A stretch of 46,180 nt of DNA from a virus. A program made the translations under genes and the position numbers. This document shows positions 1 through 46,180 of the stretch, one piece after another. How positions within the stretch are numbered: the first letter of the stretch is position 1; the number at the start of each line of letters is the position of its first letter. The stretch is from positions 1 through 46,180 of IMG/VR virus record IMGVR_UViG_3300036859_000386, one strand, 5' to 3'. The notes beneath the pieces are model-generated. The model was not told the DNA's origin. It saw only the letters and a program-made list of their open reading frames with translations, and did not search any database.

Positions 1-127
1 CGACCACTATGACAGCGGCCGCGCCGTCAACGGCCCGACGATCGAGGCCACCGCAGCGAAGCCCAACGAGATCCGCCACGCACGCGCCTGGGCGCGCGAC
101 GGCTCGAGCCGCGAGCGCGCAGTTCGC
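1..127. repeat. Terminal direct repeat, left copy (circular assembly overlap)
   Basis: This stretch is identical to the last 127 bases of the window (46054-46180). An exact 127-base overlap is what a de Bruijn assembler leaves when a circular molecule is closed with k=127. The reading frame of the gene at 45764 runs through the junction, which supports true circularity or circular permutation. The non-redundant genome would be 46,053 bp. A genuine short terminal redundancy of the virion DNA is less likely, given the exact length. Confidence 0.93.
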
Positions 128-230
128 TGGCTGATCCGCTGGCTGCGCTACTGCCGCAAGCAACAACAAGCTCCGGCCGGCATTCGAGGCGATGGGCTAT
201 GCCTGGTGTCTGGAGGAGGCGGGGCTGTGA
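2..230 (+). CDS. 3' part of the cysteine-rich hypothetical protein that begins at 45764
   Basis: This continues the gene that starts at 45764 across the circular junction. The frame of codons beginning at base 2 is open and has no stop before 715. A second frame, open from 135, ends in a TGA at 228-230 that overlaps the GTG at 227 (GTGA), the junction style used throughout this operon. Its last residues (AFEAMGYAWCLEEAGL) look protein-like, while the other frame gives low-complexity text. I infer that the real protein switches frame near the CAACAACAAG at 161-170. One extra base in the assembly, a phage mutation or a +1 slip would all do this. Function is unknown. Confidence 0.6.
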
Positions 231-715
231 GCGACAAGAGCACCATCGAGTGGACCGACGCCCTCCGCCGACGATTCTGGTTCTACGTGCAGAAATCATC
301 TGGTTGCTGGCTATGGACGGCCGGCACCTTCGGCGGCCGATACGGACAATTCCGCGCTGGCAAACAAAAAGTGCGCGCGCATCGTGCGGCATGGCTCCTA
401 GCTGGTAAGACGATCCCGGCGGGATTGATCCTATGCCACCGTTGTGACAACGCGAAATGCGTACGCACATCACATCTGTTCCTCGGCACGGACGCCGACA
501 ACGCCAGGGATCGCGATCTCAAAGGCAGAACATCGAAGCGTCCGACGACTCGCCTGCCGGGTGAACTCAATCCGGCTGCGCGGCTGACCGAGCAGCAAGT
601 AGCTGAGATTCGGCGCCGAAATGTTGGCGGAGAGAGCCAGCGCACGCTTGCGGCGGCGTTCAATATATCGCAGAGCCAAGTGGGCAATATCGTGCGCGGC
701 AAATCATGGCGGTAG
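227..715 (+). CDS. HNH homing endonuclease carrying the first codons of a DUF5131 gene
   Basis: The 162-aa product has a typical phage HNH homing-endonuclease core. A GCWLW segment is followed by an HR..W helix and an L.CHRCDN.KCV..SHLFLGT..DN..D...KGR block with the His, Cys and Asn residues expected of the HNH fold. The C-terminal ~45 residues form a helix-turn-helix (LTEQQVAEIRRRN ... NISQSQVGNIVRG) of the kind these enzymes use for DNA recognition. The N-terminus, SDKSTIEWTDA, is not HNH-like. It matches the usual beginning of DUF5131 proteins, and the next gene repeats it as SRIEWTDA. The gene therefore appears to have inserted after about 12 codons of DUF5131 and taken over its start. 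I chose the GTG at 227, in a GTGA overlap with the upstream stop; a GTG at 206 is in the same frame. Confidence 0.85.
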   Translation: MSDKSTIEWTDALRRRFWFYVQKSSGCWLWTAGTFGGRYGQFRAGKQKVRAHRAAWLLAGKTIPAGLILCHRCDNAKCVRTSHLFLGTDADNARDRDLKGRTSKRPTTRLPGELNPAARLTEQQVAEIRRRNVGGESQRTLAAAFNISQSQVGNIVRGKSWR

Positions 716-1680
716 ATCAGTCTCGCATCGAATGGACGGATGCGACATGGTCGCCGGTGCGCGGCTGCTCGATCGTCTCGAAGGGGTGCACCAACTGCTA
801 TGCCATGCGACAAGGGCATCGGTTCAACTACGCCGGCGGGCCCTATGAGGGGCTGACCAAACTGACGAAAGGAGGCCCGGTCTGGAGCGGTGAGATCCGC
901 CTGGTGCCGGAGCTGCTTGATGCGCCATTGCACTGGAAGCGGCCGCGCCGCATCTTCGTGAACAGTATGAGTGACCTGTTCCACGAGCGCGTGTCGGACG
1001 AGTACATCACCAGCGTGTGGCGCACGATGGCTGACGCGCAGCAACACATCTTCCAGATCCTCACGAAGCGGCCGCAGCGGATGCTCGACTACTTACTGCC
1101 GAGCCTGTCCATCGGCGGCATCATCGCCGCACCGCTGCCGAACGTCTGGCTCGGCGTCAGCGTGGAGGACCAAGCCACGGCCGACGAGCGCATTCCGCTC
1201 CTCCTGCAGGCGCCGGCGGCGGTGCGGTTCATCAGTGCGGAGCCACTGCTTGGAGCGATTAGTCTCGGCGCCGTAGGGAACGGCCCATGGTGGAACACCC
1301 TGACAGGATGCGGAGATCGTGCCGGACCGCAGGGGCTGGAGCACATGGAGCAAGTGAAACCGCTCAACTGGATTATCGTCGGCGGCGAGTCTGGCCACGG
1401 CGCGCGCCCGATGCATCCGGACTGGGCGCGATCGTTGCGCGATCAATGTGCAGCCGCACGCGTGCCGTTCTTCTTCAAGCAATGGGGTAACTGGATGCCG
1501 ACGCGCTCCATCATCCCGGGTGCTAGATCCGGTGCGATCGACATTGAAGGAAAAGTTCCACCGCTGAGCGAACTCGACAAGATGGTCGCCGGCAAGGGCC
1601 GGGTGCTGATGGCGCGTGTCGACAAAAAAACCGCCGGCCGCGAGCTCGATGGCCGCACGCACGACGAGTATCCGGCATGA
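706..1680 (+). CDS. DUF5131 family protein (phage Gp37/Gp68-like)
   Basis: The 324-aa product starts with DQSRIEWTDATWSPVRGC and has three clustered cysteines (Cys21, Cys28, Cys31 in GC...GCTNCYAM), the signature of the DUF5131 or Gp37/Gp68 family. It also has the family's FVNSMSDLFHE, VWLGVSVEDQ, FISAEPLLG and IIVGGESGHGARP blocks, so it looks full length and intact. The cysteine arrangement recalls metal or iron-sulfur binding, but the biochemical role of the family is not established. The ATG at 706 overlaps the end of the HNH gene. The stop overlaps the next ATG (ATGA), so translation is probably coupled. Confidence 0.9.
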   Translation: MAVDQSRIEWTDATWSPVRGCSIVSKGCTNCYAMRQGHRFNYAGGPYEGLTKLTKGGPVWSGEIRLVPELLDAPLHWKRPRRIFVNSMSDLFHERVSDEYITSVWRTMADAQQHIFQILTKRPQRMLDYLLPSLSIGGIIAAPLPNVWLGVSVEDQATADERIPLLLQAPAAVRFISAEPLLGAISLGAVGNGPWWNTLTGCGDRAGPQGLEHMEQVKPLNWIIVGGESGHGARPMHPDWARSLRDQCAAARVPFFFKQWGNWMPTRSIIPGARSGAIDIEGKVPPLSELDKMVAGKGRVLMARVDKKTAGRELDGRTHDEYPA

Positions 1681-2051
1681 TTTGGCCAGACTGGCGCGGC
1701 AGCTTCGACGGCCGGCCGGCCATGTGGATCAAGACGCTCTTCGACAGCCTCGGCTGCAAGCTCGAGCTCCACAAGTTTGTGCGCGCCGACGACATCGACT
1801 GCTTTCATACCCACCCGGCCTATGCGCTGCGCATCATTCTGCGCGGCGGTTACGTCGAGGAATCAGAATGCGGCACGCTGATCGCTTGGCGCGCCGGCGA
1901 CGTCGGCCTGGTGAAGCCATGGACCTCGCACCGCGTCCATGCCCTGCTCTGTGGCCGGCCGGCATACACGCTCTGGATCCGCGGCCCGAAGATCGCCGCG
2001 GTCCAGTTGCGCGGCAGCGGTTGGCGTAAGCAATCCCCCCCCAATCCCTAG
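1677..2051 (+). CDS. Small cupin-fold protein
   Basis: The 124-aa product has a cupin-like pattern. An FHTHPAYALRIILRGGYVEE strand pair carries the candidate metal-binding HxH. It is followed by a W.AGDVGL.KPW.SHRV turn that would supply another His, and by a final AYTLWIRGPK strand. Similar proteins occur in tailed phages as hypotheticals, and I cannot assign a substrate. The ATG lies in an ATGA overlap with DUF5131, so it belongs to the same rightward operon. No signal peptide or membrane segment is visible. Confidence 0.75.
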   Translation: MIWPDWRGSFDGRPAMWIKTLFDSLGCKLELHKFVRADDIDCFHTHPAYALRIILRGGYVEESECGTLIAWRAGDVGLVKPWTSHRVHALLCGRPAYTLWIRGPKIAAVQLRGSGWRKQSPPNP

Positions 2052-2052
2052 A

Positions 2053-2259
2053 ATGCGCCCGTCCGTCCGTGCCCTCCTCGACTACCTCGCGGAGCTGCTC
2101 GTCGCTGACCATATCAAGCGCGAGGCGCCGGAACCGGCCGATTTGACCGATACGCCCAATGGGTGTATAGTGGAACCTCCTGAGAAGAGAGACGACCATG
2201 CTGAAAGCAGCCCTGTACGCCCGCTACTCGACGGACAACCAGCGCCGCACGTCGATTGA
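2053..2259 (+). CDS. Small hypothetical phage protein
   Basis: An ATG directly after the cupin stop opens a 68-codon frame. It begins with an amphipathic ALLDYLAELLVADHIK helix that I recognise as common in small phage hypotheticals. The last third overlaps the integrase start by 62 bases and the integrase promoter lies inside the gene. The natural protein may have been shorter, with its 3' end replaced when the integrase module was joined. The function is unknown. Confidence 0.5.
   Translation: MRPSVRALLDYLAELLVADHIKREAPEPADLTDTPNGCIVEPPEKRDDHAESSPVRPLLDGQPAPHVD
2143..2171 (+). promoter_or_regulatory. Sigma-70-type promoter of the integrase gene
   Basis: TTGACC (2143-2148) and TATAGT (2166-2171) are separated by exactly 17 bases, a near-consensus housekeeping promoter in an otherwise GC-rich context. 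Transcription would start near 2178, 20 bases before the integrase ATG. The integrase could therefore be expressed without the early operon promoter. Confidence 0.8.
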
Positions 2260-3823
2260 CGACCAGATGCGCCAGGGACGCGCGCGCGCCGCGCTCGAGG
2301 CGGTCGGCGTCGACGCCGAGAACCTCTATAGCGACGACGAGACCTCTGGATCCGTGCCGATCGAGAGCCGCCCGGGCAGCTCGAGGCTGATGCGCGACGC
2401 GGCCGCCGGCCGCTTCCAGGTCCTCATCATCGAGGCGCTCGACCGCTTCTCGCGCAACCTGGTCGACCAGGAGCGCATGGTGCGGCGCCTGGAGCACCGC
2501 GGCGTGCGCATCCTCGCCTATGCCGACGGCTACGACTCGAGCCAGGATGGCCGCGAGTTCCTGCGCCAGGTGCGCGGCAGCTTCAACGAGCAGCTGCTGC
2601 GCGACATCGGCAAGAAAACGCACCGCGGCCTCGGCGGCCAGGTCGAGCGCGGCTTCCACGCCGGCGGCCGCTCCTACGGCTACCGCTCGGAGATCGCCGG
2701 CGTCGATGGCAAGGGCGAGCCGATTGGCCACCGCCTGCTCACCGACGAGGACGAGGCCGGGCACGTGCGCTGGATCTTCGCGCGCTACGCCGAGGGCTGG
2801 AGCTGCCAGCGCATCGCGAGCGATCTTAACCGCCGCGGCGTGCCCGCGCCTCGGGGCGGCACGTGGGCGGTGTCGGCGCTCTACGGCTCGCCGGCGAAGG
2901 GCTCGGGCGTCATCAATAACGAGCTCTACATCGGCAATTACGTGTGGAACCGCAGCAAGTGGACGAAGGACCCGGACACCGGCAAGCGCCAGCGCGGCGA
3001 CCGGCCGCGCGAGGAGTGGAAGGTGGTCTCGCGGCCCGAGCTCGCGATCGTCGAGCCCGGGATCTGGCGCCAGGTGCGCGCACGCATGGACCGGCCGCGC
3101 CTCGCCGGCGGCCGCCGCGGCAAGGGCGCGCAGCCGCGCTCGCTTTTCGGCGGCCTGATGACCTGCGGCAAGTGCGGCGGGGCGGTGGTGGCGGTAAACG
3201 AGCGCACGTATGGCTGTGCAGCAAGGAAGGACCGGGGTGTACACGTCTGCACTGGAGTCCTGGTCCACCGTCAGCAGCTCGACGCGCGCCTCCTCAGCCT
3301 AGTGCGCGACGAGCTCCTCTCGCCAGAGGCGATCGCCGCCGTGCAGGCCAATGTCGTCCGGATCCTGGGCGCGACGAAGAAGCAGCGCGACGGCGCCGAG
3401 GCCCGCACGCGATCGCGCCTGGCCGAGCTCGAGCGCGAGATCGGCCACATGGTCGACGCGGTGGCAAGCTTCGGCCCCTCGGAGGCCCTCAAGGCGCGCC
3501 TGCAGGCGGCAGAGAAGGAGCGTGCGGCGCTGGCGGAGTCCAAGGCCCGCGCCCCGGCGCCGGCCGCGATCCCGGGCATCGTGGCGGCCTACAGGCGCAT
3601 GGTGGCCGACCTGCAGAAGGCGCTCGAGCGCGACGTGCTGCGCGCGCGCGACCTGCTGCAGGGCGCCTTGGGCGCGATCAAGCTGGTGCCGGAGGGGAAG
3701 GCGGTGTACGCCGAGATCGAGACAGGCGCCGAACGCCTGCTGATGGCGGCCGGCGCGAATCTGTCTCTGGAAGTGGTTGCGGGGACCTGCTCTGTTACCC
3801 GGAGACGCATCCGGGTCCGGTGA
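2198..3823 (+). CDS. int: Large serine recombinase (phage integrase)
   Basis: The 541-aa product has the layout of a large serine integrase. The N-terminal resolvase domain begins LKAALYARYSTDNQ with the nucleophile at about Ser11, and has the D.FSRN (EALDRFSRNLVDQ) and Q..G.F.E motifs. A recombinase domain follows at roughly residues 150-300. A zinc ribbon at about 322-352 has CGKC, then further cysteines (YGCAARKDRGVHVC). An Ala/Glu-rich coiled coil precedes the C-terminus. Enzymes of this family join attP and attB without high-energy cofactors, which marks the phage as temperate. A weak AGAAGAGAG ribosome site precedes the ATG, and a near-consensus promoter lies at 2143-2171. The attP site should be close, but I could not identify it. 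Confidence 0.95.
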   Translation: MLKAALYARYSTDNQRRTSIDDQMRQGRARAALEAVGVDAENLYSDDETSGSVPIESRPGSSRLMRDAAAGRFQVLIIEALDRFSRNLVDQERMVRRLEHRGVRILAYADGYDSSQDGREFLRQVRGSFNEQLLRDIGKKTHRGLGGQVERGFHAGGRSYGYRSEIAGVDGKGEPIGHRLLTDEDEAGHVRWIFARYAEGWSCQRIASDLNRRGVPAPRGGTWAVSALYGSPAKGSGVINNELYIGNYVWNRSKWTKDPDTGKRQRGDRPREEWKVVSRPELAIVEPGIWRQVRARMDRPRLAGGRRGKGAQPRSLFGGLMTCGKCGGAVVAVNERTYGCAARKDRGVHVCTGVLVHRQQLDARLLSLVRDELLSPEAIAAVQANVVRILGATKKQRDGAEARTRSRLAELEREIGHMVDAVASFGPSEALKARLQAAEKERAALAESKARAPAPAAIPGIVAAYRRMVADLQKALERDVLRARDLLQGALGAIKLVPEGKAVYAEIETGAERLLMAAGANLSLEVVAGTCSVTRRRIRVR

Positions 3824-3899
3824 GGACCCCAACCAGTGGAGCCGGCGATTATATAGCCCTACCGCACCACAGCACAACCATTTCGCTAGACTGCCGCCC

Positions 3900-4160
3900 A
3901 TGCCGACGCCCAAACCAGCCGAGATCCGCCGCGCCCGCGAGGCCGCCGGCCTCACTCAGACGGAAGCGGGAGCGCTCGTGCACGCTAGCCTGCGCACCTG
4001 GCAGCACTGGGAGGCCGAAGGCGAGGAGCACCGCGGCATGCCGGGCGCCGTGTGGGAGCTTTTCAACGTGAAGCTGAAAGCCCGCGCCCTGCTCGATCGC
4101 GGGAAGGTCACCGCCCGAGAACTCCGCGACCTCGGGCTGACGCTGACGCCCAAACCTTAG
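3900..4160 (+). CDS. Small helix-turn-helix regulator
   Basis: The 86-aa product has an N-terminal Xre-like HTH at about residues 5-45 (EIRRAREAAGLTQTEAGALVHASLRTWQHWEAE). It is followed by a helical tail with a second HTH-like segment (GKVTARELRDLGLTLTP). Proteins of this type accompany integrases or sit at phage ends and are presumed DNA-binding regulators. The start is the ATG at 3900; longer readings run back into the integrase. It is the last rightward gene before converging leftward transcription. A TATATA at 3850-3855 could be a -10, but I see no matching -35. Confidence 0.75.
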   Translation: MPTPKPAEIRRAREAAGLTQTEAGALVHASLRTWQHWEAEGEEHRGMPGAVWELFNVKLKARALLDRGKVTARELRDLGLTLTPKP

Positions 4161-4201
4161 AAAAGCAAAAAGCGCCCGAACCCCTCGCGGGATCCGGGCG
4201 C
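4161..4201 (-). terminator. Intrinsic terminator ending the leftward operon
   Basis: GCGCCCG (4172-4178) pairs with CGGGCGC (4195-4201). On the minus strand the stem is followed by TTTTTGCTTTTCT, a strong U-tract. It lies where the leftward late operon meets the rightward HTH gene. On the plus strand the downstream sequence is only weakly T-rich, so any bidirectional action is uncertain. Confidence 0.8.
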
Positions 4202-4218
4202 GATTCGCCTTGTTGTTA

Positions 4219-4350
4219 TTACTGCTGGAGCGCGGTTACTGTGGGGTCGGCTTCAAGGTTCGCGATCGGCGGTCCAAACTGCCGGCGGCCGTAGGTCGTC
4301 CATTGGCCGTAACTAAGCCGGACATCGGGCTCCGCGGCACTACCAGAAAT
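4219..4350 (-). CDS. Tiny last gene of the late operon, apparent ATT start
   Basis: A 43-codon frame ends in TAA at 4219-4221 and has a protein-like C-terminus (FGPPIANLEADPTVTALQQ). It has no ATG, GTG or TTG start before the upstream stop at 4363-4365. However, GGGAAGG (4363-4357) lies six bases before ATT TCT GGT (ISGS...), exactly where a start is expected. Either the rare ATT codon is used or an ATG start has mutated and the gene is now silent. The function is not recognised. Confidence 0.45.
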   Translation of the reverse strand: MSGSAAEPDVRLSYGQWTTYGRRQFGPPIANLEADPTVTALQQ

Positions 4351-4386
4351 TGATTGCCTTCCCTAGGGAGCTCCGCGCTCCAATTC

Positions 4387-4785
4387 CTATGCGGTGGCAT
4401 CACCATTCGTCACGAAGCCGTGCCACTTGCAATGATCGTCCTGTTCCTGGATCGACGGTTGCAGCGTCAGATCATGTAGTCCTGTCCCCGTTGCGCGCCA
4501 GCGCATCGTCTGCCCATCTTTGTTCCTGCCGATCTCTGGCGGGACCGGCGATCCCTCGAACCAGATGTAGATGCTGTGCGCGCCAACATCGGCAGTCTCA
4601 GCGACAAACGACTTCGGGCAGAGGAACCTGATGCCGTGCGCTTCAGCAAATGTATCGACCGGGGTGAACCAGTCCTGGTAGTCCCTATGGCCGGGCTTGC
4701 CAGGCGGGTTGAGACGCAAATGCTCCTCGCTGGCTGGGCGCCGCTCATGCGCGAGGAACTGGGGCTCGAGATCGGTCAGCTTCAC
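4387..4785 (-). CDS. DUF6527 family protein
   Basis: The 132-aa product has features I associate with DUF6527. It starts VKLTDLEPQFL, has a DTFAEAHGIRFLCPKSF segment with a lone Cys, and ends CKWHGFVTNGDA. The family is common in phages and its role is unknown. I chose the GTG at 4785 because it overlaps the upstream stop (GTGA) and gives the usual family N-terminus; an upstream ATG would add six residues. The gene follows the spanin pair in the leftward late operon. Confidence 0.7.
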   Translation of the reverse strand: MKLTDLEPQFLAHERRPASEEHLRLNPPGKPGHRDYQDWFTPVDTFAEAHGIRFLCPKSFVAETADVGAHSIYIWFEGSPVPPEIGRNKDGQTMRWRATGTGLHDLTLQPSIQEQDDHCKWHGFVTNGDATA

Positions 4786-5072
4786 GGCGGAATCCTCGAG
4801 CACCCCTCCACCACCGCCTCCAGCTCGGCCGCGTAGATCTCGAGCCTCGTACGATCGCTCCAGGCCGCGAGCGTGCGGGTGTAGCGGTCCATCGCCATCA
4901 GCTCCGCCTCCGTGCGCACAGCAGGCCGCGCAGGCCTGCCGGCGGGCGAAATACAGGCCGTTGGCACATAGACATTCACGGTCTTCGGCACGACCACGCT
5001 GGAGGCGCAGCCGGGGGCCAGGGCAGCCGCGGCGGGCAGGGCCGCGAGGAGGAGGAGATACGGCTTTGTCAC
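4782..5072 (-). CDS. Outer-membrane spanin-like lipoprotein (Rz1 type)
   Basis: The 96-aa product starts VTKPYLLLLAALPAAAALAPGC. This is a hydrophobic signal followed by a cysteine at about residue 22 that fits a lipoprotein cleavage site. The mature part is proline-rich early on (SPAGRPARPAV) and ends in a charged helix. In the spanin model it sits in the outer membrane and joins the inner-membrane partner encoded just upstream to fuse the two membranes at lysis. The GTG at 5072 overlaps the partner's stop. Proline content and position support the call more than sequence similarity does. Confidence 0.65.
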   Translation of the reverse strand: MTKPYLLLLAALPAAAALAPGCASSVVVPKTVNVYVPTACISPAGRPARPAVRTEAELMAMDRYTRTLAAWSDRTRLEIYAAELEAVVEGCSRIPP

Positions 5073-5467
5073 CGCGGCGCCCCGGCTTTCGATTCGATGG
5101 CCGCCCATGCTTCGTCGCAGCCGGCCGGTTTGCCGTCTGGGCCGGCCGGGGGCTTCTTCTTGATCAGGTCCTCGATGCGCCGCACGGCCTGGGTGCCGCC
5201 GGCGTGCAGGCGCCTGGCCTCGGCCAGCAATTGCTCGCCCTGGGCGATGGCGGCAGCGCCGGCCTTCTCGCCGGCCTCCACGCTCGCGCTACAGGCGTTC
5301 ACGGCGACCACCAGGACCTCGCTCTGGTCCTCGAGGCGCTGGATCTTCTCCCCCAGCCGCCAGCCGTTCACCGTCCAGCCGCCGGCGGCGGCCGCGACGA
5401 GCGCGATGGCGGCGATGCCGAGGCGAATGAGCAGCCGGATCTGGTCGGGGGTCAATGTCAGCACCAT
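5069..5467 (-). CDS. Inner-membrane spanin-like protein (Rz type)
   Basis: The 132-aa product has a single N-terminal membrane anchor (LIRLGIAAIALVAAAAGGW, about residues 13-31). A long periplasmic helical region follows (LEDQSEVLVVAVNACSASVEAGEKAGAAAIAQGEQLLAEARRL is summarised here as an uninterrupted Ala/Glu-rich helix), and it ends with a Cys-containing tail. This is the topology of an Rz-like i-spanin. The downstream lipoprotein gene begins in a GTGA overlap, as spanin pairs often do. The ATG at 5467 was chosen because the preceding residues are low-complexity and overlap the nuclease gene. Confidence 0.65.
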   Translation of the reverse strand: MVLTLTPDQIRLLIRLGIAAIALVAAAAGGWTVNGWRLGEKIQRLEDQSEVLVVAVNACSASVEAGEKAGAAAIAQGEQLLAEARRLHAGGTQAVRRIEDLIKKKPPAGPDGKPAGCDEAWAAIESKAGAPR

Positions 5468-5826
5468 GGCGTTCCTCGTGCGGCATAGGGCCTGAAAACC
5501 CCGGCCGCGAGGCCCGCATCGGGAAGCGAGATGCCGTCGACGATGACATCGCCCAGGATCCGGCCGAACGAATCGCGCTGCGGCTTCTCGATGGAGACCT
5601 TGAGCACGATCTCCTTGCCGTTGGTCAGCGCGGCCGCGGTGAACATCTTCGCCTTCATCGCCAGGTCGCGCTCGCACGCGAGCTTGGCGTGCATCTCCGG
5701 CGCGTCGATACGCACGAAGCGCACCCGCTCCTCATGCGCGGCATGGTTTGGCCACACCCGGGCGTTCACGTCGATCGTGTCGCCATCGACGACCGACCAC
5801 CAGAAGACGAATGCGACGAAGCTCAC
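5458..5826 (-). CDS. Staphylococcal-nuclease-like (SNase/thermonuclease) protein
   Basis: The 122-aa product shows the SNase fold motifs in order. VVDGDTIDV carries the metal-binding Asp, RVRFVRIDAPE has the Arg and Asp-Ala-Pro-Glu catalytic pair, and RDSFGRILGDV has the second Arg, followed by the usual DAGLA.GV.RPY ending. The family cleaves DNA or RNA with calcium. The N-terminus (MSFVAFVFWWS) is hydrophobic but too short for a clear signal peptide, so localisation is open. The GTG start overlaps the TGA of the 45-aa gene upstream. Host DNA breakdown at lysis is one possible role. Confidence 0.85.
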   Translation of the reverse strand: MSFVAFVFWWSVVDGDTIDVNARVWPNHAAHEERVRFVRIDAPEMHAKLACERDLAMKAKMFTAAALTNGKEIVLKVSIEKPQRDSFGRILGDVIVDGISLPDAGLAAGVFRPYAARGTPWC

Positions 5827-5960
5827 GATCGCCGCCTATCCGGGTTGCGCCTGCGCGGTTTGTGCTTGGCTGGCGATGGGAAGAAGGCTATTACTTTCTT
5901 ACGCTCGCTCTTGCCAATGGGATAGCTCCGTATGAACTCATGAGCCATTTTCAACGACAT
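5823..5960 (-). CDS. 45-aa basic hypothetical protein
   Basis: The ATG at 5960 opens a 45-codon frame whose TGA overlaps the GTG of the nuclease gene (GTGA), the junction style used across the operon. The product starts MSLKMAHEFIRSYP and ends in a very basic tail (KHKPRRRNPDRRRS). The tail suggests binding to nucleic acid, though this is inference. No homologue is recognised. Confidence 0.6.
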   Translation of the reverse strand: MSLKMAHEFIRSYPIGKSERKKVIAFFPSPAKHKPRRRNPDRRRS

Positions 5961-5991
5961 GTCGATCTTGCTCCTCGACCGCGTGGGCACA

Positions 5992-6663
5992 CTAGGGATA
6001 AACCTTCCAGACCGGCACCTGCTGCACCTGCCATTCGATTCCGGCGGCGTATTTCACTCGAATGGCATCAATATTGAAATACGGCACGTCGATCACGATG
6101 CGCAGCACATGGCGTCCAGGCACCATCGGAAAGGTCTCGGTCAGACCGCGCCACTGGAATATGTGAAAGCTTCCCGTTGAAGCACCTACGCCGGTGCTCT
6201 TGGTGACCGTGGCGCCATCGAGCTCGACGTGATATGCGGGTGCGGTGGTCGAGCTTCCTATGGCGATCATGAGCTCCACCGTGTACATGCCGACGGCGCC
6301 GACCTCGATGGTGTAGTTCAGATACTCGCCGGCCTCGGCGTTGAGGATGTTGTAATTGCCGTCCGGCTCGGCCTGAATGTCCACGTCTTCGGTGAGCCGG
6401 TAGGCCGCCATGCACCATCCGGCCTGGAACGATTGCGCGCAGTTTCCGCGCGAGAGGTCGTGGTAGGCGACACCCTCGCCGCCCTTGTCAAAGTTCTCCG
6501 CTTCCCACTGGGTGACGGAACCTGGCGTCGCGTTGATCTGGATCGGGCCGCCGGTGAACGGATCACCTACCGTGCCGGCGCGCACGTCGAGCAGCAGCCC
6601 CGCGAGAATGAGCGCAATGATCGTGATGATGAGATTCTTCATTTCATTCGCCTTCGCCCTCAT
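5992..6663 (-). CDS. Secreted carbohydrate-binding-module (CBM6/CBM35-like) protein
   Basis: The 223-aa product has an N-terminal signal peptide (MKNLIITIIALILAGLLLDVRAG from residue 8). One beta-sandwich domain follows, resembling CBM6/35: WEAENFDKGGEGVAYHD, YR..EDVDI, GEYLNYTIEV..AGMYTVEL-like strands, VPGRHVLRIVID and a closing FNIDAIRV. Such modules bind cell-surface or plant polysaccharides. No catalytic domain is attached. The ATG at 6663 overlaps the TGA of the 32-aa gene upstream, and the ATG at 6642 gives a cleaner signal peptide. It lies in the lysis cassette. A surface or accessory binding role, or lysogenic conversion, are guesses. Confidence 0.75.
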   Translation of the reverse strand: MRAKANEMKNLIITIIALILAGLLLDVRAGTVGDPFTGGPIQINATPGSVTQWEAENFDKGGEGVAYHDLSRGNCAQSFQAGWCMAAYRLTEDVDIQAEPDGNYNILNAEAGEYLNYTIEVGAVGMYTVELMIAIGSSTTAPAYHVELDGATVTKSTGVGASTGSFHIFQWRGLTETFPMVPGRHVLRIVIDVPYFNIDAIRVKYAAGIEWQVQQVPVWKVYP

Positions 6664-6758
6664 AGGGAGGTTTTCGCGGGCGGTTCAATGTAGAGCAGCC
6701 CGACATAGACCGCGAGCGCCAGCACGACGATGACGAGCCACGGCCAGAGCGAGTTCAC
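6660..6758 (-). CDS. 32-aa single-pass membrane peptide
   Basis: The GTG at 6758 overlaps the previous stop and the TGA overlaps the next ATG, so both junctions support translation. The product is almost entirely one membrane segment (WPWLVIVVLALAVYVGLLYI) with a short polar tail. Its size and place in the lysis cassette would fit a holin accessory or antiholin, but there is no direct evidence. Confidence 0.65.
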   Translation of the reverse strand: MNSLWPWLVIVVLALAVYVGLLYIEPPAKTSL

Positions 6759-6970
6759 TGTGATGGCGGAACGGGCGATTGCTTCAGGTAAGCGGCGAGC
6801 CCGATGAGCGCATTGACGGCCGCCGCGGTCGCCATCACTTTGAACAGCAGCCCGGGCTCGACCAAGTTGAACTGCTGCGGCGAGATGCCGATGGAGGCGA
6901 GCCCGGTGGTAACCCCACCGGCTGCTCCGCTGATGATCGCGGCTACGCCGCCCTTTTGCCACGTATTCAC
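6755..6970 (-). CDS. Small membrane protein of the lysis cassette (holin-like)
   Basis: The 71-aa product starts VNTWQKGGVAAIISGAAGGV and has two hydrophobic stretches (about 8-28 and 45-61) before AAYLKQSPVP. I recognise this pattern from phage hypotheticals beside endolysins. An AGGAGG ribosome site lies just before the GTG at 6970, which decides the start over the longer open frame. A holin-type role is plausible from topology and position. Confidence 0.7.
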   Translation of the reverse strand: MNTWQKGGVAAIISGAAGGVTTGLASIGISPQQFNLVEPGLLFKVMATAAAVNALIGLAAYLKQSPVPPSQ

Positions 6971-6980
6971 AGAAGCCTCC

Positions 6981-7559
6981 TTATGTGAGCGCCGTTTGCG
7001 CGCGGTGGAGTTGCGCCAGGCGGTCCTCGTAACCGTTGAGCCCACCGTTGATCGCGAGCGTGATGCCCTCGAAGTCCCCCTGGTCGGCCAGGTCATTGAG
7101 ATCGACATACTCCGGCACGCCGTGCTCTTTTGCGCGCGCGGAAAGATTGAGCCCGGCGCCGATCCTCCAGAACCATCCGGCCGACCGGCAGGCGGCCGCG
7201 GGTTGCTCGAGCAGCTCAGGCATCGCGAGGAGATCGAGGCCGAGCGCATCGCCGCACAGGTGATAGTTCTTCCGCCCCGTGATCTGGATGAGGCCGCGCC
7301 CCTTGAAGCGCCGCCCATCGCCGGGTTCGGTGTTGCCCAGGTGCACGTTGCCCTCGTAGGCATCCCCGCTCGCGAGCTCGCGCAGGTAGCGGAAGCACCC
7401 CGACTCATGCGCCACCTGAGCGAGGAAGGCGGACTGCCGTGCAGACGTGTCGATCTCGAACTCGGCCAGCGCGTCGTTCAGCGGCGCGCAGATCGCCTCG
7501 AGCCGCTCCGCCGACGTCGTCTGGCACAGGGATCGCAATTGCTCCAGGGTGAGCGGCAT
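6981..7559 (-). CDS. Glycoside hydrolase family 19 endolysin
   Basis: The 192-aa product is a single GH19 (chitinase-like) domain used as a peptidoglycan hydrolase by many Gram-negative phages. It shows AFLAQVAHESG with the catalytic Glu, then Y.GN..LGNTEPGDG, and the KGRGLIQITGRKNY block. There is no signal peptide or SAR anchor, so release should depend on a holin. The ATG overlaps the stop of the upstream holin-like gene. The domain is full length, with no added cell-wall binding module. Confidence 0.93.
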   Translation of the reverse strand: MPLTLEQLRSLCQTTSAERLEAICAPLNDALAEFEIDTSARQSAFLAQVAHESGCFRYLRELASGDAYEGNVHLGNTEPGDGRRFKGRGLIQITGRKNYHLCGDALGLDLLAMPELLEQPAAACRSAGWFWRIGAGLNLSARAKEHGVPEYVDLNDLADQGDFEGITLAINGGLNGYEDRLAQLHRAQTALT

Positions 7560-7975
7560 CAGCCGACTTGCGCGGCACGGCCGGTGACGCGCGACAGAAG
7601 CGGAGAGAGGAACCGATCCCCGCCGTAGGCCGCCACCACCGCGCCGATGAAGCAGGCCACCTCCGCGATCGCCAGGTAGTACAAGGCGCCGTAATAGGCG
7701 ATGTTGCCGGCCAGCATTCCGAGCACGAGGCCCTGGATGATCTTCAGGCGCCGCTCCGAGATCGCCACCGGATCGCCGCTCTCATCCTTCCACTTCGCCC
7801 ATTCGGGGAGCGAGGAGGCGGCATAGCCGGCAAAGGAGAGGAGCATCACGACCGCCGCCGCCACCCAGAAGTGCAGGCTACCATCGAGCGGCCGCGTTCG
7901 TTGCTCGGCGGCAAGCACTGCGGGCAGCCAGGCGAGCGCCATCAGGCACGCCGCTCGTACCGTCGCAGCGGCCAT
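7559..7975 (-). CDS. Putative holin
   Basis: The 138-aa product has an N-terminal hydrophobic segment that may be a signal, then about three membrane helices (VAAAVVMLLSFAGYAAS, GLVLGMLAGNIAYYGALYYLA and AEVACFIGAVVAAYGG). It ends in the short polar FLSPLLSRVTG seen in phage holin families. It directly precedes and overlaps the endolysin gene, the expected holin position. The next upstream gene also encodes a membrane protein, so the division of labour is uncertain. Confidence 0.7.
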   Translation of the reverse strand: MAAATVRAACLMALAWLPAVLAAEQRTRPLDGSLHFWVAAAVVMLLSFAGYAASSLPEWAKWKDESGDPVAISERRLKIIQGLVLGMLAGNIAYYGALYYLAIAEVACFIGAVVAAYGGDRFLSPLLSRVTGRAAQVG

Positions 7976-8478
7976 TATTGGCCCTTCACGAGCTGATCAC
8001 GGTCGGCGAGGATCTGCCGCTGCAACCGGTTCGTGGGCACCTTCGGATCGAGCAGCATCGCGATCTTGAGGTTGCTCGCGGCGATCCAGGCCGAGAACAT
8101 CACCGCCACCGGCGCCTGCATGGAAAGCGAGGGCACCATGATTACCGCACCGCGGCTCATGAATATGCAATAGCAGACGTAGATCCACACGGCCATCGAG
8201 ATGAGCGCAAGCCAGAAACGCGCCTTCGTCGTGGCGAGCAGCAGGCCCGGCCCCCAGTGCCGGCCGGCCAGCCATTCGGCGAGCGATACAGAGAGGCTCG
8301 CGAGGCCGATCCCGCAGAGCGCGAGACCCCACTGCAAGTTGAGATCCTCTTGGTTCAGCACATTCCACAGACGACCGCCACCAATCCAGCCTGACGTGCC
8401 CCAGCTCAACATCAGCGTGGCCATCAGAAGTTCGACCGGCAGCAAATAACGCGATGCGATCTTCACTTTAGTCTCCAT
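7975..8478 (-). CDS. Four-helix integral membrane protein
   Basis: The 167-aa product has four hydrophobic segments (near residues 10-30, 50-70, 82-105 and 115-135) separated by short charged loops, and a basic C-terminal tail. No family is recognised. The stop overlaps the holin-like ATG (TAATG), and an intrinsic terminator lies just upstream of the gene. It probably belongs to the lysis cassette. Confidence 0.65.
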   Translation of the reverse strand: METKVKIASRYLLPVELLMATLMLSWGTSGWIGGGRLWNVLNQEDLNLQWGLALCGIGLASLSVSLAEWLAGRHWGPGLLLATTKARFWLALISMAVWIYVCYCIFMSRGAVIMVPSLSMQAPVAVMFSAWIAASNLKIAMLLDPKVPTNRLQRQILADRDQLVKGQ

Positions 8479-8511
8479 GCGATCCCGCTCCCCAGCTGGA
8501 TATCCATGTGG

Positions 8512-8540
8512 AAAAGAAAAGGCCCGCTCGAGGCAGGCCT
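8512..8540 (-). terminator. Intrinsic terminator upstream of the lysis cassette
   Basis: On the minus strand AGGCC (8540-8536) pairs with GGCCT (8524-8520), with additional GC pairing in the loop, followed by TTTTCTTTTCC. It lies between the tail-end gene at 8560-8955 and the membrane gene at 7975-8478. The late transcript would need read-through or antitermination, or a lysis promoter, to pass it. Confidence 0.65.
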
Positions 8541-8559
8541 CGTTGGAAAAAGCTGACGG

Positions 8560-8955
8560 CTACAGCATCCGGTGCAGTGCGGCCTTCGCCAGCAAGCGCA
8601 ACACCACGTTTGCCTGCGCCAGCGTCGTGATGTTCGCCGCCCACCAGGTATCGAATGTCGCATTGTCCATTGCCTTCAGGCTCGCGAGCGTCTGCCCGCC
8701 GAAAGAGAAGCCCGATACGGCATCGTCGAGCGTCGCCGCCTTCGCCAGGGCGACTCGCATCGCGGCATCCGAGACGAGGAAGGCGTCCAGCTCGGCCTGC
8801 GTCGGAGGGGACGCGCCGAGATAGTCGACGAACTTCGCCCCGACCTGCGCCATCCGTCGCGGCTCCGAGCGCGGTGGCGGATCGAGCCGGTAGCCACGCG
8901 CATCGGCCGCGGGAGCGCCAGGCGCCGAGTCGGCAACTGAGAGGATGATTGCCAC
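8560..8955 (-). CDS. Hypothetical protein at the end of the tail module
   Basis: The 131-aa product has a disordered proline-rich start, then a helical region with VGAKFVDYLGASPPTQAELDAF. Its end (FDTWWAANITTLAQANVVLRLLAKAAL) I associate with phage hypotheticals near tail fibre genes. It could be a fibre assembly or accessory protein. No catalytic motif is visible. Confidence 0.6.
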   Translation of the reverse strand: MAIILSVADSAPGAPAADARGYRLDPPPRSEPRRMAQVGAKFVDYLGASPPTQAELDAFLVSDAAMRVALAKAATLDDAVSGFSFGGQTLASLKAMDNATFDTWWAANITTLAQANVVLRLLAKAALHRML

Positions 8956-8963
8956 GCTCTAAC

Positions 8964-9152
8964 TCAATGAATTTTCACTTCACCGAGCGCCGCGCGCAAC
9001 AGTTGCACGGCCACCTGAAAATCGAGATCGATCTCAAAGAATCCTCCTGACGTGATCGTGTGAACGAACACCTTGCCTTCGTGCAGCTTGATGCAGGTGA
9101 TCTTGCTAAGGAGCATCGCGATGCTGCCGTCGAACTCGATAAGCTTATCCAT
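8964..9152 (-). CDS. Small hypothetical protein
   Basis: The 62-aa product (MDKLIEFDGSIAMLLSKI... ) is preceded by a strong AGGAGGGG ribosome site, which supports translation and the start. It looks like a small alternating beta protein. Its upstream flank is the MITE insertion at 9180-9336, so its original leader may have been changed. Confidence 0.65.
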   Translation of the reverse strand: MDKLIEFDGSIAMLLSKITCIKLHEGKVFVHTITSGGFFEIDLDFQVAVQLLRAALGEVKIH

Positions 9153-9179
9153 GCTCCCCTCCTAGGGAATGTTCCTAAC

Positions 9180-9336
9180 GAGGCTGTAGAAAAAGTCCGA
9201 AAACGGTCAATCTCGACCGACCGCCGAAACACTCGCGTCTTTGTTGGTCACTTCGAGTATTGCCGCTGTCGGACCCGAGGAGGCGCGCTACGAGGGGATC
9301 GCAGCTTGGTTGAGGCGGGACTTTTTCTACAGCCTC
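9180..9336. mobile_element. 157-bp MITE with 19-bp perfect terminal inverted repeats
   Basis: GAGGCTGTAGAAAAAGTCC (9180-9198) is the exact reverse complement of 9318-9336. The 157-bp unit encodes no transposase. It is flanked by a 3-bp direct repeat AAC (9177-9179 and 9337-9339), a candidate target duplication. The ends resemble those of IS1182- or IS5-like elements, from memory only. On the minus strand, reading across it removes a tiny frame that begins at 9375 after a strong GGAGGAG site. Confidence 0.8.
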
Positions 9337-9449
9337 AACGAGGACAATAAGCCTACGGAAGCGGTTAGTCCACATCGTCCACTCCTCCGGTCGACGTCGC
9401 GGGTCGGCACGGTCTTCGGGACTCCGAATTTCATTTCCACGATGCGCTC

Positions 9450-10484
9450 CTAGAACAGACTTTGATAGGTGATGATGATGACGCCCTGTTTTCCGGCGCC
9501 ACTCGCGCCCCCGCTTGTGTTCTGGCTCGGTGGGGGTGCTTCTAATACGTTTCCGCCGCCTGCGCCGCCTCCACCTCCCGCTCCATAAAGACCTCCCGCT
9601 CCCCCGGCGCGGCCATTCTCCTCAGCAACTGCACCACCAGCACCACTACCACCACCACCTGCTCCCACACCGCCGCCCAACTCCGTACCCGCAGCACCAA
9701 CATTGCCTACGGTTCCTGCTCCTACGCTGGCACCTCCTACACCTCCAACACTGGGATCGCCTTGTCCACCACCGCCAGAATTGCTGCCACTAGCCGCACC
9801 TCCAGCGACTCCAGCAGCAGTAGGACCAGCCGCACCTCCGCCTCCCCCACCAGCGCCGTTGCCGGCAGAGCCGGGACCACCAGCACCGCCATCACCACCC
9901 GACTTCGCGTTGCCAGAAGGCGTACAGGAAGCCGCAGCACCTCCTGTTGATCCGGATGCGCCCTTGGCGACCACACTGCTCGTATTAAAAGTTGTATCAC
10001 CACCTATCCCGCCTATGACGTACGGAATGCTTCCTGCACCAGCAGGGTCGAAGTTGCTGAGGAAGGTATAAGCGCCGCCACCCCCGCCCGCGCCGCCCGC
10101 GCCCGTGCGGTGCGGGTTATTCCCGCCAGTACCGCCGTCTCCACCACTGGCCCCGCCGCCAATTGCCTCGATCTTGTTGTTGTTCTTGTTGAAATCTGCC
10201 GGCACTGTCCACGACGTGCCGACCGTGAGCACAATGATGACCTGGTGCGGGTTGCCGGCGATCGCCGCCACTGACACCAGCGGCACCGTGCCAAGGATGA
10301 GAACCCGCTTGACGATGTCGTTGACCGTCACCGGCTCCCACCTCTCCATCGCTGCATACGAGTAGTCCGGCGGGAAGGCCGCCGCGACGCACAGCCCCAC
10401 GATTGACACCCACGGTTTACGGTCGCGGAACGTCGCCGCCGCCAATACCCGCTGTAGCAGGGCGAGCTTTTTACCTTTTCTCAT
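9450..10484 (-). CDS. Glycine-rich tail tip adhesin
   Basis: The 344-aa product has a short N-terminal part, a beta-rich link (VLTVGTSWTVPADFNKNNNKIEAIGGG) and about 200 residues dominated by Gly, Ala and Ser with GGGG runs. It closes with GVIIITYQSLF. This composition matches phage receptor-binding proteins built of polyglycine helices, such as T-even gp38 adhesins, and the closing strand is common to them. The ATG at 10484 overlaps the upstream stop. It probably tips the fibre encoded by the two preceding genes. Confidence 0.7.
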   Translation of the reverse strand: MRKGKKLALLQRVLAAATFRDRKPWVSIVGLCVAAAFPPDYSYAAMERWEPVTVNDIVKRVLILGTVPLVSVAAIAGNPHQVIIVLTVGTSWTVPADFNKNNNKIEAIGGGASGGDGGTGGNNPHRTGAGGAGGGGGAYTFLSNFDPAGAGSIPYVIGGIGGDTTFNTSSVVAKGASGSTGGAAASCTPSGNAKSGGDGGAGGPGSAGNGAGGGGGGAAGPTAAGVAGGAASGSNSGGGGQGDPSVGGVGGASVGAGTVGNVGAAGTELGGGVGAGGGGSGAGGAVAEENGRAGGAGGLYGAGGGGGAGGGNVLEAPPPSQNTSGGASGAGKQGVIIITYQSLF

Positions 10485-11110
10485 CGCACGTCGAGCAGCG
10501 GCGCAGGCGGCCCGTAGAAGTTCGTGCCGTCGCAGATGAACGTCAGAATGTCGCGCTTGGTCGCGCCGGTAGACAAGACCGGCGGCGTGGCGCCGGGCCA
10601 TTTGAATACCGCATTCCACGTTGTGATCGTGCGGCTGCCGGTGCCATCCTGTATCAGGTGGAGGATGTATGTGCCTTTCTTCGGGTTCGTCGGAGCCGCC
10701 ATCGTGTGCCCGGCCTGGTTCAAAGTGATGCTGGCAATGCCGCCGCTATCGCAGTTCCAGTTGATCGTGGCGGCCTGCGCCAGCGTCTGGTCGGTGTTCG
10801 CCGGGTTGGTGTGCACCTTGTTGGTGAGCGTCTCGGCGCCGGCGAGCGTCGCCAGGCCGCCCAGCGTCGCGCGCGCCGTCGCCCCATCCACGTTGTCGAG
10901 CAGCGTCTTGATGAAGGTCGAGACGCCGAGCGTCGAGAGCGCCGCCGAGGCATCAGCATCATCGAGCAGCGTGGCGATGAAGGTCGAGACATGCGCGATG
11001 ACCTGGTTGAACTTCTGCTCCAGGTCGAGCAGATCCGGCCGCGCCGAGAGCGGACTATCGGCGTCGCTGTCGGTGTCGGTGGTGTCTACTGCTACGGTTG
11101 GCCAGGTCAT
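10481..11110 (-). CDS. Tail fibre-like protein
   Basis: The 209-aa product has an N-terminal Asp/Thr-rich region, a helical repeat (VSTFIATLLDDADASAALSTLG then VSTFIKTLLDNVDGATARATLG), and a beta-rich C-terminal domain ending DILTFICDGTNFYGPP. I recognise that ending from phage side-fibre and appendage proteins. The duplicated helix is characteristic of fibre shafts. It lies between the J-like tip protein and the glycine-rich adhesin. Confidence 0.7.
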   Translation of the reverse strand: MTWPTVAVDTTDTDSDADSPLSARPDLLDLEQKFNQVIAHVSTFIATLLDDADASAALSTLGVSTFIKTLLDNVDGATARATLGGLATLAGAETLTNKVHTNPANTDQTLAQAATINWNCDSGGIASITLNQAGHTMAAPTNPKKGTYILHLIQDGTGSRTITTWNAVFKWPGATPPVLSTGATKRDILTFICDGTNFYGPPAPLLDVR

Positions 11111-11111
11111 C

Positions 11112-14100
11112 TCATATCCCCGTCACGGTCGCATCGAACACGGCTTCGGCGAGCACATTCGACGCGTTGTAGATTTTGACTCGCGGGCCGACGCTGGTGT
11201 CCTTGTCGATCAGCTCCCAGGACCAGCCTCCGCCGACGGACTGCAATGTGACGTCGACCTTCTTGATCGAGGCATAGACCTTCACAATCGGCAAGCGAAT
11301 GTCGCCCGCGGCGATATGGTGCGCCCCGGTCAAGCTCGCCGAGTTCTGGTCCTCGATGATCTCCACGGTCGGCGCCGCCGAGAGGACAATGCGCTCCGTC
11401 TTGATCTTTGGATAAGCGCCGGTAATCGTCACCCGCACGCGGATGTAGCGCGCATCCAACTGCGGCCCGACGACGGTGTAAGACGAGTACGAAATATCGT
11501 CGTCGGAATGCTGCTCCTCGATCACCTGCGAGCCGTCGGCGAGCACCGTCACAAGCGGCGTGAATTTCAGTTTCACCCCGATGTCGATCTGCCGCACATA
11601 GACGATCGGACTCTTGGGAGTAGCGTTCCAAGCCGTCCAGCCGGTCCAGGTTGCCGGCAGCGTCGTCCACGTCGCCGTGCCATCCGCCACCAGCCAGCCG
11701 GTCGCAACATCGACGTGGCAGTCGGTCTTGGTCCCGGTCCAGGTCGGCTCCTCCTTCAAATCCTCGACTGCACCGGCGACGCGCGGGTCTCCGATGGTGA
11801 CCGTGGTGATGAAGATCGCCGCCGCGCTCTCATTACCAGCACGATCTACATTCTTCGCCGCGAAGGTGTAGGTGCCGGCCGCGAGCTGGTTGTTCTCGAA
11901 AGGCGAGGCTTTGAGTAACCCGTTGTGCAGCGGCGTCATCGCGCTCCAGTCGGAGGTCGTACCCAGGAAGTACCTGATATGCACGCCGTCGAAGTCATCG
12001 GGCGGCGTAGTCGTGGCCCAGGAGAATTCGCGCGTTCCGTCCGCCTGCCGCGAGAAGAGGAAGCTCGTCGGAGTCGCCGGCCGCAGATCGACGAGCAGGG
12101 TGGACGGCGCCGACGCCTGGTTGCCGCTCGTGTCGACCGACTTCACGAGCAAGGTGGTGGAGCCTCCGACGATATCTCCGGTGTCGAAGCGAGTCTCGGT
12201 GATGAAGCCGGCCTTGTGCGCGGGTAGCGCGCTCGCCCAGTCGGTGTTCGCCCCGACCTGGTAGCGCACGATGTAGCCGCGCAAATCCTGGTCGGTGAGC
12301 GCCAGCCAGCTCAGGAACGGATCGGTGAAGCTGAGCGTGCCGACGTTAGACGGAAGCGCCGTCTTCCCGATAACCGTGTGCGCGTTGGCGGCAGCCCAGG
12401 CGCCTGCATTGCCGAGCGAGGTAATCGCCCGCAGACGCATGTCATAGGACACACCATCGCTCACCGGGTAGTAATAGGCACTCGTCGCCCCGGCGAGCGC
12501 GGCCGGCGCATCCTGCCAGCTCGGGGCGCCTGTCACCCTGAACTGCGCCTGGTAGGCGCTCACGAACGGGTTGAGCGGCGGCGTGAACGGCAGGCGGATC
12601 CGTGAGATCACCGTCCCGTCGCCGGCGATGAATAGCTCGGCTGTCCCGGAGACCGGGGTGCCGATCGCGAGGTCCAGCTGCGCGAACGGATCCGGGAGAT
12701 TGGAGTCCGGCGCCGGGTCGTCGATGGTCTCCATGCCGGAGTTCCAATCGAATACCGCAGCAGCCGTCTCGCGCAGCACCAGGTCCACGCCGAGGCGGAA
12801 CACGCCGTTCTCGTCGGGCTCGAAGACGAGCTTCATGCCAGCCACTTCGAATACCTTGGCGCTGTACCCGTAGCGCGCCAGGGTCACCATCACCGTGTCG
12901 CCAGGTTGCAGCTGGTACATCGTCAATTTGCAGGGCAGCTCGAGCACGATCTGCTGGCGGATGCGCTCCAGCTCGATCTTGGCGATCCTCTGCGCCGTCG
13001 GTGAGCTCGAGGTGAACGGCAGGTCGATATCCATCCAGATGCGCTCGCTCTGGTCCTCGACGTAGTACGTGTTGTTCGTGACCGCCGGGAATTCGCTCGG
13101 CTGCCAGTTGTTGCCGGGGCTGACGAAGACCCCCTTGACCGCATTCGCCACGTCGCGCCGCGAGAGACGCGGCACGATGTGCACCGGCCCGCGCAGGTCG
13201 TCCACCGTCAGTGTCACCGTCGGCGTCGCATAGGCCGCCGGGGCGAAGGTCCATCTGCCGGCGAGGAACCGCGTCGGGCCGCCATAGGCCGTGTTGAGGC
13301 GCCCGAGGACCTCGCGCGGCGCAGCGTCGACCGTGAAGGCGCCGTTGCAGGTGTAGCGCTTCTCGGTGCCACCGGCCAGCAGCCCCACGTCCTCGTCGCA
13401 CACGTTGGCCGCGGCGACGAGCGATGCGTTGTCGATCTCGTTGGCATAGACGCAGCCCAGGCCGAGCTTCGCATCAACGAGGTAGTCGGCGATGCAAAGC
13501 GCCGCGTTCGCCGACCAGACGGTGAGCGCGCTCCTCGGGTCGTAGACCTTCTTGCCCTTCACCACTGCGCTGATGTTCGGCACGCCGTTCACGAAGACGT
13601 CGTTGCTGAAGACCAGGCGCACATAGAGCTTGGCCCGCCCGCTCTGCCGGTGCGCGTCCGTCCACAGGCCGGCCGAGAATATGTCGCGCAGCTCGGCCCA
13701 GGGCTGCCCCGCCTCGTCTCCCAGGGACTTCTGCACCGTGGCGTAGCCGGCGTATTTGCCGCTCGCCACGTTGCCGCCTCCGTTCGGGTAGGCGCCGTCG
13801 AGCGGCACGATCTCGTCGTTGAACCAGATCTCGCCGATCGAGTCGACCGCGTGGCCGGCGAGCGTGATGACGATGTTCAGGATGTTGTTGCTGGCTCCCC
13901 CGTAGGAAGAGACTTCCATGTACGTGATGATCCCGCCGACCCGCATCTGGCCGTAGATCACCTGCCACGGCGCCACCGCCTGGCGAATCGTCAGCGTAGT
14001 CGGGCGCGTGTCCTGGGCGCTCGCCTTCTTGGGCTTGTAGAGCGCGCCTGCCACATAGCCGGACACCAGCGCGCCGGCCGCATAGGCGAGAATCGCCGTA

Positions 14101-14168
14101 ACTTCAATACCGACCAGGAAGTTCGCAGCGACGGCGCCGGCCAGGGCAACGATGATTGAGGTCGGCAT
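11112..14168 (-). CDS. Tail tip / host-specificity protein (lambda J-like)
   Basis: The 1018-aa product is the largest gene. It starts with a hydrophobic segment and a Gly/Ala-rich part. A TIRQAVAPWQVIYGQMRVGG block follows, then a central hub region with VFVSPGNNWQ and LPCKLTMYQLQPGDTVMVT. At least two fibronectin-III-like domains lie at about residues 520-800, and a C-terminal beta domain closes it. This is the architecture of central tail fibre proteins of siphophages. Position between the last tail assembly genes and the fibre genes agrees. It likely determines adsorption together with the fibres. Confidence 0.85.
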   Translation of the reverse strand: MPTSIIVALAGAVAANFLVGIEVTAILAYAAGALVSGYVAGALYKPKKASAQDTRPTTLTIRQAVAPWQVIYGQMRVGGIITYMEVSSYGGASNNILNIVITLAGHAVDSIGEIWFNDEIVPLDGAYPNGGGNVASGKYAGYATVQKSLGDEAGQPWAELRDIFSAGLWTDAHRQSGRAKLYVRLVFSNDVFVNGVPNISAVVKGKKVYDPRSALTVWSANAALCIADYLVDAKLGLGCVYANEIDNASLVAAANVCDEDVGLLAGGTEKRYTCNGAFTVDAAPREVLGRLNTAYGGPTRFLAGRWTFAPAAYATPTVTLTVDDLRGPVHIVPRLSRRDVANAVKGVFVSPGNNWQPSEFPAVTNNTYYVEDQSERIWMDIDLPFTSSSPTAQRIAKIELERIRQQIVLELPCKLTMYQLQPGDTVMVTLARYGYSAKVFEVAGMKLVFEPDENGVFRLGVDLVLRETAAAVFDWNSGMETIDDPAPDSNLPDPFAQLDLAIGTPVSGTAELFIAGDGTVISRIRLPFTPPLNPFVSAYQAQFRVTGAPSWQDAPAALAGATSAYYYPVSDGVSYDMRLRAITSLGNAGAWAAANAHTVIGKTALPSNVGTLSFTDPFLSWLALTDQDLRGYIVRYQVGANTDWASALPAHKAGFITETRFDTGDIVGGSTTLLVKSVDTSGNQASAPSTLLVDLRPATPTSFLFSRQADGTREFSWATTTPPDDFDGVHIRYFLGTTSDWSAMTPLHNGLLKASPFENNQLAAGTYTFAAKNVDRAGNESAAAIFITTVTIGDPRVAGAVEDLKEEPTWTGTKTDCHVDVATGWLVADGTATWTTLPATWTGWTAWNATPKSPIVYVRQIDIGVKLKFTPLVTVLADGSQVIEEQHSDDDISYSSYTVVGPQLDARYIRVRVTITGAYPKIKTERIVLSAAPTVEIIEDQNSASLTGAHHIAAGDIRLPIVKVYASIKKVDVTLQSVGGGWSWELIDKDTSVGPRVKIYNASNVLAEAVFDATVTGI

Positions 14169-14171
14169 GGG

Positions 14172-14588
14172 CTATCCCACCTTCCAGCAGCACAGGCATG
14201 TCACCGTGGGCACGTACACCAGCCCTTCGGGCGCGAGAAATACGGTATCGGCGCCAAGGCACACGCCGAGGTGCTTCTCGCCATCCGCAGTCTCAAGGGC
14301 ACAGATGTCGCCGGGGATCGCCTGCTGCGTGCAGATGTGTGCACGGCCAAAGAACCAGTCGAAGGCCGCCTCGAACGAGCGGCCATGCCGCGCGAGCAGC
14401 GCCTTCGCCTCGCGCTCGCTGCGGTAGCCAGCGAATTGCGGCCAGCGATCGACGCCGGTCAGCGCCTGCACCACCTGGCAGGCGACGCGAAAGCAATCGT
14501 GCACGCCGAGCTGATAGGGCCTGGCCTGCGCCAGTTGCAGCACCGCGAGCACCTTGAATTGACGTTGTGCGAGGTCCTCAATGCGCAT
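14172..14588 (-). CDS. DUF6950 family tail assembly protein
   Basis: The 138-aa product has a single conserved Cys in the context PYQLGVHDCFRVA and a later GDICAL...HLGVCLG block. This pattern, seen in DUF6950, resembles an NlpC/P60-type Cys-His hydrolase fold. It occupies the place where lambda K-like tail proteins occur, directly before the J-like gene. Peptidoglycan activity is possible but not shown. Confidence 0.65.
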   Translation of the reverse strand: MRIEDLAQRQFKVLAVLQLAQARPYQLGVHDCFRVACQVVQALTGVDRWPQFAGYRSEREAKALLARHGRSFEAAFDWFFGRAHICTQQAIPGDICALETADGEKHLGVCLGADTVFLAPEGLVYVPTVTCLCCWKVG

Positions 14589-14594
14589 GGGCGA

Positions 14595-14629
14595 ATAAAA
14601 AGCCCGCCGCGGATTGCCCGGGGCGGGCT
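14595..14629 (-). terminator. Intrinsic terminator after the lipoprotein gene
   Basis: On the minus strand AGCCCGCC (14629-14622) pairs with GGCGGGCT (14608-14601), then TTTTATTC follows. It separates the lipoprotein gene (14651-15025) from the tail gene downstream, so that gene looks like an inserted unit with its own 3' end. The main late transcript must read through it. Confidence 0.75.
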
Positions 14630-14650
14630 CGATGGAGTTAAGGAGCTATG

Positions 14651-15025
14651 TTACTTGCAGCCGGCAATCACCGCATCGTCCATGCTGAACACAAAATTGG
14701 GATTCAGCCAGGTCGTGATTTGCGAACCGCTGTCGCGCGGCGAGATATCGGCGATGAGCAGGTAGCCCTTTCCCTGGGCGGGATGCGGCACCAGCACCTC
14801 AAAACTGCCGGGCTTCAAGCTCTCTCGCCAATACGCAGTAAAGGCCGCACCCAAAGCGCCTAGTGGCTTGTAGGTTTCGGCATTGCGCGTTATGCATTGC
14901 GTCGCTTCGCGTGGTGACTTGCTGCTTTCGCTCTCGGCACGCCGGCCTTCCTCGCGCAGATCAACTGGCGACATTGCGCACCCCGCCAGCACCACCGGTA
15001 TTACCACCATCATCGCGCGCTTCAT
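14651..15025 (-). CDS. Lipoprotein, probable moron
   Basis: The 124-aa product has a signal peptide with a clear lipobox (MKRAMMVVIPVVLAGC, Cys at about 16). A short charged linker and a small alpha/beta domain with two more cysteines (TQCITRN, VIAGC) follow. It interrupts the conserved tail gene order and has its own terminator. That is typical of a moron expressed from the prophage to alter the host surface. The target is unknown. Confidence 0.7.
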   Translation of the reverse strand: MKRAMMVVIPVVLAGCAMSPVDLREEGRRAESESSKSPREATQCITRNAETYKPLGALGAAFTAYWRESLKPGSFEVLVPHPAQGKGYLLIADISPRDSGSQITTWLNPNFVFSMDDAVIAGCK

Positions 15026-15061
15026 GGGTTGCCTGCTCGTCGCCTTTCAAACGCGCCGAGT

Positions 15062-15685
15062 CTAGTCCAGGTTGATGCTGCGCGTAATCAGCTTACCAAA
15101 GAATGTGTTGGGTGGCACGGCCTGCCCTGCCTGCCCCCACGGGATAGTGGCATCTTGCAGGCCTGGCACGAACTCGAAGCCGCGGTCGCCGGCGAAATCG
15201 ATCTGCTGGTCCTCGTGCGTGTAGTGCCGCGCCCGCGCCCGCTCGAGGTCTATTAGCCGGCTCTCGTAGAGCACCGCGATCCTGCAGCTCGCGCCGTCGT
15301 CGGTGATCTCGGGCCGGTCGAGCCTGCCGGCGAAGGCCTTGAAGGGATCGACGATGAGCGCGCCGGCAGCGTCGAGCGCCCCGATCCACACGGTGCCATC
15401 GAGCCCCTGGCGCGCAGCGCCGAGGTTTACGGAGAGGAGCGCCGCCGACTCGCCGTTCAGCGCCACGGTGAAGTTCACCGCACGCACCTCGGAGGCCTCC
15501 TCGACCGGCGAGATCTCGAGCATCTGGCCGGCGGCGGTCCAGGTCTTGCTGTTCCAGACGATATCGCGCTCGCCGGTCCAGAGGTTGAGCGTGCCGGTCG
15601 AGAACACGCCCTCGTAGAAGAGCCGCGGCCTGATGCTGCCGGCGAGGACCGCGGCAAGCAGGCCGGCGGTGAGCGCGCGGCTCAC
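15062..15685 (-). CDS. Minor tail protein
   Basis: The 207-aa product has a pattern I know from siphophage hypotheticals: RPRLFYEGVF, LNLWTGERDIVWN..TWTAAGQMLEI, EVRAVNFTVALNG, and LYESRLIDLERARARHYTHEDQQ near the end. It lies between tape measure and J-like genes and is presumed part of the tail tip baseplate. The GTG overlaps the stop of the gene before it. Confidence 0.75.
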   Translation of the reverse strand: MSRALTAGLLAAVLAGSIRPRLFYEGVFSTGTLNLWTGERDIVWNSKTWTAAGQMLEISPVEEASEVRAVNFTVALNGESAALLSVNLGAARQGLDGTVWIGALDAAGALIVDPFKAFAGRLDRPEITDDGASCRIAVLYESRLIDLERARARHYTHEDQQIDFAGDRGFEFVPGLQDATIPWGQAGQAVPPNTFFGKLITRSINLD

Positions 15686-16305
15686 AATGCCTCCACCGCG
15701 TCGAACTCGATGCCGTAGAGGATCGCGTCCGAGATCGAGAAGCTGCGCACGTTCGTCGCCAGGCGCCACAGGCCCAGCGCCGAGGCGAGGACCAGCGGGT
15801 CGTTGTCGGCCGGCGCGATGCGCATGCCCGGCCACAGGCTGATGATCGCCTGGCCGCTGCCGTTGCTGTTCACGTCGGCGACCGACTTGTGCAGACGCGT
15901 GGACGGGCCGCTCCCCAGCTGCACGTAGTCGCCCTTCCTCAGCCAGTTGGTGATGCTGTTCGAGCAGCCGTCGATGTTCAGCACCTGGCCGGTCTGACTC
16001 GCGCCGTTGACGAGCGGCGTGCCGCCCAGCGCCCCGCGCGCGGCCGCGCCGGCCGGATCGCCCATCAGGAACGTCCCTTTGCGGCCGTTCAGCTCGGCGA
16101 GGAAGGCGATCCATTCCTCAGCGTCGGCGCGCGTGAGCTTGCGAAGGCTGACGTGCGCCTCCCAGCGCTTGCCGGCATGCTCGTAGATCTGCTGCGACAG
16201 CGTGAACGGCGACTCGCCCACGCCGATCACGTCGCGCATGGTGAGCACGATCGAGGCCACCGCGGGCGACACCGACGGCAGCGATAAAGGATAGGTGAAC
16301 GCCAC
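15682..16305 (-). CDS. Minor tail / tip protein
   Basis: The 207-aa product has an N-terminal beta region and an ADAEEWIAFLAELNGRKGTFLMGDP segment. I recognise that segment from distal-tail-like phage proteins. The C-terminus (ISDAILYGIEFDAVEAL) is typical of the same family. The GTG at 16305 lies just after the tape measure stop. By position it could be the distal tail protein that starts the tip. Confidence 0.7.
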   Translation of the reverse strand: MAFTYPLSLPSVSPAVASIVLTMRDVIGVGESPFTLSQQIYEHAGKRWEAHVSLRKLTRADAEEWIAFLAELNGRKGTFLMGDPAGAAARGALGGTPLVNGASQTGQVLNIDGCSNSITNWLRKGDYVQLGSGPSTRLHKSVADVNSNGSGQAIISLWPGMRIAPADNDPLVLASALGLWRLATNVRSFSISDAILYGIEFDAVEAL

Positions 16306-16307
16306 GC

Positions 16308-18185
16308 TCAGGGCCGCATGCCGCGGCGCGCGGCATCGATGTTCGCCGCCACGGCGCGCCGCTCGATCGAGCCGTGCAGGACCTTGATGGTGTTTTCCAG
16401 CCGCGCGATCGCCGCCGGATCCGCGCCGCGCGCGTCGATGTAGAAGCTGTGGCCGGCGGCCGCGCGCTGCCCAGACGTGCGAATATCGACCTGTTCGCCC
16501 GGCGTGGCACGGAACGCCACCAGGCGCGAGTCCGTGCCGCCGGATCCCGGCACCGTGAAGCCACCGCCGCCGGCAAAGGCCCCGCCCCAGTCGACGCCCT
16601 CGAACCCACCGCCGGCGGAAAAATCGCCGGAGGAGGCCTGCGACGACTCCCTGGAGCTGAAAATCCCCTTCACTGCCCCGCCCAGGGCCTCGGCAAGTGG
16701 ATCGCCGATGCTCGCGCGAAAGATGATGCGCGCGAGATCCTGGCCGAGGGCCTTGATCACGTCGCGCGCATCGCCGCCCTTGATGATGATGTCTTCGAGC
16801 GCCGAGGTGGCGGTGAAGCCCATTTTCGCGAAGGCGTTGTCGGCGCGCTCGGTGGCCTTGTCGAGGCCCTCCTGCTTCCTTCGCAGCTCGTCGGCCTTGG
16901 CGGCAAGGTGCACGTAGAGATCGAGGTACTCTTCCTCGGTGATGATGTTCTTGCGGCGCAGCTCCTCGACGTCGGCCCACTGCCGCTCGATCGCGCGGAT
17001 CGGGTCGATGAGATCGAGATACCCGCCCTTCAGCTTCTCGAGGCGCGCCGCCTCGGCCTCTTCCTTGGCGGCGATGTCGTCCAGCTCCTTCGCCGCGGCG
17101 CGCCGCGCCTGGAACATCTCCTCCATCTGCGGCGTCCAGTAGGAATCGGGCTTGCCCGCAGCGCCGGCCTTCGCGGGGACGAAATCGAGCCGCGGCTTCT
17201 GCCTGGCCATCAGGTCGCGCACGTCGAGATATTCCGGCCCGGTGAGTTTCAGGGCTTCCTGTCGTTGCTGAAAACGCAGAAACTCGATCTCACGCGCGCT
17301 CTGGCGGACGGTGAAATCCATGTCGCGCAGCTCGTCCGCATAGCCGCGCGGCGCACGTTCGGCGCGCTGCGCTTTCAACAGCTCGAGCGCGGTCATGCGC
17401 TCCGCGATGTTCTCGCCGATCGATTTGAATGGATCGATGCTCATGCCGAAGGACATCGCGTTCCAGAATCCGCCGGCGATGCGGGTGCCCTCGCGCATCT
17501 GCTCGATCATATCGGCCAGGTATGGGATAAGGCCGGTGGCAATCCCGTCCTTCGAGTCCTCGAAGGCGATCTTGAGCCGCTGCCACTGGTGCGTTAGCCG
17601 CTCGGCCTGCGCGACCTGCTCGGCGGTGAGACGGCCCTGCAGGTCCTGCGCCTCCGCGAGATCTTTCATGAAGGGCAATTGCTTCGCGCCTTCCTTGCCC
17701 ATCAGCGCCACTGCCACCGCCACCTTCGATGCGCCATCCTCGAATTTTCCGAGGGCGCGCGCCACATCGAGCATGGCATCGGCGGGCTTCTTCGCGCGCA
17801 GCTCCTCGACGTTCAGGCCGAGCGCCGCGATTGCCTGCGCGGCCGCCGTGCCCTCGTCGTCGGTGGCGTTGAGGTTGCGCGCGAACCGGGTAAGCGAGGT
17901 CTCGAAGCGCTCGAATTCCAGCCCGGAAATGCGCGCCTGGCGCGCCATGGCGTCGAGCGTGCGCACGTTGTCGCCGGTGGTATCGTGCAGATCGTCGAGC
18001 GCGGCGCGGTAGCGCACCAGGTCGCCGAAAAACGACCCCGCGCCGAACGCCGCAGCGGCCGCGGCGCCGAGCGCCAGGTAGGACCCCTGCAGGCTCTTCA
18101 GCCCGCCCTCGACTCCCTTGAAGACCTGCGTCGCGCGATCGGTCGCCGAGAGCTCGAAGACGGTCTTGTGCGTGCGGTCAGCCAT
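16308..18185 (-). CDS. Tail tape measure protein
   Basis: The 625-aa product has the Ala-rich N-terminal helix (YLALGAAAAAAFGAG, about residues 35-49) and DDLHDTTGDNVRTLDAMARQA repeats of tape measure proteins. Long coiled-coil stretches follow, and a C-terminal domain ends with VRTSGQRAAAGHSFYIDARG-like sequence. At about 1.5 angstrom per residue it predicts a tail near 90 nm, within the siphophage range. It follows the tail chaperone and gpZ-like genes as expected. Confidence 0.88.
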   Translation of the reverse strand: MADRTHKTVFELSATDRATQVFKGVEGGLKSLQGSYLALGAAAAAAFGAGSFFGDLVRYRAALDDLHDTTGDNVRTLDAMARQARISGLEFERFETSLTRFARNLNATDDEGTAAAQAIAALGLNVEELRAKKPADAMLDVARALGKFEDGASKVAVAVALMGKEGAKQLPFMKDLAEAQDLQGRLTAEQVAQAERLTHQWQRLKIAFEDSKDGIATGLIPYLADMIEQMREGTRIAGGFWNAMSFGMSIDPFKSIGENIAERMTALELLKAQRAERAPRGYADELRDMDFTVRQSAREIEFLRFQQRQEALKLTGPEYLDVRDLMARQKPRLDFVPAKAGAAGKPDSYWTPQMEEMFQARRAAAKELDDIAAKEEAEAARLEKLKGGYLDLIDPIRAIERQWADVEELRRKNIITEEEYLDLYVHLAAKADELRRKQEGLDKATERADNAFAKMGFTATSALEDIIIKGGDARDVIKALGQDLARIIFRASIGDPLAEALGGAVKGIFSSRESSQASSGDFSAGGGFEGVDWGGAFAGGGGFTVPGSGGTDSRLVAFRATPGEQVDIRTSGQRAAAGHSFYIDARGADPAAIARLENTIKVLHGSIERRAVAANIDAARRGMRP

Positions 18186-18773
18186 TCAAATCACCCCACG
18201 GAGGTAGCGGACCTGCTGCTCGAGCGTCTTGTCGAATTCGATCACCGCCAGGCGCTGCACGGCATCGAGCACCGCCTTGTTGGCGAAGGCCTGCGGAATG
18301 CTGATTGAGCGCAGGAACCGGATCGGCAGGCGCGATTTGCCCAAGCGCCGGAATACGCCGCGATAGGACACATCTGCGCCCGAGCGCCATTCCTGGTAGC
18401 GCATCGTGGCGATGAACGCGCCCAGCACCGTCTTGCGGCCGCCGCCGACCTTGATTTTCACGCTGGCTCCGCCGCGCTGCCCTGGATGCCAGCGCGCATC
18501 GAACTCGATCAGCCCGAGGCGCGCTCCCTCGATCGTCATGCGGGCGAAGAGGCTCATGGAATTCGCGCGGCGCTTGGTGATCGCTTTCTTCACCGCGCGG
18601 TCGCGCACGTTGTAGACCTTGCGGATCTCGCGGCTGGTCTCGGTGACGCTCTTATCGAGCGCGCGGTTGAGCGCGCGGTAGGTCGCCTTGTTGAGCAGCT
18701 CATCGCGCTCGGCCGCGAACTCGGCCACCACCCGGTCCATATTGCTGCGCACGTCCAGGCGCACGCCGCTCAT
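18186..18773 (-). CDS. Minor tail protein, gpZ-like
   Basis: The 195-aa product is rich in basic residues: RALNRALDKSVTETSREIRKVYNVRDRAVKKAIT, listed here as two segments, then RYQEWRSGADVSYRG and RSISIPQAFANKAV. It fits the prophage minor tail protein Z family in size and pattern. The ATG at 18773 overlaps the chaperone stop. The order here is chaperone, gpZ-like, tape measure. Confidence 0.65.
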   Translation of the reverse strand: MSGVRLDVRSNMDRVVAEFAAERDELLNKATYRALNRALDKSVTETSREIRKVYNVRDRAVKKAITKRRANSMSLFARMTIEGARLGLIEFDARWHPGQRGGASVKIKVGGGRKTVLGAFIATMRYQEWRSGADVSYRGVFRRLGKSRLPIRFLRSISIPQAFANKAVLDAVQRLAVIEFDKTLEQQVRYLRGVI

Positions 18774-19129
18774 TTTTTCTTCTCCGCGGCCGCCGCCAGG
18801 GCCGCGCGATCGAGCGCGCGGATCCACCCGGCCTCCAGTGCAGACATCTGCACCCCCTGCAGCCGGCCGAACGCCTCGAGCTCGGCCCAGCCGATCGGCT
18901 CCGGGCCGAAGCCGCTCGAGCCGCGCCCGGCGTCGAGCGCGAGGAACCACGCCCAGATGTGCTCGGCGGCCGGCGGGCAGGCCGGCCCGGCCAGTTCCTG
19001 CCTCGCCGCCGCGGAACGCTTGGCGGCCACTTCGAGATGCTCGCGGTAGGTGGCGCCGTCGGGCTGCCGCCGCGCGAGGCGGAACTGGTGCGCCGCGAAG
19101 GCTAGGAGCCCTCCGCGGACCGAGTCAAA
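18770..19129 (-). CDS. Tail assembly chaperone, frameshifted C-terminal part (GT-like)
   Basis: The last 86 codons from the GTG at 19030 give a free-standing frame (HIWAWFLALDAGRGSSGFGPEPIGWAELEAF) typical of the second half of tail assembly chaperones. The same frame stays open upstream to 19131. It joins the first chaperone gene if ribosomes slip back one base on the T8 run at 19127-19134 (GCG TTT TTT TTG). The fusion would continue ...FDSVRGGLLAFAAHQFRLARR without stops. This matches the lambda G/GT arrangement. Confidence 0.8.
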   Translation of the reverse strand, partial: FDSVRGGLLAFAAHQFRLARRQPDGATYREHLEVAAKRSAAARQELAGPACPPAAEHIWAWFLALDAGRGSSGFGPEPIGWAELEAFGRLQGVQMSALEAGWIRALDRAALAAAAEKKK

Positions 19130-19557
19130 AAAAACGCGCGGTTCGAGATCGCCGCCGCCGCCTGCTCGCGCGCCCAGGGGAAGCGCCGGTAAAGCGTGAC
19201 GGCGTTCGCGCTCGAGTAGTCGAAGGGCGCGCCCTCGAGCGCGAAGCCCTCGCTCCAGCCAAGCGTGGCGGCGGCGAGGAGCTCGATCGACTCCTCGTCG
19301 AGCTGCGCCGGGTCGACCCGGTCGGCGCCGGACTTCGCGAGCTGCTCGATGCGCCGGCGGCGCTGCTCAAGCAGCACCGCGCGGTAGCTCGGTGCATCCG
19401 CGCCCCGCAGCCTGATCGAAATGCCGAGCGGCTCGCCAGTGACCGGGTGCACGAGCGATACCTCGACGCCGGCCTCGGCCGCGGCCTGAACGTCGAGCGT
19501 CTTCAGGTCGAGGCGTTTCTCCTTCGACCAGGGGAATTTCACGGCGGTAAGTTTCAC
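19102..19557 (-). CDS. Tail assembly chaperone, N-terminal product (G-like)
   Basis: The 151-aa product starts VKLTAVKFPWSKEKRLDLKTL and has a PVTGEPLGISIRLRG beta unit followed by helical Arg-rich sequence. It ends a few codons after the slippery T8 run. Tail chaperones of siphophages are made in two forms by -1 frameshifting here, and both are needed to load the tape measure with tail tube subunits. The GTG overlaps the stop of the major tail gene. Confidence 0.8.
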   Translation of the reverse strand: MKLTAVKFPWSKEKRLDLKTLDVQAAAEAGVEVSLVHPVTGEPLGISIRLRGADAPSYRAVLLEQRRRRIEQLAKSGADRVDPAQLDEESIELLAAATLGWSEGFALEGAPFDYSSANAVTLYRRFPWAREQAAAAISNRAFFLTRSAEGS

Positions 19558-20768
19558 GCTTGGGAATCCTGCACGTAAAGGGTCGTTTGCTCGGTCTGCA
19601 CGCCGACGCCGCCCGCCGAGTTGTAGAGCGCGGTGAACGGCAGCGTCAGGATGAGGTTCTTGTCGCCGTCGTCCTTCGCCGCGTCGCCGAACTTGACGCG
19701 CGGCAGGGCGAAGCTCATGAAGTCCGCCGCCGCCGCCGGCGAGACGGCGAGCGCGGCGATAAGCTGCACCTCGGTCTCGTTCAGGAAGTAGTCGCGCACG
19801 GCCGCGCTGTCGAACATCGCCGTCAGCTGGCCGCCGACCAGGATGCGGCCCTCGGCGATGTCGGCGTAGGTGGTCGAGCCGATCACCGGCTCGGCGCTCA
19901 TGTTGCCGTCGTAGGTGAAGGAAAGGCCCGTCGCGATCGCGATCGCGCCCGACTGCGCCACGATGATACCGTTCGGCCCGGCGAGGATCCCCGTGGTGGT
20001 CTCGGCGGTGGGCGCGGTGAAATACTCGGCGCCCGCGGTGACGATGTCCTTGCCCATGAACTCGAAGCCGATCGTCGACATGCCGCTCGGCGGGATGTTG
20101 ACCGGCATGCGGTTGATCTTGCAGCCGCTGTAGACCTCGGAGAGGACCAGGTCGGAATGCCAGTGCTCGATCGAGTAGGAGAGATCGGTGTGGCCGCTCG
20201 GCGGCGCGAAGGTCACCTTGCCGATGACGGTCGCCGTCGAGCCGGCGATCGGGCCCTCGGCCACCAGTGCGACGCCATTGAGCGGCATCACGGTCGCCAC
20301 CGTCGCCGAGCCGATCGACACGACGACCAGGTTCTTCGCGAGGTTGGCGGCGTTGAAGCTGCCGACGCTCAGGCGCATCACCTGGCCAGCCTTGAGCCCA
20401 TCGGTGAGCCACGAGCCCGCCGCGCGCGTCACCGTGTAGGTCGGCCCGCTGCCTGCGATCGTGAGCGACGCACCCGAGATCGCGCTCACCGCGGTGAAGG
20501 CGCGGCGCAGCGCGGCGGCAATGAAGTCCTTGTAGGTGCCCGGCGAGAGCTCGCCGTTGATCGCGCCCTCGACCGAGCGCACGCCGTGCCGGTAGTCCAG
20601 GCGCTGCAGGTGCGAGAGGATCTCGTTCGACTCGAACGCGGTCTTCTTAAGGTTGAGCGTCGAGGTGACGCGCCGCAGACGCTGCGCGGCGGCAGCAGCT
20701 GGCACGGTACCCCAGACCGACTCGACCTTGTACTTGAGCTGCTTCGCTACGCCGGTGGCGATCGTCAT
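19554..20768 (-). CDS. Major tail tube protein
   Basis: The 404-aa product begins MTIATGVAKQLKYKVESVWG, contains the tube-type beta repeats (NLKKTAFESNEI, GYKDFIAAALRRAF-like), and has a GFEFMGKDIVTAGAEYFT strand. Long phage tail tube proteins of this type have an added Ig-like or beta domain in the C-terminal half. Position just before the tail chaperone frameshift pair is diagnostic. Confidence 0.85.
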   Translation of the reverse strand: MTIATGVAKQLKYKVESVWGTVPAAAAAQRLRRVTSTLNLKKTAFESNEILSHLQRLDYRHGVRSVEGAINGELSPGTYKDFIAAALRRAFTAVSAISGASLTIAGSGPTYTVTRAAGSWLTDGLKAGQVMRLSVGSFNAANLAKNLVVVSIGSATVATVMPLNGVALVAEGPIAGSTATVIGKVTFAPPSGHTDLSYSIEHWHSDLVLSEVYSGCKINRMPVNIPPSGMSTIGFEFMGKDIVTAGAEYFTAPTAETTTGILAGPNGIIVAQSGAIAIATGLSFTYDGNMSAEPVIGSTTYADIAEGRILVGGQLTAMFDSAAVRDYFLNETEVQLIAALAVSPAAAADFMSFALPRVKFGDAAKDDGDKNLILTLPFTALYNSAGGVGVQTEQTTLYVQDSQA

Positions 20769-20780
20769 TGCGGGACTCCC

Positions 20781-21221
20781 CTAGAGTGCGACGTCCGGCG
20801 CGCCGAGCGCCGTAATGTATGGGACCTGGAAGGTCATGCGGCCCACGCCAGCGGGCTTCTCGCCCTCGCCGGCCAGCTCGACCTCGATCTTCTGCAGCTG
20901 GATCCACTTCGCGCCGCCCGCGCCCTGGTTGGCGGCGAGTGCGACTTCGATTTCCTTGATGATCGCGTCGAGCGTGTCGTCGAAGACGCCGTTCTGTTTC
21001 ACGCAGGCCTCGACCACCAGCTCGAGCGTGCGCTTGTGGAGCCGTGACAGACCCATCGACTCAATCTCGACGTCCTCTCCATTGGTGAAGATGCGCAGCG
21101 CCGGCAGCTCGGCGTCGTTCAACTCGTAGACGCGGCTGTCGAAGACATTCGCGCCGGTCGTGGAGAGGCCGGTAAGCGCGGTCTTCACCGCGTCGCGGAT
21201 CTGCTGGCGGATATGGTTCAT
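20781..21221 (-). CDS. Tail terminator / minor tail protein (gpU-like)
   Basis: The 146-aa product starts MNHIRQQIRDAVKTALTGL and has ALRIFTNGEDVEIESMG and TLELVVEACVKQNG. It resembles tail completion proteins that cap the tube before head joining. It lies between the head-tail joining gene and the tail tube gene. The fold call rests on pattern and context. Confidence 0.75.
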   Translation of the reverse strand: MNHIRQQIRDAVKTALTGLSTTGANVFDSRVYELNDAELPALRIFTNGEDVEIESMGLSRLHKRTLELVVEACVKQNGVFDDTLDAIIKEIEVALAANQGAGGAKWIQLQKIEVELAGEGEKPAGVGRMTFQVPYITALGAPDVAL

Positions 21222-21509
21222 TTACGGCGCCGAGAGCTGCAGCTGCACGAGAGCGCCGTCGTCGATCGGATCGTGGGCGCGGATCGTGTAGGCGACGCCG
21301 TTGATCGTGAGCGTCTTTCCCACGTCGGTCGCAGCCACATCCGTCGCCTTGACGAGTGCGACCAGGTTGGTGCCGGTCATCACGCCGAGCTGCTGCAGCG
21401 CCGCCTCGTCGAAAATCACCTTGACCGCGCCGGCGCCACCGCCCTGCAGGGTGGCGGCGACGGCGAAGTCGTCGGTGCTGAAAAACTCGCTGAGATCCTC
21501 GGTGAACAT
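21222..21509 (-). CDS. Head-tail joining protein
   Basis: The 95-aa product (MFTEDLSEFFSTDDFAVAATLQ..., then FDEAALQQLGVMTGTNLVALVKA and GVAYTIRAHDPIDDGALVQLQL) is all-beta with a short helix and fits the lambda FII-like connector family. It follows the capsid genes. The stop and the downstream ATG are adjacent, so it is translated with the gpU-like gene. Confidence 0.75.
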   Translation of the reverse strand: MFTEDLSEFFSTDDFAVAATLQGGGAGAVKVIFDEAALQQLGVMTGTNLVALVKATDVAATDVGKTLTINGVAYTIRAHDPIDDGALVQLQLSAP

Positions 21510-21554
21510 CGGAAGTGTCCTTTTTCGAGCCGCCAGCGAAAGTGCAGACGTCTG

Positions 21555-21582
21555 GAAAAAGGAATGGGCCCCGAAGGGCCCA
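21555..21582 (-). terminator. Intrinsic terminator with UUCG tetraloop
   Basis: On the minus strand TGGGCCC (21582-21576) and GGGCCCA (21571-21565) close a C-TTCG-G loop, followed by TTCCTTTTT. It lies between the decoration-like gene and the head-tail joining gene, in the middle of the late operon. Read-through or antitermination would set the relative level of head and tail proteins. Confidence 0.85.
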
Positions 21583-21592
21583 TACCCCTCGG

Positions 21593-21973
21593 CTAGACGA
21601 TATGCTTCTTGCCCGATGCAACGATGCTGACCAGCGAAGGGCCGGTGACGATCGTGCCGACATAACCCAGAAAACCGCCGACGACCTTTTTCGGGTCGAC
21701 TGCGATGGTCGAGGTGCTGTTCGCCGTGTTGGTGCCGAAGGTATAGCCGGTGATATCGGCCGCGCCGGTGCCGTTCGCATCCGTTGCGCTCTGTAGCTTG
21801 CCGGCGATGGTGCCGGTGACAGCGCCGAGGTTCTGCGTGACGAGAATTTCTCCGTCATACACGCGCACGTCCAGCCATTTGCCGCTGCCGCTGGTGGCGT
21901 TGGCCGTCGCGGCGGCCGAAAGGGCGTCGAGAAGCGACGTCGAGGTAGCTGCTGAAGCTTGATTGAGCAACAT
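21593..21973 (-). CDS. Possible capsid decoration protein
   Basis: The 126-aa product is Thr/Ser/Ala-rich and beta-rich (GKWLDVRVYDGEILVTQNLGAVTGTIAGKL, given as two parts of one region, then TYTFGT-like strands) and ends VSIVASGKKHIV. It follows the capsid gene and a short coupling gene, the usual place for a decoration protein. The family is not recognised. An UUCG terminator follows it. Confidence 0.5.
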   Translation of the reverse strand: MLLNQASAATSTSLLDALSAAATANATSGSGKWLDVRVYDGEILVTQNLGAVTGTIAGKLQSATDANGTGAADITGYTFGTNTANSTSTIAVDPKKVVGGFLGYVGTIVTGPSLVSIVASGKKHIV

Positions 21974-21976
21974 GGT

Positions 21977-22159
21977 TTACTTCTCCTTTTTGCCGGGTTT
22001 CTCCGGCATCGGTTCGGGTTTGGGCTCCTCCGGGGCTGGCTCTACTGCGCCGATCCCGCGGAGATAGGTGACCAGGGCGGCCTCCAGGTCCGCGGTGTCG
22101 CCGGCCTTGAGATGCCGGTCGACACCGATGCATACACCGCGTAGCGCGCGGACTCTCAT
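21977..22159 (-). CDS. Small protein after the capsid gene
   Basis: The 60-aa product starts MRVRALRGVCIGVDRHLKAGD and has a short helix (LEAALVTYLRGIGAVE) and a Pro/Glu/Lys tail. I know this pattern from small genes following capsid genes in Mu-like and HK97-like phages. The ATG overlaps the capsid stop (TGATG). Longer open reading upstream overlaps the capsid gene and was rejected. Confidence 0.7.
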   Translation of the reverse strand: MRVRALRGVCIGVDRHLKAGDTADLEAALVTYLRGIGAVEPAPEEPKPEPMPEKPGKKEK

Positions 22160-24042
22160 CACGACAGGTTCGTCGAGACAACGAACGCCTGCGGGTAGCG
22201 CAGCAGGACGTCGACCATCCACATCGCGCGGATACCGACCTGCGCCTGGTTGAAGCGCGTGCCGCCGTTATCGGTCGAGAGCTCCAGCACGCCCCATTCG
22301 CCGATGATCACTTCGTCCCAGGACCCGAAGATCAGGTTGCCCGAGGCGAGCTGCTCGGAGGACATCGCGTTGAAGCCGACCAGGCTGCCGTCCAGCATAT
22401 TGCCCACCCACACCGGGGTATCTGTGCTGGTGAAGCGCTGGACCTGCATCAGCTTCGCCGCGCCTGCCGTGTTGGTCACCCAGCCGGGGTTGCCGCGGAT
22501 GGCGTTCGCGCCACCAGCAGTCGAGACAAATGCCAGGATCTTGGCGTAGGTCGCGCTCGCCGCGTCTTGACCGGTGGTGACTCCGGTCGTGTTCTTGATC
22601 CCAAGCGGTTGCGCGCCGCCGGTGCCGTTGATGACCGCCGCGTCGACGCCGTCAATCGCTACGTCGTTCGCCAGATCCGCCATCACGAAAGCTTCGGCGG
22701 AGGGCGAGGCCTGCGCGAGCAGCTGTTCCGAAACGTCCGTGATCGCGATGCAGGTCTTCGGGGTCATCGAAAGCTGGCCGAGCGCCTGGTCCGCCGCGGT
22801 TACGCTTGTTCCTTCGCCAGCTTGCCAGGTCACGGTCACCTTGCCGGTCTGCCGCGGGAAAGTGACGTTGCCCTGCAGGCCAGAAAGAACCCGGGCGCCC
22901 ATCGCCATCGCCACGGAACGATTGCGCAGGATGTCGATGAAGCCCATGTTGGTCACGTTGACCAGGTAGCCGCCCTTCGAGCCCGGTGTGGTCGCCATCG
23001 CGCGCATCGCGTGCCCCACCGCCTCTTCGCCAAGCGGGCGCTGCAGGACTTCCGAGGGTACGAGCAGGTTCGAAGTTTCGCCGCGGCCGAGTTTCTTCGC
23101 CACCGCGCGTGAGCACTCGATCTCGAAAGCGGCTTGCTCGATGAACTGCTGGTTGCGCGCGCCGAAGCGCAGCGCGCGGATCGCCTTGAACAGCGAATAG
23201 TTGCGCGTTTCGCTGCTGGAGAGGCCGAGCGCGGCCGCGCTCATCGGCTTCTGTTTGCCGCGCTCCTCCATCACGTCGAGGATCTCCTTCGCGACGACGG
23301 TCAGCGGAGTGCCATCCTCGATCCAGCGCGCCTCGACCCGCGGATCGATCTTGTTGGACTTGCACAGGTTGATGATCGCTTGGCGGCGCTCTTTCTCCGC
23401 TTCGACCGCACCGACGTTCGATTTCTCTTTTGCCAATTTGGCAGCAGCGTCCGCCGCCGCCTGTTCTTCAGGGGTCATGACATGCTCCTTGTGAGCGGCG
23501 GCTGCCGCGGATTGACTGCGAAGTTGTTCTGCTGCGCGACCCACGCCGACCGTCTCATCTGCGGGGATCGTCACTAGGGACACCTCGAAAGGTGTCCAGC
23601 GGGTGACCGTGTATTCGTCGCCCTCCTCCTCGGAGGAACGGGTGAGCTTCATTTCCTCGCGCCGGTAGCCGACCGAGACCGAGGACAGGATCCCGTCGCG
23701 CACATCGTTGAATATTTCCGTGGCGCGCAGGCCGTTGCCGAAGCGCACCGTGGCGCGGCCGGTCTTATCCTCGACGCGGGCCGACTCGATGACTCCAACC
23801 CAATCGCCGGGATCGTGATTCACCAGAAGATTCGCGCGGCCCGAGGACAGGCGGTCGAGATTCACCGCCCCCATGTCGTGCGAGAGAATTTCCTTGCCGT
23901 AGTAGCGCTCCACCGGTTTTTCGGAGGAAAACGACACCTGCACCGTGCGGTCTTCGTTCTTTGCCGTCGCGCGATCGAACTTCCCCTCGATCCAGTCCGG
24001 CTTCGCGCGGATCTCGTCGATGTTGTAGTTGCGCTTCGGCAT
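22159..24042 (-). CDS. Fused HK97-type prohead protease and major capsid protein
   Basis: The 627-aa product joins two modules. The N-terminal ~180 residues are a prohead protease of the S78 type: RTVQVSFSSEKPV, then LLVNHD with the catalytic His76, and GILSSVSVGY with the Ser near 121-123. A Glu/Ala/Lys-rich delta or scaffold-like stretch follows (about 190-290). The HK97-fold capsid domain (LVPSEVLQRP, GGYLVNVTN, ...GNMLDGSLVGFNAMSSEQ and a final LLRYPQAFVV) completes it. Inside the gene, AAGGAG at 23490-23485 lies six bases before an ATG at 23478, so capsid protein could also be made alone. The fusion is known in some siphophages. Confidence 0.88.
   Translation of the reverse strand: MPKRNYNIDEIRAKPDWIEGKFDRATAKNEDRTVQVSFSSEKPVERYYGKEILSHDMGAVNLDRLSSGRANLLVNHDPGDWVGVIESARVEDKTGRATVRFGNGLRATEIFNDVRDGILSSVSVGYRREEMKLTRSSEEEGDEYTVTRWTPFEVSLVTIPADETVGVGRAAEQLRSQSAAAAAHKEHVMTPEEQAAADAAAKLAKEKSNVGAVEAEKERRQAIINLCKSNKIDPRVEARWIEDGTPLTVVAKEILDVMEERGKQKPMSAAALGLSSSETRNYSLFKAIRALRFGARNQQFIEQAAFEIECSRAVAKKLGRGETSNLLVPSEVLQRPLGEEAVGHAMRAMATTPGSKGGYLVNVTNMGFIDILRNRSVAMAMGARVLSGLQGNVTFPRQTGKVTVTWQAGEGTSVTAADQALGQLSMTPKTCIAITDVSEQLLAQASPSAEAFVMADLANDVAIDGVDAAVINGTGGAQPLGIKNTTGVTTGQDAASATYAKILAFVSTAGGANAIRGNPGWVTNTAGAAKLMQVQRFTSTDTPVWVGNMLDGSLVGFNAMSSEQLASGNLIFGSWDEVIIGEWGVLELSTDNGGTRFNQAQVGIRAMWMVDVLLRYPQAFVVSTNLS
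23476..23490 (-). promoter_or_regulatory. Internal ribosome site and start inside the protease-capsid gene
   Basis: AAGGAG (23490-23485) is followed after six bases by ATG (23478-23476), in frame with the long gene at codon 189 (MTPEEQAAADAAAK). Initiation here would yield a 439-aa scaffold-plus-capsid protein lacking the protease. That would explain how the protease can be kept substoichiometric despite the fusion. Confidence 0.6.
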
Positions 24043-24045
24043 GTA

Positions 24046-25713
24046 TTACCTCTCTGGAAAAGAAACGGCCCTCAAAGGGAGGGCCGTTTTGGTTGCTGGC
24101 TTGGGCTCATCGCCGGGCGGCGCCGCATCGCCGTCGACTTTGGACGTGTTGCCCCCTGTTTTCGTCGCCGCCGGGACGTACACGCTCGGCGAGGTATCGA
24201 ATTCCAGCTTGAGCTGTTCCATCATCTTCAGCTCGCGGTCGCGCTGGCGCAGCATATCTTCGAGGTCCTTGCCATCGCCGTGCGCGGCAATGACGTCGCT
24301 GACAGTGGTGAAGCCGGCCTTGACGGCTTCCTTGAACGATTCGATATCGTTCTTTGGATCCACCCAGCTCCATCCACGCGGCTTGAAAAGCACTGCCTCG
24401 AATTTGCCTGGATTAACGGCGTATTCCGCCAAGCCGATGCCGGGTACCGCCTGCGACAGAACCGCCGCTCGCAGCCATTCCTTGTGCAGCGGAAAACGGA
24501 AAGCCCGGATGAACCATTGCTGCAGCATCTTCCAGAGGTCGCGGTCATCGAGCAGCGCCAGGCGACTCGAGGAATAGTTCGACTGCGCGTAGTCGCGCGA
24601 CAGGCTCTCGTAGGAGACGCCGGCGCCCGCGGCGACCTCGCGCAGCATGTAGCGCATGAACGGGTCGAGCGCTGTGTTCGGGCGGTTCGGCGTGAACGAA
24701 TTCCACTTCTCGCCGGGATTGAGGCGCACCGTCATGCCCGGCTCGGTCACGACCTCCTTCTCGCCCTGCGGAGCGGCCGGGTTCACCGACTGGGCTAGCG
24801 GGTGCTCGGACTCCGGCGTCTCGATCGTGCTGAGATAGTTCGCCGCCCCGCGCGCCGCGATGATCTCGGCTTCGGAGTAGCCGTCCATGTCGTTGAGCTT
24901 GCGCGCGACTGCGTGCAACCAGGGCTCACCGCGCGTCTGCGGCCAGCGTTCCACCAGGCGCAGGTGCATGATCTGATCCGCAGGCACGCGCTCGATCTTC
25001 AGGGTCTCAGCCTGGATGAATCTCTGATCGCCGGGATGGCGGGTCCGGATCCAGTATGCGAGCGGCCGCCCGTATTGGTCGACCTCGACGCCCATCTTGA
25101 TGACTGCGCCGGGCGCCGCGGGTCCGGGCGGCACTGGCGACAGGAACTCATCCGCTATGCGCTCGGCCTCGATCAACTCGAGCGCGAACGGGATCGTGCC
25201 ATCGCCGAGAGGCCGGTAGTGCTTACGCACGAAGACTTCGCCGGCCTCGAATACCTGGCCCATCAGCGCGCGCTCCAGATCCGCGAAGTGCAGCGTGCCG
25301 CCGGTGTGGCAATACTCCGCGCACGCCCAGTCGCGCCAAGCCTCCTCGATGGCGTCGTTGACGTTCTCGCGCAGCTCATCGCGCGTGGACATCACCTGCG
25401 CCTGCATGCCGATGCCGGCGCCGATGACATTGTTCTGCACGATCACCTTCGCGCGTTTGGCGTAAGCCGCATCGCGCACCAGCGCCCGGCTGCGGTTGCG
25501 AAGCTGCGTTAGGCTGCTGACGAGCTCCGAGTCCGCCGAGGTCGTCGAGGTCGCCCAGCCGGCAGTCAGCCGCGAGGCGCGCGCCGCCTGATACATGCGC
25601 GTCTGGAGAGCGCCCTTTGGGCGTCTTGCCAGAGCCGCCTTCGTGCTCCTTGGCGCGCGCGACTGCTTCGGCCGGATCACGCGAGCGAGAGTTTTTCTCA
25701 GGTTCTCAAACAC
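24046..25713 (-). CDS. Portal protein (lambda family)
   Basis: The 555-aa product has the lambda-type portal hallmarks: RNRSRALVRDAAYAKRAK..VQNNVIGAGIGMQ, a G.VFVRKH strand, HLRLVERWPQTRGEPW, and VSYESLSRDYAQSNYSSSRLALLDD-like wing (summarised). It forms the dodecameric ring through which DNA enters the capsid. The GTG at 25713 follows an AGAGG site; the longer open frame runs over the RNA at 25740-25881 and was rejected. The C-terminal tail overlaps a terminator hairpin. Confidence 0.9.
   Translation of the reverse strand: MFENLRKTLARVIRPKQSRAPRSTKAALARRPKGALQTRMYQAARASRLTAGWATSTTSADSELVSSLTQLRNRSRALVRDAAYAKRAKVIVQNNVIGAGIGMQAQVMSTRDELRENVNDAIEEAWRDWACAEYCHTGGTLHFADLERALMGQVFEAGEVFVRKHYRPLGDGTIPFALELIEAERIADEFLSPVPPGPAAPGAVIKMGVEVDQYGRPLAYWIRTRHPGDQRFIQAETLKIERVPADQIMHLRLVERWPQTRGEPWLHAVARKLNDMDGYSEAEIIAARGAANYLSTIETPESEHPLAQSVNPAAPQGEKEVVTEPGMTVRLNPGEKWNSFTPNRPNTALDPFMRYMLREVAAGAGVSYESLSRDYAQSNYSSSRLALLDDRDLWKMLQQWFIRAFRFPLHKEWLRAAVLSQAVPGIGLAEYAVNPGKFEAVLFKPRGWSWVDPKNDIESFKEAVKAGFTTVSDVIAAHGDGKDLEDMLRQRDRELKMMEQLKLEFDTSPSVYVPAATKTGGNTSKVDGDAAPPGDEPKPATKTALPLRAVSFPER
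24054..24088 (-). terminator. Intrinsic terminator overlapping the portal stop
   Basis: AACGGCCCTC (24088-24079 on the minus strand) and GAGGGCCGTT (24073-24064) form a 10-bp stem, followed by TCTTTTCC. It lies in the last codons and stop of the portal gene, just before the protease-capsid gene. Like the other mid-operon terminators it implies antitermination or stepwise attenuation of the late transcript. Confidence 0.75.
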
Positions 25714-25727
25714 GTTTGCGCCTCTTA

Positions 25728-25733
25728 TATAAT
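25728..25733 (+). promoter_or_regulatory. Perfect -10 box of the tRNA-like RNA
   Basis: TATAAT lies at -12 to -7 if transcription starts at 25740, the first paired base of the RNA below. The -35 region (around 25703-25710) has no good match to TTGACA, so activity could be weak or need an activator. In a genome this GC-rich a perfect -10 in this position is unlikely to be chance. Confidence 0.65.
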
Positions 25734-25739
25734 TGCCAC

Positions 25740-25881
25740 TGTGACGTGGCCGAGAGCCGGTCAACGGCGAAACGCCGAAAGGCGATTGGACGAAGGCGGG
25801 ACGGGAGACGAGAGCCCTATCAGCCCGCACCGGCCCGATATTTAAGCTACCGGTGCCGCAGGTTCGAATCCTGCCGTCACA
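25740..25881 (+). ncRNA. tRNA-like structured RNA without an anticodon arm
   Basis: TGTGACG (25740-25746) pairs with CGTCACA (25875-25881) as a 7-bp acceptor-like stem. GCAGG (25858-25862), loop TTCGAAT and CCTGC (25870-25874) make a canonical T-arm directly attached to it. GCCG/CGGC (25749-25752/25765-25768) makes a D-arm with GG in its loop. Where the anticodon arm should be there is CGCC-GAAA-GGCG (25773-25784). The rest is an enlarged variable region with further hairpins, GCGGG/CCCGC (25796-25800/25824-25828) and CACCGG/CCGGTG (25828-25833/25850-25855), which share base 25828. At 142 nt it is too long for a tRNA and encodes no CCA. Five T's follow (25882-25886). A degenerate tRNA with an insertion is the main alternative. 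Confidence 0.65.
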
Positions 25882-25885
25882 TTTT

Positions 25886-26446
25886 TCAAATACGATTGAA
25901 CCTGATGCCCACATTGCGCGGATTCGGCAGACCCGCAGCGATCTTCGCGGCAGCTTCTTCGCTCGCCACCGCGGCGACATAGCGATCGCGAAGCACGAGC
26001 AGGTCCGCAATCGGCGTGCGTTTCAGGCTTCGGCTGCCGATGGCGTATTCCTGCTGATCCTTGGTCGCGCGCCCTTCGAGGACTGCGTTGATCGCGTCGA
26101 GCACCTTACGCGCATGAGATCGGCCGTCATAACCCTGCGCGGCCGTCGCCGGGTTCGCCTTGACCTCGAGCTGGCCATCGCCGAGCGATTGACGAATCGG
26201 CCCGGCTTTCTCGACCCAGCGCGACCAGGTATAGAAGCCAGCCACCCAGCTCGTCGTGATCCCGGCGGCTGCCTGGACGCGATAGTCCGTGCCGGAGGTC
26301 GTAGCCGTGATATCGATCGGCGTCTGCGTGGGCGTGGTGAACCGCGGCACCAGGCGGTACTTGAGCGTCCACCCATCGGCGGGCGGGTACTCGGGAACGC
26401 TGTCCAGAAAATCCAGCGTGTCGCCGGCGATCAGTTCGTCGATCAT
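25886..26446 (-). CDS. Conserved head-module protein of unknown function
   Basis: The 186-aa product starts MIDELIAGDTLDFLDSVPEYPPADGWTLKYRLVPR and ends with a helix and RNVGIRF. I recognise this family as a phage hypothetical placed between terminase and portal genes, where lambda has gpW. Beta strands dominate the first half and an HARKVLDAINAVLEG helix lies in the second. The start overlaps the stop of the repeat protein. A head completion role is inferred only. Confidence 0.65.
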   Translation of the reverse strand: MIDELIAGDTLDFLDSVPEYPPADGWTLKYRLVPRFTTPTQTPIDITATTSGTDYRVQAAAGITTSWVAGFYTWSRWVEKAGPIRQSLGDGQLEVKANPATAAQGYDGRSHARKVLDAINAVLEGRATKDQQEYAIGSRSLKRTPIADLLVLRDRYVAAVASEEAAAKIAAGLPNPRNVGIRFNRI

Positions 26447-28095
26447 TTGGCTGGATCTCCGATTCGTTTCATGGTCACCGTCCCGGTCTTCGGACCAATG
26501 CGCTCGTTCTCAGCCGCCGCAGGCGCGCTGCCGATGCGCTCATGCGTGTCGACATCCGGCGTTTTGCTGCCAATGCGGTTATGCTCGTCGACAGGCATGG
26601 CGCCAATGCGCAGGTGCGAGTCGATGTCCGGCGTCGCCCCGATCCGCGCGCGCAGCGGCTCGGCGGTGTAGGCGATCTGCGCGACGTACTGCGGCGTCTT
26701 CCCTGTGTAGAGGTGAACCATCACCGGCGGACGCACGTGCATTTGCAGCTTCGGCGCCCGCCCGGTGTAGCTGTGTCCCGCGGCCGGGGGCAACATGGTC
26801 GGCCCGATGAATAAACCCGGCAACCGCCCCGTGTACGAGTGCGCCGCGCTCCCTGGCTGAACTCGCGAACGAAGCTGCGGAATCCGGCCGACGTACGAGT
26901 GCCCTACCGCCGTCGGACGCACGCTCGCGCGCGCCTGAGCCGCCTGCCCGATGTAGGCGTGCGTCACCTGTCCAGGCTGGACCCGCGCCTTCACCTGCGG
27001 GCTCTGGCCCGTATACGTGTGCGTCGCCACGCCTGGCCGGACCATCGCACGGATCTGAGCCACACGCCCGAGGTAGCTGTGCGTGGCTGCCGGCGCGATG
27101 AGCGCGAGGCCGGCCGAGATGCTCGGCATCCTGCCCGTGTACGTATGCGTCGCCGCTGCGGGTTGAACGCGCGAGCGGACTTGAGGCGTCCGGGTGACGT
27201 AGCTGTGAGCAACCGCGCCTGGCTTGATCGACCCGACGAACTTCGGCGCCACCGCCGTGTAACTATGCATCGCCTGCGGCGCGCTGGTCGTCCCGACCAT
27301 CCGCGGGATCTGTCCCGCGTAGCTGTGCGTGACGGTCCCTGGCTGAACGCGTGCCCGGACCTGCGGAGGGCGACCGACGTAACTGTGCGTTGACGTCGGC
27401 GCGATCACGCTCTGGCCGGCCGTGATCCCCGGCACGCGCCCAGTGTAGCTGTGCGTCGCCTGCGCCGGCTGGACCCGCACCTTGATCTGCGGGACGCGAC
27501 CGACGTAACTGTGCGTCACTCCTGCCGGCTGAACCCTCGCCCGCACCTGCGGGGACTGAGCCGTGTACGTGTGCGCAGCCTGAGCCGGGCGCAGCGTCAA
27601 GACGAACCGAGGAACTTGGTCGACGTAGTTGTGCGTCGCCTGCGCCGGCTGGATCCTCGCCCTCACTTGCGGCGTCCGCCCGATGTAGCTATGCGTCGAG
27701 GTCGGCACCGCGACGCTCACGCCGGCCGCGATCCCCGGCACGCGCCCAGTGTAGCTGTGCGTGACCTGCGCCGGCTGAACCCTCGCGCGCGCCTGCGGCG
27801 TCCACGCCGTATAGGTATGCGCAACCGCCCCAGACTGCACCCGCACCCGCACTTGAGGCACTCGCGGGATGTAGGAGTGCGTCGCTTGCGCGGGCCGGAG
27901 CGTCCCGACGAACTTCGGCGCTTGCCCGGTGTAGGCATGCGCCACCTGCGCTGGCTGAACCCGGGCTCGCACCTGCGGCACGCGCCCGACGTAGCTATGT
28001 GTCACTACACCGGCCGCAACGGTGTCCCCGCCGGCGACTATGTCGGCGAAGTCGTCGTCGAACCACGCACGGACGATCAGGTCGCCCGCATTCAT
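26443..28095 (-). CDS. Tandem-repeat structural protein (22 copies of a ~20-residue unit)
   Basis: The 550-aa product has a short N-terminal region (MNAGDLIVRAWFDDDFAD) and then 22 copies of a unit of the form THSYTGR.PQ.RARVQPAQ. I counted the HxY core at each copy. The DNA period is about 60 bases, with variants inserted every fifth unit or so (GIAAG..VAVPTS). The unit alternates short strands and turns and may build a beta-solenoid or fibre. The last ~70 residues hold a second repeat with six RIG motifs about 11-13 residues apart. It is encoded between adhesin-like genes and the head genes. A head fibre or accessory fibre is my best guess. The protein family is not one I can name. Confidence 0.8.
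   Translation of the reverse strand: MNAGDLIVRAWFDDDFADIVAGGDTVAAGVVTHSYVGRVPQVRARVQPAQVAHAYTGQAPKFVGTLRPAQATHSYIPRVPQVRVRVQSGAVAHTYTAWTPQARARVQPAQVTHSYTGRVPGIAAGVSVAVPTSTHSYIGRTPQVRARIQPAQATHNYVDQVPRFVLTLRPAQAAHTYTAQSPQVRARVQPAGVTHSYVGRVPQIKVRVQPAQATHSYTGRVPGITAGQSVIAPTSTHSYVGRPPQVRARVQPGTVTHSYAGQIPRMVGTTSAPQAMHSYTAVAPKFVGSIKPGAVAHSYVTRTPQVRSRVQPAAATHTYTGRMPSISAGLALIAPAATHSYLGRVAQIRAMVRPGVATHTYTGQSPQVKARVQPGQVTHAYIGQAAQARASVRPTAVGHSYVGRIPQLRSRVQPGSAAHSYTGRLPGLFIGPTMLPPAAGHSYTGRAPKLQMHVRPPVMVHLYTGKTPQYVAQIAYTAEPLRARIGATPDIDSHLRIGAMPVDEHNRIGSKTPDVDTHERIGSAPAAAENERIGPKTGTVTMKRIGDPAK
26640..28030 (-). repeat. 60-bp coding tandem repeat array
   Basis: The repeats encode the HxY...PQ.RARVQPA unit in the gene at 26443-28095. 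Copies have diverged at many third positions but keep the amino acids. This argues for selection on the protein rather than recent slippage. Spacing and in-frame coding exclude a CRISPR array. Confidence 0.8.
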
Positions 28096-28096
28096 C

Positions 28097-29785
28097 TCAG
28101 AACCATGCCCTCGACACGAGAACAGGGTCGAACGTGCTTACCGGGGAGCCGCCAGCGCCCTCCTCCGGCGGAGCGCCGGCCGCAAGTCCCATGCTCAGCG
28201 CCCACAGGCTGCCTTGCTGCCCCGCTGGAGCACCAGTCGTCGAATCCGCGCTCGCCTGCAGGGCCAAGGTATGCGCGGCGGCGCTCAAGTTCGCCATGGT
28301 GCTCAGGACGAGCGGCAGCTCGTCAGCGGCAGCCATCCCTGGCTTGAACTGACGGTTGTCCGTCGTCTGTCCGGCGGGCGCGTCGGATGCGTCGATCTGC
28401 AGGCGAAACTCCGCTGTGCGCGCTATGTTCTTTACATCGAATCCCCAGTACAGCCCGGCCCAATGATCCCGCGATATCGCGGGGGTGTGCGAAAACGCCA
28501 GCAACTCCGTCGCGTAGTTCGTCGCGCTCAGCGCCGTGTCGCCCTCGGTGTAGACGAAGCTGTGGTCGGCGAACTTGTTCATGTCTAGCGCGAAGATTTT
28601 CGAGTGAATCCTCGTGTGCGCCGTGGTCACCGCTGCGGACTGCTCGCGCAACGTGTTCGAGGCCGCGCCCAAGGTAAACACCCGCGCGAGAGGTACTAAT
28701 AGCCCAGTCGGGCTACTCCCGGATGGCTCCTGAATCGCTGTCGGGAGCGTCGAGGCCGCTTCACCACTGCGGTCGACCCGCGTTTCGAAGCCTGTCGTCG
28801 CGGAGGTCGGGTCGATCTGCGACATCGTCAGTACTAGCCAGTCGTCGTTCGCCGTGCCAGGCGTAAAAGTGACGGTGGCTCCGGTCTGGAATGTCGTCGT
28901 GAGGCTGAGGTCCGCCGCGTCCTCGGCGAAGAACCAGTCAGTGTTCTCAACGAGGTCTGCCTCCAGCCTCACGGCAAGCATGAAAATCTGATCAATGGCG
29001 GTGGTGTTAGTGCCATCGCACATAAACTGCATCTTGATTGCTTCGCCGGACACAGCCGTCCAGACCGTGAACCAACTATAGGTGTAGTAGAGGTTCGCTG
29101 TATCTGTGTCCCAGGCGGAGTCGGAATCGGCGAAGGAAGTGCTGCCGTGCAGAACCTGCACCCTGGAGTCTGGCGCAACAGCGGACACGCTGATCTGCGC
29201 CGTGATGTAGATGAGGTACTTCCCGTCGGCGACGAAATTACTCGACGCGATCGAGGCGCCGGTGACGTCCACAAAAGAACCGCTCGTCGTCGTCTGCGCC
29301 GAGTTCTGCTCGGTGAAGGCGTGTGCGATCGACGCGTCCGGCACCTCGAACTCAATCCAAGAGCCGTCAGCAAATCCCGTATTGTTTGTATCGCCACCAG
29401 TCACCCGGATGCGCAGGTCGGCATAGTTTGTTATCAAGTCTGCCTGCGCACTGGACAAGGTGAAAACGTCGGTTGCAAGCGATAATTGAGGAGTGGTGTT
29501 AAACCCTCCCGCTATGAGCGTCGCGCCTTGGTATAATTCAATAGTTAAAGTTATGGGGATGTTGTCCTTCGTCCTGACTCTGATGATGTGCCCCGAGGAC
29601 GACAACGGATCGGTGACTGCACTGAGCTTTACCTCAAACGCGTTCGTCTCAAAGCTGTAAAAAAGTTCAACATAGTCCGCGTCGTTGAATGACACCTCAT
29701 CCAACGTCTCCCACAGGGTAGCACCCGAGCTAGGTGCCCAGAGACCTGCCGATATGTCAGACGCAGGGCGCGCGAACTGTGGCAT
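28097..29785 (-). CDS. Large adhesin-like structural protein
   Basis: The 562-aa product is Thr/Ser/Ala-rich with several beta-sandwich-like domains (VELFYSFETNAFEVKLSAV; SFVDVTGASIASSNFVADGKYLIYITAQI is the centre, described in two parts). It has tail-fibre style phrases such as LVLTMSQIDPT and AVRLEADLVENTDWFF. No signal peptide is present. It lies between terminase and portal, not in the tail, so a head fibre or capsid-surface adhesin is plausible. No specific family is recognised. Confidence 0.6.
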   Translation of the reverse strand: MPQFARPASDISAGLWAPSSGATLWETLDEVSFNDADYVELFYSFETNAFEVKLSAVTDPLSSSGHIIRVRTKDNIPITLTIELYQGATLIAGGFNTTPQLSLATDVFTLSSAQADLITNYADLRIRVTGGDTNNTGFADGSWIEFEVPDASIAHAFTEQNSAQTTTSGSFVDVTGASIASSNFVADGKYLIYITAQISVSAVAPDSRVQVLHGSTSFADSDSAWDTDTANLYYTYSWFTVWTAVSGEAIKMQFMCDGTNTTAIDQIFMLAVRLEADLVENTDWFFAEDAADLSLTTTFQTGATVTFTPGTANDDWLVLTMSQIDPTSATTGFETRVDRSGEAASTLPTAIQEPSGSSPTGLLVPLARVFTLGAASNTLREQSAAVTTAHTRIHSKIFALDMNKFADHSFVYTEGDTALSATNYATELLAFSHTPAISRDHWAGLYWGFDVKNIARTAEFRLQIDASDAPAGQTTDNRQFKPGMAAADELPLVLSTMANLSAAAHTLALQASADSTTGAPAGQQGSLWALSMGLAAGAPPEEGAGGSPVSTFDPVLVSRAWF

Positions 29786-29823
29786 CTAGCGGCTCATCTC
29801 CTTCTGGCACTCGACCATCGCGC

Positions 29824-30285
29824 TCAAACCTCCTCCCCTCGCGCCATCCGCAGCACGAGTCGCACGAGCCGCCGCAGCACCTCGTCCTTCTGCGCCGCAG
29901 TGAGCGTCGCCCAGCCATCCAAGCGCGTGCGCATCTGCTGGAAGTCTGTCTCGTCTTGATCTTCTCGCACCTGCTCCGCCGAGAGGTTTGTCGCAACATG
30001 CGCGGTCAGCACCACGTCGAGCGCGGCGTCTTCAAGCACCGTGAGATCGCGGCTGGTAGAGAAACGCAGCTCGCCAGGGTCGGCGAAGTCCACAACGGTC
30101 GCGCCGTTCGAGAACGATCGGCCGATGATCGACCGCTCTGACTTTGGTACGTAGAGCCGGCTAGAGCTTCGATCAAACCCCGCCCAGCCAAGGCCGGTCA
30201 GCACCCCGGCGGTGCCGGCGGGCATCTCCTCGCGCAGCCGGTCCGGGTTGAAGTTCTTCACGAAGATTTTCAAGAGCGTCGCCAT
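29824..30285 (-). CDS. Hypothetical structural-module protein
   Basis: The 153-aa product starts MATLLKIFVKNFNPDRLREEM and ends in a helical part (TLTAAQKDEVLRRLVRLVLRMARG). The middle is a small alpha/beta domain with VVDFADPGELRF. I chose the ATG at 30285, eight bases after the upstream stop. No function is recognised. Confidence 0.6.
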   Translation of the reverse strand: MATLLKIFVKNFNPDRLREEMPAGTAGVLTGLGWAGFDRSSSRLYVPKSERSIIGRSFSNGATVVDFADPGELRFSTSRDLTVLEDAALDVVLTAHVATNLSAEQVREDQDETDFQQMRTRLDGWATLTAAQKDEVLRRLVRLVLRMARGEEV

Positions 30286-30293
30286 CGGCTTCC

Positions 30294-31196
30294 TCAGTTG
30301 TTCTCGATCTCGGCCGCCACGAGCTGCACCGTCCACGCCGCTGAGGTACCGCCATTCACGCTGATTCCGATGCCGAGGTCCGCCGTGGTGGAGTCGAACC
30401 CCGCCGACGCATCGATCCTCGCTGAATGTAGAAGTGAAGTGAATCCGGTGGTGGGGTTTGAGTCCAGCGAGAGAACTGCAGTCAGCACCGCCGCCGTGCC
30501 GCTTCCGACGGCGCGAAACTGCGCTGTGATCTCGAAATGTCCGCTATCGGTGGCTGCCGTGCCCGCACTCAGCGTCATCGTGCCACGCGAGGTGTCTCCA
30601 GTGGTCCCGAGCGTACCCGTGCGCAGCGTGATGATTGGCGTCGCCGTGCCAGCAGCGGTCTTCGACGCGCTGAATTTGCACTTGTACTTCGTGCCGACCT
30701 TCGGCCCACCCGAGGCGAATTTGATGTACGAGCCGGTCAGGTACGTGTCCGACGCAAACCCCGGCCCCTGCGCGGCGGTCGAGAAGCCGAAGAACGTATC
30801 CGGGTTCGCAATCTTCAAAACGCCATTGGCAGCTAAAGCCGTCCAGCGGCCCTCGGCGTCGAAGATCACCTTCTCGCCAGGTAGCAGCACGCCCTTCCAT
30901 AGCGTCTCGGCATTGGTGCCGTCAAAATGCTCGACGGTCACTGTGTTGGTGACGCTCGCGTGCTCGTTGCTGATCGTCAGAGCCTTGACGTTCCGGGTGA
31001 TCCCAGACCCTGGAAAGCCGACCACCGTGGTCGTCGTCGCCGTCGTGATAGATGCGGTGTTCGTCCTCCCAAGGGTGACCCGGTCGTTGACCGGCTGCGC
31101 CGGATCGTAGTTCGCGAATGACGCATGGACGTCGATCGCACCCGCCGCACTGGTGATGATCCGGATCAGGTCCGATGTGCTGGTGAGGAGCAGCAC
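30294..31196 (-). CDS. Beta-rich structural protein
   Basis: The 300-aa product begins with MLLLTSTSDLIRIITSAAGAIDVHASF and has a small Ig-like domain (VKALTISNEHASVTNTVTVEHFDG). A larger Thr/Gly/Ala-rich beta domain ends in SAAWTVQLVAAEIEN. It is similar in composition to the 562-aa protein. Phage proteins with this layout bind the capsid or tail surface, but the exact role is unknown. Confidence 0.6.
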   Translation of the reverse strand: MLLLTSTSDLIRIITSAAGAIDVHASFANYDPAQPVNDRVTLGRTNTASITTATTTTVVGFPGSGITRNVKALTISNEHASVTNTVTVEHFDGTNAETLWKGVLLPGEKVIFDAEGRWTALAANGVLKIANPDTFFGFSTAAQGPGFASDTYLTGSYIKFASGGPKVGTKYKCKFSASKTAAGTATPIITLRTGTLGTTGDTSRGTMTLSAGTAATDSGHFEITAQFRAVGSGTAAVLTAVLSLDSNPTTGFTSLLHSARIDASAGFDSTTADLGIGISVNGGTSAAWTVQLVAAEIENN

Positions 31197-31206
31197 TAGT
31201 GGCCTG

Positions 31207-31716
31207 CTATGTCGTCGACCAGGTGGCTATCCCGCTCGCGTTCCAGGCGATCGTCAAATCTCCGGTCACGTTGCCAACGTCTGCATCCGCGGTCACGACG
31301 CTGAAGAGGCGCGAAGTAGCCGCCGTGCCGGTCGACTTGTAGATCACGAACTTGCGCGCGGTCGAGAAGCCGGCGCCCGATTGGGTCCACACCACATCTG
31401 CAGCATCAAAGGTCACAGTGGCGGTCGAGCGCGTCACCGTTGGAGACGTGAGCGTCGCGCCGCCGGCGGTGTAGTTCGTGCCGCTGACTTCGTTGGTTAC
31501 GTCATCAAAGAAATCGTCGGTGTCTTGGTTGGGGGCGTAGGTGTTGGTGTGCGCCGACACCTTGATCGTGTCCGTGTCAAGATCAAGCACGGAGTTGGCG
31601 AGACCGTTCCACTGGCCAAGCAGCACGCTGTAGAACATGAGATGCGTGACGCCGAAGGCGAGATGGCGCTCCCAGTAGATCGCGAGCAGCAGCGCGAGCA
31701 CGCGGACGATTCTCAT
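31207..31716 (-). CDS. Hypothetical protein with N-terminal membrane-like segment
   Basis: The 169-aa product starts MRIVRVLALLLAIYWERHLAFGVTHLMFYSVLLG, a hydrophobic stretch, then a Thr-rich beta domain (VTRSTATVTFDAADVVWTQSG, ARKFVIYKS) with ATWSTT at the end. The N-terminus could be a hydrophobic core rather than a membrane segment, since the rest looks structural. The ATG overlaps the previous stop. Confidence 0.55.
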   Translation of the reverse strand: MRIVRVLALLLAIYWERHLAFGVTHLMFYSVLLGQWNGLANSVLDLDTDTIKVSAHTNTYAPNQDTDDFFDDVTNEVSGTNYTAGGATLTSPTVTRSTATVTFDAADVVWTQSGAGFSTARKFVIYKSTGTAATSRLFSVVTADADVGNVTGDLTIAWNASGIATWSTT

Positions 31717-32000
31717 GATTGCGCCTCCAGCGGCACGTACTTCGTGGGCAATTCCTGGCTCGACTCGATCCACAGCCGACCCTGGCCGTCCTGGAGGATC
31801 CACTCGCCGAAGCGCAGGCCGAACTTCTCCTTGGGGCCGGCGACGAGCAGGCCCTTGTACTCGCGCCGCTCGATCGGGTAGCGCTCCACCAGGCGATGAT
31901 CGCCATCCTTCGCCCAACGGACCGCTTTTACGGGCTCGCCGCTGCCGGCGATGCGGTGCGTCGCGCCGTTGAAGAGCGCGGGCAGTTTTGCTTCATCCAT
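31713..32000 (-). CDS. Small hypothetical protein
   Basis: The 95-aa product (MDEAKLPALFNGATHRIAGSGEPVKAVRWAKDGDH... ending LWIESSQELPTKYVPL) looks like a compact beta domain. Overlap of its stop with the next ATG (ATGA) supports it. It has no recognised family. Confidence 0.6.
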   Translation of the reverse strand: MDEAKLPALFNGATHRIAGSGEPVKAVRWAKDGDHRLVERYPIERREYKGLLVAGPKEKFGLRFGEWILQDGQGRLWIESSQELPTKYVPLEAQS

Positions 32001-32011
32001 CGTCGTCTCCC

Positions 32012-32398
32012 TCAGTGAAGTTGCCCGGGCGCCACCGCCCGGTGCCCGAACTGCGCTGCAGGCGCGCGCACGATGATCTGCCGAACGGCGACGAAGCCGA
32101 ACACGCCGCTGTTCGTGCGCCTCGCCTCGTGCTCTGGATTCGTGAACGGCATGTTGCAGGCGAACTCGATGCGATACTCCGGAATCTCTTCGCCCTCAGC
32201 GAGCGGCTGGAAGAGCTCGCTCGCGGCGATGTAGGTCTTGCCGCGGCCGGAGTCGTGCTCCTCCGCCTCGAGGATCACGCACAAGCCAAAAAGCGCCTTC
32301 AGCATCGGCCTGGCAGAGCCGTCGAGCAGCAGCTCGTGCGTGAGGTTGAATTTCCCGACGCGGTTCGAGTCCGGGTAGGCGATTTCCTTCTTTTCCAT
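32012..32398 (-). CDS. Hypothetical protein downstream of terminase
   Basis: The 128-aa product starts MEKKEIAYPDSNRVGKFNLTHELLLDG and includes a FACNMPFTNPEHEARR segment. A GAGG ribosome site precedes the ATG at 32398, which decides the start over the longer open frame. It lies where a head-tail or capsid accessory gene would be expected. The function is unknown. Confidence 0.6.
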   Translation of the reverse strand: MEKKEIAYPDSNRVGKFNLTHELLLDGSARPMLKALFGLCVILEAEEHDSGRGKTYIAASELFQPLAEGEEIPEYRIEFACNMPFTNPEHEARRTNSGVFGFVAVRQIIVRAPAAQFGHRAVAPGQLH

Positions 32399-32409
32399 CA
32401 GGACCTCAG

Positions 32410-34476
32410 TTATTTGCCGCGCCACCCTGTGACGAAATTCGGCTTGCGCATCGCCACCGGAGCGGTGACCGTCGGCGGCGCTGGCGATTCAGACGTCTGC
32501 ACTCCTGCCGCGGCGGCCTGTTCCTTCACCTGCGCCTGGACGAAGAGATCGCCGGCCGTGGCGATCAGCGCCGCCTCGAGCCGGTCCCAGTTGACGCGGT
32601 TCACCCCGGCGTAGATCGCCGCGGCGTAGGCGTACACCTCGAGGTCGAGCGGCTCGTTGCGCTCGGTCTCGGTCTTCTCCCAAACGTGCCGCAGGAAGCC
32701 CTTTACGTACTTGGTGACCTGGCTCTCGGCCACCAGGCCGCGGAAGTAGTCGTCGGGCAGCCCGATCGGGAAGTGCATGTAGCCGGGCCCGGGCTTCTCG
32801 ATCTTGAGCCGCGTGTAGATCTCTTCCTTTGCGGTGTCGCTGCCCACCGGATAGAGCATCACGCCGCCCGGGATCTTGCGGCTGTGGTGGTCGATGTCCT
32901 GCGCGGTCGCGATGCCGAGGATCCTCTTGCCCGGCTGCGACTGGCCGCGCACCGGGAAGATGTGCCGGTGCGCGCGCAGACGGCACCAGTCGTATACCAC
33001 CTGGCTGCGGTAGCCGGAGTCGATCGCCATCGCCGTGATGCGCAGCGTCGCGCCGCTCTCGTGCGCGAATTTCTTCTGGTGGTACTCATCGAGCGCGTCC
33101 CACGGCGCGCTCGCCTCGGTGTCGCCGTGGATCAGCTGGTAGTCGACCAGCCAGCTCTCCTTGTCGCGGCCCCAGCCCTTGACCTTCAATTCGAGGCGCT
33201 TCTGCTGCACGTCGACCGACGCGGTAAGGAGCAGCGCACCAAGCGGCACTATGCCACCGAGGCGATAGGGTTCCGCGCGCTCCTTCAGCTCCAGATCCGA
33301 GACTTTTCCGCCGTCATCCGCGTAAGGCTCCGCGATGACGGTGTTGGTCCAGGTCTTGAGCAGCTTCTTCGACGGATCCTTGTCCGCCTCGAGCCGCTTC
33401 TTCACCGCGGTGGTCCACGAGTACCAGCCCGCCGGAGAATAGAGCGCCGAGAGATGGAAGCCGGCGTGGCCCTTCACCCACGGCGCCTCGGCGATCCACA
33501 CGCCGCGCTCGAGCATCGCGGTCTTCTCGTGCTCGTCGATCCTTGCGTGGCAATGCCCGCACTCGTACCAGACGTCGATGAGCTCGCCGGTGTCGCGCGG
33601 CTTTGCTCCTTCCGTTCCGGCCGGCACCTCGACGATCACGCCGTCGTCGGCGCGCACGATCTCCCACTTCTTCTTCGTCTCCCAGCGCACCTGCCCCCAG
33701 TGCAGCACCTGGCGCTGCTCGCAGCGGAGGCATGGCAAGTGAAAGTAGCGCTTGTCGGACTTTTCGAAGTGGCGCCAGATCTTCGAGCGGCCCTTGATCG
33801 TCGTCGTCGACGTGCGGTAGATCTTCTTATTCCGCTCGTAGGTGTCCGCGCGCTTCTCGGCGAGCTCGTCAGCCGGGCCCTGGCCGTCGACATCGTCCGG
33901 ATACTCGTCGACCTCGTCCTCGAATATATAGCGCACCGGCTGCGCCTTGAGCTCCGCCGCGCTGTTCGCGCCGGCAATCACCAGAATTCCGCCGGGAAAC
34001 AGCTTCAACGAAGCTGAATTTGCGCTATCGCGCTGCTTATCGCTGATCTTTGAGCGCAAGCCAGGCATTGCCTCGATCATCTTCGCGAGGCGCGTCTTCG
34101 AGGTCCGCTTGCCGGTGTTCGACGTCGGGTAGACCATCATCGCCGGCGCCGGCGCCACATCGATGATAAAGCCGATGAAGTTGTTGCCGATCTCCGTTTT
34201 CCCGACCTGCGTGCCGGCGACGAACGTCACCTCGGCCGTCGCATCGCTCGGCGAGAGCACATCCATGATCTCGCGCGCATAGGGCACGCGCTCGGTGCGC
34301 CACTGGCCGTGCTCGGAGGAGCTTTCCGGCGACAGAATCCGGCGCTCATCGGCCCACTGCGTTATCGTCAGATCCGGATCCGGCCTGATCGCATCCGCAA
34401 AAACTTCGCAGTCAAGCTGCCACGCGCTCCTCAGTCCCTGCAATGGACTCGTCTCGAGCATCGGCTGCAAGTTCAT
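32410..34476 (-). CDS. terL: Terminase large subunit (GpA family)
   Basis: The 688-aa product has the lambda gpA-type architecture. An ATPase domain carries a Walker A variant GTQVGKT at 88-94 and Walker B IFEDEVDE at 184-191. A zinc-binding stretch has CLRCEQ and CGHCHAR (about 265-325). A nuclease domain includes LLTASVDVQQKRLE and MAIDSGYRS. It cleaves concatemers and pumps DNA into the prohead. Its family suggests cos-type packaging, and candidate small-subunit binding repeats lie at 35008-35050. Confidence 0.95.
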   Translation of the reverse strand: MNLQPMLETSPLQGLRSAWQLDCEVFADAIRPDPDLTITQWADERRILSPESSSEHGQWRTERVPYAREIMDVLSPSDATAEVTFVAGTQVGKTEIGNNFIGFIIDVAPAPAMMVYPTSNTGKRTSKTRLAKMIEAMPGLRSKISDKQRDSANSASLKLFPGGILVIAGANSAAELKAQPVRYIFEDEVDEYPDDVDGQGPADELAEKRADTYERNKKIYRTSTTTIKGRSKIWRHFEKSDKRYFHLPCLRCEQRQVLHWGQVRWETKKKWEIVRADDGVIVEVPAGTEGAKPRDTGELIDVWYECGHCHARIDEHEKTAMLERGVWIAEAPWVKGHAGFHLSALYSPAGWYSWTTAVKKRLEADKDPSKKLLKTWTNTVIAEPYADDGGKVSDLELKERAEPYRLGGIVPLGALLLTASVDVQQKRLELKVKGWGRDKESWLVDYQLIHGDTEASAPWDALDEYHQKKFAHESGATLRITAMAIDSGYRSQVVYDWCRLRAHRHIFPVRGQSQPGKRILGIATAQDIDHHSRKIPGGVMLYPVGSDTAKEEIYTRLKIEKPGPGYMHFPIGLPDDYFRGLVAESQVTKYVKGFLRHVWEKTETERNEPLDLEVYAYAAAIYAGVNRVNWDRLEAALIATAGDLFVQAQVKEQAAAAGVQTSESPAPPTVTAPVAMRKPNFVTGWRGK

Positions 34477-35005
34477 GGAGCACCCGTTTCAGTTCAGCCG
34501 CGAGCTTCAGGCGATCTTCACGCGACAGCCAGGCCATGCGATCGGGAATTGCGAGCATCTGGTCGCGCAGCGAGCGGTACCGTCTCGCGCTCACCCGGCG
34601 CTGATCGTCGACCGCCAGCGTCTCGCCACGACGCCGCGCGAGCTCCAGGCGCTTCAGCTCCGTGTCGAGCTCGGCGCCTTCGGTCTTGTGCCGGCGCAGC
34701 TCGTCGCGATACCCGCCATCCCCGTCGTCATCGCCAGCGTCCTCACCGCCAGGCGCGCCCAGCTCGAGCTCTGGCGCCGCCGGGCCCCGCGGCAACACGC
34801 CGCCGTTACCGCGCAGCTGCTGGTCCACGTCCGTGTTTCGCGCCCACAGCTCGTCGGCCAGGCGCCACTTGACGCCGACGAACTTACCCTCGGCATCGCG
34901 CACAACGGCACCAGGCAGGCGGCCAGCGGCCTCCGCCTTATCGACTGCCTTCGGATCGCAGCCGCGGTGCCGGGCGTACTCGTTACGCCCCATGAGCTCG
35001 TCCAT
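34412..35005 (-). CDS. terS: Terminase small subunit (Nu1-like)
   Basis: The 197-aa product has an N-terminal HTH-like segment (MDELMGRNEYARHRGCDPKAVDKAEAAGRL). A helical linker and C-terminal helices (LDTELKRLELARRRGETLAVDDQRRVSARRYRSLRDQM, described in outline) follow, as in Nu1-type small terminases. It overlaps the large subunit gene. The ATG at 35005 lies immediately after four TGGAGAC repeats; the longer frame translates those repeats and was rejected. Confidence 0.85.
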   Translation of the reverse strand: MDELMGRNEYARHRGCDPKAVDKAEAAGRLPGAVVRDAEGKFVGVKWRLADELWARNTDVDQQLRGNGGVLPRGPAAPELELGAPGGEDAGDDDGDGGYRDELRRHKTEGAELDTELKRLELARRRGETLAVDDQRRVSARRYRSLRDQMLAIPDRMAWLSREDRLKLAAELKRVLHELAADARDESIAGTEERVAA

Positions 35006-35007
35006 GG

Positions 35008-35050
35008 TGGAGACCCCCAACTGGAGACTGGAGACCCAGCTACTGGAGAC
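35008..35050 (-). repeat. Four TGGAGAC direct repeats upstream of terS
   Basis: TGGAGAC occurs at 35008, 35022, 35029 and 35044, separated by 14, 7 and 15 bases from start to start. The array ends three bases before the terS start codon. In lambda-like phages the small terminase binds repeats near cos beside its own gene, so a cosB-like role is possible. A translation operator is an alternative. Confidence 0.55.
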
Positions 35051-35131
35051 TCCGAGAAAAATCAATGACTAGACGAATTTCGCGGTCGTCCTGGCCGCAG
35101 TCAGCCTCAAAATTCCCAGGACCCGAAGATC

Positions 35132-35905
35132 TTATGCAATGAACATGCTGCTGCGCACGTACACGTTCGTCGGTCTGCCATGAGCATGGCGCTCTACTGC
35201 CACCAATCTCACCAAGCCTGCCGCCTTCAGCTCGGGGAGCAGCTTGCGCACATTGGACTCGTGAGCAGCAGCGTGATGGGCCACCTCTCTCGGAGAGCGC
35301 GGCTCATCAAGGGCCAGTAGCACACGCTGACGCAGGCTTGGATGTGCCGGCCGTGCGGCGCGTTTCCGGCATGCGTTTCCGCACCAGAACGAATCAGCCT
35401 GGCGAGCCGTGAACTGGCGATTACAACCTCGACAAAACGGGAAGCTCACTGCGCAGCTCACCTTGTGCGCCTGCGCCTTCTTGTTGCAATCCTCTGAGCA
35501 GTACACCACTTGACCGGCCACTGTTGCGCTTACATCACGCCTCGAGGATTCGCCGCAGTGCAGGCAGCTCACCAACACAATGCGCCGCCGGGCATTGAGG
35601 ATATTCTCGCTTCGGGTAGCGACGCGCAGATTGCTGCGATGGTTGTTCAGCCCGAAGTGATCTCGGTGATCCACCTCGCGCGAATCTCCGCGCTGGAGGC
35701 CAAGCACCTCTCGGTGCATACGAATATCGACGCTCTTACCCTCAATACGCTCGACGCGAATGACGTAGATGTTGTTCCGACCGCCATTCCACTTTGCCTT
35801 CCACGCCCACCGATTCAGTCGTGCAAAATCCACATCATCGACCAATGCAAAGCGATGATCGCCCACGGCGTACTTGCCTCTCAATTCAATGCGTGCCATG
35901 GACAT
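35132..35905 (-). CDS. HNH endonuclease with zinc ribbons and winged helix
   Basis: The 257-aa product has an HNH_3-type core in its first ~110 residues (RMHREVLGL, REVDHRDHFGLNNHRSNLRVATRSENILN with His, Asn and His). Two zinc-ribbon-like Cys clusters follow (CLHCGE...YCSEDC and CRGCNR...CGNAC). A winged-helix domain (RQRVLLALDEPRSPREVAHH...NVRKLLPELKAAGLVRLV) is at the end. HNH genes beside terminase are common and some are needed for packaging. The three-part fusion is less usual. The composition looks less GC-rich than the flanking genes, suggesting transfer. Confidence 0.8.
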   Translation of the reverse strand: MSMARIELRGKYAVGDHRFALVDDVDFARLNRWAWKAKWNGGRNNIYVIRVERIEGKSVDIRMHREVLGLQRGDSREVDHRDHFGLNNHRSNLRVATRSENILNARRRIVLVSCLHCGESSRRDVSATVAGQVVYCSEDCNKKAQAHKVSCAVSFPFCRGCNRQFTARQADSFWCGNACRKRAARPAHPSLRQRVLLALDEPRSPREVAHHAAAHESNVRKLLPELKAAGLVRLVAVERHAHGRPTNVYVRSSMFIA

Positions 35906-36068
35906 GGTTTGTAAGTAGCCCGCACTATAGCGCGGGCAAAGCCATCGCGAAGGAGATGGCGGAAAGAAAGGGAATTTCAGGGCGAGCGGGGCTTACGCAC
36001 CAACCGGGTAACTTTAAGAACTCCCGGAGGTTCGCGGGACGCTACCGCCATCCCGCCCGCGCATCTGC
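35906..36068 (-). promoter_or_regulatory. Intergenic region before the terminase module, candidate late promoter
   Basis: This 163-base gap separates the Q-like gene from the HNH and terminase genes. On the minus strand TATAGT (35929-35924) could be a -10, inside a GCCCGC...GCGGGC hairpin, but no good -35 is visible. That would fit a Q-dependent late promoter, which is inference. No ORF in it is supported. Confidence 0.35.
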
Positions 36069-36821
36069 TCAAGACACTACCGGACGCCTTTTACGCCGTT
36101 CCAGCTCCGCTGTCAAAGGCCGGGCCAAATACCAGATGCTGCGCCCCAGCCAGGCATGGGCGGCGCTGAAGAGATGCATCCAGTGCGCGGCATCGTATTG
36201 CTCGCGCGTTAGGCCCAACAGTTTCATCCGCTCCGGGTGGCAAGGCAGCGATCGGCCAGATCCGTTGCACGCCCTGCATGGGCGAAAGATCGCATTGCGC
36301 TGCATCGCCCCGCGCGGGCGCACCCAGTTGCCGGCTCTGGTGCGCTCCTGCTTCCTCGAACCGGCACATGCGGCGCATCGATCGGACAGCCATTCATGCA
36401 TGACACGCTGCGCAAACTTCTCCAGCCGGGCGGGCTCAATGCCCGCCATGCGATGCAGATTGCCCATCCAGCGAGCGAAGAGCGCCGCCGCCTTCGGCAC
36501 GGCATCGAACTGGCAGCCGTAACGGATATGCCAGAGCACGGCGGCGAGCTCGCCGGCGAGAATGTCCTGATCCTTCTCGGGCTCGATCGGCCGTAGCATC
36601 TGCTTGCGGAAATCGATCGAACGGCGCCGCAGGTCTGGCGCCATGGCCCCGATTGGCAGGTCGGCGCGCGCGGCCCCGTTCTGCACGGCAAGCGTGGCGG
36701 CGCCTAGGGCTCCGACGCGATCGAGTGCCGTCTCGACGTTTGGACGCAGTTTCAGGTGCGACGAGTTGACCGCGATCCCGACCAACTCGCGGATATCGGG
36801 CCTGCGGATCGGCTCAGTCAT
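36069..36821 (-). CDS. Zinc-finger protein, candidate Q-like antiterminator
   Basis: The 250-aa product has a C-terminal half with paired CxxC-type knuckles (CAACAGSRKQ and CRACNGSGRSLPC), then LTREQYDAAHWMHLFSAAHAWLG helices. The N-terminal half is helical. Lambdoid Q proteins contain a similar zinc finger and lie between replication genes and the late promoter, the position here. Intrinsic terminators inside the late operon need such a factor. Sequence similarity to Q was not established. Confidence 0.5.
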   Translation of the reverse strand: MTEPIRRPDIRELVGIAVNSSHLKLRPNVETALDRVGALGAATLAVQNGAARADLPIGAMAPDLRRRSIDFRKQMLRPIEPEKDQDILAGELAAVLWHIRYGCQFDAVPKAAALFARWMGNLHRMAGIEPARLEKFAQRVMHEWLSDRCAACAGSRKQERTRAGNWVRPRGAMQRNAIFRPCRACNGSGRSLPCHPERMKLLGLTREQYDAAHWMHLFSAAHAWLGRSIWYLARPLTAELERRKRRPVVS

Positions 36822-36825
36822 CGAC

Positions 36826-36938
36826 TGTCACCATGTCACCGTGTCACCGTTGTCACCATTGAATTTCCCCTCCGAGCGCGCAGGCGCGCGCATATACGCG
36901 CCCGCGCGCGCGCGAGAAAAACAGTGCCAACGGTGACA
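36826..36938. other. Candidate replication origin with TGTCACC iterons
   Basis: TGTCACC occurs at 36826, 36834, 36842 and 36851 (8-9 base period). An inverted copy GGTGACA lies at 36932-36938. Between them is an alternating CG-rich tract (36874-36915) with CATATACG in the middle. The array adjoins the VapE-type replication gene, a usual place for a phage origin. Regulatory repeats are an alternative. Confidence 0.45.
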
Positions 36939-36939
36939 C

Positions 36940-38238
36940 TCATTCGACCTCCGGACGCACATACACGTAGCCGCGCTGACCCGCTCCGCTTCTCGACTGT
37001 TTGCGCCACCAACCCAACCGCTTCATCACGCGCCCGACGCGCTGCTGGTCGGCGAGCGCCCAGCGTTCCGGCTTCATGCCGAGCGCATCCTCGAGTAGCT
37101 GCCCGGTTGTGGTCTCGGTTTTGCCAACGAGGTAGCTCACGATCTTGTCCTCGATCGCGTCGTAGACGTAGCGGGTTTCTTGCTGGAGCTCGAATAGCTT
37201 GCGCTCGCGAGGACGCACCCACCAGGACAGGCCGCGTTTGTACGAGTGAACGGCTTCCGCCCACAGCTGGTCGCGATCGCGGCGCAGTCCCGCGATGTCG
37301 ATGCTGCCGCAGCGCACCGGCCAGAAGCGCCGGTTGTCGATGTCCTTCAGATATTCTTCCAGGTTCACCGTGCCGACGAAGATGCAGGCGCGCGGCACAT
37401 CGCCGGCGCGCTTGCCGTACCAGGTCCGGTAGCGGTCCTTGTGCGTGGTGAGGAAGCGCTTGACCGTCGATGCTTCCGCGCGTGTCATAGCTTCCAGCTC
37501 CGACCATTCGACGATCCACATGCCCTGGATGATCGCGAACGCGTCCTTGTCCTGCAGGTGCAGGTAGGCATCCGTGAACCACTCGCCTCCGAGCACGCGC
37601 CACACCGTCGATTTGAGGAGGCCCTGCGGCCCCTCGAGGATGGTCATGGTATCGACCTGGCAGCCTGGCTGGAACGCGCGCGCCACGGCGGCCACGAGCG
37701 TCTTCATGCCGACCTTTTCGAGATAGCGGATCGAGTCGCGCGAATTCGCCTCGTCGACCGTCAGTGCATCGTCGACGTTGAGATATTTGAAGAGCCAGCG
37801 CCGCAGCCGGCGCCTGCGATCCCAGCGCAAGCCCTGCAGGTAGGTGAGCAGCTCGTTGTAGCGGTGCCGGTCGGCGACCGCCGCCACCGCGTCCTGGATA
37901 TCGGTCTTCTGCGCCCTGATCCGGTGCTCGACCGAGAGCCACACGCGCAGCCGCGTGTCGTCGATGTCCTCCCATTCGCCCGGATCCGGCACCGTAAAGG
38001 GCGGCGCCTTGCGCTTCACCACGCGCCGGCCGAACTCGTCGAGCGCGATCACCTCGCTCCAGCGCGGATCGTTCTCGAGGATCAGCACCACGTTCTTGAG
38101 CGTTCCGATCGGGTGGCCGGTGCGATCCGTGTCGAACTCCAGCGCCCAGGGCGGCAGCCCCTCGCCCGTCTCCATCTGCTCCTTGAACGCCGCCGCCGCA
38201 GGATCGCGCTCCTTCGCCCCGGATTTCTTGGTGGTCAT
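36940..38238 (-). CDS. VapE-type replication ATPase/helicase
   Basis: The 432-aa product is a virulence-associated-E family protein. LRVWLSVEHRIRAQKTDI leads to a P-loop ATPase with EGPQGLLKST at 202-211. WFTDAYLHLQDKDAF and EWSELEAMTRAEASTVKRFLTTHKDRYRTWYGK segments follow (typical superfamily-3-like core), and then FVGTVNLEEYLKDIDNRRFWPV. These proteins act in phage and satellite replication. The ATG overlaps the upstream stop. Confidence 0.9.
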   Translation of the reverse strand: MTTKKSGAKERDPAAAAFKEQMETGEGLPPWALEFDTDRTGHPIGTLKNVVLILENDPRWSEVIALDEFGRRVVKRKAPPFTVPDPGEWEDIDDTRLRVWLSVEHRIRAQKTDIQDAVAAVADRHRYNELLTYLQGLRWDRRRRLRRWLFKYLNVDDALTVDEANSRDSIRYLEKVGMKTLVAAVARAFQPGCQVDTMTILEGPQGLLKSTVWRVLGGEWFTDAYLHLQDKDAFAIIQGMWIVEWSELEAMTRAEASTVKRFLTTHKDRYRTWYGKRAGDVPRACIFVGTVNLEEYLKDIDNRRFWPVRCGSIDIAGLRRDRDQLWAEAVHSYKRGLSWWVRPRERKLFELQQETRYVYDAIEDKIVSYLVGKTETTTGQLLEDALGMKPERWALADQQRVGRVMKRLGWWRKQSRSGAGQRGYVYVRPEVE

Positions 38239-38699
38239 GCCGCGCGCGCATCATTGCCTTTGGGGCGCGCGGCATAGCGCGCGAGATCGGCGGCGAGCGG
38301 CCACCAATACGATAACTGGTCCTCTGTCCGATTGAGGATCTCGCTGCCGGTGTCCTCGAAAAACATCTTCGTCTCGTAGTCGAGCAACAGGATGCGCGAC
38401 GGCGAGATCGCCCATAGAAACGGCAGCAGCGCGATCGCGCGGTCCTGGTGCGCGCGATCGAAGCCGACTAACAAGGTTGCGCCGGCCAGCATGCGCAGCT
38501 CCAGGCGCGCGAGCAGCATGTCATCGAAGATAATCACCGCACGAAAGCGCGGCCAGTACGGCGGCGCATCGCCGAACTGCGGCCAGAAATTGAACGCGAC
38601 CAGCACGAGCTCGTCAGCGTCTGGATGATGGCCGGCCAGGCGCCGGCGCATCAGCTCGCGCCCGTAGGCGGGGAAAATCGGCTTGACCAGGGCGGCCAC
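38235..38699 (-). CDS. Hypothetical protein in the replication module
   Basis: The 154-aa product has hydrophobic beta strands (VIIFDDMLLARLELRM, ILLLDYETKMFFEDTG) and an AFNFWPQFGDAPPYWPR segment. It is not recognised. Overlap with VapE (ATGA) and a short gap from the gene before it place it in the replication operon. A replication accessory role is possible. Confidence 0.6.
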   Translation of the reverse strand: MAALVKPIFPAYGRELMRRRLAGHHPDADELVLVAFNFWPQFGDAPPYWPRFRAVIIFDDMLLARLELRMLAGATLLVGFDRAHQDRAIALLPFLWAISPSRILLLDYETKMFFEDTGSEILNRTEDQLSYWWPLAADLARYAARPKGNDARAA

Positions 38700-38710
38700 G
38701 AAATGTGCCG

Positions 38711-38977
38711 TCAGACGCTGCGAAAGGCTTTCCCTGATCTTCCCTGCGGCCGCCGCTCGCTCTCCGCCAGCTCGCCGCTGGCGCCCCCTGGTCTTCCCCA
38801 GCGGGCCGCGCGCTCAGCGTTTAACTTGGCGACATGTACCTCACCAAGGATGGTGCGCTCGAGGTAGAGCGATCCAAGTTCTGAGATGTCCTTCTGTTCG
38901 TAATCGGCCAGCGCTTGGAGGGCGCTGTGTGCGGCTGGCGTCAGCTTCAGCCGGACATCCTTGCGGTCAAGGCTCAT
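38711..38977 (-). CDS. Small ribbon-helix-helix-like protein
   Basis: The 88-aa product starts MSLDRKDVRLKLTPAAHSALQALADYEQKDISELGS, the strand-helix-helix pattern of RHH regulators. It has a basic, disordered tail. An AAGGGAA ribosome site precedes the ATG at 38977. It probably binds DNA as a dimer. Target sites are unknown. Confidence 0.65.
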   Translation of the reverse strand: MSLDRKDVRLKLTPAAHSALQALADYEQKDISELGSLYLERTILGEVHVAKLNAERAARWGRPGGASGELAESERRPQGRSGKAFRSV

Positions 38978-39084
38978 CGTTCCCTTCCCGTATCGACCCC
39001 TTTTTGTTACCCCACACGGCTCGCCTATTGGCGAGCGCGCCCCGTTCTTGGCGCCGCTGGCAACGCAGCGCCCTGCAATCAACC

Positions 39085-39339
39085 CTACGTGCTTTCTTCC
39101 GCCGGAGCGCTAGGCTCCATCAAATGCTGGCGCAGGTAATCCCAGTCGACATCCTGCAGCAGCATCGCGCATGGCACGCGCCCCGCCGATTCGCGGGTGA
39201 TTGCGACGGCGAGTTTGGTCTTGGGCGTTCGCACGCCGTTGGCCACCTGCCACAGGTAGTCGAGCGAGGTCTCGCACCGATCGGCAAAGTCCTTCCTTTC
39301 CTGCGCCGACAGCGATTTCAGGTAATCGGTCAATCTCAT
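39085..39339 (-). CDS. Cro/YdaS-like HTH regulator
   Basis: The 84-aa product has an N-terminal HTH (MRLTDYLKSLSAQERKDFADRCETSLDYLWQVANG) and a PKTKLAVAITRESAG segment typical of Cro/YdaS-type regulators. It is divergently transcribed from the CI-like gene with the operator region between them. It is the first gene of the leftward operon. In lambda terms it is the Cro equivalent, by position and fold. Confidence 0.8.
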   Translation of the reverse strand: MRLTDYLKSLSAQERKDFADRCETSLDYLWQVANGVRTPKTKLAVAITRESAGRVPCAMLLQDVDWDYLRQHLMEPSAPAEEST

Positions 39340-39347
39340 CGGCAGGA

Positions 39348-39376
39348 AGGCTAGCGGATGCTAGCCGCCACGTCAA
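39348..39376 (-). promoter_or_regulatory. Leftward promoter of the cro-like operon with operators
   Basis: On the minus strand TTGACG (39376-39371) and TAGCCT (39353-39348) are 17 bases apart. GGCTAGC/GCTAGCC (39349-39366) is a perfect 7-bp-arm palindrome overlapping the -10. The half-site GCATTTGCTTG overlaps the -35. The whole arrangement closely matches the rightward early promoter at 40138, so one repressor probably controls both. Confidence 0.65.
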
Positions 39377-39402
39377 GCAAATGCTCGTTTCGCATTTGCT
39401 TG
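39374..39402. promoter_or_regulatory. Operator with 11-bp inverted arms
   Basis: CAAGCAAATGC (39374-39384) and GCATTTGCTTG (39392-39402) are perfect inverted repeats around a 7-base centre. They lie between the divergent cro-like and CI-like genes and share the GCATTTGC core with sites at 40087-40164. They are the likely binding sites of one or both regulators. Confidence 0.75.
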
Positions 39403-39423
39403 CCGAGGGTTACGTTGGACCAG

Positions 39424-39894
39424 ATGAGCGCCGAGATCCGCCGCCAGAACCTGAAAAAGCTTTTGCAGGACCGTTACGCCGGCAAGATCGCCGACATGGC
39501 GCGCGCGATCGACCGCGATGACGCCTATTTGTGGCAGCTACTCAATGCCGATCGCAACGTGGGCGAGCGCGTTGCAAGACACATCGAATCGAAGCTCGGC
39601 CTGGCGAATGGCACGCTCGATCAAGTAGACATGGTCACATCCGAAACGCTGACGCCGGACGAGCTCGAGATGCTGCAGAAGTATCGCCGCGCCAGCCCAC
39701 GCTGGCGCCTGTCGCTCCGACTTCTGGCCGAAGTGCGCGACGAGGACCAGAACGAGGTCTCAGAGAGCGTCAACGTGCTGATGGCGAAGATCTTCGCCAA
39801 GCCGGTGTCCGACGAGCGCGTCGCGAAAGCTTATGGCCGGCCAGGTGAACACACACTGCACCAGCCGGCCGCGCCCTACAAGAAAAAGCGTTAG
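39424..39894 (+). CDS. CI-like repressor (HTH, no peptidase domain)
   Basis: The 156-aa product has an N-terminal HTH (MSAEIRRQNLKKLLQDRYAGKIADMARAIDRDDAYLWQLLNA) and a C-terminal helical part (LTPDELEMLQKYRRASPRWRLSLRLLAEV). It lacks the S24 autopeptidase domain of lambda CI. RecA-driven cleavage is therefore not expected, and induction would work differently. The ATG at 39424 was chosen; the longer frame runs into the operator. It is the best candidate for the lysogeny repressor. Confidence 0.75.
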   Translation: MSAEIRRQNLKKLLQDRYAGKIADMARAIDRDDAYLWQLLNADRNVGERVARHIESKLGLANGTLDQVDMVTSETLTPDELEMLQKYRRASPRWRLSLRLLAEVRDEDQNEVSESVNVLMAKIFAKPVSDERVAKAYGRPGEHTLHQPAAPYKKKR

Positions 39895-40064
39895 CGCGGC
39901 GCCGCGCCGCCGGTCATGCGCTGAAGCAGCGCATTCGTCTTTTTGCTCTCGGCCAACAGCTCCGCAAGCAACGGCTTGGTGCCGATGATCGCAAACGGCA
40001 GCACGATCCAGGCGATCACCAGCACGATCGCGAATACCACGCCGGCTATCATCAATCCTTCCAT
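39891..40064 (-). CDS. 57-aa membrane protein next to the repressor
   Basis: The ATG at 40064 opens a 57-codon frame preceded by AAAGGGGGAG, a strong ribosome site. The product has one long membrane helix (MIAGVVFAIVLVIAWIVLPFAII) and a short polar tail, and ends tail-to-tail with the repressor gene. A GCATTTGC half-site lies just upstream at 40087-40097, so it shares the repressor circuit. Superinfection exclusion is a reasonable guess for such a gene, but not shown. Confidence 0.7.
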   Translation of the reverse strand: MEGLMIAGVVFAIVLVIAWIVLPFAIIGTKPLLAELLAESKKTNALLQRMTGGAAPR

Positions 40065-40086
40065 GGTCTCCCCCTTTCGCTAAAGC

Positions 40087-40167
40087 CTAGCAAATGCACA
40101 TTATTCCCTGGGCCGTAAGTTTGATACTAGCATTTGCTTGACAACTGCGTTAAGCATTTGCTAGCCT
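40087..40167 (+). promoter_or_regulatory. Rightward early promoter with three operator half-sites
   Basis: Sites CTAGCAAATGC (40087-40097), TAGCATTTGCT (40128-40138) and AAGCATTTGCTAG (40152-40164) share a GCATTTGC core with the sites at 39349-39402. TTGACA (40138-40143) serves as -35, with TAGCCT (40162-40167) as a weak -10 at 18 bases. Two half-sites overlap these boxes, so repressor should block transcription toward 40201. Confidence 0.7.
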
Positions 40168-40200
40168 TTCGCCGGATTCAAACGCAACTAGGGGCGGAAG

Positions 40201-40455
40201 ATGAAGTACGGCCAGATCCGGCGCCAGGGCGCCACCTTCGAGGTCATCAAGGTCACCGGCGACGTCGTCTGGATCCGCGATCTCGATCGCGGCCGCTCGA
40301 TCACCAACGATGCCGAGCGCGTGTGCGACGAGCTCGCGATCGAATACGGCAACCGGCGCATCATCTACCGCGACACCGACGGCGAGTGGGACGAGTTCGT
40401 GCACGAGCACGGCAGGTTCCTCAGCTTCGCGCCCGCACGGGGCATGGCGCCGTGA
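40201..40455 (+). CDS. First gene of the early operon, hypothetical
   Basis: The 84-aa product (MKYGQIRRQGATFEVIKVTGDVVWIRDLDRG...) is a small beta-rich protein. A good AGGGGCGGAAG ribosome site precedes the ATG. It is the first gene after the repressor-controlled promoter, a position where host-takeover or regulatory genes are common. No family is recognised. Confidence 0.65.
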   Translation: MKYGQIRRQGATFEVIKVTGDVVWIRDLDRGRSITNDAERVCDELAIEYGNRRIIYRDTDGEWDEFVHEHGRFLSFAPARGMAP

Positions 40456-40568
40456 ACCGCATCCGCATCCGCCACCGCCGCGAGGAGCTCGCGATCCTCG
40501 CCTTCACTCTCAAGATCGGCCTGGTCGCCTTCGCCGCCGCCGTGATCCAGAGCTTCCTCGAGCGATGA
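40452..40568 (+). CDS. 38-aa single-pass membrane peptide
   Basis: The GTG at 40452 overlaps the upstream stop (GTGA) and the TGA overlaps the next ATG. The product has a basic start (NRIRIRHRREEL) and one membrane helix (AILAFTLKIGLVAFAAAVI). The coupled junctions support translation. The function is unknown. Confidence 0.6.
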   Translation: MNRIRIRHRREELAILAFTLKIGLVAFAAAVIQSFLER

Positions 40569-40891
40569 TGAGCCGGCGCAACCCAGGTCTGATCGACGGA
40601 CTGCGCGCAGCGGTTGAGACCGATCGCGTGATCGAGCGCGCGCGTGGCGCCGTCGCCGAAGTCGCACGCTATCCGCGCGGCGCCGGCGGCGAGTGGCGCG
40701 TGGTGCACGATCGCACCGCGCACCAGGGTGTCGGCGTGTATCGCGTGTATGTCGGTCCGGCGCAAGTCGGGCGGCAGTCGAGCTTTCCCAATGCCGACGA
40801 TTGCCGGCGGCTCGAGCGTGCGGCGCCGGGCTATGCCGAATCGAGCGCGCCGCTGCCCACGCATCGCAACCAGCAACGGCGAGGCGCATGA
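40565..40891 (+). CDS. Hypothetical early protein
   Basis: The 108-aa product begins MMSRRNPGLIDGLRAAVETDRVIERARGAVAEVARYP and has a GGEWRVVHDRTAHQGVGVYRVYVG beta unit. The ATG overlaps the upstream stop. No family is recognised. Confidence 0.6.
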   Translation: MMSRRNPGLIDGLRAAVETDRVIERARGAVAEVARYPRGAGGEWRVVHDRTAHQGVGVYRVYVGPAQVGRQSSFPNADDCRRLERAAPGYAESSAPLPTHRNQQRRGA

Positions 40892-41097
40892 ACCTGCCCG
40901 AGCTCACCGCCACCGAGATCCAGGACCTGCGCATCGTGCACGCGAGCCTGCCGGCGATGAGCGCCATCCCCTTCGTGCGCTGCTTGGCCGAGCCGACGCT
41001 GCTGCTCTGCCTGCGCAACACGCTCGAAGCGCGCCGCCGGCGCCGCGCCAGAATCAAGGCCGATGTCGCCACCGAGCCCTTCCAGCTCACGCCCTGA
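40888..41097 (+). CDS. Hypothetical early protein
   Basis: The 69-aa product (MNLPELTATEIQDLRIVHASLPAMSA...) is mostly helical with a basic Arg-rich stretch (LEARRRRRARIKAD) that may bind nucleic acid. The ATG overlaps the previous stop (ATGA). No homologue is recognised. Confidence 0.6.
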   Translation: MNLPELTATEIQDLRIVHASLPAMSAIPFVRCLAEPTLLLCLRNTLEARRRRRARIKADVATEPFQLTP

Positions 41098-41109
41098 CCG
41101 GAGCCTGCC

Positions 41110-41232
41110 ATGCTCGATCGAGCCCTCGTCTTCATCGCGCGCCTCATCCGCGCCTGGCGCTATCACCGGCTCCTGCGCTACAGCTGGCGGCTCGCCTGGG
41201 CGAAGGCCGGCTGGCAGGTGGCGGATCTCTGA
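41110..41232 (+). CDS. 40-aa amphipathic basic peptide
   Basis: The ATG at 41110 opens a 40-codon frame (MLDRALVFIARLIRAWRYHR...WAKAGWQVADL) that ends on the ATG of the next gene (TGATG). The repeated Trp/Arg/Leu pattern is amphipathic. I recall near-identical small proteins in other phages, but no function. Confidence 0.6.
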   Translation: MLDRALVFIARLIRAWRYHRLLRYSWRLAWAKAGWQVADL

Positions 41233-41537
41233 TGTCCGTGAGTTGCGACCGCACCGGCTGCTTCCATCTCGCCTTCTGGCGGCCGGTCATCGTCATGCAC
41301 CTGATGCCGCCCCGGGTCGCGGTGCTGCCCGGCATCGAGCTGGATGAGCGCCACACCACGCCGGCGCGCGCCGTGCTCGACCTGAACCTCTGTAGCGGCC
41401 ACCGCCAGGTCCTCACGCTGCACGAGCTCGTCAGCGACGATGCCTGGCGCGGCCTGCAGGCGGGCCTTCGCGCCGCCGGCCTGCCCGCTCCCGATCGCGC
41501 GCGCCTCGAGCTCGAGTGGGAGAAGCTCGCATGCTGA
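41232..41537 (+). CDS. Hypothetical early protein
   Basis: The 101-aa product starts MSVSCDRTGCFHLAFWRPVIVMHLMPP and includes LNLCSGHRQVLTLHELVSDDAW. Conserved Cys and His residues could bind metal. The stop overlaps the start of the next gene (41531). The function is unknown. Confidence 0.65.
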   Translation: MSVSCDRTGCFHLAFWRPVIVMHLMPPRVAVLPGIELDERHTTPARAVLDLNLCSGHRQVLTLHELVSDDAWRGLQAGLRAAGLPAPDRARLELEWEKLAC

Positions 41538-42415
41538 GCGCGCTCACCATCTTCGCCGCCACCTTCGTGTCCGTGTTCGCGCTCGGCCTGCAGAGCCTCA
41601 ACGTCAACCAGGGCTACTACTTCGCCGCCATCGCGACGAGCTTTTTCATCTCGACCGGCCACATTTTCCTGTATCGCTACATGCCGCAGCCGGGAAGCCT
41701 CGACCTGGTCGGCTATTACCTCGGCGGCATGGCCGGCATCGCCTCGAGCATGTGGTTCCACCGCAGCGTCAAGGCCTGGTGGAGCGCGCGGCGCAATCGC
41801 AGGCACCCGGGCCAGCACGATCCGCTGCCGGACCTGGCGACGTGGACGCTCGCGCGCCGCTTCAGACGGCCAGTGAATCAGATCTATGCGAAGGCCGCAG
41901 CGCTCGGCCTCGGCAAGAGTGACGCCTTCTTCGCCGGGCCGCTTGCCTGGCGGCTAGACGGTGTCATCGGCACAAAAACCCGTTTCAAAAAGGGCATGGT
42001 GCCGTGGAACAAGGGCACGCATTGCGTCGCCGGCGGCCGCTCGGCGGAGACGCGCTTCAAGAAAGGCCACCGCCCGCACACCTGGCTGCCGATCGGCGCC
42101 GAGCGCTTGTCGAAGGAGGGCTATCTTCAACGCAAGATCAGCGACACCGGCTACACGCCGCGCGACTTCAAAGCGGTTCATAACCTGATCTGGCAGGAGA
42201 TTCATGGGCCCATTCCTCCGCACCATGTCGTCGCCTTCCGCGATGGCAACAAGCGCAATCTCGATCCGGTCAATTTCGAGTTGATCAGCCGCGTGGAGCT
42301 CATGCGGCGCAACAGCTATCACAACTATCCGAAGCCCATCGCGCGCGCCATCCAGCTGCGCGGCCAGCTCGTGCGTCAGATCAACCGGAGGATGCGCCTT
42401 GAAAAACAAGATTGA
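41531..42415 (+). CDS. Membrane protein fused to a C-terminal HNH endonuclease
   Basis: The 294-aa product joins two unlike parts. Residues 1-90 have about three membrane segments (ALTIFAATFVSVFALGL, YFAAIATSFFISTGHIFLY, YYLGGMAGIASS). From about 100 the sequence is that of a phage HNH protein: TLARRFRRPVNQIYAKAAALGLGKS, TRFKKGMVPWNKG, then ETRFKKGHRPHTWLPIG, LQRKISDTGYTPRDF, AVHNLIWQEIHGPIPPHHVVAFRDGNKRNLDPVNFEL and LMRRNSYHN. The HNH part lacks its usual N-terminal ~20 residues, so the junction looks like a deletion or insertion fusion. Confidence 0.8.
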   Translation: MLSALTIFAATFVSVFALGLQSLNVNQGYYFAAIATSFFISTGHIFLYRYMPQPGSLDLVGYYLGGMAGIASSMWFHRSVKAWWSARRNRRHPGQHDPLPDLATWTLARRFRRPVNQIYAKAAALGLGKSDAFFAGPLAWRLDGVIGTKTRFKKGMVPWNKGTHCVAGGRSAETRFKKGHRPHTWLPIGAERLSKEGYLQRKISDTGYTPRDFKAVHNLIWQEIHGPIPPHHVVAFRDGNKRNLDPVNFELISRVELMRRNSYHNYPKPIARAIQLRGQLVRQINRRMRLEKQD

Positions 42416-42662
42416 AGATCTCCGCAACCACCTGTTCGAGACGATCGAGGCCTTGAAGGACGCCGAGAAGCCGATGGAGCTCAACCGCGCGAGGACCATT
42501 GCGGAGGTCGCGCAGACGATCATCAACACCGCGAAGGTCGAAGTCGATTTTCTGCGCATGACGCAGGGCCAAAGAGGGACTGGCTTCATTCCGCACGAGC
42601 AACTTCCGGGAACACCGGAACGGCCGCGCCTCGTAAAAGGCAAAGCCACAACCGACGATTGA
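42399..42662 (+). CDS. Conserved hypothetical protein before the DGR
   Basis: The 87-aa product (KNKIEDLRNHLFETIEALKDAEKPMELNRARTIAEVAQTI...) is a helical phage protein I have seen next to HNH genes of the preceding type. The start is TTG at 42399, overlapping the HNH end. It is the last gene before the DGR targets. The function is unknown. Confidence 0.7.
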   Translation: MKNKIEDLRNHLFETIEALKDAEKPMELNRARTIAEVAQTIINTAKVEVDFLRMTQGQRGTGFIPHEQLPGTPERPRLVKGKATTDD

Positions 42663-42677
42663 GAGAGCGAGATTCCC

Positions 42678-43007
42678 ATGTCACAAGCCGTCGCACGCGA
42701 TACCGTCATCCCCGTAGCCGCTCAAGCCTACAACCTGGTCTTGCTGCCAGGTGAATTCACTGGGCCCTGGAACGATGCTGTCGCCTGGGCGAAAGAGCAG
42801 GGCGGTGAATTGCCCACGCGAGCCGAGCAGCTCCTGCTGCTCGCCCAAGCACGCGATGAATTCAAGAAGGACTGGTATTGGTCGAGCGAGCAGCACGCCG
42901 GCGACTCTGCCTCCGCTTGGTTTCAGGATTTCGACTACGGCGGCCAGAACGGCAACCACAAGGGTTACGAGCTCAGGGCCCGTGCGGTCCGCAGATTGCC
43001 GATTTAA
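42678..43007 (+). CDS. DGR target protein 1 (DUF1566/C-type-lectin-like)
   Basis: The 109-aa product has the target-protein pattern NLVLLPGE...WNDAVAWAKEQGGELPTRAEQ, WYWSSEQHAGD, then the variable segment (residues 72-107) and the invariant end ELRARAVRRLPI. Such domains expose variable residues on a C-type-lectin-like fold and bind ligands. The variable repeat lies at 42890-42996. No signal peptide or membrane segment is seen, so it acts in the cytoplasm or on the virion. Confidence 0.88.
   Translation: MSQAVARDTVIPVAAQAYNLVLLPGEFTGPWNDAVAWAKEQGGELPTRAEQLLLLAQARDEFKKDWYWSSEQHAGDSASAWFQDFDYGGQNGNHKGYELRARAVRRLPI
42890..42996 (+). repeat. DGR variable repeat VR1
   Basis: It aligns without gaps to the template repeat at 44566-44672. 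By hand I count 13 differences, every one at a template adenine. The first and last bases match exactly (GCAG... and ...CGCAGAT). The unchanged GC-rich end AGGGCCCGTGCGGTCCGC may mark the initiation of mutagenic homology. Confidence 0.93.
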
Positions 43008-43035
43008 CCATTCGCCAATTCCACCGAGGATTCCC

Positions 43036-43440
43036 ATGTCACGCGCCACTGCACGCAACCTGAAGTCCGCCGCCGCGGCCACCATCATCCTGCCCAAGCT
43101 CGCCAAGGGCGAGCGCTATGCCGGGATCTTGCTCGACGAGAAGGGCGCGCCGGGCCATCACCTAGTGCTGCTGCCCGGCACGAGTGAGAAGGACCTCAAC
43201 TGGGAGGACGCCAAGGCCTGGGCGAAGAAGCAGGTCGGCGAGTTGCCGACGCGCCGCGAGCAATCGCTGCTGATGGCGAACGCCAAGCAGCACATCGAGG
43301 GCCGCTGGCACTGGTCGAGCGAGCAGAACGCCGGCGTCTCTGCCTACGCTTGGTGTCAGAGTTTCGACGACGGCAGCCAGAGCAGCTTCCTCAAGGATAG
43401 CAAGCTCAGGGCCCGTGCGGTCCGCAGAGTGCCGATTTAA
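43036..43440 (+). CDS. DGR target protein 2
   Basis: The 134-aa product shares the target layout with protein 1: HHLVLLPGTSEKDLNWEDAKAWAKKQVGELPTR, WHWSSEQNAG, then variable residues 97-132 and the end KLRARAVRRVPI. The N-terminal ~40 residues are unlike the other targets. It is a paralogue that probably arose by duplication of the cassette. Confidence 0.88.
   Translation: MSRATARNLKSAAAATIILPKLAKGERYAGILLDEKGAPGHHLVLLPGTSEKDLNWEDAKAWAKKQVGELPTRREQSLLMANAKQHIEGRWHWSSEQNAGVSAYAWCQSFDDGSQSSFLKDSKLRARAVRRVPI
43323..43428 (+). repeat. DGR variable repeat VR2
   Basis: The gap-free alignment to the template shows 12 differences, all at template adenines. A G replaces the final T just after the homology. 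Codons 15, 16, 18, 20 to 23 and 26 of the repeat are most changed. Confidence 0.93.
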
Positions 43441-43473
43441 CCATTCAGCCATTCACCGAGAGGATTTTCACGC

Positions 43474-43965
43474 ATGGAAAACGAACTCAGCGCCGAGCAT
43501 CTGCGCCAGGAAGTCACGGTCACATTGCCGCTCGGCGCGGTGCTGCGGCTCGGCAATGGCGGCGAGCCCTTGGAGCGCGAGGCCCTGGGGCTGCGCGCGG
43601 CCTTCCAGAGAGACACCAGCCCGGAGATCGGCGAGGCCTACGAGGGCGGCATCTACGCCGGCCTGTCGCTCCACGACGGCCTGCCTGTCGAGCTCGTGCT
43701 TCTGCCGGACGACGAGGAATTGAAGTGGGTCGACGCCGTCGCATGGGGTGAGAAGCAGGGCGGCTCGCTGCCCTCGCGCATCGATCAGCTGGTGCTCCTC
43801 CAAAACCTGAAGAGCGAATTCAAGGAGCGAGCGTATTGGTCGAGCGAGCAGGACGCCGGCGACTCTGCCTTCGCTTGGTATCAGAGTTTCAGCTACGGCG
43901 ACCAGTTCAGCTACCCCAAGGATGGCAAGCTCAGGGCCCGTGCGGTCCGCAGATTGCCCATTTAA
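43474..43965 (+). CDS. DGR target protein 3
   Basis: The 163-aa product has a longer N-terminal region (MENELSAEHLRQEVTVTLPLG..., GIYAGLSLHDGLPVELVLLPDDEELKW) before the target core and the variable segment (about 126-161). The end KLRARAVRRLPI is shared. The extra N-terminal domain may link it to a different partner from targets 1 and 2. Confidence 0.88.
   Translation: MENELSAEHLRQEVTVTLPLGAVLRLGNGGEPLEREALGLRAAFQRDTSPEIGEAYEGGIYAGLSLHDGLPVELVLLPDDEELKWVDAVAWGEKQGGSLPSRIDQLVLLQNLKSEFKERAYWSSEQDAGDSAFAWYQSFSYGDQFSYPKDGKLRARAVRRLPI
43848..43954 (+). repeat. DGR variable repeat VR3
   Basis: It has 13 differences from the template by hand, all at template adenines, and no other mismatch over 107 nt. 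Changes such as AAC to TTC at codon 20 and AAC to GGC at codon 26 need two events in one codon. Confidence 0.93.
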
Positions 43966-43990
43966 CCATTCGCCCATTCGCGAGACTTGA

Positions 43991-44347
43991 TTGAGCCTGC
44001 ATAGCGACACCGAGATCTACCGCGCAGTGGTCGAGCTCGCGAAGTTCGTCGCGCGCGCGGTCGAGAACATGCGCCGCGACATGAAGCCCACGATGGGCAG
44101 GATGCTGCTCGAGGAGTGCGTCTGGATGGGCGTGGTGGTGCGCCGCGTGAACATCGCGATCGACCAGGCCAAGCTGCCGCTCCTCGAGGAGCTGCTCGAG
44201 CAGCTCGAGATCGTGCAGTTCGTGCTGCGCCTAGCGCGCGACTGCCGCTACGTGGCGCCCGCGACCTTCGCCGACTCGGTGCCGCTCACCGCCTCGGTCG
44301 GAAGACAGGCCACTGCCTTGAGGAATTACTTTGCACCCGCGCCGTAA
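43991..44347 (+). CDS. avd: Accessory variability determinant (Avd-like)
   Basis: The 118-aa product is an all-helical protein (SDTEIYRAVVELAKFVARAVENMRRD, EECVWMGVVVRRVNIAI, LLEELLEQLEIVQFVLRLARDCRYV) of the size and pattern of Avd. Avd is a basic four-helix bundle that forms a pentamer and binds the reverse transcriptase and template RNA in known DGRs. The start is TTG at 43991. It sits between the target genes and the template repeat, as expected. Confidence 0.75.
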   Translation: MSLHSDTEIYRAVVELAKFVARAVENMRRDMKPTMGRMLLEECVWMGVVVRRVNIAIDQAKLPLLEELLEQLEIVQFVLRLARDCRYVAPATFADSVPLTASVGRQATALRNYFAPAP

Positions 44348-44565
44348 GCGCCTGTTGCGCGACCGCCATGGCGATCGCGCCCGTGCGCTCTTCAATCTGA
44401 TCGCGCCGCTGCCCGCCACGGGCACCGACATGCGCAGCACGGAGACCGCTGGCCCTCAGTCCCCGCAATGGGATCTGTTCGGCCAGAGCGCGTCCGGCGC
44501 AGTCTCCCCGTCGATCGGCCGGCAGCCAGGCCTTCGGCAGGGCGACGTGGAAGCCGCGATCGACC

Positions 44566-44672
44566 GCAGAACGCCGGCGACTCTGCCTACGCTTGGTATC
44601 AGAATTTCAACAACGGCAACCAGAACAACAACCACAAGGATAACAAGCTCAGGGCCCGTGCGGTCCGCAGAT
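44566..44672 (+). repeat. DGR template repeat (TR)
   Basis: This 107-nt sequence is adenine-rich (33 by hand count) compared with its surroundings. Read in the target frame, its codons are mostly AAC/AAT/AAG. Each VR differs from it only at adenines. It lies between avd and the reverse transcriptase. A GTG at 44658, inside the repeat, may be the start of that gene. Confidence 0.93.
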
Positions 44673-45767
44673 CGAAGCGGCGCGGACTTTTCTTACAGGG
44701 AGCTGCTCGGCGCCTGGCTCGACTGCCGGCGCACCAAGCGCAACACCCACGGCGCGCTCGAGTTCGAGGCCGAGCTCGAGGCGAACCTAGACGAGCTCCA
44801 CGCGGCGCTGGCGGACGGCAGCTATGCGCCCGGGCGCTCGATCTGCTTCGTCATCACGCGGCCGCGGCCGCGCGAGGTGTGGGCGGCGCCGTTCCGCGAT
44901 CGCGTGGTTCACCATCTGCTCTACAATCGCGTCGGGCCGCGCTTCGAGGCCTCGTTCATCGCCGATAGCTGTGCCTGCATCGAAGGGCGCGGCACGCTCT
45001 ACGCCGCGCGCCGCCTCGAGGCAAGAGCGCGCTCGATCACCAAGGCCTGGTCGAGGCCCGCGTACTACCTGAAATGCGATCTCGCCAACTTCTTCGTCGC
45101 GATCGACAAGCGCATCCTCCACGAGCTGCTCGCCGCCAGGATCAGCGAGCCCTGGTGGCTGGATCTCGCCGGGCGCATCCTCTTCCACGATCCGCGCGCC
45201 GACGTCGAGGTGCGCGGCGCGCGCGGCTGTTTCGGCCTGATCCCGCCGCACAAGAGCCTCTTCCACCAGGACGCGCTCCATGGCCTGCCGATCGGCAATC
45301 TGAGCTCACAATTTTTCGCGAACGTCTACCTCGACGTCCTCGATCAGTTCGTCAAACACCGGCTGCACGCGCGCCATTACGTGCGCTACGTCGACGACTT
45401 CGTGCTGCTGCACGAATCGCCGCAGCAGCTCAACGCCTGGCGCGCCGCGATCGAGACCTTCCTCGCCGAGCGCCTCGCCATGCGCCTCAACCCGGCGAAG
45501 ACCATCCTGCAGCCCATCGCGCGCGGCTTCGACTTCGTCGGCCACGCCATCAAGCCCTGGCACCGCCAGATCCGCCGGCGCACCTTTAACGAGGCCCTGA
45601 GCCGAACGGCGGCCGTCGACGCCGACGAGCTCCACCGTACCGCCAACAGCTACTTCGGCCTGCTGCGCCAGGCGACGCATAGCCATCATGATCGCGCGCG
45701 CGTGGCGAACCTCGCGCGCTTCCGAGGTCTAGCCGTCGACCATCGATTGACCAAGGCTTACGCGTGA
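44658..45767 (+). CDS. DGR reverse transcriptase
   Basis: The 369-aa product has the retroelement polymerase motifs. REVWAAPFRDRVVHHLL lies near the start, YYLKCDLANFFVAIDK has a metal-binding Asp, GLPIGNLSSQFFANVYLD is near 209-226, and the catalytic YVDD is at 244-247. RGFDFVGHAIKPW belongs to the thumb. Adenine-specific mutagenic copying of the template repeat is its role in this family. The GTG at 44658 is my choice because FSYRELLGAWLDCRRTKRNTHG should lie near the N-terminus; the longer frame from TTG 44331 runs through TR. The stop overlaps the next GTG. Confidence 0.92.
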   Translation: MRSADRSGADFSYRELLGAWLDCRRTKRNTHGALEFEAELEANLDELHAALADGSYAPGRSICFVITRPRPREVWAAPFRDRVVHHLLYNRVGPRFEASFIADSCACIEGRGTLYAARRLEARARSITKAWSRPAYYLKCDLANFFVAIDKRILHELLAARISEPWWLDLAGRILFHDPRADVEVRGARGCFGLIPPHKSLFHQDALHGLPIGNLSSQFFANVYLDVLDQFVKHRLHARHYVRYVDDFVLLHESPQQLNAWRAAIETFLAERLAMRLNPAKTILQPIARGFDFVGHAIKPWHRQIRRRTFNEALSRTAAVDADELHRTANSYFGLLRQATHSHHDRARVANLARFRGLAVDHRLTKAYA

Positions 45768-46180
45768 ACGCCGCCATCTGCATCGGCTGCGGCTGCGACG
45801 ACGATCACGCCTGCGAGCTCGGCTGCGCCTGGCTCAACGTCGACCGCAGCGCAGGTCTCGGCGTGTGCAGCAGCTGCCCGGGCTGGCTCGGCGAATTCAA
45901 GAACATGCGCCAGCGGCGCTACTTCGTGTCGATCACCTACAAGATCATCTGCTTTGGTGGGCCGAAGGAAGTGGAGGGCCGCGCGTTGTGGCTGCCGGCG
46001 CCGTTCTCGGGCCTGCGTTTCTGCGTCTCAAGCCGCGACGGCGAATGGCGCATCGACCACTATGACAGCGGCCGCGCCGTCAACGGCCCGACGATCGAGG
46101 CCACCGCAGCGAAGCCCAACGAGATCCGCCACGCACGCGCCTGGGCGCGCGACGGCTCGAGCCGCGAGCGCGCAGTTCGC
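45764..46180 (+). CDS. Cysteine-rich hypothetical protein, 5' part (continues at base 1)
   Basis: The GTG at 45764 overlaps the reverse-transcriptase stop (GTGA). The product starts VNAAICIGCGCDDDHACELGC and then has GVCSSCPGW, two clusters of cysteines that could bind zinc. A CIxCGCDDxHAC start is one I associate with phage hypotheticals of unknown function. It continues at base 2 after the circular junction, and ends at 230 after an apparent frame change. The gene is part of the early operon. Confidence 0.75.
   Translation, partial: MNAAICIGCGCDDDHACELGCAWLNVDRSAGLGVCSSCPGWLGEFKNMRQRRYFVSITYKIICFGGPKEVEGRALWLPAPFSGLRFCVSSRDGEWRIDHYDSGRAVNGPTIEATAAKPNEIRHARAWARDGSSRERAVR
46054..46180. repeat. 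Terminal direct repeat, right copy
   Basis: This is identical to bases 1-127, as described for the left copy. Removing one copy gives the circular 46,053-bp sequence. Confidence 0.93.

Follow-up and report, generated by a model that had tools for sequence, protein, structure and literature searches.

A tRNA-like RNA element without an anticodon arm, apparently inserted beside the portal gene of a phage

In the window, i.e., the whole 46,180-nt stretch of phage DNA analyzed here (IMG/VR record IMGVR_UViG_3300036859_000386), a 142-nt plus-strand element was found whose tRNA likeness is limited to the acceptor/T half. Gene order in related contigs indicates that the element is an insertion at a gene junction, a point that was not part of the original prediction and is new here. 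Tentatively, and with somewhat less than even confidence, we regard it as an RNA cassette acquired by the phage, which mimics a tRNA in its acceptor/T half and may offer host tRNA-binding factors a decoy or scaffold.

Layout and folding of the element

The original prediction had described a 142-nt plus-strand layout with an acceptor-like stem, a directly joined T-arm and a GAAA-capped hairpin, running opposite to the flanking leftward genes, with TATAAT at -12 to -7 and TTTTT right behind the element. All of these are present in the sequence, and the features are as follows.

25740 to 25881, plus strand: tRNA-like RNA element, 142 nt (sequence, folding and chance control)
25740 to 25746, plus strand: 5' strand of the acceptor-like stem, TGTGACG (7/7 pairs with 25875 to 25881)
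25875 to 25881, plus strand: 3' strand of the acceptor-like stem, CGTCACA, with no CCA encoded after it (sequence)
25858 to 25874, plus strand: T-arm GCAGG-TTCGAAT-CCTGC, contiguous with the acceptor strand (5/5 pairs, T-loop consensus)
25749 to 25768, plus strand: possible compact D-arm (GCCG/CGGC), competing with a favoured stem at 25747 to 25763
25773 to 25784, plus strand: CGCC-GAAA-GGCG hairpin at the anticodon-arm site (pair probability about 0.64)
25796 to 25828, plus strand: loosely structured inner region GCGGG...CCCGC (pair probability about 0.3)
25827 to 25856, plus strand: hairpin GCACCGG...CCGGTGC just 5' of the T-arm, at the place of a long variable arm (sequence and folding)
25728 to 25733, plus strand: TATAAT, -10-like, at -12 to -7 of the element (sequence)
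25882 to 25886, plus strand: TTTTT, immediately 3' of the element (sequence)

All 12 pairs of the acceptor stem and T-arm are intact, the discriminator position is T, and the hairpin just before the T-arm, within the long inner region, has 7 bp. Folding of the element gave pair probabilities of 0.93-1.0 for the acceptor stem (0.54 for its outermost U-A pair), 0.96-0.98 for the T-arm and about 0.54 for the hairpin preceding the T-arm. The predicted D-arm is permitted by the sequence but disfavoured by folding: the compact form had an ensemble probability of 0.00 and lay 4.8 kcal/mol above the minimum-energy fold, whereas the competing stem TGGCCG/CGGTCA reached a probability of 0.59-0.74. Tertiary contacts could shift this preference. 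The fold of the whole element beats shuffled sequences only modestly (z = -1.93; 6 of 200 shuffles were equally good).

The combination of acceptor stem and T-arm exceeds chance. A descriptor demanding a perfect T-arm, a TTCRA loop and, at 50-170 nt upstream, 7/7 acceptor pairs matched the window once, namely at the element, and matched 300 shuffled windows three times (13.85 Mb, both strands), which puts the chance rate near 0.01 per window. No match was obtained when 278 source sequences were reversed. Moreover, TATAAT occurs three times on both strands of the 46-kb window (two on the plus strand, one on the minus strand) and TTTTT 14 times on the plus strand, so that their presence at the two ends of the element is unlikely to be due to chance. 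Simple scans around the element found neither a -35 box nor a standard intrinsic terminator, so that the putative promoter and terminator consist of the -10 match and the T-run only. The earlier claim that perfect promoter spacing marks a dedicated transcript which needs no RNase P at its 5' end is accordingly a weak one, given that the start base would be U and that a -35 box is missing.

Insertion at the portal gene junction

The element is flanked by the portal gene and the gene upstream of it, and the features of this region are listed below.

24046 to 25713, minus strand: portal protein gene with GTG start (PF05136; start aligned in relatives)
25886 to 26446, minus strand: gene upstream of the portal gene, without Pfam match (Pfam search, relatives)
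25706 to 25718, plus strand: left copy of a 13-bp direct repeat (TCAAACACGTTTG), 11/13 identical to 25886 to 25898
25886 to 25898, plus strand: right copy of the 13-bp direct repeat (TCAAATACGATTG), 11/13 identical to 25706 to 25718
25719 to 25885, plus strand: inserted segment of 167 bp between the repeats, comprising -10 region, RNA and four T (absent from relatives)

In the window the two flanking genes are separated by a gap of 172 bp. Among viral contigs, 80 portal relatives were kept; in 57 of them the retrieved stretch also contained a match to the upstream gene. Alignments extending to residue 187 of the upstream gene product and starting at residue 1 of the portal protein were obtained in 12. 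The flanking genes overlap or abut in all 12, with an 8-nt overlap in eight loci and a distance of 2 nt in four; L003, L005 and L009 are among the loci where the stop codon falls within the GTGTTTRAG of the portal start. Each side of the insertion in the window has its own copy of this junction in the form of the 13-bp direct repeat. The gene overlap thus seems to have been duplicated by the insertion, which leaves both flanking genes intact. Random 13-mer pairs at the same spacing reached 11 identities in 229 of 200,000 trials; because the reading frames fix part of the match, the repeat is supportive of transposition and not proof of it. Inverted ends of the inserted segment were not seen.

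The added segment corresponds almost exactly to the -10 region, the RNA and the T-run, and for this reason the term 'self-contained' used in the original prediction is supported. The element is still best described as a self-contained tRNA-like RNA that lacks an anticodon arm; the D-arm and the inference from promoter spacing are the weak parts of the original prediction.

An inverted repeat, TCAGGTTC/GAACCTGA, flanks the insertion at 25698-25705 and 25898-25905 of the window. The same inverted repeat brackets the gene junction in L003 and L005, which places the insertion in the loop of a possible hairpin. The site beside the portal gene also brings to mind packaging RNA, such as the pRNA of phi29.

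Elsewhere in the record, a diversity-generating retroelement was recognized at 43300-45767, with three copies of a 143-nt repeat (43312, 43837 and 44555), a bAvd-like gene (43991-44347), a reverse transcriptase (44331-45767) and an RT-15 RNA (44346-44566); in the third repeat copy, A is the commonest base at mismatches (18/42 and 19/43). Judging by its gene content, the phage looks temperate, with genes coding for an integrase or DNA-invertase-like protein (2198-3823; PHROG 95 and 125), a DUF5131 protein (706-1680) and a VapE-like protein (36940-38238).

Limits of the tRNA likeness and search for related elements

What the element shares with canonical tRNA (RF00005) is an acceptor stem of 7 bp that continues into a T-arm bearing the T-loop consensus; it differs from canonical tRNA by its length of 142 nt and by the lack of an anticodon arm with a 7-nt loop. 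The tRNA and Rfam models proposed as a check gave no hit over cut-off at the element: RF00005 scored 16.3 bits against a cut-off of 29, and the tRNA-Sec model RF01852 scored 10.5 bits, on the T-arm only, against a cut-off of 47. With default settings, ARAGORN called no tRNA in the window. The longest exact match of the inner 111 nt to 744 phage and cellular tRNAs was 10 nt, which is no better than that of shuffles (median 11 nt) or random segments of the window.

Homologues of the element were sought in several ways, in collections that may lack the records nearest to that of the window. BLAST against phage and plasmid records matched only the T-arm region, among the matches listed; scans of viral contigs by pattern and by portal gave no demonstrable homologue among the matches listed, and neither did a pattern scan of genome contigs. 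A pattern of T-arm plus acceptor had no match in viral contigs. A D-arm pattern had 12, none of which was called a tRNA by ARAGORN, and all look like coding coincidences. Furthermore, a model built from the window element alone (R1), which scores the element itself at 183 bits, found no match in 30 relative records at E up to 10, an empty output that carries no weight. In 754 genomes of two classes the same model matched 13 of 385 and 4 of 369, the best scores of 34-39 bits being within the range of ordinary tRNAs. Fourteen genome matches became loci: ten have an ordinary tRNA at the place according to ARAGORN, and the other four are short, the position filter not covering the match. No RNA of this layout was described in the literature searched by titles and abstract openings, a coverage that largely excludes subscription journals.

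Two candidate families were tried and rejected. The first was defined by AGCCCTATC: in L190 and L214 this 9-mer precedes a T-arm by a comparable distance, L214 having been picked by that very pattern. The pattern is unspecific, many of its matches being ordinary tRNAs or coding DNA, and R1 fails as support for the family, as ordinary-tRNA loci reach 32 bits and L190 31.7. The second was a tRNA-Ser with a 32-nt D-loop insertion, as TGGACGAAGGCGGG equals the tRNA-Ser D-arm region in L296 and L299, and 13 of its 14 nt are present in L294. This reading was dropped, the loci having been chosen by a 12-mer of the element, while 744 independent tRNAs matched over at most 10 nt against the shuffle median of 11. 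A pattern for such D-loop insertions in Ser-tRNA gave 55 stretches, none of that kind except the start of a tandem tRNA-Ser in L345. Additionally, TGGCCGAGAGCCGG is common to the element and L303, but in L303 it stands in a different order and beside other T-arms.

Irregular tRNA-like elements occur elsewhere. Run on the 278 sources, a set biased towards tRNA arrays, the descriptor returned 33 rows (31 distinct T-arms, window included) that are not standard tRNAs by ARAGORN, some of which look like intron-bearing or missed tRNAs. A relaxed descriptor had five matches in the 80 portal relatives, of which L066 alone was judged convincing; the other four have weakly paired arms and no tRNA-like body. 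In L066, whose portal protein is 52% identical, a 72-nt tRNA-like element (2479-2550, plus strand) follows a long ORF (31-2163) and has a hairpin at the anticodon-arm place and GCCA behind the acceptor. The 50.9-kb phage contig L214 carries a group of irregular tRNA-like elements at 6836-10608 (minus strand). Among them are anticodon arms with short loops, one of which is GCAA-capped, and D-loops or anticodon regions that bear insertions. ARAGORN found no standard tRNA in this 10.7-kb locus, and the tRNA model marked only five places in the whole record, two of them over cut-off. The elements of L066 and L214 resemble that of the window in layout only, not in sequence. Apparent hairpin or long D-loop insertions were also seen in tRNA-like stretches of the phage contigs L166 (2056-2150) and L212 (5556-5693).

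Possible roles of the element

The acceptor/T half, the direct repeat and the insertion itself are all observed. Starting from these, we propose that the phage acquired a 'moron'-like stand-alone RNA gene, a cassette of some 167 bp, at the junction of the portal gene with the gene upstream of it. That irregular tRNA-like elements with unusual anticodon arms are carried by other phage contigs (L214, L066) counts in favour of this proposal. The element would be transcribed from the -10 sequence into an RNA that keeps the acceptor/T half and, since the anticodon arm has given way to hairpins and a purine-rich stretch, cannot decode. Host factors reading the elbow and acceptor end would then take this RNA for a tRNA and bind it, candidates being nucleases and modification, processing or CCA-adding enzymes, and the RNA would serve as their decoy or scaffold. 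A CCA could be added to its 3' end. E. coli tRNA-Leu variants without anticodon arm and variable arm are reported to be still chargeable (PMC9976931), and Cas12a3 to cut tRNA tails even when the tRNA loops are removed (PMC12851939), so that in principle the RNA could be charged or act as a decoy. tRNAs are described as targets of bacterial defences and phage tRNAs as aids to evasion (PMC13096335, PMC11555353). Against a decoy, anticodon nucleases would hardly be fooled by an RNA without an anticodon loop. The failure to find a homologue in the collections searched, the missing -35 box and standard terminator, the T at the discriminator position, the unencoded CCA and the doubtful D-arm likewise speak against the proposal. 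The defence-evading phage tRNAs, likewise tRNA-like genes carried by phages and in their counter-defence role a likeness to what is proposed here, keep their anticodon (PMC10264068, PMC11555353), whereas the window element cannot decode.

Next after the decoy or scaffold reading, the main rival is a rearranged or degenerate, non-functional tRNA gene picked up by the phage, with acceptor and T-arm as its remnant, which we consider possible yet doubtful. It would account for the element being a singleton among everything searched (phage and plasmid records, viral contigs, relatives and 754 genomes), for the missing anticodon and doubtful D-arm, and for the plentiful irregular tRNA-like elements in phage contigs. 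Random decay would not, however, favour perfect acceptor and T-arm pairing without a standard anticodon arm; moreover, the inner region bears no tRNA trace, and 142 nt is long for simple decay. As outlined in PMC7609411, the irregular allo-tRNA-like genes from soil metagenomes (Mukai et al. 2017) have extra loops or broken stems like the element, some are unused in translation, and links to mobile elements have been proposed. They are nearest in spirit to the element, although allo-tRNAs have 8/4 or 9/3 acceptor/T pairs and an anticodon, in contrast to 7/5 pairs and no anticodon arm here.

It seems improbable that the element belongs to a dispersed class of non-decoding mimics, in which an acceptor/T half on an unrelated body would move between phages as a promoter-RNA-terminator unit and of which L066 and L214 would be members by layout. 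Such mimics might act against host tRNA-targeting defences or recruit tRNA-binding enzymes.

Quite improbable, too, is a role on the minus strand, be it in supplying the portal mRNA with a leader, structure and ribosome-binding site, or with the plus-strand RNA as a perfect antisense to that leader. The AAGAGG before the portal GTG does come from the insert and the minus strand folds about as well as the plus strand (z = -1.59; 14 of 200 shuffles as good), but the plus strand is the one that agrees with the -10, with TTCGAAT as T-loop consensus and with the T-run, and relatives manage without such a leader.

A working tRNA gene with a long intron is very unlikely. The full tRNA fit with an intron, which the original prediction had named as contrary evidence, appears only under the permissive intron option of ARAGORN, uncalibrated here, as a tRNA-Leu(taa) interrupted at position 24 by a 78-nt intron. 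By our reading its anticodon stem has an A-C mismatch, the joined RNA is without the long variable arm typical of tRNA-Leu, and no Rfam intron family matched; a tRNA intron at that place is not known in bacteria.

Least credible of all is a Y RNA of the YrlA type (RF02553) tethering a Ro60 protein: Y RNAs are, according to PMC8394870, non-coding tRNA mimics of similar length (90-150 nt) that do not decode, but the YrlA model matched the T-arm with 10.7 bits where its cut-off is 69, the TROVE domain had no match in the 46-kb record (possibly a fragment), and, while YrlA ends form a basal Ro60-binding stem and its gene stands in an operon with that of Ro60 (PMC7790460), the ends of the window element form the acceptor stem only, without a long basal stem.

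If the decoy or scaffold reading is true, an RNA in which nothing but the elbow and acceptor half of a tRNA is kept would represent a distinct type of response to tRNA-targeting defences or, alternatively, a tool for hijacking tRNA-binding enzymes. As the default tRNA finder misses the element, such genes may be under-annotated in phage genomes. Moreover, the direct repeat would suggest that small RNA cassettes can enter tight gene junctions without harming the genes.

Follow-up and report, generated by a model that had tools for sequence, protein, structure and literature searches.

How does a diversity-generating retroelement (DGR) present its template for reverse transcription when the template repeat (TR) lies inside the reading frame of the reverse transcriptase (RT)? 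Mechanistic knowledge of DGRs in the literature used here comes from Bordetella phage BPP-1, in which the elements follow one another as mtd, avd, TR, Sp, and brt, with the spacer RNA on the 3′ side of the template. In BPP-1, TR abuts avd, and the structured spacer (Sp) of 144 nt, the role of which has been described (PMC12875486), separates TR from brt. The locus examined here, which is part of a 46,180-base viral record analysed at its full length (the window), is arranged in the opposite way to this textbook case. Unlike BPP-1, it has no structured spacer between TR and RT, its TR is within the RT frame, a structured RNA (RT-15) is located 5′ of TR, and the strand that follows TR pairs with this 5′ element. 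The layout of the lineage to which it belongs is target genes, avd, RT-15 RNA, TR, and RT.

Repeats, targets, and enzyme of the retroelement

The locus is a phage DGR, because it combines adenine-specific differences between TR and the variable repeats (VRs), an Avd protein, a DGR-type RT, and targets of C-type-lectin fold with a C-terminal VR; the same features support the DGR assignment made earlier in a sequence-only reading. The repeats listed here were placed by gap-free alignment.

42678–43007, + strand: VP1, open reading frame of 109 aa, C-type-lectin-like, VR1 at its 3′ end
42890–42996, + strand: VR1, 13 differences from TR, each at a template adenine
43036–43440, + strand: VP2, open reading frame of 134 aa, VR2 at its 3′ end
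43323–43428, + strand: VR2, 12 differences from TR, each at a template adenine
43474–43965, + strand: VP3, 163 aa, VR3 at its 3′ end (AlphaFold2 prediction)
43848–43954, + strand: VR3, 13 differences from TR, each at a template adenine
43991–44347, + strand: avd, 118 aa, TTG start (phrog_3206, ‘Avd protein of DGR’, 3.6e-12)
44430–45767, + strand: DGR RT, 445 aa from the ATG at 44430 (phrog_1423, 3.3e-112; RT of PDB 8ub7, 3e-39)
44566–44672, + strand: TR, within the RT reading frame
44650–44671, + strand: IMH-like, G+C-rich 3′ part of TR and VR, where TR is identical to all VRs

Computational alignment of the four repeats reproduces, to the base, the TR and VR coordinates of the sequence-only reading, together with its counts of 13, 12, and 13 differences. 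All 38 of the 38 mismatches fall on template adenines and none on a template G, C, or T; with 33 adenines among the 107 bases of TR, the hypergeometric chance of this outcome is 1.6e-22. The match of VR2 to TR ends one base before those of VR1 and VR3, hence its length of 106. We take the pattern in the three VRs to be real because 5,714 of 5,911 TR/VR mismatches in 229 related loci are likewise at template adenines. A search of the entire 46,180-base record found no further TR/VR copy.

An unmutated, G+C-rich, IMH-like 3′ end is common to TR and the VRs, and mutation of its adenines is almost absent in relatives, in which adenines of the final ~21 TR bases ahead of the helix described below are mutated in about 0–5% of cases and most upstream adenines in 40–60%. 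A BPP-1-like hairpin 3′ of the VRs was considered and rejected, as a stem of at least 7 follows 17% of VRs versus 4% of control stretches, and none is present in the window. The locus thus resembles the BPP-1 DGR in its Avd, DGR RT, and adenine-specific mutagenesis, as well as in a C-type-lectin target with a C-terminal VR and an invariant 3′ segment (IMH).

The three targets are paralogous C-type-lectin-fold proteins, and each VR is located, as had been read, at the 3′ end of its own small gene, with the VR end 8–11 bases ahead of the stop codon. VP1 and VP2, the latter taken to start at ATG 43036 with GAGG upstream, share 56 identities across 97 columns and match Lcl_C weakly (8.5e-06 and 3.1e-05, respectively; both under the cut-off). 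Residues 50–163 of VP3 are predicted to adopt a C-type lectin fold (AlphaFold2, mean pLDDT 84), with the Legionella Lcl C-terminal domain (8q4e) and Bdellovibrio Bd2740 (8oks) as best structural matches (VIA Z 12.8 and 13.3). The open reading frames and the predicted fold (Z about 13) therefore place VR in the C-terminal part of a lectin-fold target. The reading that one template serves ‘three independent repertoires’ is reasonable, but DGRs with several VRs make up 28.6% of non-redundant DGRs (PMC6642488), and among 229 relatives, within the stretch examined, 165 have two VRs and 37 have three. Three targets per DGR are not unusual, and since multi-VR DGRs are common, the three VRs are not what makes this locus interesting.

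The proposed Avd-like gene is present, with additional matches of its product to Pfam bAvd (2e-4) and NCBIfam DivGenRetAVD (6e-5), both under the curated cut-offs. DGR RTs are recognized by the motifs YxDD and (I/V/L)GxxxSQ. Both are found here, as YVDD and the DGR-type IGNLSSQ, and an alignment of 31 relatives shows little or no variation in YVDD and the IGxxxSQ core. The enzyme falls outside the retron RTs (retron_St85_RT, 39.5 bits versus a cut-off of 235), the best fits being phrog_1423 and PDB 8ub7. Judged from sequence, the DGR machinery looks intact. The YVDD enzyme had been placed ‘beside’ the repeats; the motif stands, but TR sits inside the RT open reading frame. We note that this embedding, the RT-15 RNA, and the long-range helix had all been overlooked.

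RT-15 RNA and a long-range helix to the TR 3′ edge

The region between avd and TR is occupied by a structured RNA, from which one strand reaches over the template.

44346–44566, + strand: RT-15 RNA (Rfam RF03018), structured RNA of 221 nt between avd and TR
44390–44399, + strand: 5′ arm of the helix, CUUCAAUCUG, within RT-15, unpaired in the Rfam model, identified by covariation
44668–44677, + strand: 3′ arm of the helix, CAGAUCGAAG, spanning the TR 3′ edge, identified by covariation

The window matches the full RT-15 model (positions 1–192) with 126.9 bits, against a gathering score of 82 (E 1.4e-30), and is a member of the family. An RT-15-like match occurs in 230 of 235 loci, and 29 of the 45 consensus pairs are changed on both sides. 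RF03018 is a family without assigned function, entered as gene/sRNA with a description that holds no DGR role; no paper linking RT-15 to DGRs was found, and an earlier description is possible. The model reaches only as far as the first base of TR, and in it the strand of the long-range helix is unpaired. Start codons in frame with the RT also occur within RT-15, one of them in a conserved ATGCG.

Sequence comparison gives good support to a conserved, covarying helix in which a single-stranded stretch of RT-15 pairs with the TR 3′ boundary. In the window, 9 of 10 positions are paired, with one A·C mismatch; five pairs lie within TR and 4–5 beyond it. In-register pairing is 0.87, versus at most 0.46 for slid registers, and one pair combines 93% pairing with a mutual information (MI) of 1.19 bits, for which shuffles give at most 0.11. 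The VR ends pair more weakly at this position (0.61) and at the next two (0.44 and 0.21). Compensatory double changes counted on the RT tree number 41, versus 0–6 for slid registers. In an open covariation scan the helix ranks top, more than 3-fold over the next unrelated window and in the same manner in two separately collected sets, and the covariation score assigned by the tool is 0.294, compared with 0.097 for shuffled and at most 0.123 for slid alignments. Through the helix, TR is held as a loop closed on the RT-15 fold. The base that follows the 5′ arm, A44400, is A in the window and G in 147 of 149 relatives. The helix is absent from a single-sequence minimum-energy fold of the window.

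The template within the RT reading frame

In all 226 relatives analysed (226/226), the RT frame is open into TR. At the locus examined here, 27 nt separate the TR end from the conserved RT core. The first sets of relatives were ranked with the read-through protein, which favours in-frame loci, a bias that is removed by querying with the RT core. In the 76-locus set ranked on the RT core only, 57 loci have this frame uninterrupted between RT-15 and the RT core, compared with 1 and 0 for the other two frames. The openness of the other frames is a weak control, as the conserved RT-15 motif GTAGATAG places stops in them, and for this reason weight is put on spacing in multiples of three and on loci that have no start in or after TR. 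In 30 loci the frame has a stop inside TR, and each of these has a start codon in TR downstream of the stop.

The first 82 residues of RT (1–82), encoded by RT-15 and TR, are predicted to be disordered, and the RT fold begins from about residue 83 (AlphaFold2). Besides ATG 44430, the in-frame starts are TTG 44331, TTG 44355, GTG 44547, and GTG 44658. Frame conservation and the positions of start codons suggest that the leader is translated. It is rather unlikely that the open frame is instead a by-product of conserved RNA sequence, with RT starting at a GTG or ATG inside TR. Such a start is suggested by the in-frame GTG of the window at 44658, by one Pseudomonas group in which RT does start inside TR, and by the leader itself, in which no protein-level selection on the TR-encoded part was seen: third-position excess is absent, the variation by codon position being 0.18, 0.20, and 0.20, versus 0.13, 0.11, and 0.38 in the RT core. 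Against a by-product stand 25 loci in which neither TR nor the sequence after it offers a start codon. The ATG of RT-15, moreover, shares the frame of the RT core in 49 of 61 loci, with 15 different spacings between the two, each divisible by three. Even with an RT start inside TR, TR overlaps the RT gene. DGR surveys that hold a TR in coding sequence suspect may misjudge such elements.

A candidate priming role for RT-15

We consider it probable that the locus represents a widespread phage DGR lineage in which RT-15 forms the template-RNA core and priming takes place from RT-15. As a core positioned 5′ of TR, RT-15 would recruit RT and Avd and would present the TR 3′ end for cDNA initiation, the job of the spacer in BPP-1, in a retron-like topology. 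The cDNA would most likely start by priming from RT-15, through a 2′-OH or a nick located at the helix or beside it, because the 3′ side of the RT-15 arm points into TR, as expected of a primer; we infer the role in priming from this geometry only. Mutagenised cDNA would then be swapped in for the A-rich stretches of all three VRs, which lie 5′ of a common GC-rich 3′ end, and would thereby diversify the surface of the three small C-type-lectin-fold targets. Because mRNA and template occupy the same stretch, its translation probably competes with its use as a template, and a template within the RT mRNA would, if true, link enzyme synthesis to mutagenesis.

Retron ncRNA (msr-msd, a1/a2) comprises a 5′ structured part, the template, and a helix joining the 5′ part to the template 3′ end, and retrons produce branched msDNA from a conserved guanosine. 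The likeness of the window is one of topology only, i.e., a closing helix between a 5′ element and the template 3′ end; unlike a retron, it has a DGR-type RT, an Avd, and a VR target. A lineage with a rearranged template RNA, comprising RT-15 as primer and scaffold 5′ of the template, a retron-like closing helix, and the template in the RT mRNA, is put forward tentatively, as a possibility that falls a little short of probable. A common lineage that performs the same A-directed mutagenesis from a template in the RT gene, with the structured RNA 5′ instead of 3′ of it, allows the requirements of the mechanism to be told apart from peculiarities of BPP-1. It suggests a role for the orphan RNA family RT-15, and it provides tools for directed mutagenesis with a template RNA that is natural and compact; one helix with two swappable arms makes a sharp test possible.

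The in-frame RT starts within RT-15, including ATGCG, are ones that the helix could hide or expose, as in an ordinary BPP-1-like DGR in which RT-15 is a regulatory leader (e.g., for control of RT translation) and the helix an attenuator with no priming role. We regard this as improbable, since the end of the helix coincides exactly with the TR boundary, immediately 3′ of the IMH-like segment, and since loci with an RT start inside TR and an out-of-frame RT-15 ATG retain both RT-15 and the helix. Quite improbable is a role of RT-15 as a 5′ boundary that stops reverse transcription, with priming by an unrecognised element in the RT coding sequence. Stopping reverse transcription is the function of the avd 3′ end in BPP-1, and RT-15 does occupy the position of the BPP-1 terminator motif, at the TR 5′ edge (PMC12875486 for BPP-1), but the helix ties it to the 3′ edge of TR. 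An Sp-like element in the 5′ portion of the RT gene was rejected, as synonymous variation just 3′ of TR is not reduced, in a test coarse enough to leave room for such an element, and as the helix was the sole covarying window in the 140 nt scanned from the TR 3′ end. A degenerate DGR remnant or an assembly artefact, conceivable for a single metagenomic virus record, is extremely improbable in view of the 38/38 differences at adenines, the RT, avd, and three targets free of frame damage, the intact RT active-site motifs, and the same architecture in isolated phages, e.g., Magia.

Among the systems nearest to this one are structural group 3 of DiGReF and the DGR of Burkholderia phage Magia. Structural group 3 of DiGReF is a group of DGRs defined from annotation, and the DiGReF paper inferred that the arrangement is irrelevant and that the TR and RT RNAs are transcribed separately. 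The published note on Burkholderia phage Magia reports Avd, RT, candidate targets, and IMH regions (PMC7883833); we found neither RT-15 nor the overlap of RT and TR nor the helix mentioned there. The Magia DGR (MT701587) is of the same lineage, with an RT 61% identical to that of the window, and shares RT-15, the embedded TR, lectin-fold targets, and three VRs, one of which is located about 6 kb away.

Adenine-directed repeats in the window and its relatives

A scripted gap-free alignment of the four repeats places the template repeat (TR) at 44566-44672 and the variable repeats VR1, VR2 and VR3 at 42890-42996, 43323-43428 and 43848-43954. The VRs differ from TR at 13, 12 and 13 positions, respectively, and every difference falls on a template adenine, a pattern with a chance of 1.6e-22, given 33 adenines among the 107 bases of TR. 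The sequence-only reading, a diversity-generating retroelement (DGR) with three VRs and strictly adenine-directed changes, correctly describes an element of a known kind; no further VR was found in the whole 46,180-base virus record, which comes from a public virus collection. Published work describes DGRs, elements with several VRs and cases in which TR overlaps an annotated reverse transcriptase (RT) ORF (PMC6642488, PMC3521204, PMC8144416), and the DGR of Burkholderia phage Magia (MT701587) has been mentioned (PMC7883833). The interesting part is the architecture of the template RNA. A literature search found no source tying RT-15, a structured RNA family (Rfam RF03018), to DGRs or describing the helix reported here; because that search was of limited reach, the novelty of both is provisional.

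The relatives came from three sources: the isolated phages Magia, Shewanella phage vB_Sb_QDWS and several Pseudomonas phages; contigs found with the read-through RT as query, 80 from viruses and 80 from bacterial genomes; and 80 virus contigs ranked by the RT core alone, some of them already in the other sets. With the window they make up 235 loci, some overlapping. To look neutrally for repeat copies, the region between RT-15 and the RT core was compared without gaps with the stretches around each locus. Of 229 loci, 226 have at least one VR within those stretches: 23 have one, 165 two, 37 three and 1 four. Template adenine is the site of 5,714 of the 5,911 TR/VR mismatches. Replacements of adenine by G, T and C number 2,421, 1,511 and 798, respectively.

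Targets in the lineage of Magia and the window can be remote from TR: the third VR of Magia (locus L005, MT701587 38813-38904) lies about 6 kb away. Hairpins of at least 7 pairs follow VRs in 17% of cases in the relatives versus 4% in controls, and none follows the VRs of the window.

RT-15 and the long-range helix

RT-15 occupies 44346-44566, so it starts at the stop codon of avd and ends on TR's first base. It was found in all 14 relatives tested with Rfam and, by a sequence profile, in 230 of 235 loci; RNAalifold recovers its fold from 30 diverse copies, with both-side changes in 29 of 45 pairs. Its near-invariant single strand, AAUCUG, faces a TR 3' end that reads GTCCGCAGAT in most loci, and on outward extension from AAUCUG/GTCCGCAGAT nine positions pair. 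The arms in the window are:

44390-44399 and 44668-44677, RT-15 strand and 3' edge of TR, respectively; 9 of 10 positions paired

Mean pairing is 0.87 in register, versus 0.24–0.46 when the register is slid by up to 6 bases. Among 149 distinct sequences, a pair immediately outside TR is GC in 46, UA in 44, CG in 35 and AU in 6; its pairing is 93% and its mutual information 1.19 bits (at most 0.11 in 300 shuffles). The VR ends carry the same repeat as TR but lack its helix role in the RNA; there, pairing at the covarying position and the two beyond is only 0.61, 0.44 and 0.21. Mapped onto the RT tree, the helix shows 41 compensatory double changes, versus 0–6 in slid registers. An open scan that compared every six-base window of the RT-15 strand region with every one in a stretch of 140 nt from the TR end ranks the helix first, more than 3-fold over the best-scoring unrelated window; two sets collected separately share this outcome, and a pair-counting tool applied to 37 sequences also reaches it. 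The base after the 5' arm, 44400, is A in the window and G in 147 of 149 distinct relatives.

In the relatives, mutated adenines largely cease some 13 bases ahead of the GTCCGCAG motif, which would be expected were the last ~20 bases of TR to act as an anchor like the IMH (the unmutated 3' segment common to TR and VRs) rather than as mutagenised product. At −27, −26 and −17 relative to GTCCGCAG (44636, 44637 and 44646) lie the adenines of two AAG lysine codons, which are mutated in 2–9% of VRs versus 40–60% for neighbouring adenines. The lectin scaffold may be under purifying selection there, or these bases may be locally shielded from mutagenesis.

In Bordetella phage BPP-1, the template RNA carries a 3' spacer that brings in RT and Avd and also provides the adenine used for priming (PMC12875486). 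There, TR abuts avd and 144 nt separate TR from brt, whereas in the window lineage almost nothing lies between TR and the RT core, and the structured RNA is 5' of TR. Because no constrained RNA was seen downstream of TR, and because the RT-15 single strand holds the 3' edge of TR with its own 3' side facing the template, we infer that RT-15 serves as scaffold and priming domain, with priming from RT-15 as a putative step.

The template repeat within the RT frame

In the RT-core-ranked set of 76 loci, 57 keep the RT frame free of stops from the beginning of RT-15 through to the RT core, versus 1 and 0 loci for the two other frames. Of the 61 loci with the conserved RT-15 ATGCG, 49 have it in frame, spread over 15 different distances. 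No locus examined has a frame stop beyond TR; where one lies inside TR (30 loci), a start codon then follows, still within TR, and 25 loci have no start codon in or after TR. Therefore, overlap of TR with the RT frame is universal among these loci, and for some of them the whole of TR must lie within that frame. A group of mostly Pseudomonas loci (L009, L106, L108, L112, L115 and others) has the RT-15 ATG out of frame, a stop in TR, and RT starts at tandem ATG codons inside TR.

The leader lacks a third-position excess (0.18, 0.20 and 0.20 by codon position, versus 0.13, 0.11 and 0.38 in the RT core). Structure prediction leaves all 82 of its residues disordered and has the RT fold begin directly after TR. 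We read the leader as probably translated but permissive, with a sequence set by RNA and template. In the window, TTG 44331 (GAGG upstream), ATG 44430 and GTG 44658 are in frame, and any could be the start codon.

RT, Avd and the target proteins

Both the IGNLSSQ and the YVDD motif are present in the RT, whose best relative with a solved structure is PDB 8ub7, which we take to be the BPP-1 enzyme. The avd product has a match in PHROG, to the family of Avd proteins from DGRs. The targets VP1, VP2 and VP3, which carry VR1, VR2 and VR3, are paralogues of 109, 134 and 163 residues, each VR ending 8–11 bases before the stop codon of its own gene. A structure prediction using 40 sequences gives a confident VP3 C-terminal domain (pLDDT mostly >95) that resembles the C-terminal domain of Legionella Lcl and Bdellovibrio Bd2740, with many C-type lectin folds ranking lower. 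The targets are small stand-alone proteins encoded on the other strand from the terminase and further structural genes, so a tail-fibre identity is not obvious.

Upstream of VP1, a small gene (42399-42662, 87 residues) matches phrog_2044; the name given to that family, 'RNA polymerase beta subunit', seems questionable for so short a protein. Near the structural genes, 26443-28095 (minus strand) encodes a 550-residue repetitive protein with many THSYTGRVPQVRARVQP-like units.
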